Shown in pieces: positions 1-64,000 of a DNA stretch of 64,000 nucleotides. Position numbers and translations under genes: made by a program. Source of the DNA: Trichuris trichiura (taxonomy: Eukaryota > Nematoda > Enoplea > Trichinellida > Trichuridae); the NCBI GenBank assembly GCA_037903355.1, contig JBAJFE010000004.1, positions 2,232,001 to 2,296,000 on the forward strand, given 5' to 3'. Under the pieces are notes generated by a model. That model saw only the letters and a program-made list of their open reading frames with translations. It was not told where the DNA came from and searched no databases. Each line of letters starts with the position of its first letter. Position 1 is the first letter of the stretch.

Positions 1-1071
1 CGAAATCTTAAGAAATTCACTTTGGTCCAACTTTGGTTGCATTGTTGAATTTATAAACAGGATTGTATCGAAACTGTTCTTTTAATTCATCCTTATCCTT
101 AAGAGGCAGTGTACGTTTATTTTAAAGATTTCAAAGCTGCCTGTTTGCATGTATTGTTTATTTATGTCTAATGGCAATATTTTGACAACAAACTTTCCAG
201 TGGCAAAGAGCGCTGGTCATATATTGATTTCATTTCATTGCTCGTATAATCATACATTTCTCTTGGTCGGGGTTGAACTTAACAACGGATAGAAGGGAAG
301 ACGATATTTTGTTCATTAATCTTTCGTTGATTGATTGACATATGAGTTCGTTAGCTTTGCGCCGGTTTGATTATCGAATCGCCATGTCTGTTTTTAATGC
401 TGAGATAAAATTTTACACTTTGCACTTTCCAAGCATTGAGACGAGGTATGAAGAGCTTGTAGCGTGCTTAAACGTATGCCGAGCAATGACGATGATATTT
501 ATCTTGCAAATTAACTTCCCGCCTTGATCAACATTTGTTTTCACTATTTTTCCAATCGACACTTTCGGCTTGCCAGTGGAAGCGTGAAAATTTTTTTGTC
601 CGTCTTTACGAAGGTGATGCTCGCATGCGGTGCGGCAATTCCAGGATGTCACCATTTGTTTACGCAGTGACAGTAGACAAGTTGTTTAAAAGGGTGAAGA
701 AGGCGAAGGGAGCAAGCAACCTGGTTGAACTTCTACAATTCGCTGCTGCTATGCAGATCAATTTATTGACTTTTTATTGCGCTTTCATTTGAAATTGACT
801 TGCAGCCGAAGCTAACGAACATGCTCGATTTGCTTGAAGTGCTTAAGTTGGTTGGCGATTGGTCAATTTGGTCATAGATGGAAGGAACCTCTCCGATGCA
901 TTCGTCTGCTTGACCTAATTACCTTCAATTGGGCCGACGTTGTTGTACCATCTAACCGCTCTTTATCAATTTGCCAATTACAGGTATTCGTTGATCGTTT
1001 GTATACGTGACCAGTTAGTTACAGGAAAAGCTGTAAGAAATTTTTAGGTCGCTATTTTTTCCGCCGCGGCC
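1..1071. other. 5' flank without a recognisable gene
   Basis: This AT-rich stretch lies upstream of the PITPNM/rdgB start codon. Only short open frames occur here, none with a protein family signature or usable splice context. Promoter elements of the downstream gene may lie here but none stands out. The region could hold the 5' untranslated exon of the (+) gene. Confidence 0.5.
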
Positions 1072-4000
1072 ATGTTGACCAAAGAATATAGAATTCTACT
1101 TCCCCTGAGCGTCGACGAGTACCGCGTCGCCCAACTTTACATGATACAAGTAAATTGGTTATATCTTTTCATTCATCCGCCATTCAATCATATCATGCGC
1201 TGCTGTTACGGCCGCAGATTGCGGCTTAGGTTTGCTGCTTCTTTGCACATTTTTCCGCAACGCTTAATCGATTCACTGTTCAACTTCTCCGGCAACTTTT
1301 GGCTGCTGCATTAAGGATGAGATTTTGAAAGTTGCCACCTGAGCGCAAAGGATAGCGTTTGCTCTTCAGCATTGCTTGACAGGTCATTTATTCCGCAGCA
1401 CTTATAATCATTCTAATGCTCATATCGACGAGTGCAGCCAATATGGTCAACAGAATTTCTGCGCGAACATGTTTGTAAGCTAACCTTAGAAAAACGAAGT
1501 GTTTACTGTTTACTTGAATACTTTCTTGGTACTATGTTGGTTTGGCGTAAAAATATCCCAGCACACTCGTAGCGCGGCGTACTTTCCGAAAGGCGTAGTG
1601 ATTGAATTCGAGCCGAATGGCCAACTGTTCATTGTATGTTAACCTCTCAGTTTTAATCATCAAAACTGAAAGGCCCAATATTCTCTACTATTTGATAAAC
1701 AGCGTCGGAATGTTGACGTTGCTCCGAGACGAGCGTGCGTCAGCGTTGTTCGATTATTTTGTACGTTTGAATTTGAAACTCTTAGTAATTTAGGAAAAGC
1801 TTTTTTCGACAGGTTCGGAAAGCAGTTATGAATGACTTTTCCATTTGCCTTAAGGTAGAAGACCCGTTTTTGCGACTTGCCTTTAACGCGCACGTTTAGT
1901 ACGTGCGCATTGACGTTATCTTATTGTATGCATGTTGTTATTCCGTTCCGAGAAATTAAAAGTGAAGCATCCGTTGTTAATATGGTCATTGATTAGCACC
2001 GACTAATGCGGTCAGACCCGAAAGAAAATGTTGCGTTTACTTAAGAGTTCAATGTTGGCAATCCTTTCACTGACAGGTTTAATTAAACATTAATATCCTC
2101 CGTATGATTTCCTATTCCTACGTAATGACGGCATATTAATGGAGTGTAAAAGCTGGTAAAGTGATTGGACTGCGAGAAGGCGCTAATAATCGAAAATTGT
2201 ACTTTTCCCCGTCCTTCCCAATGCTAAAATTGCCCCTTTAAAGTGATATACCATTTTTTGGCACAACCACGGCGCAAATATTTCCCTGTTGTTGAAGGGT
2301 GCTCCTACTTCTAAAAGGGCCAAGTCTGATGCTTTTAATAATGGAAATTAGTTTAAACTACCATTCGGTGGGCGTTGACCAGTAAAGGCGGGAATCCTGC
2401 GTATGCCAGCGTATTAATATAATATGCTGGCCGCATACCGAATTTGCCACGTTAACCTACGATTGCTTTGTCCCTATCCTAATTAGGTTGACGAGTTTCA
2501 GATTTATTTATTGGTTCTAGATGCTTAAATATGGTGAGTAAAATGAGCTCTGACGGGAAATGTTTATCCCGAAATTTGAAGAACACTGTAAGGCAGTTTT
2601 CACAAGCTCGCATTAGTCTATTGACAAGATTGGGCCTTTGCTATCGACCTTGGCCAAGCGAATGTTCGTCGTTTCTCCTTTCTTTAAGGCATTAAACAAG
2701 GCAAAAATTTCCATATTCTCTTATACTTTGCAAGGTTTCAGTTTTCATAAAAAGTTAAAACTAAAGCGAATACCGAAATATGCATATCGTTGCATTCACA
2801 ATTAAATAGCGGAACGCCTAATGCTGCCGTACTTCGCTGTTTTTGCAACTTTTCTGCTGTGAAGGTAATTCATAGATAAGCATTTAAATTTATACAACAC
2901 AATCTGATTAGATTAGCTGTTGATAGCAGGTTCAGATAAGGTTAGCCAAAGCGCTCTGTTTGCGATTTTTTTCGTGGTCGAACAGCATGCCGTTTATGAA
3001 CCGAACTTCCTAAAAAACGCCTTTTCGATTTGAACTTTGCTTCGCTGTTGAAAACGAGAGTGCTTTAATGAAATTTTTAAATACGCTTTCGTCAGTGACG
3101 GAATGACATATTCTTCCAGAAGCTTAAAGCGCGCGAATTATTCTTATTAATAACTACCGTAGTTACATATTCCCCGCGGGACTTCTCAAGAACGCGAGAT
3201 AGGCGGCCGGCCGTCATTTCATCGTAGCGTCATTTGAAGTTCTTGTTTAGATGACATAAAAAACCTCTATTCATTTGCTGGTCTTTCATCGGCCTATTTT
3301 TAGGGGTTTCTATGGCCCATCAGATTTTGTAGCATATCTATAAAAGTCCAGCTGACTCTTTAATTTTATTCCTTTTAAATTTAGGAAATTATAATGGAAT
3401 TGACCCATTGCAGTCTGCCCTTTTTTGCTTTGCTGTTTGTTGTATCCTTTGTCTATCGTACTACGCGAGCTCACTTAGAAATACCGATCAACAACTATTG
3501 GCTATGAGCATCAGCGGATCAGCGTAAACACTTTAAGGTAGTAATTTTTACAGGCATTTGTGGGCATAGAAAATTTCCGTTTTGCTTGATTCTCTTTTTC
3601 AAAATGTATTCTTTAGTCTGCTGGTTAATTTCTCGCTTATTTTTCAATTCAGCTTGCACGTCGTCTCGTTATGTTTCAGAACAACGCTTAAGCTATTTCA
3701 ATCACTTTTCATTTTAACCAAGCTCAGCCGCAGCTGCGCAATAATGTTCATATGGCTTTAGTGTGACGTAACGACCTTGAAACGATAGAGACTCTTTGCA
3801 GCTTAAGCAATGAAGACTAGTTGATTTACTATTTTTATCATCGATGACCTATTGCTACTTCGCGGTTTGTGACGTCGCGCTGACGTAGCTGCTCTTTTTT
3901 AGCGTAAAAGTCAAGAAGAGACAAAAGGTGTTGACAGCGGCGTAGAAATTATTGTCAATGAACCTTATCATCATACCGACGGTTCTTCCGGGCAGTATAC

Positions 4001-7000
4001 GTTCAAAATATATCACATTGAAGGACATCTACCCGGTATGTCATCGGTTGGCGCGTGGCGGTTTATTTTGTCGTTAATAGTTTTTGCTTTGCATGCTTTG
4101 GCTTTAATGGGCGTTCCTTAAAGGGAAAGGCATTCAGCTCTGAGCGATCATTTATTATACTAGAAATTGCGGCTATTTTACGCGCTTAAAATCCCGCCAA
4201 AATTGTTCAGTAATTGCATATTCGAATTCTATATTAGTACATTAACGGGTTACTATCGTCTCCTTTGCGTAATTATTTCAAAAAAGTAAATTTCGTTTGC
4301 CGTTGGTGCAGGGTCGCGTGCCTCAGCTGTAACCGATTTCTTGAAATATTGCCACTACGCATCCGCGTAGTAGCAATATTTCAAGAAGCCGATTGCAGCT
4401 CGACTGTTTTATCTAACCTTTTTGCTCGACTGATCATTGGCCAAGATTGCTTAATCGTCCGGTTGTTCAGCTAGCTTTTGCGTCGTAATGATTACTTTTT
4501 CCTCTTATTTTGCCCATTGATTTGTTGACACATATCGCGTCCACTGCCGCGCTCTTTGCAATCGCCTGCATCGTTTTTTTAGCTTCACTCTAAACTCAAA
4601 CCGCTTTTATCTAAAGCCGCTGTTCTTATCGCTGGTGTCGCTGTAACAGACACTGTTTGGAAAGCTGTAAATAGTTCGGATAACTTTGATAAAATCAGCT
4701 GGCCAAGGCGCAGCACAAATGGAAGCCTGCTTGAGAAATGCAGGTTTTTTTCTGAAAAATCTGCTGCCATCCTTTTCAGCCCTTACAGGCGAGCGTGTCA
4801 GCTATTTTGTTTTGTCCTTATCTAAGCCTAAGGCGAAATATGATTCTTAGGAACAGGCCAGGCTTAGGTAAGGGCTGAACACGAAAGTCGGCAAACTTAC
4901 AGTATGACAGCGGGCGCATAACTGACACGGCGTATTTTTTTATAGATATCGCTTAAGGTTTTATACTTAAACCAACCTATGACGAAATTCATTTCAGTAT
5001 CATGTTTTATTCGTGTGTAATATTCTTGAAGCGCAGTTTACCTATTTTAGGCTTGGCTGTAAGGCTTTCGTTAGCGCCCCAAGCAGGCGGTTAGCTACTA
5101 CGCTAAGAATTTTAAAAATCGACATTTTTAATTGAAGGCTGAAAGCTTAACAACTTTTGACGAGCTTTATCTTGTTGTCTATATCCTACCGTTTAGTAAC
5201 TAACTTTGCGCATAGCATATCCTGAAGGAATTGCGTAGTTTGCGAGTTTTATAAAGCCACTTCTGCGTAGGGAAGAAGTCAGTAATTTTACTTTCCAAAT
5301 TTGGCTATGGAGCAGAGCCTTTTTTAAAATTAAAGCATGTACGTTTTTCTCAGCGTGGTTCCGTGCGATTCTTCCCGATTCGGCAATGAAAATTGTGGAA
5401 GAGTCTTGGAATGCTTATCCGTATACGAAGACGCGTTTTTCGTGTCCCTTTATTGACAAGTTCTATTTGGAAGTGGAGACGAAATATTTTAACGACGCCG
5501 GCTGTCAGGAGAATGTGTTCAACCTATCGGAAACCGAATTGAATTTACGTACAGTGGGTAAACATTAAGCAGGGCTCTCGTTCGCTTGACAATCCTAATT
5601 CTTTGCTTTGGTTTGTTTGAAGACGTGATGGACATTGTTAACGATTCGATTCCTGCGGCCGATTACCGAAAAGCGGAAGATCCGAAGCTTTATAAGTCAA
5701 AAGTTACTGGCAGAGGTCCTCTGACGGATAATTGGGTGGAGGAATGTATAGCCACCGGCAGTCCAATCATGTGCGCCTACAAGCTTTGCAAAGTACAATT
5801 CAACTATTGGGGTATGCAATCGAAAGTGGAAAAATTCGTCCATGACTTTGGTATAGTTTCTGAACTAGCTTCCGCCTGGCGCTAATCTCTGTAAAAGCTC
5901 TCAGGCGAACTATGCTTCGGGCGCATAGACAAGCTTGGGCTTGGCAAGACGAATGGTTCAATCTTAGCATAGAAGATGTTAGGAGACTTGAAATTCAAGC
6001 GCAGCGCATACTTCAGGAGCGGGTCGGTTAAGCGTATTTGTCTGCCTTCGCTTTAGCAATGATTTCTTGCTCTTATTAGATGAATGGAAAGAATGCTAAC
6101 AACGTAACTTGCAGGGAACCATTGGCGGGTGTCACTTTGGATCAGACGGCCGTCGCCCGTTCGCCTATTGGTATTTCTTTAAACAACGTTTTTACGAAAA
6201 CACATAGTTCTATAGAATGCGCTCCATTCATTTTTATATATTTTAGTTTGCACTTTGTTATTATTATTATTATTACATCAAAAAAGTTATTTTGTTCTGT
6301 TGCATTTATTGGTTCCTATTTTTCATGTTTTCTTTCCTTTTCCGAAACAACGTATCTCTGCTTAGTAAAAGCTTTGTCTTATTGTTTTGTTGAAGCTATT
6401 TTAGTTTTGCAAGCCGCCCAAACAAGACAAAAAAATCAGTTGACTTTTTAGTTGCCTGTGTTTCAAATTCCCGCTTGAATTTTATCTGTTCTTATGGTTT
6501 GATTTCTCCTATACTTAATAATGCTCTCTTTAGGGTTCATATTATTCTGTCAGTTTGAATTTTGTCAAAATTGTAACTTATGGTCGTCTCTGAAGAAAGA
6601 CGTATTTCAGAAAGAGCGAATTTTTCAACAGGGACGGAACCGGCTTTGTTATTAGACGAGGAAGACGAAGAGGAGGAAGAAGATAATGCTGTGTACTTTG
6701 ACGCTCTTGGTATGCATTCGTTTTGCTGTAAGTTGCGCTAGGAAAAATTGTGACGTCATTTCAGAGTTCAGTTCACTAGATGAGAGCGGTAATCGTTTAG
6801 AGAAGCTTGCAGGTTAGTATCTAGTTAAATCTGACGTATTCAGTACATTTTCATGCTTCTAACGTCTGTTATTAGTTATAATGGACATATTTTTACAACA
6901 ATATTTAATTTTCCGTCTTTGACGCGCTTATGCTTTTAGACAGGGAGCAGAGAGAAAATGTTGGGCAAGAAGTTGGAAAACTCACCAAACTTTTGCTTGT

Positions 7001-10000
7001 TTTCCACGGTGGCCACATTCTGGATGCTTGTTCCGACCAAATGACCACTCATTGCAAGGAGCAAGACGTTCGCGCTTTCAGGTGGCTTACTCTTCATATA
7101 GATGCCCATTTTTGGCAAAACGCCAAGTCTGCTCTTTTTCAGCACAACGTTAGAGACCATTGTCTTGAAGCATTATCAAAGCATGCAGCATGCGATCGCG
7201 GTTCGCCTTGTCCCGTGTGCCAATGTCTTTTGCGATTCGCTAAAATTGCTACAAAAGTAGGCCATTATCTTTTTGATAATTCATAACTTATCCTGAGCAT
7301 CTTTAGCGTCTCACCTTACTACAGTAGTCAAAGTCAAGATGGTGCTAAAAAGTTTTGGGCATTCGCTCCATCGTTGGTTCCGGTTATGTCCACAAAATCA
7401 TCGAAATATTCGGAAGAACTTTCGCGAGCAGTTGACGCGGCAAATCGGGTATACCAGGAGTTTTTGGACTCCGAAAAAGGTAGTGGTTTTGCCGGCGAGG
7501 TATGCTCAAGCCTCTACGCATAAACAGCACCTCTAATCGTTGTTCTTAGGTCTCCATATGTGGAGATGCCGTCGGGGGACTACTCGCCTTCGACGCTCTG
7601 TGTACTCCACCTGCCTCATTCATGCGTTCTTCCAAACATGGCTTTATTTTTACCTCAGCTACAGATGAAGTAACTATTTGATAAAACTCCTTTTTATATT
7701 TTATTGCTTTTTTCAGGTGTATGAGAATATTTCGTTATTTCTATGTATTTTTTAGCTTCCTCTATTCCAATGTAATTCGATTGAGACTTAGGGTCTTCTC
7801 GGGTCGGTCTGCATTCATTTTTCTGCGAACCAGTATGATGCCTGCCATTTGTGTTCAACAATAAAAGCAGCTGTACTCCATGCGCTAAGAAATTCGCATG
7901 GAAGAAGTAAACTCGTCCTGAGCTGAGTAGTATTTTAAACCTGTCTTCAAAAGCAAAGAAAATAAAAATAAATAACGGGGATCAGATATGAAGGTGTAAA
8001 GTTGGTAACGGGTTAGGTGGTTGAAGACGAAATGTACATGGATTTTTCCCGTTTCTATTTGCCAATGAAACGAGTCAAAAAGTAAAAAACTTTATTGTCG
8101 TTCAAAGGCACAAAACCAAACACACGTCTGGCGAAGCTTTCGGCTCAATCTTGAGCCGTCATCAGCGCACGAAGGAGTTGCCCTCCCACTGAGTTCTTCC
8201 TCAGGAGTTGCTCCTCCACCTTTCCGAGTCGTGTGCGTGCCTGTCTAGTCGAACCTTGACCTGTCGAGGATATACGCACACGGCTGGATCAGCTTCGGAG
8301 CAAATTCCTTAGAGGCTGTCCTCGGCGGAGGCACAACGCATAATCGTTGTGCCTCGTTTATGCGTTGTGCCTCCGCCGAGGACAGCCTCTAAGGAATTTG
8401 CTCCGAAGCTGATCCAGCCGTGTGCGTATATCCTCGACAGGTCAAGGTTCGACTAGACAGGCACGCACACGACTCGGAAAGGTGGAGGAGCAACTCCTGA
8501 GGAAGAACTCAGTGGGAGGGCAACTCCTTCGTGCGCTGATGACGGCTCAAGATTGAGCCGAAAGCTTCGCCAGACGTGTGTTTGGTTTTGTGCCTTTGAA
8601 CGACAATAAAGTTTTTTACTTTTTGACTCGTTTCATTGGCAAATAGAAACGGGAAAAATCCATGTACATTTCGTCTTCAAATAACGGGGATGTAGTAATT
8701 TTTTTTGCTACTTTATTAAACGGCAGCTATGGTTTCAGGTTGTATATAGCTCGATTCCATTGACATCAGTCGGTTTTCGAGTTTACAAGCATTTCATCAT
8801 CTCTTATCAGGGCTGCGCCTTGTTCTTTATTTACAAATTAGCGTTACTTGCAGGAAAACCCCGAGCAGACACCGGACACCGTTAGCCAAGGTGGTGTTTC
8901 GTTTTCTCTGGATAGCAAGTTCGAGTCTGCATCGACCGTTGACAGCTGCAGCATTTTGGAAAGGCAGTCGACGCTAACGACACCTACAGAGAATGCCAGA
9001 GCACTATTGAAATTTCCCGTTGAGAACTTGTTCCTTTTTGGGACTTCGTTGGGATTGGTGCTTTCTTCTCGTCAGCTTTCAAGCGGTGCTGACGAAAGGA
9101 ATTTGCATTGGTAGATTATTGACTAATACCGCGCGATTTCAGGTTGCCAAACATTGCCGGCTTGCAACTGCCATAACGTGTACAATTTGTACTACGCAAG
9201 CGACTCGTCCTCTGCCAGAATTGAACCGCTTTTATTGCAAGAGTTTTCAACGATTCCTTCAGTGAAAATTCTTCCTTATTCGCAGTTTCCTCTTGGCGAT
9301 GGTCAATCACTTCACCTGCTCGACTGGATGACAATGGATACTTCGAGCGAAGTGACAAGCATGCCGTCTTCGCCGTGGACTACTATGTCCTCTTCTCCAA
9401 CTTGGAATCGTACACTGCTGAGAAGCAGCTTTGCTTGTCTATCCGTGGACGGCACGTCATTGTCGTCGAAAGGTTGATACTGTTGCGCTTGCGTTGCAAT
9501 TCAGTTATGCGAACTTTTAGGCTCCTCGTGTAGGTCTTCGTCGGCCGCGGACAGTCTGGCAAAATGGTGGGGTTCAAAAAGAATTGATTATGAACTGTTC
9601 GCTCCGGACGACCTGCTGCGATTGCCTTTTTTGTCCTTGTCAAGTTTCTTCTACGCAAGTTTTTGGGAGTCTTGCGACGTGGCTGCTTTTGTTTTGCGCC
9701 AATTGCTTAGCGGTGGAACGACTCGATTGTCAACCATGGAAACTAATACTGCTCGCATCGATGGAACCACGGACAAATGGCTTCGCAAGCTTACCGGTTT
9801 AAAGCTGAAAAATATAGCCGCCAATCATAGAGCCAACGATGTGATTGCGAGCGAAAACCACCGGCAGGTTTTAACAGTCAGTGACCTCTTGGATAAGTTT
9901 GGCATAGTACAGTACAGTCGGCATTTTGCAGGCTCGTTTCATGTATGGACCTTTTGACGTGATTGCCCTGAGCGGTGAATGTGTAGATATTTACATGATG

Positions 10001-10895
10001 AGTCAAGGACCCGTTGGCGACTGGACGTATTGCGGGTCCGAACTGACGGATAATCATGGGCGCCTAAGATTCGAACTGAGCGACCCGTTGCCTGTGGGGC
10101 TTTATCCCGTCCGTATGATTGTCAAAGGGGATCGCACCTTTTCCGATTTGTGTTTAGCAGTATTGCCGCCTGAAACGGAATGCGTTGTTTTCAGCATTGA
10201 CGGCTCGTTCAGCGCTAGCATGTCGCTGACCGGTCGTAATCCCAAAGTGCGCCCAGCCGCGGTAGACGTGGCGCGCTTTTGGCAGGATCTCGGCTACCTC
10301 ATCCTTTACGTGTCCGCTCGTCCCGACGTTCAACAAAGGGTGGTCACTTGCTGGTTGGCTGAGCATAACTTTCCTTTTGGCCTTCTATTTTTCAACGAAG
10401 GTTTTTCGGCTGATTTGCTCAAACAGAAAACTAATACGCTGAAATCGCTTACGGCTGATTGCAAGGTTAAAATTGAAGTTGCCTACGGTTCCGCCAAGGA
10501 TGTACGCGGTTACCGAGAGCTTGGTCTTGATTCCGATCACATATTTGCCATTGGAAAAATTTCCAAAAAGCTTCAGCCGGATTGTACGGTAAGTAAGCTT
10601 GTAAAGCTTCAAAATGTTCAGTCTTTTTGTTCAGCCATTGTTGGATGGATATTCGAGGCATCTGAGCAGCTTGCGCAACAACGATTTGCCCTTGGTGACA
10701 AGACCCGCGGTGGGCAAAGGGCAAGTCGTGGTGCAACGAAGCCGCCTTAGCTTTGGCGACTACCTTTCGTCATTCAGGAAAAATTTTTCCGTTCATCGAA
10801 CCCGCTCGTTTACTCCTCAATGCACCAGGCGTCCATTTTTGGGTACTTCCGAGCTTAAGGTATCTTCAGCAGTCAAGCGACTTTCCAATGTGTAA
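1072..10895 (+). CDS. PITPNM (rdgB): Class IIA phosphatidylinositol transfer protein (PITPNM / RdgB family), 17 exons
   Basis: Family role: moves phosphatidylinositol and phosphatidic acid between ER and plasma membrane during phospholipase C signalling. Exons: 1072-1149, 3903-4035, 5354-5557, 5623-5850, 5898-6022, 6080-6170, 6611-6709, 6765-6812, 6940-7081, 7143-7256, 7307-7499, 7550-7669, 8854-9085, 9143-9472, 9521-9876, 9932-10588, 10635-10895. All phases close, giving about 1136 aa (human PITPNM1 is 1244). The N-terminal PITP domain starts [18 protein letters not shown] and continues with [28 protein letters not shown] and [15 protein letters not shown] linker rich in Asp and Glu follows (exon 7). 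The DDHD region has GDAVGG, where lipases have GxSxG, and [15 protein letters not shown] and [18 protein letters not shown]. The LNS2 domain (exon 16) has [11 protein letters not shown] and [10 protein letters not shown]. An AATAAA lies at 10921. The exon 5/6 junction (donor GTCGGT) is least certain; introns 1 and 2 are unusually long, and the intron 7670-8853 holds a fold-back insertion. Confidence 0.93.
4326..4402. repeat. Imperfect hairpin in PITPNM intron 2
   Basis: Two arms of about 37 bp pair around a loop of four bases (left arm about 4326-4362, right arm about 4366-4402), with a few mismatches. Both arms contain TTCTTGAAATATTG or its complement. It could be a small fold-back element or the end of a non-autonomous transposon. 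No target duplication was recognised. Confidence 0.6.
7971..8691 (-). mobile_element. Fold-back insertion 1: inverted dimer with 12-bp target duplication, inside a PITPNM intron
   Basis: Arms 8021-8343 and 8358-8680 are 323 bp each, inverted copies with no mismatch noticed, around a 14-base spacer. The insert is flanked by a direct duplication AATAACGGGGAT at 7971-7982 and 8680-8691. Between the left duplication and the left arm is a one-sided tail (7983-8020). On the minus strand this tail contains AACCCGTTAC six bases beyond the arm. Each arm carries CTGATGA, a GGCTC..GAGCC hairpin and GAAAGC, which resembles a hammerhead ribozyme core, followed by AATAAAG. No protein is encoded. The target duplication and one-sided tail point to retroposition of an inverted dimer. 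It lies in the intron 7670-8853 and should be spliced out. Confidence 0.85.
8536..8563 (+). ncRNA. Hammerhead-ribozyme-like core in the right arm of fold-back 1
   Basis: CTGATGA (8536-8542) is followed by one unpaired C, a 7-bp stem (GGCTCAA with TTGAGCC) and GAAA (8560-8563). The mirror copy lies on the minus strand at 8134-8165. A canonical hammerhead has CUGANGA, stem II and GAAA with no extra base, so this is a variant or a degenerate core. Stems I and III and the cleavage triplet could not be assigned with confidence. Confidence 0.4.
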
Positions 10896-10969
10896 GATAC
10901 CCGTTGCGCTGTTGATGTTGAATAAAGTTTACCTACTTTTTATTACGAGATTGCCTATTTGAAGCTTCG

Positions 10970-11242
10970 TTGATGTTTCTTAAAACAACTGCGTCGCGTT
11001 TAAACTATTCAGCTTCCGTCAAGCAGTGCAAAACGGTTCCTCATTTTGAAACCGCTTTATTCAGCCTTGCTTTGCTTGGTTCGTACATTGTACTCGGTAT
11101 TGCCTATTTTCCCGCAGATTTATTTAAGCTGGATGAGCAGCCTACAAATTCCATACCTATTGCAAAGAAAAAAGACACGTCAGCACGGAAATATTTTAGC
11201 TATAAGGTCATAGTGATTTGCGAAGTAATTATATGCAGGTAA
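10970..11242 (+). CDS. Hypothetical small membrane protein (possible)
   Basis: A 90-residue open frame lies 75 bases after the PITPNM stop codon. Its N-terminus (MMFLKTTASRLNYSAS) is basic and hydroxylated like a mitochondrial presequence. It is followed by one clear hydrophobic span (LFSLALLGSYIVLGIAYF) and a polar tail with KKK. The stop codon overlaps a donor-like AG|GTAAAC at 11237, so the true 3' end may be spliced onward. I do not recognise a family. It could be a small mitochondrial inner-membrane protein or simply a chance frame in the 3' flank. Confidence 0.3.
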   Translation: MMFLKTTASRLNYSASVKQCKTVPHFETALFSLALLGSYIVLGIAYFPADLFKLDEQPTNSIPIAKKKDTSARKYFSYKVIVICEVIICR

Positions 11243-11352
11243 ACTTGTAACGATTGCATTGCTGTACTTAACGATCCGCTGCTGTTGTCTTTAGTCCTTC
11301 ACCAGTATGGATCACGCGTTATTCATTGGTTCTGCTTTGTTCTGAATTCAGT

Positions 11353-12144
11353 TCAGTTGAGAGGCAAACAGAGGCATTTACAACCTCCTCCGGACTTCAG
11401 GAACTCGCTCATATCAACGCCATGGACTTTGAATCCTCGCGCTTCAATGGCTTTTGTGACTTCAGGATTGCCGGACGGCAATATGACGTTGTCATCGATG
11501 ACCACTGCGTTGCAAGCAAATCGATGAGCTTCGTCGGAGGAAACGTCAATGAGTTCCGCGCGGGATTTCAATTCCTTGAATGTCTTCGCACTATGGGCTT
11601 TCGGATACCATATTGCCAGTTTGGGACTCAGTGGTGCGAAGGTTGTATCCAAGTGGTAAAACTGGGCGTCTATCAAACCGACTGTGAGAACGTCCACCTC
11701 GTTGTCGAGCATCAATTTTTTAATTTTCGCATACACAATCTCGTCCGATCGAAAGCCGTGCGAGCCGATCAAGAGATTTCCCAAAAATAGACTGTCGCCT
11801 GCCCCTTCGTAGATTGTATTGTCGGCAAAAACGTCGAAACCATTCTTCCGAAACCAATCGTCAAAGTAGCGTTTTTCGCCTTGCCTTTCCGGGAACATGA
11901 ACTGACTAAGCCATACGTGATTTTTGTATATCAATCCGGCGTTGGCGGTGAACACCATATCTGGCAAACCATTAACTGGCTCGATTGACTTGACCACGGC
12001 CCCGCAGCTTTCGATAGTTCGCTTGAGATTTGTCCATTGTTCCCAAGCAAGTGGTTTATTTACTGGCTTTGTTTTATCCATCCATGGATTTATTTCGTAC
12101 GTTACGTCATAGTAAGTCGGTGGGCACATCAGGATTGTCTTCAT
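11353..12144 (-). CDS. Bacterial-type amidinotransferase-fold hydrolase (dimethylargininase-like), intronless
   Basis: A single uninterrupted 263-aa frame from ATG at 12144 to TGA at 11353-11355 is the only intronless gene here. Motifs of the guanidino-modifying (PF02274-type) superfamily are intact: LPDMVFTANAG (60-70), PERQGE (85-90), EGAGD (113-117), FYHLDT (162-167, with the family His and Asp) and C-terminal GGGCKCLCL (252-260), where Cys257 is the probable nucleophile. Members hydrolyse or transfer amidino groups of arginine derivatives, for example methylated arginine to citrulline. The start (MKTILMCPPTYYDV), VNKPLAWEQW and PERQGE match the bacterial subgroup better than animal DDAH, as I remember both. 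Exact substrate is unknown. Lack of introns amid intron-rich neighbours suggests horizontal acquisition or a retrocopy; the frame is undamaged, so it is probably functional. Confidence 0.85.
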   Translation of the reverse strand: MKTILMCPPTYYDVTYEINPWMDKTKPVNKPLAWEQWTNLKRTIESCGAVVKSIEPVNGLPDMVFTANAGLIYKNHVWLSQFMFPERQGEKRYFDDWFRKNGFDVFADNTIYEGAGDSLFLGNLLIGSHGFRSDEIVYAKIKKLMLDNEVDVLTVGLIDAQFYHLDTTFAPLSPKLAIWYPKAHSAKTFKELKSRAELIDVSSDEAHRFACNAVVIDDNVILPSGNPEVTKAIEARGFKVHGVDMSEFLKSGGGCKCLCLPLN

Positions 12145-12863
12145 TGTTGCGAACAGCAGTTAAATGGTCGGCCAGAATTTCCTGCACAGAAAACCTGTTA
12201 CTCAATGAAGACGAAAGTAGGTAATGTTCATCAGGTCGTTATTTAAAATCGTGGCACGCTTTCTTGCGTATAATGCAAGTCGTTCTAGATAAGTGGCATT
12301 GCCCAGGCAAGAACGTTTTCTAATGAATCCGCGAAATTCAACAGCACACTTAAAGCTGGTAAGAAGTTTGCGTTTCTGATATAAAAGTGCTTTCTACGCT
12401 TTTACCCAATAGTGAAACTTTATTACAGTTTACACGATCGTAAGTCTGTTTAATACAGTAAAAATATAAGCATTGTGAAGACTCTTCACCTGTCGCTTCT
12501 GCGTGCACTTAACCTTTCTAATCATTTATACTTATAGTAATGGAGGAGGGAAATTCGCGTCGCGCTTATCTTCATTTTTCACGTTGAAGTTTAGTCCGCG
12601 GAAACGTCAATAATAAGTGCTGCGGCAGAATGCCGACAGATGTAAAAAAATATTCCCTGAGCTGCCTACGCTTTAAATGCTGTACTTTTCGTGGGCGAAC
12701 TGAACTGAGTTCGAATCCTTCTTGAGGATTTTATCCGAACTATTTCTTAGTTAACATTCGCAGTCAGCTTTTTTCAGGTTCGAGTATCATTGAAGAAAAG
12801 TTGTTTGCTAAAATAAATCGAATTCATATGTTGTTGCGCCCCCATCTTAAAACAGTGTTCAAA

Positions 12864-12896
12864 CAAAACGGGAGCAGCTTAGCTGCTCCCGTTTTG
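12864..12896. repeat. Perfect 33-bp palindrome
   Basis: Two 16-bp arms (CAAAACGGGAGCAGCT and its reverse complement) are separated by one base. The GC-rich stem with flanking A and T runs looks like a bacterial intrinsic terminator. In this eukaryotic context it is more likely a small fold-back or a remnant of one. It lies about 720 bp upstream of the start of the bacterial-type hydrolase gene. Confidence 0.7.
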
Positions 12897-13169
12897 GCCT
12901 TCTCATAAATGAGCTGCAGCGAAAACTTGTATTGACTTTTTAGCTGGCAGCAAAAGCTTAATGCTATTTGCCGAAGTGTGCTCAACATTAAAGGAATGAC
13001 CTCATGCGTTTCGGAGAAGAGAAATGAGAAGCTGCGTTGGGCGCCTCATCGTTAAGCTTTTGGTACGCTCTCGGAAACGCGCTAGAAAAGCTGTGGCCGC
13101 GACTTAATCATAACGACATAAGCTATTCCAATTGACGCACTTATCAAACTCGTATCAGTCGATTCAAGC

Positions 13170-13208
13170 TTGAAGTGAAGCACGTAAATTTTGTGTGCTT
13201 CACTTCAA
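13170..13208. repeat. Short inverted repeat, 14-bp arms
   Basis: TTGAAGTGAAGCAC at 13170-13183 pairs exactly with GTGCTTCACTTCAA at 13195-13208 around an 11-base loop. No gene or target duplication was seen next to it. Confidence 0.65.
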
Positions 13209-15156
13209 TAGCAATGTGACTGTTGCACCAGCGTACACGAACCTCAGCTGACTGCTACTTTTGTTATCCCTTAGACCGGTAGGTTTAGTAAGCCATGTAA
13301 GGGTATTTATCTTTTCAAAGCGGAGTCACCCATGACTCTCATACATATAGAAAGCTAAGCAGTTGCTTACCGAACTTGTGTAGTGCTTCAGTGGATTGCA
13401 GATAACAGTTTCTGCGGCAAAGCGTAAACTGAAGTTAAAAAAATGGCAAAACCAGAAGCAAGCCGAAGGTAGCCTGTACAAAATGCGCAGTTTACCTTGA
13501 GGAGTCCCTTTAGCCTAATTCATTTCAGGCATTTTCCGCTTCCTTCTTTAAATGCAAACAGCGATGAATAGCAAATCAATAAAGGTGCAGAGCAGCGAGC
13601 AAGCTTTATCGAGCTTAATCCGAGTAGTCTTTGTTTGTCTTGCAAATATTGGTATAGCAGGCGGTTGACCTATACCACGAGTAATGTTATCATGGAAGCG
13701 ACAATGAACCTTGCGCGTTTATCCAATCTTCCATTGGTTCGCGATAGAAAGCTTTCCCTAATGGGGCGGGATCAGTCAGACAATGTTGTAACTGTTAGCA
13801 TATTCTGAAACTTTACCAGTTCCTCTTAAGGTGTCAACTATAAACTTACTATGCTAGAGCATTGCACGTGTGCGTATGCATACGGGATTTCCGCAACGAT
13901 TATGCGCAAATGCTTCGACTAAGTCAGAAACCTATTTTTAAAGTAAAGAAAAAGAATGATCGATTGGTGAAGCTGCCATTTCTTTTTTCAGATCAATTCG
14001 ATCGATTCTCAATACTGCTCATTTGTTCGTACAAAGCGTAAGCTCATGGTAAGCTCATAGCTCATTTTGCTACAGAGAAAACGGTATAAGTTACGAGATA
14101 AAATTTCCGAACCAATCTATTTGCATTAGTCCACGCAAAAAGTCCGCAATAGCGTTTTTGGAAAAATTCAAAATTGAAGGTTAATGCCTAAACTTGGAAT
14201 CTTTGTTTTTCCAATCAGTCTAAACTTTTGTCGCTTCGGGTGTTACCATTATTGCGGATTGGAACGAAATGAAATGAACGGTTGCATTTTTTTGCAACTG
14301 GGAAAAAAAAACAAAACGAAACGAAATTGGAAGTACGTAGCAGACGGAAAAATCGATTGTATAGAGAAATCCTATTGCTATCAATCACGCTGTGGAGGTA
14401 ATACGAGCGCTTGCCGTTAAGTAAAGATTAAATTATTAATACGTAAAGCGGAGGAGCACGTTTGAAAGATTGAAATAAATTTGCATATTGACGCTTTGCG
14501 AACTCGATGTATTGAAACAACATGTAAGTATGTTGCAAGGAGATCGCAACGCCTTTGCCATAATGCTAACGACGGGACAAGGTCAATCCTGAAAACGTTT
14601 TTTAATCAATGAATTTGTCCAATCAAAAATAACCAATTCACTCAACCCCTTCAGGAATTAGGTGGATATCAAATCGAAGACTGGAAGTTCATGGTTAAAT
14701 TATGCTATATTGATGCGCGCAATTATACCACATTTACTGAACATAAGAAAACTAAAGTTCTCTGATTGGCTATATTGACTTGAGATGAAACTTCAAGAAA
14801 AACACATTAAATATATAGTGAGCTATGTTTGACTCGCCTTTGCGACCAGTGATGACCTATCTCTGACCAAGCATCCGATACCGCCACGAGGAAGGAGAGA
14901 AAGTTAGTGATTAAGACGAGAAAGCATTTAACCGGCTATGATTGTACCTGACTATCAATAAGTCATCAAAGAATTGTACTTGTGGCGCTGGAAGAAACTT
15001 AACAGTCTCAAAGGTTTTATTTTTTAATTTTCTGGTGAAAAAGTTTTTTTTAATTGCGAATGGGCTTTTGCGCATCTTCAAAAGTGATGTTCACGCTAAT
15101 GACACAAAGTCGTACATTTATTAGTGCAAAAACGGCACCGGGTAAAAAATTTGAAA

Positions 15157-18100
15157 TCATAAAGAATCCTCTTCTTCGGCAAGCAGACTGTTAGTGTCCC
15201 ACAATGATGCGTCGTTCTTAGACGAGATATTCTGTGAGATGTAAACCCTCCGAAACAGAGGGCGAAGCGGATATGACATAAGCAGTTGCTCAGTTATTGT
15301 ATTTAACTTGTTCCTTTCTAAACTGCTTATAAAAGAGCCAATGGCGCTGACCCAGATGGTTATCATGGAATGCAGTTTGGTAATATTGCTAACTGCCATC
15401 AGAGTTGTCACCAAAAGACCTACGCTAAATAAGGTCAAAAAGCCAAGAAGATATATGGACATGAATGATCGCTTTGTGAGAACAATATTCACGTTAACAA
15501 GCTTTCCTTGGTCAACTATTAGCACCTAAAATTTAAGAGGGCTTAAGCTTTTTGCTCGCTGAAGAATAAACAAGAATTTCACCCGCGAGTTTTCAGGAAA
15601 AAGAAGACCATTTACATTGAGCGAATATACTCCAGCAGGGAGTGGCATGTAAAATTCTGATACGCCTTTCATCGCAACAGATAGATTCGAACCAACTCGT
15701 GTTAGGTGCGCATTAACACGATGCAACTTCCCGACATCGTCCAAAATTCGCACCTTAACGCCGGTGAGCAACTGAAAAACGCTGACAGTTCGTATGTGAA
15801 GGTTGTTCGCTGATTTTCAGTTAACCTGAGCGAGAAAACCGGTAAAATACTGCGCATCGGCAAACCAAAAATCTTCGTCAAACTTTCCACAACAGCCAGC
15901 CTGTAACGCGAGATTCAAAAGTAATCTTCTCTTCTCTTTGGATTCAACCTAAAAAATTGCTTTCAACGCGTTAACGCAAGCGCAGCTTTTGTTATGCATA
16001 TACATTTGCTGAAGTTGAAATAAGTGAACGCTTGGACATGGAGCGACTGCTGTTGGAATAGCACTTTTTGTAAATTGGATTTAGAGATTCAAACTTGCCA
16101 GATAATGATCGAAAGAGACGCTGGAAAACCTCATCCGTAAAGAGATTTTCGTTACCTGAAAAATCTTGAGTAAATTAGCAGGTTACTGTAGCAGGCTAAA
16201 CTAGCGTGATTACCTGTAAAAATGCGCGCGAAAGAAAAGCTCCCTCCGCTTAATGTGAATGTGGCGGCTAAAGTATCCACGAACGTCTCGTTGAATGCAT
16301 TCCAGTTATTTATGCTACGTGATTCTTAAAATGAGGAAAGCATCCGCAAGCCGGGCTTAGCAAAGCGGAAAAAATAGCTTACTTCCACCAGAGCAGGGTA
16401 CAAGTTCGTCGAAATGCACGTCGAATATAACAGTGAGATCCAGTGTTCCCTTGAAACATACGAGATAACGACTGAGTAAAAATACGAACCCACTACTACT
16501 TAGGCTGCAAAATTTCACTTTACATATAGTATATAGCCTACCCTTTGAAAATTTTTGGTTAAGGTAGTTCTGCTGGAGCAAATTCTATACAAATGAATAC
16601 ATAATATAGGTCTACAAACTGACTGCGTGCACGTTACCGAACGTTGTACCTGCGTTCCACTAATAGTTTTCTCTGTAACGCAGAGATACTTCAATAAACT
16701 GATAGTCATCTCAAGTCCAATTTCATCCACTGGTAAGAACAGCACTTGGACAGTTCCGGTGCCCAAAGACAAAATTAGTCGACTATTCGAACTAAATGCT
16801 TTGCATATGATTGATTATTTCAGTATGAAAAATGTACCTGAATACTATTCGTGCATTTGAACACGCCGTCTTTAGGTGACTCCATCGTTTGTTTGTTAGT
16901 TCAAGCTGATGATCTTCGGCCAGAGGAACAATGAAGTTCATTTCGACAAAACTATTTTCAGGTAGATATTGCTCCACTTGCGTTGCGCTGCCTTGGTGAG
17001 TCACTTAAACAGCACATTTACAGAATGCGTAAAAGCACTGTAAAATATACGTACTCGTAAGACGATATAGTCCGGGGGGAATTTCAATAATATAAGATTC
17101 ACTCTGAATTGGAAATTCATAAACTTCAGGAGCATACATCTTCTTGCAGGTTAACTTCAAGTCCTTATAAACGCTTTGCGGTATTATTTTGCCGTAAATT
17201 CCTGCAAATAAACGACTTGATTAACGTCAGCAAACATACGCGTCTAAAGATTCCCACCCTGCCAAGAGGATAGCAAAATGTCAGTCAATAATTTTCGAAA
17301 CTGCGGATACACTTTCCGTGAGAATGACAGCTGCGCTGCGGTGCGCTCAGACGAATTAGCACATTCCGCAGCCGCAGTGCCAATGTAAAGCTGAAAAAAA
17401 ATTTTCAAAAACGTCTTTTCAAAACATTGGATACTAATAGAACAAAACTAGCATACCAATGGCCAATTGAATTCCTTTGCGTATTTAACAAAATTTATGC
17501 TGTCCTTTTTGACGTATAGGGACGGACAGCCTAATTCCTTAGCTGCTGTTTCGATGCTATTCATGAGGAGAGCTGTCCCTTTCCATATATGAGGTAAGGT
17601 GCGAAGTAAATCATTGGAGTTACGCAATCTTAAGTTCACCGTTTTCAGCCCAAAAATGTTGCCGTATTGCACTTACGCTTTTTCATAAAAGTTGTCGTCA
17701 AACAAAATCATTAAGTGGATACTAGGATTTGTTTCCCAGTTTTCCAACAGGCTACTGATCTTACTGTAGGCGCTGTTGTGGTTTGAGCCCAAATTATTGT
17801 CAAAAAAGCGAAATATCTCCAGTTCGAAGCGATGGGTGATAGGCAAGCTTTGACTAGTCTCTACAGATGGTAAAGTCAATAAGCGCCTTTTTTTCTCAAA
17901 TACGTACCTGCACATAGGTTTTGCATAAATGCTGATATTAAGTAGCTTCCAACGGAATGTTCACCACTGCGTACATCGGCTATCACTATTCTTTTAGGAA
18001 TGGATTTAGTATTCTTGTTTTCTTCATCAACAAATGCAGAGGTGATACTATACACTTCCGCGCCATCTGTCGAAAAGTTCCGGAAATAGAATCTTCCGTT

Positions 18101-20854
18101 CGAGTACCAGTCACATTGATTTGCTGAGCTTTCCAGGAAATCGGGAAGGTCAGGTTGCTTCATCTTTGCACCATTTGAAACGAAAACCTCTACTTTAGCT
18201 GACTTCCCTTGTGCGGAATTCCAATCCGTAAGGTAGAAGTCGACTCGGGAGGCGGAATGATCCCTGACTAGAACATTCTTCCACGTGCTGCTGTACAGCG
18301 GATGAGAAACAGTGACTGTATACGTTCCCGGAACCAGAAGACGCCAATAGTCACCGTCCTTATTTGAGGTCACATTGTGACTAATGCCATGGACATGAAT
18401 TACTGCATCTTGAACTGGCTTTCCGCTTCGACTCCGTACAAACCCATAAATGCCTCTGTGGACCTACGAATAGATTTGTCAGACATTTTTCAAAGCATGA
18501 AATTGCTGCGGTTCATTTCCACGCAAAGCTTTTGAACTGGATTCATTATAGTCGACATAGCGACGATAAAGTGCAATGGTATTTAAGCAATGTTGCATAC
18601 AAAAAGAAACGGAGCCACACTTTAAGTGTCTGACGAATACAATTTTTTAGGCTGTTATTTGTATTGAATTAAGGCCGTCCTAAAGAAACCTATGCAAAAA
18701 TATTAAAAGTCTAACTTCGGGTAACAAGCGTCTCAGTTTTCATTATATACTCTTTACGGAAGCAGTCTGCGTTACCACTATGAGTATTTAATGAGTGGTA
18801 CGTTCAGGACTCATCTTGTCCCGCTTTCAGCGTCTGTTGACATGTACAGACGATGGAGACGGACGCGATGAGTGCTGAAGGTTTCATCTGATAAATAGAA
18901 CGGGCTGCTTCCGCATGTATGACTAAAATCGGGTAAACCTGTAAATATATCAAAAACTAACCATTTACTAATTGCTGCGACTATAGTAGACCGAACTATG
19001 CCTTCTGATATTCAATAAAGTTTGTATATTAATCTTTGCGTTGATGTCCCGTACCTGATCGATGAACAGCAAAAGGGAATACTTGTGTTCATTCCAGTAC
19101 TTTTGCAGCGTTGAAGCGTACGGATATTTAAAGCAGTTCATCTCGATAGTAACCTCAAAATCATTAGTTCGCAGATAGTTCCAATCTTGCATTCCGCCTA
19201 CAAAACTAGTCCATTGCGGTCAATGAAGATGAGAAAACTTATTCGGTTACCAGACAGCGTATACCAGACTGCTCCGTTTGTCATGCCATTAATAAAAAAA
19301 TCGCCATCTTTTCTTAAGCCGCAACGATATCCGGATACCCACATATCCGTGTGTGCCTAAAGCAGAGTTGTCAGAACATGAACGGGCCGAGTATGACTTT
19401 GAAGTGCTAACATTTCTCCTTCCAAAGGATAAAGTGAATTATGAATTTTCAGATTAAATAACAACAGGCCAATATTGGTGCCTAAATAAATTCAAGAAGC
19501 TCACCCTTGCATAAGCATAGGCGAGCATTTTGAATACGCTCTCGTCAGGAGCGGGGTTGTAAAAAGCTTCTCCCGTTTCCGTGTCATCGTACGGATAGTT
19601 GACAACGGTTGTGCCGGAATGAAGGTTGGCCGACAGGACAAACGGAATACGCCAGCTCCACTTCATGACAGCAGCAGCTTCTGGTTGCAACGGGTCACCA
19701 CAAAACTGAGGAAATCGACATGGAAAGTTTCGATTCAAATCAAAATTTCTTGAGTTGTTTCGACCCACGTAACCTATCCGATCTCCTGAATAGCAAAAAA
19801 AGAAAGGTGAGTGATAGTGACACCCTCTTTCAATCGCTGAGATAACTTCTGGATTACACCATCGAAAAATTTTTGCACTGATAATATGTCACGGCATGGT
19901 AAGGTATTCAAATGAACATTTAGTCGGTGTATACATTAAAAACACAACTACTGACTCACTTATGGTAAATTATTTGTTCATTCATTTATCTGATTTACCA
20001 GTGAGGTTTGTGATTCGCAGGCATGCTGTAAGTAAACTTCAATGCCGTAAAATTCTACAACTGAATGAGGATGAGTGAATTACTAAAATTCACTTAGTAG
20101 TCGCATGGCGTACAAAAGACATGTAAGCTATTAAATCAATTCATATTTTTTGCCTGAAATGAAGGATCTACCTAATACGACGTAAAGGTGGATGAAGCCA
20201 AAGTTGGATTTGAAAAACTGGTTAAAGAAAAGTTTCTATAATGGGTAAAACAACGAACCTTCAACAGCGTTCTCGTATCCATCCGGATTCATGCTGGGTA
20301 ATATATGTATTCTCGTGCTGTTCACCAATCGTGTAATGTACTCATTCGATCCATAGTTTTCGCAGAGGACTTGTATTAAGTAGAGCAAACATTCGCGACC
20401 GAGTACTTCGTTGCCGTGCATATTTCCCACTAGCTTAACTTCAGGCTTACCTAGAAAATTTATAAAACAACTTTAACGGATAGGGAGTCTGCGCGAACCA
20501 GGTTCGTGTCTCCATGGGTTTGTAGAAATCGCAAGCACGAGCAGCTCGCGGCCTTGTACGGATTTTCCAATGGAATACAAATGAGCTATTTGAGAATATG
20601 TGCTGGCGTAAAAGCTCATCCAGCGAACTAAGTCAGGATAATGGTGATGACGGAAGTCGACAGGTTGTTTTAAATTTCCAATCATTTGCTTAGCACCACT
20701 GTGGCTCAAAAACCGCCAATCATTGTACTTTCCGTAAGCAGCGTTGAAGTCCGTATAAGAAGAAGCTGGATATAAAAATTCGTCGGGAAGAGCGGCAGGA
20801 ACAGGCCATGTTTTTGAAAAAGCTATCAGGTTTACAATCAATATGTTCAGCCTC
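15157..20854 (-). CDS. CPD: Carboxypeptidase D-type protein: three peptidase / transthyretin-like units and a membrane anchor
   Basis: Processes C-terminal basic residues in the secretory pathway. Minus-strand exons: 20854-20499, 20450-20259, 19785-19505, 19356-19251, 19197-19055, 18463-17908, 17860-17677, 17628-17457, 17390-17258, 17201-17055, 17003-16838, 16791-16650, 16569-16383, 16324-16214, 16155-16004, 15948-15826, 15771-15583, 15525-15157. Phases agree throughout, giving about 1236 aa (human CPD 1380). Unit 1 is active M14B: zinc ligands GNMHGNE and [26 protein letters not shown] and catalytic Glu in [23 protein letters not shown] begins its transthyretin-like domain. Units 2 and 3 have lost HxxE (unit 2 has RSGE) but keep transthyretin-like domains (exons 10-11 and 17-18). 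Exon 18 has a membrane span ([20 protein letters not shown]) and a tail ending AEEEDSL. Exon 1 codes for a hydrophobic signal-like start without ATG, so a short 5' exon is missing. Poly(A) signal near 15117 (-). Confidence 0.92.
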
Positions 20855-22758
20855 CTTAAAAAAATTAATTAATCAGTGAGAACGGCTGCCAGCAAGCTGA
20901 CCGCACCACATGAGCATGGAGCTCCTGTCATGCTCTTTGTATAAGAAATTGGTCCATTATAGCCGGGTCTACGGAAACCAAGCCCGCCATCAGTTCACGA
21001 GCTTTTCTGAAAAGAAATAGACGACATATGTAATGGAAAAAACTGAGTCGTCAGTTTCCAAACAAGGCACATTCTAAGCAGGCGGCAACAGTTTATTTCA
21101 ACAATGAATTTTCTTTACAATTGTCTTCTTCTCAATCGCTTAACGGGTAGGAAATGCCACTCTTGTCAACTGCTTACCTTTGCCACGTACAGCCAATGCA
21201 TGACAAACGACTTAGGCAAAAAGTACGGAATGGCCGACCGCGTCCATGAATACTTTAATCAAGTGTGCTTTCAAAGCTGAAATGATGTTTTCAGAAGAAA
21301 CATTCAACAAAGGGTCCACGTGAAAACATGGTGCAAAGATACATAAGAAATTTCAGGCTGACAAGAAAGTCAGGTTCCGTTTGGGCGAAAGATCAAAGCA
21401 CTTAGCAATAAATACGAACGTCGAGTTCCTCCAAACCGGTATTTCTCAAACGAGTGACTATGAAAGGTCATCGGTATAGGCTATTGGTGTTTCTACCTTT
21501 ATTACGTTGCACTTTGCGCAAATTTATGAGGCCTGAGTGAACGAGTGTTCGAAACCTCGCCTATGACAGCATGAAAATTTTACTTACGCCAAATAAGCGC
21601 GTCAGGAAGCTACCCAACCGCGAGACATGGTCATAGTTCGCCAGCTCGGTGACATTTGTACAGCCAGAAAACCGGTAGGATAGAAACGAGAGAAAAGGAA
21701 CGACCTGACCCACGCGGCTGCAATGCCGTAGCTATTTAGGTTACTGAATGGCAGTTTTGAAGGGGAGAAAAATGAAGGGGAAAAAATTTTCCTGCCGCGC
21801 GGATAATGCGCACAACTAATCGTAGTGTAAAATTTGATTAACTTTCCAAGCGAGTGAATAAGGTTCCCCATATTGCAAGCAATTGAAAAACTGGACGTCA
21901 GCTAAGAAAAATTGCAAAAGGGTGTAGCGCTTCTGCGCGGCCTGACACACGACGAGCGACGTCAACATTCCCGCCGCTGATGGATTTATTAATGGCTGAA
22001 AACCTGTTGTATGTTTTGTGAAGCCGACGAGAGTGTAATGATAGTTTCGCTTACCGAAGCTTGCGGCCATATCTTAAGTTGTACAGTAGCGAACGACTTA
22101 AAGAAACAACAGCAGCCTACGTGAGAAAGCATAACAGCAATTTGTCATTCTGGCGTGTAACGTGATACAGCTAAAGCATTATATGGAGAAAAGCGTAACT
22201 TTGCTTGTCAACAAATATTTCAGGAATTATCTACACGGATGCTCTCATACTTTTTTACGGGGTTGCATGAAGGCGTACGTTCGTAAAAGTAATATATTTA
22301 CCGCAAAGTTTGGCGAATGACCATTTTCATAAAGGAAAAGAAAAACTTAGCAATTCTCTTTTTTCATGGAAGATGGCATAGCCATGGCTATTTGCAAAGG
22401 CTTGAGGACGCGCAGGCTGACTATTTTGTCAATAAAAATGCATTACTTCGTCCGCGGTGTTCAATGACTCATGCTCTTTGATGTCGTTTACCGGTATACC
22501 TGGCAGAGGTCACTGATGCACGAAAAGATACGCCTTACTCAGAGCGTAGTGGGAAATGTTGATCTTCAATTTAAAAAACAACATACCCCGCGGTAGGCTC
22601 AACTCTGAGTTTAAAATTCTGTCAGCAAAACGATTACGGCAGTCACTGCAGACTGCAACCCTTCCTCGCAACTTCACTTTCAAAAGTAACGCTAAAAAAG
22701 TTGGAAGGCAGCGACCAGCGACTGCTAGCCATTGCTTTTTCACTTTTTCTTGTTTGTG
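20855..22758. other. Intergenic stretch upstream of carboxypeptidase D
   Basis: It probably contains the short first exon and promoter of the carboxypeptidase D gene (minus strand), which I could not place. The remaining open frames are short and show no family motif. Confidence 0.4.
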
Positions 22759-23384
22759 CTTAGCGGCATTTCTTCGCTAAACTAAAATAATTATTTATTA
22801 AGCGAATATGTTGATCTACCGTCTATTCGAGATGCTTTTCTAACCTGAACATCATTTAATATCTTTTTTATTAGTCCCGCGTGTAGCCCTCTGTAATTTG
22901 ATTATTCCGGGGTACTTCTGTGAAATGTTGTACGTGGTAAATGTGACAGAATTTCTGCTCATGGTAAGAGAGAGTTACCCCAGTACTAATGCTAATATCA
23001 TGCATTTAACATTTTCGCACCTTTTGCATTATCAGCATAAGGCTTTCTGAAAAACGACTATGCATTATGCAAGTATAGCATAAGCAATTACAACTTTAAG
23101 GTTGAGAAAAAACAGCGGGTAGGTTCTATAGTTTTTAAAGTCTTTCAAAGCTTAGCCAACTGCATATCTTCATATAAAACATAAAGAGCATAAAGAGCAT
23201 TTAATGCTTTCCATGAAAACTGGAAGTAGTAACTGCTACTGAAAACGCTTTTGCTATGCAGCAAATAAAAAGAATTCAAAGTTAGTCTTCACGGACATCA
23301 TGTTTATGTGAACTTGCCCTACTGAGGCGTTAAACAAACCTACTTTTCCAATTGTTACAGTAGGAAGACGTTTTGCGATAGGAA
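22759..23384 (+). repeat. Left copy of an inverted repeat of about 620 bp flanking the RPA2 locus
   Basis: This block begins CTTAGCGGCATTTCTTCGC and ends near GCGATAGGAA. Its reverse complement recurs at 27412-28028 with only scattered differences and small indels. Similarity stops sharply at both ends. It encodes no protein. It could be a non-autonomous transposon present twice, or the terminal repeat of a larger element. Confidence 0.85.
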
Positions 23385-23929
23385 GATAATGTTATGTAAA
23401 ATCCTTGCAAAACGCTTTATTTTCAAAAAGCAGGAAGTCTATATACTCTTAGCATTACAAAATAGTTCTTAACTCAACGAAGAATGGCGCTGCCTTAAGG
23501 TTTTTCAACCCAGCGCTTTTGCATTCGCTGTTACATATTATGCCGACAGCTTTTATTGCTCTGCTGACATATGTCGACTTAAATAGCAACGAAGGAAATC
23601 GTAGCATGTACAAGAGCCCGGACTTCAAGAAACAATGGGGTTATAGGAAGAAATAAACTGTGTGGAGCATTAGTATTCACTTGAACTTATTTGGTGTTGG
23701 GAATTTCTCTGGGCAGCAAATTATTTATTAGTATTAACAAAGCAAAAAGCAGCAAGCGAAAGGTACCAAGACAACCGTACACAGTATACGTATTTTGAAA
23801 GCACAGGCAGAGGGATGACGATGCGATTCTTCTTACAATTCGCCATTTCACAGAGTCGTTCCAGTGAGCCTAGCGCACTCGTGCAACTGCGCTGCAGTAT
23901 TATTTTCGTTTGCTACTTGTTTGATGCTT
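23385..23929. other. Stretch between left inverted repeat and copia relic
   Basis: AT-rich sequence with many stops in all frames. It could be decayed flanking sequence of the copia-like element, but nothing in it is recognisable. Confidence 0.4.
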
Positions 23930-24560
23930 CTCCGGTTTGAACTTTTTCCACAGCAAAGTGATGCCGGCTGTCAATGTGCTTTGTTCGTGACGCACAATCC
24001 GGCCCTTAGCTAATGCTTATAGCAGTAGAATACTCGCACGGCAAGCGACTTCTCGCAGGGTATACTAATATCTTCGTGCACAGCGACTGAAAGCAAGATA
24101 TTTCTTAGGCCGGACCTGATATCACTAGAGTTTCAAAGTTCTTGTCTTGGTTGAATCTGATTCCAAGATAGCAATAGACCTTGATAACATGTTTCAATTG
24201 GAGTTGACTGCTCAACTCTCTGCTTAGTTTCACAGTGGCCTGTTCATCATCGATCAGATGAACAAATCATCCACACGCGTATCTTCGGTCAATATCTTTT
24301 TGCTTTTACGGCAATAATAAACGCACGGCGGTTTTGCAGCCGTTCCATATCGTCTAGCATGTCGTACCACCCTTGCAGCCAATAGGGTCTGTAGATATGC
24401 AATTTCTTCCTTACGCTTGCGCACCAAGTTACCCATTCTCCGTCGTACTGCCCAGAGGAATCGTGCCAGCCCATAAACTATCGAGAATTTCTGCTGGAAG
24501 TTATTTACTGTTATAGACAAAGCGAAAGCGAATAAGCGAAACAAGAACGGGACAACCTAA
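23930..24560 (-). pseudogene. Decayed Ty1/copia retrotransposon fragment (reverse transcriptase to RNase H)
   Basis: On the minus strand, with several frame changes and stops, the order of motifs matches the end of a copia pol gene. First comes YGLARFLW, near the usual LYGLKQAxR..W, then PCVYYCRKSKK..VDDLFI (the YVDD box). Next is LSSQLQLKHVIKVYCYLGIRFNQDK, cut short here. The RNase H end has CASRTKHIDSRHHF and AVEKVQTGE. Copia elements encode Gag-Pol and copy by reverse transcription in the cytoplasm. This copy lacks recognisable integrase, gag or LTRs and cannot be active. It lies between the RPA2 gene and the left inverted repeat. Confidence 0.85.
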
Positions 24561-24800
24561 TACAGTACGCATATTTTGTATGCAAATGGAGAAGAATAAC
24601 ATTGCGGTTCTTCCAACGGAAAAAGGCTTGGTCTGTTTTTAACCTTTGAACCTCTTCAGAACCTGTTTAGTCTCACCCCGAATAGCCAATTATTACGCTG
24701 ATATAACATTAGCAAAAAAGGGCATCTGTCGAGCTTTCTGATCTGTAACGATGCGTCACCAACAATACGTTCTCTCCTGGTAAGGATACGGCTTGGTGGA

Positions 24801-24838
24801 AAGAAAAATAAAGAAAGAAAGAAAGAAAAAGAAAGAAA
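24801..24838. repeat. GAAA-rich simple repeat
   Basis: A short imperfect tract of AAGA/GAAA units. It is a microsatellite with no visible function. Confidence 0.8.
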
Positions 24839-25562
24839 TTTTTCCCACTCACTTAGGCAGTCGTAAATTACCATAAATAAACTATCTGATTTCGTTAATA
24901 CTAAATTGGCAATTTATTTCTTTTCACCGGATGCATAAATCGGTAAATGTATTCGTAAACCCTTAAAATAATGCTCAGCCCATTTCCTTAAATATTTTCC
25001 GAAAATTAAAAGCTTAGTCATCCAATAATGTACTGCTAGCCAGCTAGATTTGAGATTTTTAGACCTATTTGTAATTACCAACCTGCAAATCTTTACCGTA
25101 CTCGAACCCAAAGCAGCATAACGTTCGGTGCAGATGTGCCGATTTTCGTTTCGTTATTGGGAAGGCTCGGACAGCTTTAAAACATCTGATTCACTTTTCA
25201 TGGCCAAAACCTCAAAAAATAGAACAGGAAATGAAGCTTTTCGGGGTCTGTCAAAAGAAGCGAAATATTTTAGGCTCACCGACTTTCTTTCTGCAAAGAA
25301 AGTGGAAAGTTAATTCCCTTAGCCAAAAAATAGCGAAATTTATAAATACAAAAAGGCAAGTTTTTTAATATAAATTTCTCGCGCTGTAATTAAAAAGTAA
25401 AATTACTGCCCTTGGTTTATGTTTATTGTTTTTCTCCTGCCGAATGTTGCGAGAAACGCGAACTGCGAACTTTTATGTGGAAACCGATACCGTAGGAAAG
25501 AAAGAACTTGCGTTTCCTTTTTTTCTCGTCAGCTACTGTGTGTGGCAAGATAAGCGGTCGAA

Positions 25563-26728
25563 ATGCTTAATGGTAATCTCTAAGCTGTATTTTTCCCTAG
25601 TTTTAGCAAGTTTTAATTGGAATTTAAATCCACTTTTAGATTATGGAACTGGAGGCGGTGGTTTTGTATCGTCTCAGACACCCGGCCGAGACAGGAAAGG
25701 AGCTTCGGTGAGCGTTTCAGCGTTTATGCTGTCAATAAATTTACATATTCGCAATTAAGAAGGTGTATAGAAACACTCAGTTATTACCGGCTACGTGCGC
25801 TATGATTCACAACATGACGTCAGGTACGGATACTCTTAGAGTTGGGACAGCCGAAATTTCTCAGGTATTTTATAAACTTCATATACGGTAGTTTAAGGAG
25901 GCTCTTCTTTGGTAGGTTTGCATAGTAGGATTGGTGAGAAGCATAGAACGAAGTGCAATTCACACTGATGTTCTTATCGACGACATGACCTCTGCTCCGC
26001 TTAGAGCGCGCCAATATGCCAGGGTATTTTTCTCCCGCGTTATAGAATGTTAGTATTCTCAGGCTAGCTTGTCATTTAAGGACGACGGTCGTCAGCCCGA
26101 TTTGCCATCGTACATGGGTGCTTATGTGAGGGTCTGTGGCCACATATCGTCATTTCAAAACAAGAAAGCTTTGACAGTTTTTGGCATCATGAAGTTGAAG
26201 GATTTGAATGAGCTGACCATGCATATTCTGGAGGTTGTACAAGCTAAGTTGTTTTTTGAAAAGGTATGAAGGTATGCTCAAGTTTCCGCCTCATTAAAAT
26301 TTTTAACAGGATGTCATCTCGCAAAGAATGGCAAAGAAAACTCTTAACCTTCCCAGCACTAGTACGGACAACCGTAACCGAGCCAATCCATTTAGCGCTC
26401 CACCAGCACCCACCGTTGCTTACAGTTACGGTTTAACTGGTCTTCGGGCTGAGGTAAGTTGTTCTGTAATTCATCCCGCGTAAATGATAACTTTTTACTC
26501 CAGATTCATCGCTACCTAAGGGACTGCACAGCTGAAGAAGGCATGTCGTTCAGCGAGCTGAAAGCTCGTTTCGCTCACGTACCAACTATGAAGCTGAAGT
26601 ATAACCTGCTGTATTCTTTTAATTTTAGCTCATTTGTTTGTTTAAGGAGCGAAGTCGATTTCTTAAGCGACGAAGGGCATATATACACTACTATAGACGA
26701 AGATCATTTCAAGACCACTGACTCGTGA
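25563..26728 (+). CDS. RPA2: Replication protein A 32-kDa subunit
   Basis: RPA2 is the middle subunit of the heterotrimeric single-strand DNA binding protein used in replication, repair and checkpoint signalling. Exons: 25563-25572, 25640-25707, 25781-25864, 25916-26023, 26063-26263, 26310-26453, 26504-26598, 26647-26728; all phases close, giving 263 aa (human 270). The N-terminus is Gly/Ser rich (YGTGGGGFVSSQ), as in the phosphorylated tail of RPA32. The OB fold follows with TLRVGTAEISQ, VLIDDMTSAPLRARQY and VRVCGHISSFQNKKALTVFGI. The C-terminal winged helix ends VDFLSDEGHIYTTIDEDHFKTTDS, almost as in human. The first exon of only ten coding bases is inferred from phase and is less certain. 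AATAAA lies at 26881. The gene sits between two inverted repeat copies. Confidence 0.93.
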
Positions 26729-27411
26729 TGCTTGTTCACTTTTGGCCTAACGATGGCCTGACTTTGACACGTTTTGTATTCTGCGTTATGCTTCAGCCTT
26801 GCACTAACCGCAATTCATTGCAAAAAGTAAAATATAACTGTTACAAAAAACTTTAAAATTTTTAATATTTATATATTCATAATAAAACCAGCTTTACGGA
26901 TTTAAATAATTGGCAACGTCTGTGATCAGTCGATATTGCATTATTGTACCAAACACGTTTGCCAACTTTTCAATTTAAATACAGTATGTGCGACTGTTTC
27001 AAAGCTTTTCAGGAACAACAGACGAAGTATGTTTCACGCTAGTGCAAACTTTTTAAGTTCGTACTGTATAATAAACTATATGCAGGTATTTTGCAACGGA
27101 GTGGTATTGATTTTGGATAAGTGATCCAACAGCTAATAATAGGAGCACTGCAATCCCAGAAAAAATTCAAAACACGAGAGCAGTATTAGACTTTTGCCTA
27201 CTAACTTTGGCCAGATCAGATGTTTGATTGGATCACTGCCTTTTGGGCATTGACAGTAACTGTAGATGATTAGCAAGTTCGTTTCGTGCAGATCATAGAA
27301 GACTTTTGCAACTAGTTACGCAAATGCGCAAAAAAGACTTTCGCACAATAAAATATTTTTTTTTAAATGAATGCATAAAGGTTTGCGATTCTTTATGATA
27401 AATGGTTTGTT
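26729..27411. other. RPA2 3' untranslated region and AT-rich spacer
   Basis: It contains the AATAAA signal at 26881-26886 downstream of RPA2. After that there is only AT-rich sequence up to the right copy of the inverted repeat. No further gene is seen. Confidence 0.6.
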
Positions 27412-28028
27412 TTCCTATCGCAAAACGTTTTCCTACTGTAACAATGGGAAAAGTAGGTTTGTTTAACTTCTCGGTAGGGCAAGTTCACATAAACATGATG
27501 TCCGTGAAGACTAAATTTGAATTCTTTTTATTTGCTGCATAGCGAAAGCGTTTTCAGCAGCAGTTACTACTTCCAGTTTTTATGCAAAGCATTAAATGCT
27601 CTTTATGTTTTATATGAAGATATGCAGTTGGCTAAGCTTTGAAAGACTTTAAAAACTATAGAACCTACCCGCTGTTTTTTCTCAACCTTAAAGTTGTAAT
27701 TGCTTATGCCATACTTGCATAATGCATAGTCGTTTTTCAGAAAGCCTTATGCTGATAATGCAAAAGGTGCGAAAATGTTAAATGCATGATATTAGCATTA
27801 GTACTGGGGTAACTCTCTCTTACCATGAGCAGAAATTCTGTCACATTTACCATGTACGACATTTCACAGAAGTACCCCGGAATAATCGAATTACAGAGGG
27901 CTACACGCGGGACTAATAAAAAAGATATTAAATGATGTTCAGGTTAGAAATGCATCTCGAATAGACAGTAGATCAACATATTCGCTTAAGAAATAATTAT
28001 TTTAGTTTAGCGAAAAAATGCCGCTAAG
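27412..28028 (-). repeat. Right copy of the inverted repeat flanking the RPA2 locus
   Basis: Reverse complement of 22759-23384 with scattered base differences, for example AATTCGATTATTCC here against AATTTGATTATTCC in the left copy. The outer ends of both copies carry CTTAGCGGCAT. No terminal target duplication was recognised for the pair or for either copy. Confidence 0.85.
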
Positions 28029-28480
28029 CGTTTTCTTGTACCTAAAGTGTTTCGTATAACGCAGTGTTTTCAGGCGTAGCGGCTGTCCAGCTAAACTCCT
28101 TACTTATCTAAAAACGCTTTATCTCTAATTGTCGCCGAGCTCCACGGAGGCAACGAAATTACTGTAGGAGTGATGTTCAATACCAGCTCATCGAAAAAGT
28201 TACTGCATTTATTGATGCTCAGGTTAGCTCTCAAAAGTGATAGTCAGGTAGGGTTCTTCCACAGCGCCCATAGCGTTGGTGGTTCAAAGTTCTTTACTAT
28301 TAAAACCATTTTTACTTCAGCACAACATAAAAGTCATAAGCAACGATAAAACTGTCGACCGGTCATAAACAAGTGAAGCGCTCTACTGCTTGAAAACGGC
28401 GAGCGCATTTAAATATATCATGCCTGCATGACTAACAGTACGAATGAAGTAGGTTCGCCGCAACGAGAAGTACAATGCAT
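28029..28480. other. Spacer between inverted repeat and CAP-Gly gene
   Basis: AT-rich sequence with no recognisable gene. It probably includes the 3' untranslated region of the minus-strand CAP-Gly gene. I see no exact AATAAA close to its stop codon. Confidence 0.4.
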
Positions 28481-31400
28481 TCAATGGCGGTAAAAAAGTT
28501 TTTCATCCTTGTCTGGGAAGTCAGTGGCTGCATCCGCTTTGTTGCCTGCTTCGTTGCTGTCCGAATGATAGGATGCGACAAAAATTCCTGAATCGATACA
28601 ACAATTGCCACTGGTACGTTCCGTGATGTGGTCCAGCCGCGTTTCGGTGCTTCCAGGAGACCCATTCTCCTGATCGCCTAATGAATGACACTCGTCCGTG
28701 TCAGTGGCTTCAGACACTTGACAAGATAATGAACCCGTTAAACTTTCGCATAATCTTTGGCTCGAATGTGCCGTCTCCACTTCGCAACTGGACCGGACGC
28801 GGCGCCTATGGCGTCCCACAGGAACCTTCTCGTTACCTGGAAGATCTTCCACTCCGCCGGACAAATTTCGACTTCGTTGGCAGTCACCTCTTCTTTTCCA
28901 GTTGTCCGCGAGTCTGCAAGCATCTTCATGGTACACGCCTGTGATTGATACTCGTATGGACTTGATAACAATACCTTTCATCTTCGGGAATGGTCGCCTT
29001 CTGAACTCCCTCGTGAGTGTACACAGTCACTTGACGGTCTCTGGTATGCCGAGGGCTACAGTCAGCGTAAATTTGAATAAGTGATTGAGACATTTTTCCT
29101 TGACAAATTCCTTCCTCTTCCGTAGCGCTTGATTCCAACGATGTTGTGCATTGGCGATGAATTGGCGTTTCATATGCAGATTGAGTCATCAGCATTTGTT
29201 GCAGCTGGAACTGCAGCTGTTCCTTGTCCATCTTAAGACGTTTTGAATTTTCCTTTTCTCGCTCGCACGTCTTAAGCAAATCTCCGTGGCGCACTGCCAG
29301 TCGTCTGAATAACAAGTAGCATAAAGCAGTATACTGGCTAAATTTTAGTCGGCTTTAAAAGAAGGCCCTTCAGAAATGGTACTGCCGCGATTTTATAATT
29401 AGTTCAACTGCTGGACAATATTTTAAGACGCCTTCCGCCATTTATGTTAAGCTATGCAAATTAAGGCAACGTACTTTTCAGCCATTTTCTTCAATTCCAA
29501 CGCCTCTTTCAGCTCATCATTCTTTTGCTCCAATAAAGCAATTCTTGCTTTCATTTTTTCTGCCTCTTCAACCTAAAACCGTCGTCAACAATAAAAGGGT
29601 GAAAATTAATTTCAAAAATTTGATTTTACAGTAAGCTGGCAACTTGACTTGTCCCGCTGTGCTCCCTTTCGTCTGCTCTTTCTCAATACATCATCGGTAA
29701 AGCCTAATGCTTTCTACAGTTTCAAGTTGCTTCAGCTATTTTATTATTAATAATAATTTGAGAGCCCAGTAACAGAAGCAGTCAAAATGTCTTCTATTTT
29801 CCTTCACCATGGTTACAAGGCTGCAAAGTGTCAACGATCGTCACGAATTGCTTCGGAAAATACGCAACCAAACGATTGGACTAATATTAGGAAACTAGTA
29901 ACTTTTACTCTTGCTGAAAGATATATTTATAATATTGTTTACCGCTTTAACTGACGGCGTTTTTGCATCGTGAGCGGTTCACGCATAACTAATCATAATT
30001 TTAAATATCGATCTCTTCTTTCAACGTTATCAATGCGCCAAATTACCTCCTTTTCCAAATCTTTCAACTTGCTCTGAAGCTGTCGATTCTGTTCCGTTTT
30101 CATCTCCAAAACAGCGCGCAGACTTTCAATTTCCTTCATATTGTTGGCAAATCGCTCGTTGGATGCCTGAAACATAGATTATCAACCACTGGCATTTGTT
30201 TCGTCTCGGCTTTTCTACCAGTTTCGTTTCCTCAACGCTACGCGCAAACTTCCGCTCCGACTGGCATACTTCAGCGTGATATCCTCCGTACCTGATTTTC
30301 AACTTTCTTTTTTCAATCTGTAACAACTGAAAATTGTGGCGGTCTGGAATTTCTTAAAACTCGAATTTCTAAAGTCAAAAGGTCAGCTTAACATTGCTTT
30401 AGTCGTTTGCTAGCTATTTAAAGCACTGCACTTAAGCGGAGCAACGAATTTAGAAAGTTGCGCGCTTTTTTCTTTTTCCGCAAACTGGTGCACAACCGAT
30501 TTGGCCTTTTGCCAGCAGTTAGAAAGAAAAGGGAAAAAAGAAGTTATTCACGTGGGCTAAACAAAAGCTTTAACTAAATCGTTAAACATGGACTTATCTT
30601 TAGCTAACACTCAATAAAAGCAAGTATCCTCCTCACAAATCGAAGTCTGTTCATCACACTTAGAGTAAAGAAAACCTGAAGTAAAGATATACGGTGTCGG
30701 TCATATAAAAACGCTGCATTTTAAAAAATCCGTATGCAGCTGTTTGGAACAGCACTTATCAAACGCGAGAAAACCTAACAATAAGAGGAAAGAAATGCCT
30801 TCCCATGCTTTTCATGCATATAAACTCATCTTACGACGCTCTTATTAGGAAAGAACCACATACTGCTTCCGAAGATGAAGACAACTGCGAAGATAGCAAT
30901 TACGACCTAAGCATCACTTATTTTTAGTGACAAACTTTGAAAAAAGGGATAATTAGGTATAAGATATTTATGCTTTGAACTTCTAGCGCGGTTTTCACTT
31001 TTCAAAAATTGCTCTTAAATCTAGCTAACTCAAAATCGAAGATTTTCAGTAAACCAAAGCGCAACGCCAACTGGCAACGTCTTGCTTGCATATTCAGGCA
31101 TTTCGCCACGGCGTTGCAATCCTATTAACTTCAGCATGCTTAAATGAACCTAAGGGAGTACGATGACTCTGCGCAATGACATTTAGAAACAACAAACTTA
31201 AGTGAGATTTGTGGAACCAAATTATTATGGCACAAAGGGCGAAGAAGGGCAGATTATCATTTAAACTTTTTTGAATGCTTTTATTTTAACAGATAACGTA
31301 AAAACTCCAAGTTAAAGCGCACACTGCTTACCTCAGCTTCCAATGATTCGCGAAGTTTTTTGATTTCCTCTTCGTGAGCTTTTAGCACTACAATCGAGCG

Positions 31401-34400
31401 TTCACTGCGCTACCGTAGGCATACAAAAGCAAAGGAATTACTTTCGTCCATTTCCAGCTGGTTTTTCATTGACAAAGTTGCTTCCAAGTCCTTCAACCGA
31501 CCGTTGTGCTCATCCTGCAATCTGCGAATGTAAATTTTCTGCTCGGACAGCAGCTCCTCCTTATCCTTTGTTAACCGCTCCACTTGAGCGTTGCTGACGG
31601 CTGAAAGCAAGGCAAACATGTTGGCAAGTGGTTAAGAAAAGTGGTCGAAAATGGCACATCCGACATCTCGGTGGCAGTGTAAACTTACCCAGTGCGGAGC
31701 TGCATTGTTCCGACATTTCCCTCCATTGACCCGACTGCTTTCTTAACGATGAAATAACCTGAAGTCATTTCAGCCGCACTCAAAATTGTGAACGCTTTGG
31801 GCAAGTGCCATTTACCTCCTCGTTTAGATAATCAATTAGTATGGAGAAGGCGACAAGTCCCTTGGCAAGTTCGCTGTTTTTCCGCTTGAGCGCCTCCCCT
31901 TGCTTCCTGAGGGTAGACAACTTGTCGTCGGTTGCTTGCGATCTCGAGGAACCGCCGCTTTTTGGCACCACCCCATTTGTTGGCTGCTTGCCGATTGCCA
32001 CTTCATGTTCAACCGGCGAAGTCGCGTGAGCACTTTTTTTGGCAGCGCTTCGATTCGCCTGAGACGACGAGGCACGATTGTTATATCCTGAAAGAACACG
32101 CTGTTCCATTCAATTTCATAAATAGACCGGAAAGTTCAGCAACTGCTCAAGAGCAGTGCAGTCTTTTTTACCGCCCATTAAATAATGTCAATTCGCGAAA
32201 CGAAGTTCAACCCCTAAATGGCAAAAACGTGCGACATAAGACTATGCTTCTTTAAAAAAACGTTAAGCCTAACGAGAAGCCAAAAAGTTAGCTAAAGCGA
32301 GCTTCACAAGAAATAATCTTTCTGGTCAAGTTGCCTTCAGCTGGGAAGTTCAGGCAACAAGGAATGACTTGCTTCATTTACAAGACTACATTATCAACAA
32401 GTGCTTAATTCTCACTTCCGCGATTTACTATTTGAGAGCTGTCAAGTTTTTTCTATAAAATATTAATAAACCGTGGCCTCATAAACCTCATGTCGCTACA
32501 ATTCATAAGTCATGGGAATTCCGGTGCCGTTCAACTGAGGCGGGCTGGGTACAATTATATGACAAACATTTTGCTCTCGTTGTCCGCCCATACTGACCAT
32601 TCGACCAAAAGAGAACAGTGACACGGAAACTGACACTTAAGGTGAACGACTGAGAACATTGCATAGTAACGCTATTAGGGCGCGGAAGGTTAAGCATTCA
32701 ACAGTTGCAAGAACTTATTGCTTTTACTGCTTCTTCCACATCCCTGCAATCGATATTAATATGCAGCTCGATTTGCCTGTAAAAACCTTCCGAGGTCAAA
32801 AAGGAGCTTCAATACGTTTGCCCATAACGGAGGCTTGTTATGGTAAAAAGAATTAGGGTGCCACGCGTACCCGTTGCCATCAGTGCCGATTCCCACAGCT
32901 GCGTACGACTTAATTGTGTTCAAACAGCTAGCAAATGACCGTGAACGAACATTGGCCAAAAAGGTTACATGCCAATTATGGAAATGGCTGCGCCGAGCGC
33001 AACTAAAACGGTTTGACAGCTGCGGGGTGTCTTCGCTTGGGACAGCATCCAAGACTGGATTTTTCCGCCCAAAAGTGCAACTGTCACTAAGGGGCAGCGT
33101 TGGTCGATCAGCCCCCCTCCGAGTAGTAGCATTATTGTAGGCAAAAAATCAGCATGCGCCTGCTAGCGCCGATAAAAGAAGGAGAAAAAAGGAAAATGCT
33201 AGAAAATCACACAACTTACGATTTTCCTTCTCCGCCGCTCGCGTTGGAGGGGCAGTTAAAGTTTTCGGGTTTGGCAAGCCTATTCGACTTTTCACTTCTT
33301 TTTTGGGCCGGTCCTTATCGAGCTTGATGCTCTCTCTAAGTTTGGCCATAATTTCCGCATGCTTGGACGGTTTTGCAGGCGGCCTGGCTGGCAAATTTTG
33401 CGACAACGCTTGCCCATTTAGGGAACCATTCTTGGTCTTCAAAAGGCCATTACGGCTAGAAGATGAATCCATTTTGGCGCTTTTGCTGTTGGTAACCATC
33501 GAGCCTTCCCTGCGTTCCGGTTTACGCTTTTCCAAACCTGACTTCGCTCCTTGAGCTCTCTCCAGGGAGCCGCAGGGACTGGGAGTACCTTCGCTGCCAA
33601 AGGGAGGAGTCGCAACTGCCTTGCCGGCAATAACGCACCGACTACTGCTATGACCGGATGCGTCTTCGACAATCGTCGACCCGAAAACGGTCATACCGTA
33701 TTGGCCAACGGGATCACCAACGGCGGCGCTCGCTGGCATGCTGTCAACAACCGGCGTATCGAGTTCGTTTTTTGATCTAATTTCATAGCAGTTCGTATTT
33801 ATCGCTGGAAAGACCTGTTTCGGCGCTGAATTGTCCGGTCGCTTGTCAGCTTCATCTTTTCCGCTCAAATTACTCGCTTTGTACTCATCCTTCTTACTGC
33901 CGCTTTCAATTGGATTAACTAAAGGGGCTGTTCGAGTTTCCATTTGAACATCCTCTACGCTGTCATTACTGATTGTGAATGTTGTGTTCAAAGGGACAGG
34001 TAAAGGAGCCTGGTCAGTCTGCGAATCCTCAAAGTAGTAGCTACTAATAAGCAACGGTTGAACGTCTTCAATGAGCTCGCAGCTTTCCATCATTTGACTG
34101 CTATGCAATACATGCGTATCGGAATGGTGTTCAACGGTTGCAAGTACGCAGGATTCTGGACCGCCCTCCTTCTCGAGTATTATTTCAACCGAATTCACGG
34201 GAGCGAATACAGCGTGACAAGGTGCCGTCTGGAAGTATCTCCGACCGGCGAAACATCCGTCGTGATGTCCAATAGGTTCATCCAACTCCACGCCACAGAA
34301 TATTCCTTCCCGATCATGCACAACGCCCACGTATCTAAGCCGTCCTTTCTTTTCACCGGATATGCACACCGGGCTTCCTATGTACTCCGTGAAGGTCTTT

Positions 34401-34615
34401 GAAAGCAGTTCATGAATTGGCACTAAACATGGCTGCTCCTGCAAGCAAGGAACAACTGACGAAGTTTGAATTGGACTGAAGCTGCATGGACGACGGACTG
34501 GACGAGCTATTCTTTCCTGTTGAGCTTTACTGGTTGTTTCGGCGTATTCCTTTTTCCTGTAAACGCGAGGAGGCCGAATGAGCGATGGATTTCCGTAGTT
34601 CTCCTGCAAAGACAT
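28481..34615 (-). CDS. CAP-Gly and coiled-coil protein, probable microtubule-associated linker
   Basis: CAP-Gly proteins bind microtubule plus ends and the C-terminal tails of tubulin and EB1. Minus-strand exons: 34615-33220, 32087-31816, 31758-31689, 31600-31442, 31387-31332, 30326-30219, 30166-30047, 29572-29475, 29304-28975, 28913-28481. All phases close, giving about 1013 aa. The large first exon holds one CAP-Gly domain at about residues 85-145 (KKGRLRYVGVV, GVELDEPIGHHDG, RYFQ, FAPVNSVEI) and then a long Ser/Pro/Lys-rich, probably disordered region. Exons 2-9 encode heptad-rich coiled coil (LSTLRKQGEALKRKNSEL; LEQKNDELKEALELKKMAE; KEQLQFQLQQML). The last exon is polar. The order is CLIP-like, but one CAP-Gly domain and a coil recalling ATIP/MTUS proteins make exact orthology unclear. 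A 1.1-kb intron (32088-33219) follows exon 1. Confidence 0.85.
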
Positions 34616-37600
34616 TATGCAATCGTTGCGTCTGCAAAAACTACAATCAAGAAGCGGAAGTTCGAAGCGGCATTTGGCACGCAGTTTTGCTTTAAAAAAA
34701 CGTGTTTGCGCGCACGCCCAAAAGCGCGGACAAGCGCACTACATGCTCGCAAAAATTGGTCGCAAAGTGCAGCACTTTATAATTTTGCATTTAAGCAGAG
34801 ACGTAAACACGCTACCTCAAGCTCACGATATTAATAATGAAGTCTGATGAAACGGAGTAGCGCAGAGGCGGAAGGCCGCGACAGCAGACGCGTTTACGTG
34901 GCGTCATCATGCCAACAAGATGGGAAAGAGGCACGTGCTCTTATAGCCTCACATCCTTCCTCCTGATAGAACAGGTGAACGAATATGTGCGTGAAACGCG
35001 ATCCTTTTTCTTTCGGGAAGTGAAAGTGGAAAAGGAAAGCTCTTGAAGTGGAAATGCCTTGAATTTCAAATGCATTAGCATTAAGGGACCCCCGTAAGGC
35101 AACTACTGGCTGGGGGCCTGCAGAAACGCTGAGGGAATGGCCTTCGTGTTTAGGCGATCTGATTTTACGGAAGGCTTTAGTAACTTTTCAGCGCAAAAAA
35201 TTAAGACATGGATTATTTACTCGTCGAGGAAACGATTGCGAAGGAAAACAAAGCAAACAAAAGTTCGCTTTCCAATTCCGGCATTGGAAAGCACCGCTTT
35301 AAGCATCGGTTGGGCATTTTTCTAGTTTCCGGTCAACTTGAAGGCAAAATAGTACCTTTACTCGCCGTTTAACAATTTTTGGAGTCAAAAGTTCCACTGC
35401 TGAAAACCGCGAATGATGAAAACAACCTCCTTCCTCGTCTAAAAGTGATTGAGCAACTAAGACAGCAAATTCTCGTGCAACTGGAAATGTGCCAAGGCAG
35501 TTTGTTTGCGCAGTCTCATGGAAGGGCGGATAAGGAACGTTATCGCTGCAGGCCAACACTTGAAAAGATTATGCACGCGAAGGATTTTCATAAAAAACCT
35601 TCAAGATCGAACCGCAAACAACTTTGGTAAATTTCTGAAGCAACGATGCGCCATTGCAGACTTGCGCGAAGAACCTGCGAAGTTGCCGAAGCGACAAATT
35701 GGACGAACGCACGCAAAGGAGAAAAATAGCAAATACCGCTAACTGCTACCAACTATGAAACCATCGAAATGTTCTCCTTATATGGCACTTCGATAAAAAG
35801 CAAAAATTCCATTGCGGTCTTTGCTGCTTTCGTCAATATGTTAATCTATCTAACAAGTGTCAACTGGAACTTTGCGTATTGTCTCTTCTTCAACTCTCGA
35901 TCAGAAAGGCTGCACTATCAACATTTACAATACTTGGCAGAGAAAACCGCATGTTTACAAAATATCATAGCGCGAAAACTGACATGAATAGAAAAATAAA
36001 TCATCTGCTCGTCTTGTAGAGCACATCGAGCATGGGAACGTTGGCGCGAAGAGAACAGCAATCTTTTCAAAAGCATGCTTTCTCGACTGACTGTCGCCAC
36101 GACGCCATTAGTACGACCTTGGAAAATAATTTATTATGTTCAGCGTAGGTAAATTCCTGAGTTGTCAGTAGGAGGCAAAATGCATTTAAGCGCGTTGGAA
36201 GACCGGACAGTACTATCTTCCATCAGCGATAGCGGATCAACTTATGCAATTATGGACGTGCGCAAGCCTTTTCGAGAAGGTCAGACAACAAATGGCAAAC
36301 GCCAGAATGAACAATATTCAGAATTGAACACACGCAATTGAAATAGGCAGTTCTGTTTACCTTGGACGCTTCCAAGGACTTAACATATGGTATTGGTCAA
36401 CATAATTGACGCCATTTGGTCAAATGGTCGTTTGCACTCCCTTCTTGCCCATAGTATGCAAATTAGCTCTTTATGAAGCATTATACGGCTGTAAAAGGAA
36501 GAACTACGCTCACTGATGAGGGCAGTTACAAAGGATTTAATAAGAAAGATCAGAACTACTCCTTCGCAATGAATGCCATCAGCATTTCACTTTTTCTTGC
36601 GAACAGCGAGCAGAGATAACATTCAAATTGCTGATGCGTCGAAAATTAGTAGATGCGGCAAAATGGCGGCGAAAAGGTCAGACTAGCAGAAGCTAGAGCT
36701 GAGATAGCAGTCCCAAACGAGCAGTGTCATGTTTTACGCCACTGATTTAAAATTTATTCTTATTTCTCAAGTCAAAACGTCCCGACAGCTATAAATAAAA
36801 ACTACGCACCATTGCCTGCCCTTTCCTTTTTATAAATGTTTTATGATGAACCTGCCAAGCAACAAACAACGTCAAAATTGAAGTTAAACGAGCTGATTGA
36901 TCAGGTCCTTTCAAAACGCTGAACAAACAAGGGCAGGAAATACGCTGGAAAAGAATGGAACTGCGGAACGTCAAACCGACACGGATGCACGCTAATCAAC
37001 AGCGACAAGCGAGGACAGCAGCAAACCAAACCAACTAAAACCAGTTTGCACTGACGAAATCGACACTGACCACCGGTCGACGCCAAGTAACATTTTTAGC
37101 AGAGAAAGTGTCCAACGCGACACTACGGAATAAATAAGATCACGCTTATTGCTTACGCGTCTACTGGACAAAGGAAGAACGGAACAACGTCGAAAACACT
37201 ATTGGAGGAAGCCTAGAAAGCCAAAGCAAAAATACCATTCGGCGAATATGCGTAAACAAAGCAGTACGCCGCTATGTTCAGTGGGTGGGAAAACGAAGAA
37301 TCGTCTGACATTTCGCAGCTCTTCGTTCGTTGCGTTCCGCTGCTGGAGTGGCGTAGGACACGTGCTCACTTGAAAGTCAGTCACCGAAGCAACCGCTACT
37401 CAACAGCGTATAGTCAATAAATTACTGATGAGCGAGTGCAGTTCCAACTGCAGCTTCCGTGAAGCATAAGAAAGTGACTATTTGATTAGCCGACTTATAT
37501 CAAACAAAAAATGTAGCCATTTACCAAGCATGGAAGCCAAACAGCTCAGTGATGTTTAAATATTACGCATTTTGGTTTTTGAATTCCCTCAATAAGATTT

Positions 37601-40600
37601 AAATAATGAACAGATTCAATTCTGCCGCCAATTCGCCAACTTAAGCACTTTTACAATTGGTTGAGAGAACGACCAAATATTTTAATAATTACTCAACTGT
37701 ATTTACCTAGCTGTATTAGGATAGCTCTTTGCATATGGCTATCTACCGGATGCTTACTGAGAGTACCGCTGTACAACGTAGCGAGCTTAAGCAAACCACA
37801 CGAAGATAGCCATCGCACAACATTAAGTTGACGCGTTATTTATGAAATCTGCAAAGCGATTATAAATATAAAACGTTTGGAATGCTGGGAATTAAAATAA
37901 GAGAAATTCATCGTCTTCAGAATAGCAAGGCGCGTTTCTCTATCGATTGCCGTAAGACTTTGACGTTACCATACTCGTTACGAATATGTACATATGCTCC
38001 TGCTTAACATGGCAAAAGATCAAAGAGAATAAAAATCATACAAAGGAAGAAGATTACCCTTTTTACCTACTTTTTTGATGAAGCTTGAAAATGTCCGCAA
38101 TTCTTTCATGAGCAAAGCCAAATGGAGACCAAACAAATGGTTTCCCGAGAAAAACCGTACGAAATCAGAGTGACGTACGAAGCAGGCTAAGTGAATGCTT
38201 TATGCAAATTGTACAGCAAGCGTAAGCCCAAGGCAGGCTTAGCGCAACACTTAGCTTCTTCACTAACCGCCTACATATGTCGGACGCTCACTTGGTGCTT
38301 ACTCTTAGAAAAAAGCAGACGCGCGTACGAATAAACCAAACAGTTTTTGGCAAATATTTAAAGAGTACGAATTTGCTTTTTGCTTAAGATTTACTGCGAA
38401 TGCTCAGCGAAATCGGCTTTCTATGCTTTTAAATAAAATTTATATATACATCCGTAAAAAGTTAGCGGAGCAATGTTGCAACTAAGAAATAACGCCTCGT
38501 CTGTGGTGCACATGAGTTAATGCAATCCATTTTGCTGAATGTTACAACGCGATTCAGTCAAACGGACAAACAAGTAGCCAAAATGTTTGCTAAAGAGGCG
38601 GTAGATTTTGTATAGGTGATTAATACGGAAATAAATGGAGATATGCAAATTAAACATTGGCAAATAGTAGGAACGCTTTTCCAGTAGGACAACAGAAACA
38701 GCTGCTATTCAAAAAGGGATTGCTACGCCCTACCGAAGCAATGTTGGATCATAAAAGCTGCAGGAATTTATTATCCGTCAATGGAGATTTAAAAAAATTA
38801 AAGCCTTTCGAAAGCTGCAGGACAGTGAACGAACTTTTACGCATCTGTTTTGCGCAGCTGCTTGTTCGAACATTATCGCTAGAAAGACGGTTGATTTTTT
38901 GAATCAGCTAAGTTTAATCTATTTACAAAAAAGGTGGAACGGATACTGAATTATGGAAAAAAAAGTAAAAACGTTTTGCTAGTATAATCGAGTGCTGACT
39001 CGCTTCCGTGCTATCAGAAGGCAGGGACAAGTCAGCTCAACATAGCTCACAACCTGGCAGTCTTCGGCAGTAAATAATCAAGGACGGCTTTCACTTTTGC
39101 TGAAATAGCCTTACTAATAAAAAAAAAAAAGAAAAGCTACATCATGACAGCGAAATGTGTAAGCAGTATGCAACAGCGTGCATGCTGGATTCAGCTGTAT
39201 CTAGTACAAGTTCAAGCGAGAACGTAACCAGTGGCAAACTTATCCCATTTGCATATTCAGGACATGCTATTTTTAGTAAATTTTTTCTTCAAAAGTAAAT
39301 CTTCATAGTGGTAGCTTCTACAATTCTTTTGTACTAACATTTTGAGCAATTCAGCAAGCACTGGCCCACCTTGAATGAATTCTAATTGCGTCTCCAAATT
39401 CATAGAGAAATGAAGCTTCCTGACGTAATAACATTAGTCTAGGAGATGCATCTTTCTACGCTACGCGTACTGCACAGTCACGCTTGAACTAGCTTTCTTT
39501 AGGAAATAGGGGCCCACCAGTCACTTGATGAATCATGTGGCATACGTCACCCGAATAAGATGACCACATGTACAAAGCATTAATACACCTCTTAGTTATC
39601 AACCAAAAATTGGTTAATGTAATAATTCTCAATTATCTCTCATTACCGCCGTTTCATAAACTACCTAACCGACGATGGGGCAGGGCTAATCACGAAAGCC
39701 AGTAGGCCTGCTAAAGCTCAAGGCTTATGGTCTTCTTGTTGTATTGACTAATGCCTTCTCTCTGTCAAATGAATATACGCATTGCATTCAGACCACTGCA
39801 GTACATTTAAGATATAGAGCCTAAGAGATTCAAGTGACAATAATGTCAAAGCTTCGAACCGTTGCAACGAACCGTATTTTGGATAACAAGCGCCCATACA
39901 CGCATGCAGTGTGTACCTGATTCTCAAGTTCAAATGCTTTTCAAAAGTTGGAATCGCTTAAAAATGTCTTCCCTTCACTTATCACTTTAAAATCGGAACA
40001 GAAGCCTCGACGTATATTCTGAAAATGATGGTGTCCATTCCCAACCGCTTGCTGAACAAGCACAGCAAAATCAGGCCCGTAAGTCATTTTGCAGCAGGAA
40101 GGTGCAGAGAAAAAAATTACTTTCCCAGATTAAGGAATTATGATATCAACAGTGACGTTATAGCTCTTCCTACACGTTCAGAAATAAATGGGACTAATAT
40201 TATTCGGGATCTTGTTTGCTAAGCGCCCTACCGTCACCCTATAATTTTACCGGCTATCCTGTCCTGCCTTTACCTAAGCCTAAGCCTAAATATAAGGCTT
40301 ATATTTTGGTTTAGACTTAGGTAAAGGCGAAAAAAGATGATTTGCATGTTCACCAGTAAAGGCACAACAAATTAAGGGCATGTTTGCCGGAAAAGAACTT
40401 GCATTTCTCAAACGGTAGGGAGAAGATCCAGCATTTCGTACAAAACAAATTTTTCCTATACCCCCAGGCGAAACGTTACTCTTTAAGAGCAACACTTTGG
40501 AACAGATTAAGTAATCGCTGAGTACATTGAGCATTAACGCGTTCCAGCGCATAGATTTAATGGCTAGCTGCAGTTTACCCAGCGAAAACGATCGATGGTA

Positions 40601-43600
40601 TTACGTATTTGCTCAAATGCACTTTGCAGATGAGAAGCGCCTGAAAGAAGCGTCTAAATTTCTTATAACAGGCAGGTTAACTGGCAGCTCATACGCTAGG
40701 ATATTCATTTAAAAATCGTTGACGATTCCAATGAACACGTGGTATTCATAGCCATTCGAAATTGAGAGAAAAGACGCAGAATCAATAAAGGAAAGTGCAG
40801 TTTAAGTAACAGCGTAAGCAAACTACTTCTTTTTTAAATCTCCAGTATGTTGGTATGTTCCCGCTTCGAATATGCTGAGCATTTAACAAGACAAGCTGAG
40901 AAGAGCAGAGAATGACCAAGTCGCAGAGTGCTGTGGATGAATAGGTTAAATAATCTGCACGTATTCCTAATAATAGTGCAAGCAACGCGCGAGAAAGAGG
41001 CATATTTGAACACGGCATGAGAGCGCATTTTCAATTCTCATCGGCGGATGGATTTTCTATTTCCAGTGCTCACACGCTCGGGTAATGGCCGACGTAATTA
41101 CCAAGGCTTGCTACCCGCGCAGACTGGACGCTACCCTATGGAATCAGCGTGAGCCGATCTATAAAAGGCAATGTCATCTTTCGATGGATTCCGTTATTCT
41201 AGAATTATGTCGATCGCGAGGAGAATGGACCTTACTTTCCTCCGGGCAAGTATTACCAAAAATAGGAACAGGAAAATAAGGATTGCGGGAAGAGTGATAA
41301 TAAGTGACCATTTGCGTGGACCGGCTTGCTATATCGAACCCATTTTCCAACCACTGTCACTCGCGCGGCTGTCTCGCGAAACAACCACTTGACGGAGGGC
41401 AAATTCGGTCGTATTGATCCATTCTAACAACGCTTAACGGACGTGGACGAAACAGATTATTCCTTCTAGCCAAGGAATAAATACGCAGGGAAACCAATTT
41501 ACCTTCAACCTTCGACTCAGAACTTTCAAATAAGCAAAATTTTGCCCAAAAAAGGTTAACGATCATTATCGGCGCATAAGTAGCTTGGGATGCAAAGATT
41601 AAACACTTCAACTCCTTCCCAAAACGGAGGAAGAGACTTAATGTACTATCTAGTGGCTTTGCTTATAAAATGTTGCTGAAGTGGGAATTTATATGGAGTT
41701 TAACAGTCTTTAAGCAGGTTACACAGACTATAACCACTGAGTAGATTAAAACTTCACTACATGATACTCAAGCAATACTGGTTACATATATGTGAGGGCC
41801 TTGAAGTCTACACGAGCAATTACGATTAAAGTTATTACAGACATTAGCAGCTGCTATAGTATGACATAAGCGGGTATAGCTTACCATCAAATCGCATCTA
41901 CAGGTCTGTGCTGTTAGCAGATGGTTTTCACGTTGGTACTGCTACCAAGGACGCCGAAGGGAGCAAAAGTTAAGGAAAAGACAACAGACAAAAAGATAGT
42001 CTTTCCTATCCTCTTGTCACGGCGAACTTTCCAGCAGCAAACAGGCAACTGAAGGAAGCACGAATCGGCTTAATGCCAACCATTTGATCAATAATTTCTT
42101 GTTTCCATGCATTCTCGTTCACCACGAAGTATTGACGTATAAGGCGATCGCTCGGGTTACCGAAACTTTGCGGCCCATTGCCCTATCAGGCACATCGTTC
42201 GACATTCTGATCTCAAAGTGAAATCAATGGACGTCACAAAGCGCGCGCACAAGCAGCAAATGCTACTTTGGCAGAACCGAAGCTGCCTAAACACCAAAGA
42301 TGCATACAACTGTTAAAGTAATACATTGGCAGCTGATGCGAAAAACAGCGGCCGTCAAAAGAATTTGACCAACAGCTATTCAGAAGGATGTTTGCAAATC
42401 TGTCGCAAAGCAATGATGGATGACAAAGCTTAATTTTTGGTTGCTTCGATTATGGGAAGAGAAAAACGCTTGCGTAAACACTGTGTAAGCATAATCCCAC
42501 TACTAAAACGAATCATAAGTTCAAACACTCGAACTTCAGCTTTTTGATCGCCTACAGTTTTTGCCCCATCTTTTAATGTAAACAAAACTAACAGGTTCTA
42601 ACTTTCGCCTACTTCGGATACTTCCCGGTTTAGGCGACCTCCCGAGAGTACATACAGTAACATTAGCAAGCCTGGTCCCAAGTAAACTTCTCATGTCGGA
42701 CACTAAGAAGATTACTATCCGGTAACTTTTCTGTGATTTCCTTAACTAACCGTTTCTGTTCAGCTCAGCAGCACATGCAATGGAAAATCAAGAATTGAAC
42801 CATGTTTGTCAAACCAGCCTGATAAGTAAAAGCATTTGTGACTAGACACTTTATCTATCGCGTATGGACTTTATTGCGAATGAAGAAAAAGCCCCGAAGC
42901 CAACAGCTTGTAATCTAAGCAGCTTCGACAGAAACGTAAGCAAAATGAATTCCAATGCTATGAGAATGAGTAAAATAAAATGTTGAGTTGATTTTGCTAA
43001 GACAAATAAGCCCTTGTAATCGCAGTCTTTGTGAAAACTGGAAAGAAAGCAAAACTGCATTACTTCAAGATTACCTACAGCCGCGGAAACGAGGAATAGC
43101 CTTCGAAAGAAAAGGACTGTCAGACAGGACGCACTCTTATAAGAAGGTAGAAACGAACCTGCTTATCATAGAGAACGTCTTCGTCAGCTTAGGTGCGGAT
43201 TCGTTGCATTGAAACGTGAGGTAAGCCTGTTGCACTAAATGCATGCTGTGTGACTGCGTAAGTATTCCTGCTGTTAAGTATGCTACAGTACTACTTCGTC
43301 TTAACCTTAGCTGATCCATCGGTTTTGCTAAACAGCCTTCGAGGCGGTCGTTATATTGCAGTCAGCTGATTTTCCTACGTGAATATTGCGTGAATACTCA
43401 AATACAAATGTCAGGATCGAGTAGTTACTAGTTGCTTTAGATGAGGGTATATGTCCAGGTCAGTGCAGGGCACCAGTGGCTGGAACATCTTTGTCACTGT
43501 GACTGACTATAGTATATCGCTTTAGGTCACGTCCTCTGTGAAACATGACAGAAAATTTCATTGCATCAGGAAATAGCTACCATATTCTATAGTGTGTAGG

Positions 43601-44565
43601 TTAACGTTCAGCTATTGTGTAACACCAAACAGAATTAAGCTGCTCCAGCGCGTTTAGCCTACTTTACCCGATTATACAGTTAGATTTAAAGTTAAAGTTG
43701 AATGCTTATGTTGCGTGTATTTTTTTCGTTCTTCTTCAGCTCTGCGTACTCGACTTTATACTAGTTGGCTGACAGTTGTAGTGGTTGTTATTATTCTCTC
43801 GTAGTTACAGTGTCCTATCAAAAGGAAAAATAAAATCTATTGCTGAAAGTTATCACTGCTGTTTCAACTTTATTAGGCAGTTTAATGTCGGACACTCTCA
43901 ACTTAAGCAATATAGTTAAACATAATTTATTCCGCGTGAATTGCCGCTGGGTTGTCAGCGTCGAAGCCTGTTCACAACAAAATTCGAATTTGGCTGTGAG
44001 ACTAACGATAACGCAGCTTCCGTCTGACTGTTCATTGAGTCTACAGAATTTCTAACAACGTGTTCTTATACGGTAGAATGTGCAGGTACAGATGGACTCC
44101 CTGCTCATCATTAGTTCCAGTTTCGGCCGGAACAAAGGCTTGTAATTTTGTGTGAAATTTGAACATCATTGCATTACCTCAAACTAAAAATTTCGTCTTG
44201 ACATGTCTTGTTTTATCACGTTTTTTCTCATATCCGCTTTGTTTATTTCAGACCTCTTATGGAAATTTCAAAATGCCTAAAGGAGCTCGATACTTCCGGG
44301 TAACTTGATTACAAATCCGTTAGTCGTCTAATTCAGTGTTTCCTTGCACATTTTTCATTCAAATAAATCAGACAATGCCTTTCCTTTTGTAGCAGCAAAC
44401 TTCAGTCTTTCCTTTTATAGTTAAAATGTTTTCATATCCCTAATACCACATTAATAGCCGGCAAGCCTTTTTCGCTAGCTAGAGTTTCTTTTTTGATCAT
44501 GAATTACTGGTAACGCAAGGTAAGCTTTATACGATATCTTTACGTTTGATAGCGAAGGAAAAGAA
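34616..44565. other. Long gene-poor stretch
   Basis: About 10 kb with no protein-coding gene that I can support. The open frames are short, differ in strand and phase, lack family motifs and do not chain through splice sites. No ribosomal RNA or clear tRNA was recognised. It contains a hairpin with telomere-like units at 40266-40328 and a poly(A) run near 39119. Promoters of the two divergently placed neighbours (CAP-Gly at the left, SMG8 at the right) must lie at its ends. Confidence 0.5.
40266..40328. repeat. Hairpin containing telomere-like CCTAAG units
   Basis: GCCTTTACCTAAG (40266-40278) pairs exactly with CTTAGGTAAAGGC (40316-40328). Inside the left arm CCTAAGCCTAAGCCTAA reads as more than two units of the nematode telomere repeat (TTAGGC on the other strand). 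The inner part (AATATAAGGCTTATATT) is itself palindromic. It may be an interstitial telomere-like scrap or a small fold-back. Confidence 0.6.
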
Positions 44566-47500
44566 ATGTGCATAATATCCGTGCTCGGAAAAAAGGATAT
44601 TCACGAACATTGGACAATTGCCGGTGTCATCAACGATGCGTTTGGTGTTGATCTTTTTGAGCAGGAACCTTGGAAGCGGGATACCACAACCGGTTGCAGG
44701 ATCGATATGGCGGTCGACATTCATATGTCTTTAGTAGTTCTTCATCTTGTCGGCCCTTACGACTTGAGCGAGTTTGAATTTTCTCCGGAAAAAGTTTGAA
44801 TGAATTTGTTTGGTGCACTTTTTGCTTCACTTGAGCCGTTTGCAGAATTATCAAAGCAACTGGCCTGCACTCGAACGCGAATACATGTTGTCCTTATTCT
44901 TTCTGCTCTCTCTGTCTCATCTTGTTTTGGTAAATTGCGTATAGGCATTTCTAAACTTTTTTTTAAGTTTCTATTTTTTAGTTTATCTGTCCAACTGCTG
45001 AATTCGACACTAATTACGTTAAAAAGTTTAGAAACATGCAATGGCTTAGGTAGGACGGCCCCTCCCCACGTCAACGTTCCGATATAGTATTTTTTGCATT
45101 CCAGAGAGCGCTTGTCAACACCAATAGCCGATATCATTCGCAATAATGCTCCGAACATGAAAAAGTGGCGTTCAAATGCTAGGTTGGCATCTCCTCGAGT
45201 TCTTTTCTGCCTTATGCGGCCACCCACATTCTTACGACCTGACGGTACTGTAGAAGCGAAAAGGGTATGGAGGAGTTACTTTTTAATGGTGGCTAATTTG
45301 GAAGTTAACTTTATTTAGTCCACCTATCGGCGAATGGAGGGATGTTTGGAAAACCTGATTCATGACATTCTGCAAAGCAGCGAAGTGATAAAGGTTCCTC
45401 TGTCTAATTCCATTATCAGTCTGCCGGAAAAAGAGGCCTTCGTTTACGTAATGCCACCTGACGAGCAACCAAAGAACATCGCCGCAGTTCTGATTACTCA
45501 AATGATTTCTGACGGCACCCCAGACCCTACCTTCTGCTGCGCTGACAATCGTTCAGGTTCTAAAGCGGTCTTTCTTCAAGTTGCGTCCTTAAATTTTCTA
45601 CGCTCTTTTAGATTCACATGATAGCGAAGTGCCATTCAACACGTTGGGCACTTTCCTTGGAAATCACATAAGCGCTGTGCTTTGCAGCAAGTCACCTAAA
45701 GACGCTGGACTCTTGCCCAACTTTGTGTTTGAAGTATTTAGTTGATTGGTCACTCCGTGCTTTTTAGAACCGTATATTTTGATTTTTTCAGAGGCCAAAC
45801 TTGGAAGCATTCGTCAAAGTGGCCACCGTGCTGCATAACTACCTCATCGTTGATCAAGAGAAAAATGTTGAAATTGCCAATTTTTTCTCATACTTAGATA
45901 TTGATACCGCATTATCAAAGAAGTATGTTATTTTTGCCCTTTTGGCATTTCGCTAACCTCATTTATTAGGCTTTGCTCATACGCGTTGTCGTTAGCTGAA
46001 GAAATTTACTTGAAAGAGCTCCCTCCCTTTTACTTAAGGGTCGAACACGAAAGCCGAGTATGTTTCTTGTTTTGTTGGTTGTATTTCTAGTTTGTTATTT
46101 TTAGCTCCTTCAAGCCACCCAGTTCTTGAGCTATGAAGCCAGAGGCTCTTTAGTAGAAGAAGCGCTGGCTAAGTTGAAATCCTCCTGCGAAGAAGTATGG
46201 AGAGGCGGCCGTCAACAATGTGAGGCAGTCAGCATGTGCGGCAATCCGTGTTCTTTGCAAGTAATGTCTACTGTAGTAAATAATATAGGATGAGTAGGTA
46301 GTCCCTCCTTTTGTTCATGGGCATTTTTTTAAATCATCCACACCTCTATTCTCATTCGTTCAAAGACGCAGTTGAATGTTGCGAAACTTTTATTATTATT
46401 ATATTTTTGTATCCTTTCACGTTAAAACTTCTCGTGACTTTTACTAAATGAACTTAGTAATTGTACTGCAGTTAAATTTTTTTAAAATTCTTAACTTCGC
46501 AGAATAATGTTCACAATTTTTTCTAGTTGCACAGACTTCCGGGAGAAGAGGAGGACAATTCGTTGCCTGTCCTCGCTCATGATAGCAAAGTTGCTTTTCT
46601 TAGCACGTGTAATGGTGGTCACTCACAGTCCATACGCCATGACCCGTTCGACTTGCGTAGCGCCAACTATTCATTTTTCGAAGAAAATCCAGACTTCGCT
46701 TGCTGCAGATTTTGCAACCGCGGGCAAGACTACAGTAGCAGTATTATTTCCTTAAGTTTCTATGTTGTACGCATAGTTGATTTAAGAATCAAGTCGTCCC
46801 TTTGCGGCCGTCAGTTTTGAAGAAGAGAACGAAGGTTTAAACGTGTCCGGCTCGCAGGAAAGACCGGCATCAGCCTTGTCCAATCGCAGCGCTTCGGAGA
46901 GCGAAGAGGAAAAGGAAACTGTACACGCGACAGTTTCTCGCGGCGACGGTGACAAGGCGCAGGAATCTGATCAGCCAAATGTTTCTACTCCAATTGAAAG
47001 CGTTATATCCGCTATTTGTCGCTCGAGTTCGTCGGAGGGAAGCGAATCCGAAAATGAGGATGACATTAATGGGAAGCCGCTTGGCGACGTTGCCGGCGAG
47101 AAGCTGGACAATTCGGCATTTTTGGGAATCAATCTGGGTACTTTCGACAACGAACAATTGGAAGGAAATGAAGAGGAAGTGAAGACATATGTGGGTGTCC
47201 CTAATAGTACGATCCAATGCGGAATGCAACCTGAATTCCCTTCCTACGCAATCGTATGCGTTGGATCGTCCAGCAAGTATACGCATTCGCGAGGTGACCT
47301 GTCATTCATATTTTTGTATTAATATTTAAATTTTTTTCAAATCTTTTCTCTATTTAGGTTTACGGGATCAACCGAACTTTAGTCACGGAAGCCAGTACCT
47401 ATTGCCTTGGGATGTTGATGTCTCGGTCGACGGTGATAAATGGCAAGAATGGCAGATCAAAACTGGTACCCTCTACTCCCGCGGTGTTCCTTTGAAAAAA

Positions 47501-48529
47501 AGCTTTCATAAGAAACGCGGTAGTGCGTACATCAACCGCAGCAGGCTGTGGTCATTTTTAAAATTTTTAGTTGAATGTGTTGCCCGCGTGAAAGTCTTTG
47601 TGGGATACGAATATGAATGCATGCGTGGCCATCGTTTCATGCTTCGGTCGCCTGTTTCCATGCTAAAGCATAGCGGAGTTGGAGGACCTAAAGTTTGAAA
47701 TTTTTTCGCGCCACAGTAATCGATGCTCAAGTAATCTTTTACAGGAAAAAGCGGAAAATATTGTGCAGGAAGACATGCCCTTATGGTTTCCATGTTCTTG
47801 CAGGTTGATAGCGCTTATCCTTTTTATAAAATTGAATATTTTCTACTTTAGCGACTGCTTTTAATTGATTAATATTAGCACTTATTTCACGGAAAACTTT
47901 TTACTGTTTAAGCAGCGCCAAGTTGGTGCTGTTAGTACTTAATTACATGATTTTGCTTATTAAATGTCAAGCTGTTTTCTAAAATGTCTTTATTAGATTG
48001 AAGTAAGCAGCTTTTATGCAAATTTGTCTCTTAAAAAATTGTCAATACGTGCACTCTCCTTGCTCTTATTTAAAAAGTCGTAGAAATCGGCGTAATTGTA
48101 AACTGATGATGCATCTCCTAAGGTTTTTACTTCTATTTATTTAAGTAAAGCGCATATTGTTTTAATGTGGAAGAACCTGTACGTAAGTGATGCAAGTTTA
48201 GCTTTATGATTTTCAGGGGAACGAAACCGTTCTTACTGGGTCTTTTGACCCGAATACATGTAGTAACGCCGAAAGCTCCAGTCCATGTATGCGTAAATCC
48301 TCGTATACAACCGGACACGACCCAAGATTTAGTCTTCATGATTGGTTTGCATAAACTTGGTCCTTCCAAGTATTGGATCGTCCGATTGCCCTTTATATAC
48401 CATAATCCAGGCGGGCCGACCTTTTGGAGAGGGGAAGGCGACGCTCCCGAAGGTCTTGTCTTCAAGCATATGCTCCAGGTGGACCCGGATTTCCCTCCTC
48501 AAAGCAAAGACGAAAGCATGTCTTCGTGA
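44566..48529 (+). CDS. SMG8: SMG8, nonsense-mediated mRNA decay factor
   Basis: SMG8 with SMG9 binds the SMG1 kinase and controls phosphorylation of UPF1 in nonsense-mediated decay. Exons: 44566-44793, 44846-44929, 44982-45049, 45105-45264, 45319-45556, 45612-45733, 45792-45922, 45970-46057, 46105-46260, 46527-46740, 46823-47293, 47358-47692, 47745-47803, 48217-48529. All phases close, giving about 888 aa (human 991). Matching landmarks in order: MCIISVLGKKDIHEHW (G-like start, human VVGIFGK), MLSLFFLLSLSHLVL, SPRVLFCLMRPPTFLR, EAFVYVMPPDEQ, RHDPFDLRSANYSFF, GSQYLLPWDVDVSV, VGYEYECMRGHRFML, DMPLWFPCSC and TRIHVVTPKAPVHVCVNPRIQP. The middle (exon 11) is Ser/Glu-rich and disordered. The junction 46740/46823 and the exact start are least certain; an upstream coding exon is possible. 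Confidence 0.93.
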
Positions 48530-48983
48530 CCAAAAATGGGCATTGAACGTTTTAAAAAATGAGCATCCTGGCCGTCTGCAAAGCAGTTCTCGCCGCAATT
48601 GCTGATGTTTGCGTCAAACTGACGGCTCACGTTTGCTTGCATGTCGTTTAGGCTGAAAATTTGTTTCATTGAAGGGCATTGTTGCTTTTGGAAGATTGGT
48701 AGCAGACGTTGTTCATCCAATGGTATGCTATCGGGCGACTGCATTTTTTTTTCGACTTTCCTCTTCTCACAATAGCAGCAAGACGTCACCCTCGTATGAT
48801 AATGGGTGAGCGTTGACGATTGCTCATACTATAGAAAAGTGATCTAAGATGACTACGCTTTGGAATAGACGAACTGAGGGACGTGTAACCATTCTTGCTA
48901 TTCCTGTCCCTTCGCTGCAAAAAAGCCTTGTCGTTTGCTAAGCAAATGTTTTATTTACAACAATATCTTCCAGATGCGTGGTA

Positions 48984-51900
48984 TCAGCTGGTTGCATATT
49001 TTAACCTGTTCATTGTCCAAGCAAGACTGGTAAGCAATGTCACCGTTGGTAGTTGGCGAAGCGCTTCCGAAGAGCTCGCGATTCGAGCACTTCCTACGGC
49101 ACCAAAGGTGGGCATCCGCGGGAGACAGTTTGCTTCCGTTGGCTCGCATAATTCTTCGGAATATGGTTCGCGACTTATGTATTCATATTTGGAATATTCA
49201 TCTTCTTTGGATTGCATCCAACTCATACCGCGCAACGCCAGCGAATAATGGGCGGCGAATTGGCTAACATCAAAGAAACACCTTGAATGGTAAGGCTTAC
49301 TATTTGAACAACGCGGTTACATGGTTGTTTGCTTTACCTTGTACTATGATCTGGCGGGCATTCAAGTCCAGTGAACAATTCCGGCTTGATCTGCCCTAAT
49401 TCGGCATCTTGCTGTTCCAGCAATAGGATGTAGTAACGATGAGACTTTTGGCCTATGGGGAGCGGTTTGGAGTAGGGCAGAACTGTTGTGGAGTATAATG
49501 AGGCGATGTCATTACTCTGGCCCGCCAGATTCATATCGCAGACGAGCCAAATTAAGTAAGGCTTTGTGCGGGAACCCAAGTTATCGGGAGGGTCGACGTC
49601 AATCATCAGCAGGCTATATAAGGGCTTTTGGTCGTCGTCAGCTTAAATTATTTTCGACATGAAGCAATTACTGGCTGTCCTGTGACGGTGTGTATACTTA
49701 GGTACTCTTCTTGCCTAGAGCGAAGAAAGTAGTTGGACACCGTAATGGTCGGTGGCTCGCGGGTGTATACTGGATCAATTGCGCAATCACCCAAAGGATC
49801 TAATTGAATATTGGCAGGTCTGAATGAAACAAAACAAAATTAAACACCAAATCTACCATCCTATCGATGTTGTGCTTACTCGTAGGCAAAATCTTTGCAG
49901 CAGAGGGAAAACTGAATGAGCGATGAATGGAACGTAACCGTAAGCCACGTGTCAATCGTCGCCAGCAAAGAAGCAGGCAGAAACTGCGGCTTCTGCTTAT
50001 CCTCTGTTTTTAGCATTTCTGCAAACCGTAGTCCGATTAATATTTTAATATTTGCCACCAAATATGGGCAAAAGTGCTCTTTCAATGATCTCAATTTTTG
50101 TTAGCCGGAATCGATTTTCTACTAATATAATCAAATGTAGAATTATGTTAGTAAATAGTAGCGTCCGTTTAAGGAATCAATGCTACGGCTGTGTATGATG
50201 AAAAACCATTCTCTAATGGTCTGCTAGTCAAACTCCGTTAATCTTTATGTTTTCTATTTGTCCTCACCTACTATCAGCGCGTAGGGCAGGAAGCTGTGCT
50301 TAGATGATAAGTGGCAGTTACGAAAGGCGGTAAAATGTTTGCAATGCATTAAAGTTCGCAGCTTAATGATTTTTAGGCTTATCATTTACTTCTACTTGCA
50401 ATATTTGAGTTGTTTTATTGACTTCCAAACAGAAAATGGAAGCTTAATTTTACGGTTACTACTGCTGGTTAAAAGATAATCGTAAGTATGGGTCATTGAT
50501 TTAAAATTCCCTAAACTGGTCAAAATGCCCACTCACTTTGAATTAACAGTGACGGACAGCTGTCCGACATTCCGCTGCGTCGCTGCGCTTCAATGCTGTA
50601 GGCGTCCGCTTCAATTTCGATCCAGTTCAAGCCGATTAAGCCTAAATCCAATTATGTTGAAATATTCATCTCCCGGGATGCCGCCTTAGCATGCAAATTT
50701 ACCGCAATCCATTAATGGCGGGATTGCTACGTGTTTTTAACTACAATAACTTCGTTAAGCAACCCAACGTGGGACAGGGGATAAGGAAAGCTTGCTTAAC
50801 TGAATCCCTTACAAAGCAAGAATAGAACGAACAGATGTAGTACAGATTTCGAACTTCCTTTGTAAGATTATTCTAAGCAGCTGTAAATGTAAACAAGAAA
50901 ATCTTGATTTTCTTATTTACATTAAAGAAATAATACTCCGCGGATAGAAAAAAGCAAAAGTAGGTACGGCTCACTTTGATGGAAGTTGTTCGTTTCGATG
51001 AATTTGTTTACGTCAAACAACGCTTCCTCATCGTACGCGTTGTCCACGTTGACCGTTACCATACGTCCTTTTGGTTGAGCAAAGACAAGAATAGCTGTTA
51101 CGCTTAGAGCATCACGAGCGTTCATTGGACCATCATAATCTCGCAGCACCTAAAAAAATGTAAGTTTAGGTTTTTCGAGCCATCTTGCGCCCTTCGACTG
51201 CCAGCTTCTTACTGCAGTATCCTTAGGAAAGTTGAACGCCAAATATTGAATTTTCCCGTATCCAACATCGACGATTAGAATTGTATGATAAGAATGTGAT
51301 GCAAGACCAGACCATGTGACCACCGGTATATGTCGAAGCTGCCACGGTTTTGCTGGCCGCATGCCAGGATAGGCGTGGACTGTTTCGAGGTGCTCGTGGC
51401 TGAACGCATGGTCGCAGGCATCGTACTGTCCTGAATAATGCCTTGTTATGCTCTGAGTTAGTTATTTGAACATGAAAATTTAGTATGATTTACTAAGTGC
51501 TACATGAAAGTTGTTTCTTCTGCTTAGCGGTTTTGCAGGTAGTATCCAGCCGATATGGTATGTCTTGAAGATAACGGTAAATGCTTATTTCATTTAAGTT
51601 GCACATACTGCCTCTTCTATCTATGTACTTTCTTTCTCTGATTGATTAGAAAGATGTGAGCGCATCAAAGGGTTTTCGTTGCGCGATATTAATAATTCAT
51701 GCTAATGCCGCTTTGTAACATGTGATTATGTACTCATATCTTTTCTTCTAATCGATGTGACTACTTTTACTATCTCTGCAATTTCTGCAGTCCCAAAGTT
51801 GTGAAGCGGCCGCGGGACACTGGAGAAGGCACGATAAATCGGCTCTTGTCCGATCGGTGACAAACCGACCATCCTTAATTTGTATGGACCAATAGTTTCA

Positions 51901-52751
51901 AACATTTGGGGCGTGTTAAATTGCGGAAACATGGGATAACATCGAGGTTATATATACGCAACTTTTTGTTGACCTTGTCCACGTACAGTACCTAAACAAG
52001 CGTGTGCTGTTGAGGCCGCACGCTCCTAGTTGATAAGAGCCCATTAAGGGAATGAATTCTGGACGAATCTGGTGGCCCGACTAAGTGAAGATCATTATCT
52101 AAACCATTAAGAAACGACAAAAGCGGTTAACGGGCTCCACATACAAAGCGATGCTGAACGATGGAGGTGATAAAATTCCCTTCAGCGAAAGATCAGAAAA
52201 CCGGACTGGACGAGACTTTGTACTCGGCGGATCTCTAGCGCTTAATATGCTTCTAAGAGGCGCTTAGCGGAGATGGAGAATGTTGAAGTAGAGAAATAAA
52301 AGCTCCTCCATTGGATGGTCCCACTTACCTGCTTCTGAAAAGAATATGACTTGTGGAAAGATCCTTAGTCTGTCCAAACAAGCGGTATCGAAAGTAGTCA
52401 CTCGAAAAAGCCGGCTGCCAATGCTTTCGTACATCCTCAAAGTTTCCGGATTGTAGCAGTTTGCCTGAAAGTGGATTGCTCTTAAACGACGCAAAGCGCA
52501 GTGTGGGCACCTACGGCACTCGGCGGATAGTTGACGTACTCTGAGCAAGCGAGTTTTCTTCGATCTCCGAACCAGTAATTGGTGGATGTCAGACCCGCTT
52601 GAAATTTAATGTGGTCCAGGCATTTTTTCAGGTGCTTCAAGCGTCCGTGGTCATCGTAATGGCACGGGGATGAGAGGGAGGAGGAGGACCAGATTGGCGC
52701 GATGCTGGTGTACAAAAGCACAACGAAAGCCAGCCGTTTTCTGATAGGCAT
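48984..52751 (-). CDS. Secreted protein with two phosphatidylethanolamine-binding (PEBP-like) modules
   Basis: PEBP proteins bind anionic ligands or phospholipid head groups. The 3' part is well supported on the minus strand: exons 51430-51213, 51149-50975, 50641-50537, 50018-49880, 49819-49698, 49641-49338, 49281-48984, with matching phases. Module 1 has HTILIVDVGYGKIQYLAFNF, TAILVFAQPKGR and GLNWIEIEADAY. Module 2 has KPLYSLLMIDVDPPDN, PYLIWLVCDMN, HRYYILLLEQQD and LALRGMSWMQSKEDEY, matching the family's DPD, HRY and C-terminal WxQxE-D-Y positions. Module 2 keeps more of the ligand-site residues; module 1 lacks DPDxP and HRY, so it may not bind. Upstream, a frame starting at ATG 52751 encodes a signal peptide (RLAFVVLLYTSIAPIW) and a Cys-bearing segment. 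A further exon near 51750-51990 is likely, but joins upstream of 51430 are unresolved. AATAAA (minus) lies at about 48950. Confidence 0.7.
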
Positions 52752-55700
52752 TTGGCGACCTCTGGGCGATCAACCTGAAGCCGTCATTAACGTGAGCCTC
52801 GAACACCAACACTTTTGCCAGTGGAAATGAATTCACAACAATGTTTCGACCGTTCCCATCGAGGGTTGACCGCGCGCGCGCGTACGTCCTTTTAAGGCAT
52901 AGGAAATTTTCCGGTCATTCGCTTGCAATGGCGTCTCGACCGGTTGAGTTAATGGTCTGCGCGTGCGAAAGCAGACTGTAGCGGACTTCCGCAGCGGTTA
53001 GTCACCCAAATTGTCACTGCTGTTATGAAGAAGACGGCTGAGACGTTTATTGTCGAAAGGTTGCGTCCCTGGAGTGAACAAATGATCAACTGATTGATGC
53101 CAAAAAAATTGCTGCCGTCATACGGCTCAATGCGTGGTCGTTTGTCGTTGGGTCAACTTGCAAACGATTCAGGTTGAGCATGCATGCGTGCCTGTCGCGC
53201 CACCAATTTGCATCTTATTTCGAAGTGCCTAATACTGGCGCGTCAATCGATTGTTGCCTGACTCGATGAGGAACGAAAGCAAGTAGGCCAAACTGGGAGC
53301 TTTGTTAATGCTTACTGAGATATTCACGCATAGCTCGCTGAACCGGTCCCCTTTGCAAAGACTAAATTTTGACTATGCCGGACGAACATTTTAAATGAAA
53401 TTTCAAGTTTAAAAAACGCTGCTGACCGCTCAGATACCAAAAAAGGAAAGTAGTATAGTAAGAGCACAGGCCATAATGACTTAACCGAACTTCCAGGTCT
53501 CGCTTATTACAGCCTGCAAAAGGACATTAATTCAAACACTACTAGTTTGCTTGAAAAGCGCTGTCCGTTACTCGTCTGTTTTTTAAAAAAATTAGCATAT
53601 TCATGTTCCGTTGAGTCTATTCGAACAATATTTTAATTTTAAGTGAATATTTTTTAACAACGTACCTTTAAATGATGTAAAGAAGCTCTCCATCGTTCTA
53701 GCAATGCGAGGAAAGCGCGCATGTAAGTATCATAACCTGCTGCGCCGCATAACTTCTTCCTAGCACGTTAAAAAGAGTCCATACGAACGTCAGTGAATAG
53801 CGAGCACTTCTCAGACGTACTTGTAATGTGCAAGCCAAGCCAAGGGTAACAGAGTGCTCAAAGATCCCTCATTAAAGAGGACGTAAATATCTGGTGCTCA
53901 TTGTTTACCTTATAAGCTAGACGGTGCGACATATGGTAGATATATCAATGGCAAAATTACGGAGAGTCACAGGGGCATTGATAATGTATTCTTCATGAAT
54001 CTATCATGCATCTTCGATTGGAAATAGGCTTCCTGATCCACCTTGTATAGCTCAACTGACGATACGAGGGGAATACAGAGGTCAAAAACGCTTGGCATAT
54101 GGATAACGCCTCCCAGTTACTTGCTCAAACATAGTGACATTCCTCCTAATTATGGAGTGACGCTTACGCATAAGGCGTATGCAATACGTAGTTCGCTGAT
54201 TGCATCTGTAGTTTAAGCTCCACGAACTTTTCTGTCCCAATCCATGTCGATGTGAATACTTTACGCAGGCTCTGAGTTTTTTGTTTGGAAGACAAACCTT
54301 ACGACCAAAGATCGCTCAAGGAAACGCGCAAAATGTCATACATAAATCATAGCACAGCAGTCATAAACTATGGGATAAATTCACCATTTCCTTTTATGTT
54401 GGCAGCCCTCTCCTTGAACTGTTCAAAGAATGGCCAGCATGAGACGACTGACTCATTGGCGAGTAACAAACTCGTGCAACATACCTTAACGAGCGCTGAA
54501 GCCTTTTCACGCCCTTGGTGACCTTGTCTTATGGTGCGAAATCAGCTTATCGAATATTAAGGCAATAATTCATTACTGGCATTAACGGACGAGTTTCCAG
54601 TATATATGTATGACGAAATGGACTGTCTCATTGTAGTGTCACTTGATCGAGCGTGCAACCAAGCGAAACGGCTATAAACACACGCGTATCAGTAGTAGTT
54701 GGGCTTCAGCTTTGCGGAAGAGGCCAAATGTTTTCCACACCCTATCGATCCCGTTCAGCATCTGTGACCGGTCAGCAGGGGTTGGCTATAATCAATCTAT
54801 ACCGCTTGTTTGTGAGTACAAGTTAAGTGGCCCCACCGTTGCCGTATCACCTGCCAATGGCTCACGCAGCGGCTTCCGGCGGCAGACGAGAAGAATGAAA
54901 GTTAACGGACTGTTAAATCGGACCTGCTGGCTTGCGAGCTACTTCATGGCCAAATATGGGGGTGCCAACCAGCGACGCTCACGATAAAGGTTTTCATTGG
55001 GGAGGTTATTCTGGGACAATTGCAATTCGTTAAATACAGTATCTGCCGCGTTGGTTGGTCTCTTGGAATTTGTCAAAGAATATTATCCGCAACTTGAGAA
55101 GATGTTTTTGTCTTTCGCAAATATAAAAGCGGTATCGATTCGCAGGCCAATCGCAAAGGACACTTTTGAAGTGAGTGACAAAATGGCAAACCTGCAGAGA
55201 TTGAAGTGGTAGGTTTGAAAACTTTACCAACTCCCCAGCGTGGAAGAAAACGTCGCGAGCTGGCGTGCAGTGGGCTAAGATTCATCATATTAGCTAATCT
55301 GTTGCTTACCTCTTGGGATATTTGTAATGATTGCTAGCGATCACAAGGGCAGACGCTTTTAGTGGTTGACAATCACCGTCGCTGAATAATTGAACTTTTT
55401 GGCATCAACGCCAAGCGACGACGACGACAACGACCTCAACAAGCATGCACCATGTCCATAGGAACGAATCAAAGCGCTGGCTGAGTGTGAAGTGCCTTCA
55501 CCGAAGGGGTTAATACCTTGAAGTGAATGCTTAAGCGATGCTGTCCTAAGTCGACCTACTATCCAAGAGCTGTTGATAGTCGAAGGACATTTTTAAAAGG
55601 TGATGAAGGTCAGTGATCAGTTGGCGGTCTATTTGTCCTTTAAGCCGCCTGGACACTTGGTTTAACCGATAGACTCCTTTGCTTAGACGTCCTCTGTGCA

Positions 55701-58420
55701 GCCGCTGTATATAGGTGTCGCTATGGTCTTTGTCGGCGTGAAATCTTTGTGACGATTGGTTGTACTAATTTAAGTGGACGGGTCACCTACCTCCCTACAT
55801 TTGCCGTTAACGTTTAACGCGTTGGCGAGCTGATTAATGAACAGAAATCGCGGTACAACACCGAAACTTAGAAAAGCCTTAAGGGAAACCATCGAGTATT
55901 CTTTTCTGAACTAAGTCGTTGAACCATAACGCAATTCTGTGTACCTTTTGGTATTGGCATGCAGTTTGTTTGCTTTTGCCATTGAAGGTCCGCCGGGCAT
56001 TACTTGCCAACGTCCGTTTCAATTGGTTGCAGCTTTGTTGTCACAAAGGACGCTGATTTTCGTCGGAACATCTTGTTTACAAACTATTTAAGAAATCGAA
56101 CTTTAGCGACGCCGCAGTGACAATTGACGTTACGCCTAAGAAATCTTCTCGCTTTCAGCATTGCTACTGGAAATTCAATGAAGCACAACAACCTCTGAGC
56201 AAGCTTAGCTATTCTCGTGAACTGTCCATTCAACGATGCAATGAATTACTGACAGCGAAAGTTAAGAGAATACTTTGGGTTGCCATTTTCAGCTTACGCA
56301 ATGGCTGCCATTCCTTTCGAGAAGTAATTCAGTCGACATTTCCGCTGGGAATCAGCAGCTGTTGGTCAAATGGACACTGTCCACTCTGTTGTGTACCTGA
56401 CCCAAATCAGTGCAGAAGATCAAGGCAAGTGACCACTCAGCATAATTAATCACGCAAAAATAAGATATTCTTCAATGGACGTTTTATAAGGCGCATTTGG
56501 AGCAAGTGCAAGCCATGCTTAGTGATAAAATCCATACCATATTTACCTTTAGGTTACTTAGCAGTTGAGGCAAAAGGAAATCTAAGAGTTTTGGGATTAA
56601 GCTTTCGAGCATAAGCCGTCTAAATTGAAAATACAAAACTACACTCACTGTTGTTCGCACAAACATGAATATATACCACTCCAAATGCTTAACCTAAGCA
56701 TCCAGGTGACTTGGAATTCTTGCACGTTAAAAAATATAAGAGAATCACTTTCAGTGATAACTTAGTACTAGCCGTTGAAAGAAATCATCCAGAACGAAGT
56801 ATTTAACAAAACTGTTGTTAATTCCATAATCTTTAGACCGGGAAAGCCATTTCTTAAATATAGAAAATGGACAAGGTTTTTGAGACGTGATCAGCCCTCC
56901 GGTAGTATCGAATGAACTAATAAACGTCATTGTTGTTACCTCATCGTTTTTATTGTCGCATTCAACTCTGCCGACGGTAACAGTCGCTTCCCGAAAGTTT
57001 CGTTTATGTCTTAAATTCTGCAAACGGTTTGTCCCGCAATGAAATTATAAAATGCTCAGACGCTCTTGCAAAAAGCAAAGTTTTCAAAATCGCACATATC
57101 CTTCGTTTCATTAACACTGCTTTTGACCATTCATCCTGATTAATTTTGAGCGAGAGGATGTACTAAAGTCATTTTTTGCAAGTCATCGACGCGTTAAGAG
57201 GCACAAAACTTAGCCAGAGAAGAATTCAGTATTTTTGAATTGGCCGTGAAATTTCAAAACTTCTTCTTATTAAAGCATGTTAATTCCCCCATCTTCGATT
57301 CTTTGTGAAATGGAAGCAATGATGCACTTTAAGGGAGTGGGTCAAAAGACAACCTGAATTCACTGTCAATTTTTGAAAGTTACCATAAGACATTTTTGAG
57401 CATTATTTTTTGAACTGACATTAACTTTTATGTAGACTTCAATTATCTTAACTTTGGAAGTGCAATCTGTTTGGCAAACCCATTTTATCACAAAAATGAC
57501 TGTTTTAAACCTACATGTCGCAATGGCTATTCAAAAACCCACACAATGTACTTTTACCTTTCTGCTCACTATTCAATTGATTGAATGTGTTCTTTTGGAT
57601 CTACAACTTCATTTTGTCAGCCGTTTGAATTTTTAGCGCTCCTTTTTGCCCTTTTAACAATTAGCATAATTAATAGCGAAAATAATCGTTTCCCCTTTGA
57701 GTGGCAGCGGTCGTAAACGTAAAAGGTTTTGAAATTCTATGGCTTAATAAGGTCTTGAAATAGGTCATTACGCTTTGCCAGCTTTGCGCAGGTTCGATCA
57801 TGATTATAATTTATGCCCTCTTTCTTCCAGTTATGCGCATGAACATCTTTCCATCGACTGTCCCAATGAAACCTTGTTCGTAGCCATTAAAGTTCGAAGT
57901 CTGTCTTGTTTGCTTTACACTCATTCAAACTCTTCCGCAAATCTTGAATCAATACGAACGTCTAGCTATTGTCAGATCGCAACAACCGCGGAAGCTTCCG
58001 TCTTAGCGACGGCGAGGTCGTGCGAACAATGGATATGGACAGCGACCTAAGCCTATTAGGACTTCGGTACAGGCTGAATATGGCCAAGTTCGTAATCCAA
58101 AGTGACCAGGAAAACAAAATGTCACGAGTGTCAGGTGCGAATTATTTAAGCTGATTTTTACACAATGTGCTGATTTGTCTCTCCCACTTGACGCGCGGGC
58201 GTCGTTTACCTTTGCACAACAAAGGCTGCTGGATTTTGGAAATCCATCCTTTGTTACTTTTGCTCACCAGTCATTCCGTTTTGTCAGAACTTTCCCTTCA
58301 TCCAAAATGACAACAAAACATACTTGATTTATTCCACCTTGTATTGCGTTTGCATACCAAACAAAACAGCACAAGACAATGTGCATATGAATTTATGGGA
58401 CGCATACAAAGTTTAGGGTA
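52752..58420. other. Gene-poor stretch
   Basis: No family could be recognised. The longest open frames (for example 54643-54987 (+) and 56117-56449 (+), about 110 residues each) lack domain motifs and do not chain by splice phase. A short CG-alternating tract lies near 52871. The promoter of the minus-strand PEBP-like gene is expected just above 52751. Confidence 0.45.
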
Positions 58421-58441
58421 TTCTCTCTCTCTCTCTCTCTC
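58421..58441. repeat. (TC)n microsatellite
   Basis: Ten uninterrupted TC units. Length variation between individuals is likely; no function is visible. Confidence 0.9.
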
Positions 58442-60697
58442 ATGTGTTAATAAAAGCTGAAGTCAAGAAAAAATTGAGTATTCCCAACTTCCCTAATTTA
58501 AGTGTTCGAATGAACCACGCTTATTTGAAAACTTGCGGTGATACTGGTACTATTTAGGTAGACATTACTAACATTCAATGAATAGTGCTAATCTGAAGCA
58601 ACAAATAACCAAGACATTGAAATGAATTTCCGCTTATCGCCTGCCTAGAAGAAGAAAAACCAAGAAAACGTCTGACAAATGCTCGAAGGCAATTGGAATT
58701 TAATGCCTCTCTTTCACTGCGTAACCTCTCCCCTGAGCGCTTCGTGGAAGCATCATGCGAAATGCTTAGCAAAAAAGAATGCGAAACAGTTCTTTTTCCA
58801 TTCCTAGTTAATGCACGGTTAAAAAAATGCTCATCTGTTAGTTATGTGTGCCGAAAATGCGCTAAATGAACATAAAGTTTCAATCCCCTAATCATTTATG
58901 CAGGAATTCATGGAATTTACATTGTAAGCTAAGTATGTTGCACGATACGCCGTGCAAGTACGATAACACTTGGAAGTGCTGCGGAAAAAATTCTTCCTTT
59001 CCTCCTAACACCAAAGAAAGGGCATCTCAGTCATGGAAATGCGCTCTTTGAACTGTTGTTGAAATTTCCATTCTCCAATCAAAGCATCCTAAGGTTTAAC
59101 ACTTGAGTAGGCTCAAAAAATGTAATTGTAAGTGTCGTCCTTCTAGGGCGGCCGCTAAGCTTGGAATAAAAGTTGATGCTTGTGGCTTTAAGCTACACAT
59201 ATGAGCCGAGTGATATAAGATTTGGAAGGCAACTCATTTTATGGCAATGAAAATTTCCAACGCTGTTATGATCGCATGCATCTGACCAAGAGCCTGTAGC
59301 GGAGTAAAAGATGAAAACACTTACTTTGAGACAACCTTCTTGTCAACTGGAAATTCGGACTGAGCAGCACACATCCACTGGTCAAGTGGTAGGTCCGTTA
59401 TTTTTGTGGCCGTACACAATAGCAGTGAAGAAGAAGATCAGCGTAGCTGTTCAAACATAGATGGCGCACTTATAATCCGAAGTTCATATAATCGCGCTAA
59501 GCCCGCATTAACCGTCATGTCTCGACCTGCATAGATTATTTCCGCCATGGTTTTCACGTGGTGCTTAAGCACACGTTTTGTCCATCCAGCCTGCGCTTGC
59601 ATACTCAACTCAACTTTTGCTTTCGTTTTCTCAGCTTATTAATTCCGTTTGAAAAAGTTATGCAAGCAGATTGAGCTAATTACTCAGAACGAGTGGGGAG
59701 TAGATAAGCATATTGGCAAGAAGTTTGAACATATCTTATGAGGCATATCTTTATTCTATGTGGACATTCTGTGAGAATTAGCTTGTTCGTCTATGTTGAG
59801 ATGTAGACTTTGTAAATGAGTAATTTGTGCGTAAGGACTTCACGGCGTACTGTACCAATAGTAATTAGCATATACACTGCTTGTCTTGGGTTGTAAAGAA
59901 CGCTAACCTTTTCCAACGTTTTTGCGTCAAACATTTCGTAAAGCTACGTAGCGGAATGTTCATTCTAAAAATAAATCATGCACTCAGTTGCTCAAACGTG
60001 ACTTACCTGCGCATCACAATCAAAGGCTATTTCACCAAGGCTTTGTCATGCTAAATCATGCATTCAGGCTTAGCCGTGGGATAAGCCCAGTGGTGACTCA
60101 TGTTACGTTGGAGCAAAGCTCGCTTTGAATGTTCATTTCATCCTCCATTCTAATTTTACTGAAAGGACTATTTGGCGGAAAGCCAAATACACAAAATTAT
60201 CTCCAAGACGTCGTCCGCTCATTCTGACATGGACTCAGTAATTATAAAAACAGTTTAATGAAAATGCAATATCTTTTGACGTCATATCACATCATTGCTC
60301 GTGGTGTAATTAAAAAATGCTGGCGATTGCGCACTTCGGATTAGAAAGATGCGTGAACATTTCGGCAAAAATGTGCACCATTGTACCGATTTTTTTCGCC
60401 AGATCATGTCGTAAAAAGATTCGAGACCGGGCGAAATCAGCTTCTCTAAACATTAGGTCATTCGGACCCATTAGTGGCAGCGACTGTTTCACTGATGCAG
60501 CGTGTCTCGCCGTTGGCAAATTATTGGAAGCCAACATTTTTCTCCTTCACTTCTCTTTATTACAGTAAAAATACTTGCTTTTCGAATATACTGTAAATGA
60601 TGCATGAAGGACGAGTTTAGGAAGCGTATGCCGACTTAATTTTAAAGCAGCTTGCCAAGTAGACGTAAAAGACCAAGCAAAATAGGCTCAATATTCA
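58442..60697. other. Gene-poor stretch
   Basis: AT-rich sequence between the TC tract and the second fold-back insertion. Open frames are below 90 residues and show no motif that I recognise. Confidence 0.45.
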
Positions 60698-61101
60698 AGG
60701 ATACTTAATGGTTGTAAGGTCTTCCACGGCTTTTCCCGTTTTTTTGTTGTGCTGTTATCTGTAATTAAACTAAACAACTGCTCTACCAACGGATGGATGA
60801 GCCGTTATTAAGAAAAGTACAGATATCAACGCACTCAACTGTTTTATTGTTCAAAGCTTTCGGAACGCTCTAGTTCCGTCGTCAGTGAGCTCCACCACCT
60901 CACTGACGACGGAACTAAAAATAGTTGAGTGCGTTGATATCTGTACTTTTCTTAATAACGGCTCATCCATCCGTTGGTAGAGCAGTTGTTTAGTTTAATT
61001 ACAGATAACAGCACAACAAAAAAACGGGAAAAGCCGTGGAAGACCTTACAACCATGAAAATTCAACCCGTTACAAAACATCCAGTTTTCAGGATACTTAA
61101 T
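60698..61101 (+). mobile_element. Fold-back insertion 2: inverted dimer with 12-bp target duplication
   Basis: The insert (60710-61089, 380 bp) is flanked by a direct duplication AGGATACTTAAT at 60698-60709 and 61090-61101. The left arm starts GGTTGTAAGGTCTTCC and the right arm ends with its complement at 61053. A one-sided tail (61054-61089) contains AACCCGTTAC ten bases beyond the arm. The left arm carries, on the minus strand, CTGACGA, a CGGAAC..GTTCCG hairpin and AAAGC followed by AATAAAAC (60856-60885). The right arm has the CTGACGA half but lacks about 30 bases covering the second half. The build matches the insertion at 7971-8691, although most of the arm sequence differs. No protein is encoded. 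Confidence 0.85.
60856..60885 (-). ncRNA. Hammerhead-ribozyme-like core in the left arm of fold-back 2
   Basis: Minus-strand CTGACGA is followed by a C, then GGAAC paired to GTTCC, then GAAAGC. The arrangement (CTGANGAC, GG stem, CC, GAAAGC) is the same as in fold-back 1, but the stem bases differ in a compensating way (GGCTC/GAGCC there, GGAAC/GTTCC here). That pattern suggests a selected RNA structure. It is not a textbook hammerhead because of the extra C. Confidence 0.4.
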
Positions 61102-64000
61102 ATATTAAAAAACTGTGGGTAAAAATAAGTATTGCTGAAAGCCTTATGCTAAGTAAAAATAGAGGACGAACTTGCGCGCAAAAATGAATGCTTTATTGCG
61201 TAGGCAACGCGGGAAACTGTTCTTATTAATAATTTTTTTGGTGAAGGAATTGAAGCAAAAAGGTCGGAGCAGTCCTCGAGTGCCGTAACCGCTGACAGTT
61301 GCAACAATATGCGAGCAAACAAAACGACTTAAAAGCGTCATTTTTTTCTAGTACTATATTAGCGCTTTTGTGGAAAAATGTAAACCTTGATCGTCTGCTG
61401 AGCCTGAACTTGTAAAGTTAGGGGAAGGATTTGTGCACTGGTAGTTGTTAAGAATTCGCTATTGGAAACGAAAATTTGCTACAGTCGAAGAAGGCTGTAC
61501 ATACAAACGTTTGGTTGGAAGCATGCGAAAAAAGCTTGCTGTTTTTGGTCATTTTTACACAAAAGATTGTCGCCTACCAGAATCTCGCTTGCAAAACGTG
61601 AAATTTAAGTTCAGTATTTTTCTCGTGAATTGTATCATCAGGACATTTATTCTGATGATACATTTTTTGCAATAACTGACAGACAGAGCAAATTTTTTGA
61701 GCTTCCATAGACTATGGAAATATCATGTTATTTTACACGCATCAGCATTCCGCATAGCGCGGCAATGCGCAGGTGAACGTCTTTTGCAACTTGTCGCGTT
61801 TGCCGTGAACGGCGCTTCTCGTTTTTGCGATACTTATCAACATGGAATTTGTTTTTACCTAAGGCACGCTGCAAAGAGGATGAGAGTCAATGTCTTATCT
61901 TTTGTTTAGAGAATTCAACAACAAAACTTCTTGATAGCACTAAGATAAGACGTCAATTTTGAAAACTGGCACTTCTACCGAAAAAATGTTGTTCACTTTT
62001 TGCGAAGCCGGACAACATTGCCACCTACTTCTAATACGCAAAATGCACTTCTTGTCAAGTCAATAACTTTTTACGAGTTATGCTGCCCTCTAGTTGAAAA
62101 TTGTAACAACGAAGAATTAATACACTATAGGTTTAACCGCCCGAACAGGGGGCAGATATTTTCTTTGTTTCATCGCCCTCCTTAGGTGAACGGACACGAT
62201 ATCTATAAAAATTACAAAAATTTACCATTATGCCAAAAGCATTGGAACAGTTAGGCATTAGGGAGCATAGTTGTAGATTAATATTTTATATTTGCTAATC
62301 TTTCGTTCTAACGAAAATCGCCCAGGGAAGTATTATTCATATTATTGTTAGTATTTTCAAACTTTTGAATGCGTAAATGCAAAAGTAGGCATCGATTCAA
62401 GTACTCAATTTTTCTCCAATTCATTATCCGCACCCACTTTCCAGAAGTAGCTGCGTTGAGCCGTGAAGTGGTACCATTTGAAATTTTACAGCCTTTACGA
62501 AAAGGCAGAGAGAAGCTAATTTCAAAAATGTGGCAAATAATAGTTACCTAAACGCTGAGCAAACAATTCAAAGAATGCAGCTTCATTGGCAGCAAATTTT
62601 ACGAACGGATAACCATGTATTAATAACAACCTGAACAAATGTAGTTTTTCCGGAAGGCAAAAGCCATTATCATGTGACGTATTGTTTTGCTGCATAGCGA
62701 TTTGGTGACGCCGAAGAAAACATTCCAAACCGGCTGATGCACACGGCGACGTCATACGAGTTTTGCGTCAAAAATACCGTAAGATGCCAAACTGGAATTT
62801 CTTTTTTTTTTATAAAGCAAGTTGTTCATTTCAGACAAAATATTTAAAAAATGTAAGTCATGTAATGTTCTTATGCTAATATTTTGTTTGTATCTGTTTA
62901 CAGCTTCGCTTGTTTATCACTCGATGTCTCCTATGGCTATTTATGTCAAACAAAAAATTACCGGCTTTTAAGAAAGGAAAAATGGCCAGAAATTTGTCAA
63001 GCTTGCGCTTTCTTGGTTAGGAGAGACCGCCATACAACTGGAAAGACATTGGATAAGAATGCTAGATAACGTGAACATCATTGTTGGCTAACCTTCAACG
63101 GTAACAGCTCATTGTTTCAGAACTTGCATCACAGGAACTATTTGAATAACAATAGCTTTTCCTCAGCCAACCGTTAAGACATGCACGTTTCATTTAAATC
63201 ATAATATTAATACGATTTCTTAATGCTTTCTAAAGTGTTGCCGCTACCGGCGCAGGGAAATAGCAAGCTTTCAACTGTGAAAAAATGCTTATTTTTGCGG
63301 GATAAATATTTTTATCAGGACAGCTTTTAATAAACATTATCGTTCGTTCTTTAGCAAAGAAAATAGAATTTAACTCCCAAGCTTCAATGTGTTTGCAAAA
63401 AAAGTTAAACGACTGAAAAATCACTGACAGGGGAACGCGTTCGTAAAGTGGCATAATAATATTAGTTTAAATAATTCATTTGGTTGGACGAGTTTTGATG
63501 GGCGAGTTTAAAGCTCAAAACGGTCGGAAGTAAAAAAAATGAAACATTTCTTTCAATATACGAGTATTACTAAGTTCATGCTGGCTTACCTTTTCAACGG
63601 GTATTCAATAGGTCTAAGCTAGCAACCTTACCTAACTTCGTTTGAACGGTGGAACGAAAGCACGGAAAGCAAACTGCGGCGGATGTGTTTGCAGACGGAA
63701 GTTTGAACTGCTATATGAACAACAAATGACAAAAATAAAATATACTTTTGCATTGGAGTAAACAATTGACTTTCCAGAATGCCAAAACAGCAATAGGGAT
63801 AGCGCGTATGCCTCCAAGCGCTTCTTACGGGGACAAGAGTACGGCTAACTAGCCAATGGCGCAAACGTTACGTAATTAGCGCTTGGCTTTAAATATTTAG
63901 GCGGCATTTTGTTACTGCTTAAAATTGATAACTTCAGGGCAGACGATTGATAAACCTGGCTCAACATGCCAACCGCAACAGAGTCGGTTTTTTAAAAAAT
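61102..64000. other. Gene-poor right end of the window
   Basis: AT-rich sequence with only short open frames without known motifs. A small hairpin (GTATCATCAG pairing with CTGATGATAC) lies at about 61630-61661. Nothing else is supported. Confidence 0.45.

Follow-up and report, generated by a model that had tools for sequence, protein, structure and literature searches.

We conclude that both fold-back insertions in the window (the whole stretch of 64,000 nucleotides of whipworm DNA analysed here) are head-to-head, 5′-truncated insertions of Penelope-like elements (PLEs), with pseudo-LTR arm ends that carry a minimal type I hammerhead-like motif and AATAAA, a reading to which we would give a probability of roughly three in four. 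Comparison of copies demonstrates, at the level of sequence, the predicted fold, its covariation, the linkage to PLEs, the target site duplications and, in the set of insertions that was scored, a rule of exactly one tail per insertion. The thousands of motif copies, together with many recent two-ended insertions, constitute a direct record of integration. Published accounts, as excerpted, treat the integration of PLEs and the function of their hammerheads as open questions, in the words ‘unknown role’ and ‘still a mystery’ (PMC7761336) and with steps ‘yet to be validated’ (PMC11167929).

Fold-back 1, the representative of family 1, spans positions 7983–8678 and has a hammerhead-like motif in both arms. 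The arms (8021–8346, minus strand, and 8355–8680, plus strand) form a 326-bp inverted repeat that is 100% complementary, with a spacer of 8 nt. Copies of a target site duplication (AAATAACGGGGAT) lie at 7970–7982 and 8679–8691, the final 2 nt of the right arm being common to arm and duplication. The right arm is tail-less; a 38-nt tail is found at the left end only (7983–8020, minus strand), and this family-1 tail is without an ATG and retains CCCGTTAC. Including stem I, the motif occupies 8533–8570 of the right arm on the plus strand and, as its mirror, 8131–8168 of the left arm on the minus strand; without stem I the corresponding limits are 8536–8566, reading CTGATGA-C-GGCTC-AAGATT-GAGCC-GAAA-GC-T, and 8135–8165. 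In the right arm, stem I pairs GCG (8533–8535) with CGC (8568–8570), and between them lie CUGAUGA (8536–8542), an extra C (8543), stem II (GGCUC/GAGCC, 8544–8548/8555–8559, with the loop AAGAUU), GAAA (8560–8563), GC (8564–8565), U16.1 (8566) and U17 (8567). An AATAAA follows 3′ of the motif on the plus strand (8605–8610).

Fold-back 2 (60710–61089), of family 2, is flanked by the target site duplication AGGATACTTAAT at 60698–60709 and 61090–61101. Its intact motif is on the minus strand only, at 60855–60885 without stem I and 60851–60888 with it, stem I being TCA/TGA and stem II GGAAC/GUUCC; the right arm retains a plus-strand motif remnant (60903–60917), which by a count made by eye has lost 25 nt. 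Here the tail, of 34 nt, is at the right end only (61056–61089, plus strand), and together with the two preceding bases it reads ATG AAA ATT CAA CCC GTT ACA, where the ATG is presumably the start of the PLE reading frame. The original prediction that both insertions contain the core thus holds for both families, though not for all four arms, given the 25 nt missing from the right copy of fold-back 2, and the AATAAA expected downstream of the motif is present in both families. The window also contains two short near-perfect palindromes without the motif, at 4321–4410 and 40261–40335.

A DDAH-like protein encoded in the window shares 95% identity with a T. suis protein and 85% with one of T. muris, in keeping with a Trichuris host. 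The motif was counted across the whole host genome (72.7 Mb, 62 contigs), with the reversed pattern as a control. A strict pattern, CTGANGACGG-N0-26-CCGAAAGCTT, gave 655 matches against 0 for its reverse, and a wider one, CTGANGANGG-N8-20-CCGAAANNT, gave 3,794 against 2, on which basis a chance origin was rejected. Twelve minus-strand matches fall on contigs C60 and C61, those on C61 mostly 7–8 kb apart, perhaps in a large tandem array. The layout of the motif is that of a type I hammerhead, with covarying stems I and II, CUGANGA, GAAA, U16.1 and H17. The CUGANGA and GAAA core is present in the window copies; these letters and A15.1 were preset in the search patterns, so that matches outside the window carry them by construction.

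Stem I, in which the bases immediately 5′ of CTGANGA pair with those 3′ of GAAAGCUN, was overlooked when the hammerhead-like fold was first proposed, and it strengthens the case for that fold. The search pattern imposed no requirement for stem I, and a full 3-bp stem was found in 32 of 40 distinct rows, whereas 2,000 shuffles averaged 14.3 and never exceeded 23; the pairs observed include CCG/CGG, GCG/CGC, UCG/CGA, UCA/UGA and ACG/CGU. For 24 rows, hand-picked among 73 distinct rows, 95% of the cells in stems I and II were paired, compared with 13–65% in slid controls. Compensating changes in the stems, as originally claimed for the two families, were evident in the same rows: 30 cells were altered in both partners, where shuffling gave 8.7 on average, and the covariation score was 0.457 against 0.149, a value as high being reached in 0 of 500 shuffles. 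A weaker measure, which counts the pairs showing at least one double change, gave 5 against a shuffled 3.9 and was matched in 86 of 500 shuffles. Conservation of the stem among genome-wide copies, on which the prediction had staked itself, is what we find. Positions 16.1 and 17, which belong to the hammerhead core consensus according to the available passages of PMC3088659, also conform: U16.1 is present in 68 of the 73 distinct rows although the pattern did not demand a U there, and position 17 over 40 rows is T in 18, C in 15, A in 6 and G in 1, giving H17 in 39/40.

There is no stem III in the motif itself, as A15.1 and U16.1 flank two bases only. Across the 3,794 copies these two bases are GC in 3,153, CG in 379 and one of fourteen other pairs in 262, such that 3,532 of the 3,794 carry AGCU or ACGU. 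Both tetranucleotides are self-complementary, and two motifs could therefore jointly supply a stem III of 4 bp. Going from GC to CG takes two substitutions, yet CG exceeds all other departures combined; the ACGU class may go back to a single old event that spread.

Matches to the GIY-YIG domain were found at 71 places in the genome. Among 30 GIY-YIG loci of about 3.1 kb each, the relaxed motif was present in 20 and absent from 10, and in 18 of the 30 it lay downstream on the coding strand, approximately 440–1,450 nt past the GIY-YIG match, which bears out the suggested connection with Penelope. Hammerheads of PLEs are reported to be minimal, usually without helix III, with dimer action a possibility (PMC6155905, PMC7229834, PMC7761336 and PMC6466107, all in extract). 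Because the published PLE forms lack helix III and the motif lies downstream in 18/30 loci, the motif is, on sequence grounds, a core-variant form of the minimal PLE hammerhead. We consider the fold and the PLE origin well supported and very probably correct. Hallmarks of PLEs that were found are a reverse transcriptase with GIY-YIG, inverted pLTRs, a tail and target duplications of variable length. One predicted protein of 638 amino acids (P0001) has both RVT_1 and GIY-YIG domains, and its 11 best-scoring relatives are all proteins of T. muris or T. suis, at 44–65% identity. No PLE coding was detected in the window at E≤0.001 with 43 PLE proteins as queries.

The original prediction cast the fold-backs as non-autonomous partners of such an element and proposed a search for a PLE reverse transcriptase with the same 3′ end. 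That search succeeded for family 2: PLE coding is joined to the family-2 3′ end at two loci, L040 (97% over 137 nt) and L091 (99% over 172 nt). The protein of the family-2 relative at L040 (P0002) has a Pfam match to RVT_1 only, with GIY-YIG-like letters seen by eye. Since these two loci unite PLE coding with the family-2 end, family 2 looks, from the shared sequence, like truncated copies of a coding PLE rather than a separate non-autonomous partner. For family 1 the proposal possibly stands. A tblastn scan of the 700 nt upstream of 12 family-1 copies from 11 loci found no PLE coding, where part of the 700-nt stretches is inverted partner or flank and one locus (L033) is a distant relative only; family 1 may thus be non-autonomous.

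By eye, a likely ATG lies about 80–175 nt past the motif, and the tail spans roughly the first 12 codons. Translation by eye gives a likely frame start in several families, either within the tail or in the bases immediately ahead of it, for example MKIQPVTKHPVF and MKLFGPVRRHYIF. Past the motif and AATAAA, each arm seems to close with the beginning of the following unit's reading frame. We also observed that an ACGGG between the motif and the likely frame start is complementary to a CCCGT in the tail. The two recur in L023, L026, L044, L046 and L053, and the window site lies at 8647–8653. A stem around the reverse transcription start sites, with a nearly invariant core, is one possible explanation.

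For 98 loci plus the window, a non-random sample made up of best matches and the first places on contig C1, we recorded the ends, the tails and the target duplications. A duplication of 9 bp or more accompanied 44 inverted repeats, four of which were dropped: a microsatellite posing as a duplication with the tail in the right flank (C27:274991, L53/R43), a ‘duplication’ that is the motif's own stem (C1:1724274, scored L-4/R-4, that is, tail-less at both ends), a spurious case (C47:7653, L40/R51) and an AT repeat (C47:1550642, L11/R27). The remaining 40 rows represent 39 independent insertions, as C1:1081761 and C1:1083881 share one duplication and were counted as one insertion within a larger inverted duplication. 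Exactly one end was tailed in 40 of 40 rows (20 left, 20 right, none with both or neither). The tail measured 28–43 nt in 39 of them and 62 nt in one, and the target duplications 9–16 bp. A further 35 inverted repeats without a called duplication, some overlapping the counted ones, were excluded; eight of these were inspected, and one tail was found in three, the other five being unclassifiable. A tail on one arm was already known as an optional feature, and the strict one-tail rule is new here; our literature searches, several of them with partial listings, gave no report of whipworm PLE hammerheads or of such a rule, nor do the excerpts of PMC11167929 on a lizard PLE mention a single tail per two-ended insertion. 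One tail per insertion restricts the models of integration that can be entertained, and any PLE-rich genome offers a check on it.

Arm identity in family 1 averaged 98.6% within an insertion (n=8) and 95.6% between insertions (28 pairs), and in family 2 99.4% (n=10) and 98.5% (45 pairs), for hand-picked insertions whose within and between ranges overlap. That the arms are more alike within than between insertions fits one RNA source per insertion. In five clear coding cases the tail was borne by the long arm in three and the short arm in two; three more had coding on both sides, and nucleotide matching was ambiguous with inverted copies in the database. There is thus no polarity of the tail by arm length, which means that the order of events is not fixed by these data, and the composition of the flanks of the fold-backs gave no sign of which strand was primed first. 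In the flanks of the 40 fold-backs, A is enriched (65% and 62%) at a distance of 19–20 nt outside the tailed junction, possibly a target preference.

These observations can be accommodated in the following scheme. The GIY-YIG endonuclease of the element would cut both target strands, 9–16 bp apart, and the element RNA would be reverse-transcribed with both target 3′ ends serving as primers. At one end synthesis would start some 35 nt closer to the 3′ end of the RNA, leaving a tail, and at the other at the nearer site, leaving none; both cDNAs would terminate early and their inner ends would then be joined. The motif in the RNA would be a hammerhead without a stem III of its own, completed by the AGCU/ACGU palindromes in a dimer or aided by protein. 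We consider priming on both strands likely. For a lizard PLE, the protein is described as cutting and extending both DNA strands, with two RNA start sites that delimit the tail and that are alike on both strands (PMC11167929, in the sections available). As the tail can be on either side (20/20), either strand could take the far start site. An independent choice at each end predicts insertions with two tails or none, and as there are none among the 40 scored, unlike start sites at the two ends fit the data.

Other origins for the fold-backs have to be weighed against this scheme. Long perfect palindromes with near-identical arms within an insertion are what snap-back or self-priming of a single cDNA would also give, as would self-priming on an antisense template, which the excerpted text of PMC3846280 puts forward for rotifer Penelope. 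The copied-back strand should then share the end of its template, yet 40 of 40 insertions have one tail, and we regard such an origin as improbable. Inverted repeats and target duplications are likewise the hallmarks of DNA transposons or MITEs with terminal inverted repeats. The inner junctions, arm lengths and duplication lengths (9–16) nonetheless differ between copies, the two ends are unlike by a tail, and PLE coding is found in the loops of 8 of the 40 scored copies; with neither the terminal inverted repeats nor the duplication length fixed, we rejected this origin, which seems to us scarcely credible. The retrozymes, which are tandem, non-autonomous hammerhead elements with a circular RNA, come to mind for family 1, where no coding was detected, and three plus-strand motifs at an exact spacing of 475 bp at C1:2085522–2086503 form a tandem array that is possibly retrozyme-like. 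The window copies, however, are head-to-head, non-tandem and without stem III, and it is very unlikely that they are retrozymes.

In the motif, A9 is separated from stem II by a single extra base, which is C or U in nearly all copies, so that stem II does not directly follow A9. The extra C after CTGANGA pointed out in the window is general: among 3,153 copies ending in GCU, with patterns restricted to a stem II beginning GG/CC, the base is T in 224 and a purine in 49, which by subtraction leaves 2,880 with C. The form without it accounts for no more than 41 copies, and 18 of these, by a count made by eye, fit the extra-G form as well. An Rfam scan of the window and both fold-backs returned no hammerhead up to E=10. 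The matches below the gathering threshold (the best being MIR396, E=0.00056, 29 of 80 gathering bits) were set aside as hairpin or chance. A genome search with RF00163 and RF00008 gave no hammerhead among the 73 of 12,095 and 68 of 13,815 first-look candidates that were scored, and the control genomes were also without a match. The covariance-model hit that the original prediction called for thus failed to appear in the window, the fold-backs or the scored genome candidates, a result that is not decisive given that hammerheads of phages are missed as well.

In viral (IMG/VR) contigs, a pattern requiring the extra base matched at least 120 stretches. For 24 of 124 occurrences examined, H17 was present together with three stems of sufficient length (4 bp or more for stems I and II, 3 bp or more for stem III), compared with 2/372 in a control with a shifted stem I strand; among the matches listed, 21 of these 24 have U as the extra base, the other 3 have G, and C does not occur. 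Three-helix viral hammerheads with the extra base include L100, L106, L119, L151, L153, L155, L175 and L177. At Rfam gathering thresholds no hammerhead was reported in the 10 viral contigs tried, although 13 of the 24 lie in them, and one such hammerhead scored 12.3 bits against a threshold of 34. Since Rfam also misses these phage hammerheads, the negative result in the worm says little. Close relatives of P0001 were not found in the viral contigs. A strict hammerhead screen discarded core changes and core-adjacent mispairs unless activity had been measured, according to the available part of PMC3088659, and the extra base suggests that strict screens of this kind and the Rfam models tried may be missing a real class.

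Whether the RNA cleaves is a separate matter. When the family-1 monomer is folded to minimum energy, the extra C is paired with G12, which we take to be the general base, and there is a lone pair in the core, and in an unconstrained dimer fold long stem-II pairing is favoured over a double hammerhead. Judging from the sequence, we place self-cleavage of the motif at slightly worse than even odds. The motif could instead be a fossil hammerhead, retained as a protein-binding or template hairpin and no longer cleaving, an appreciable possibility that we think less probable still. Stem III is missing and the extra base is able to pair with G12, as a fossil would permit, and the lizard PLE hammerhead, in the excerpted account, cleaves only with protein, its mutants being unchanged for insertion in vitro (PMC11167929). 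H17 and the AGCU/ACGU palindrome, in contrast, are retained across many copies, beyond the needs of a plain hairpin. A bolder proposal joins the two halves of the problem: every PLE insertion would obligately involve both strands, with far and near starts and two non-equivalent reverse transcriptases per complex, and the extra pyrimidine would act as a lock, keeping the hammerhead inactive through its pairing with G12 until it is released by protein or by a second motif. Taken jointly, this is speculative and probably wrong in at least some part.

An extra core base is not peculiar to whipworm. The Chrysanthemum chlorotic mottle viroid (+) hammerhead reportedly has one likewise, between A9 and stem II, although it is an A there and C or U here. 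Deleting the extra base of a viroid hammerhead raised cleavage and abolished infectivity, according to the extract of PMC11014351. The closest counterparts are the minimal type I hammerheads of PLEs (Cervera and de la Pena, 2014; Lunse et al., 2017), which share the core of stems I and II, the absence of helix III, the location in PLE pseudo-LTRs and possible action as dimers; compared with these forms as they appear in passages citing them, the whipworm motif differs in its near-obligatory extra pyrimidine. The Adineta vaga Penelope, in the portions of PMC3846280 available, is similar in its inverted pLTRs, short target duplications, ORF start within the pLTR and a 31-bp tail on one of the inverted pLTRs, and differs in that the tail is termed optional and self-priming on an antisense template is proposed. 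In Poseidon PAc of Anolis carolinensis, as described in the excerpts of PMC11167929, the hammerhead adjoins the start of an ORF for a protein with RT and GIY-YIG, and two reverse transcription start sites bound a tail of 30–40 nt, as in whipworm; unlike in whipworm, the PAc ORF begins from stem II and the start sites lie 111–118 nt inside it.
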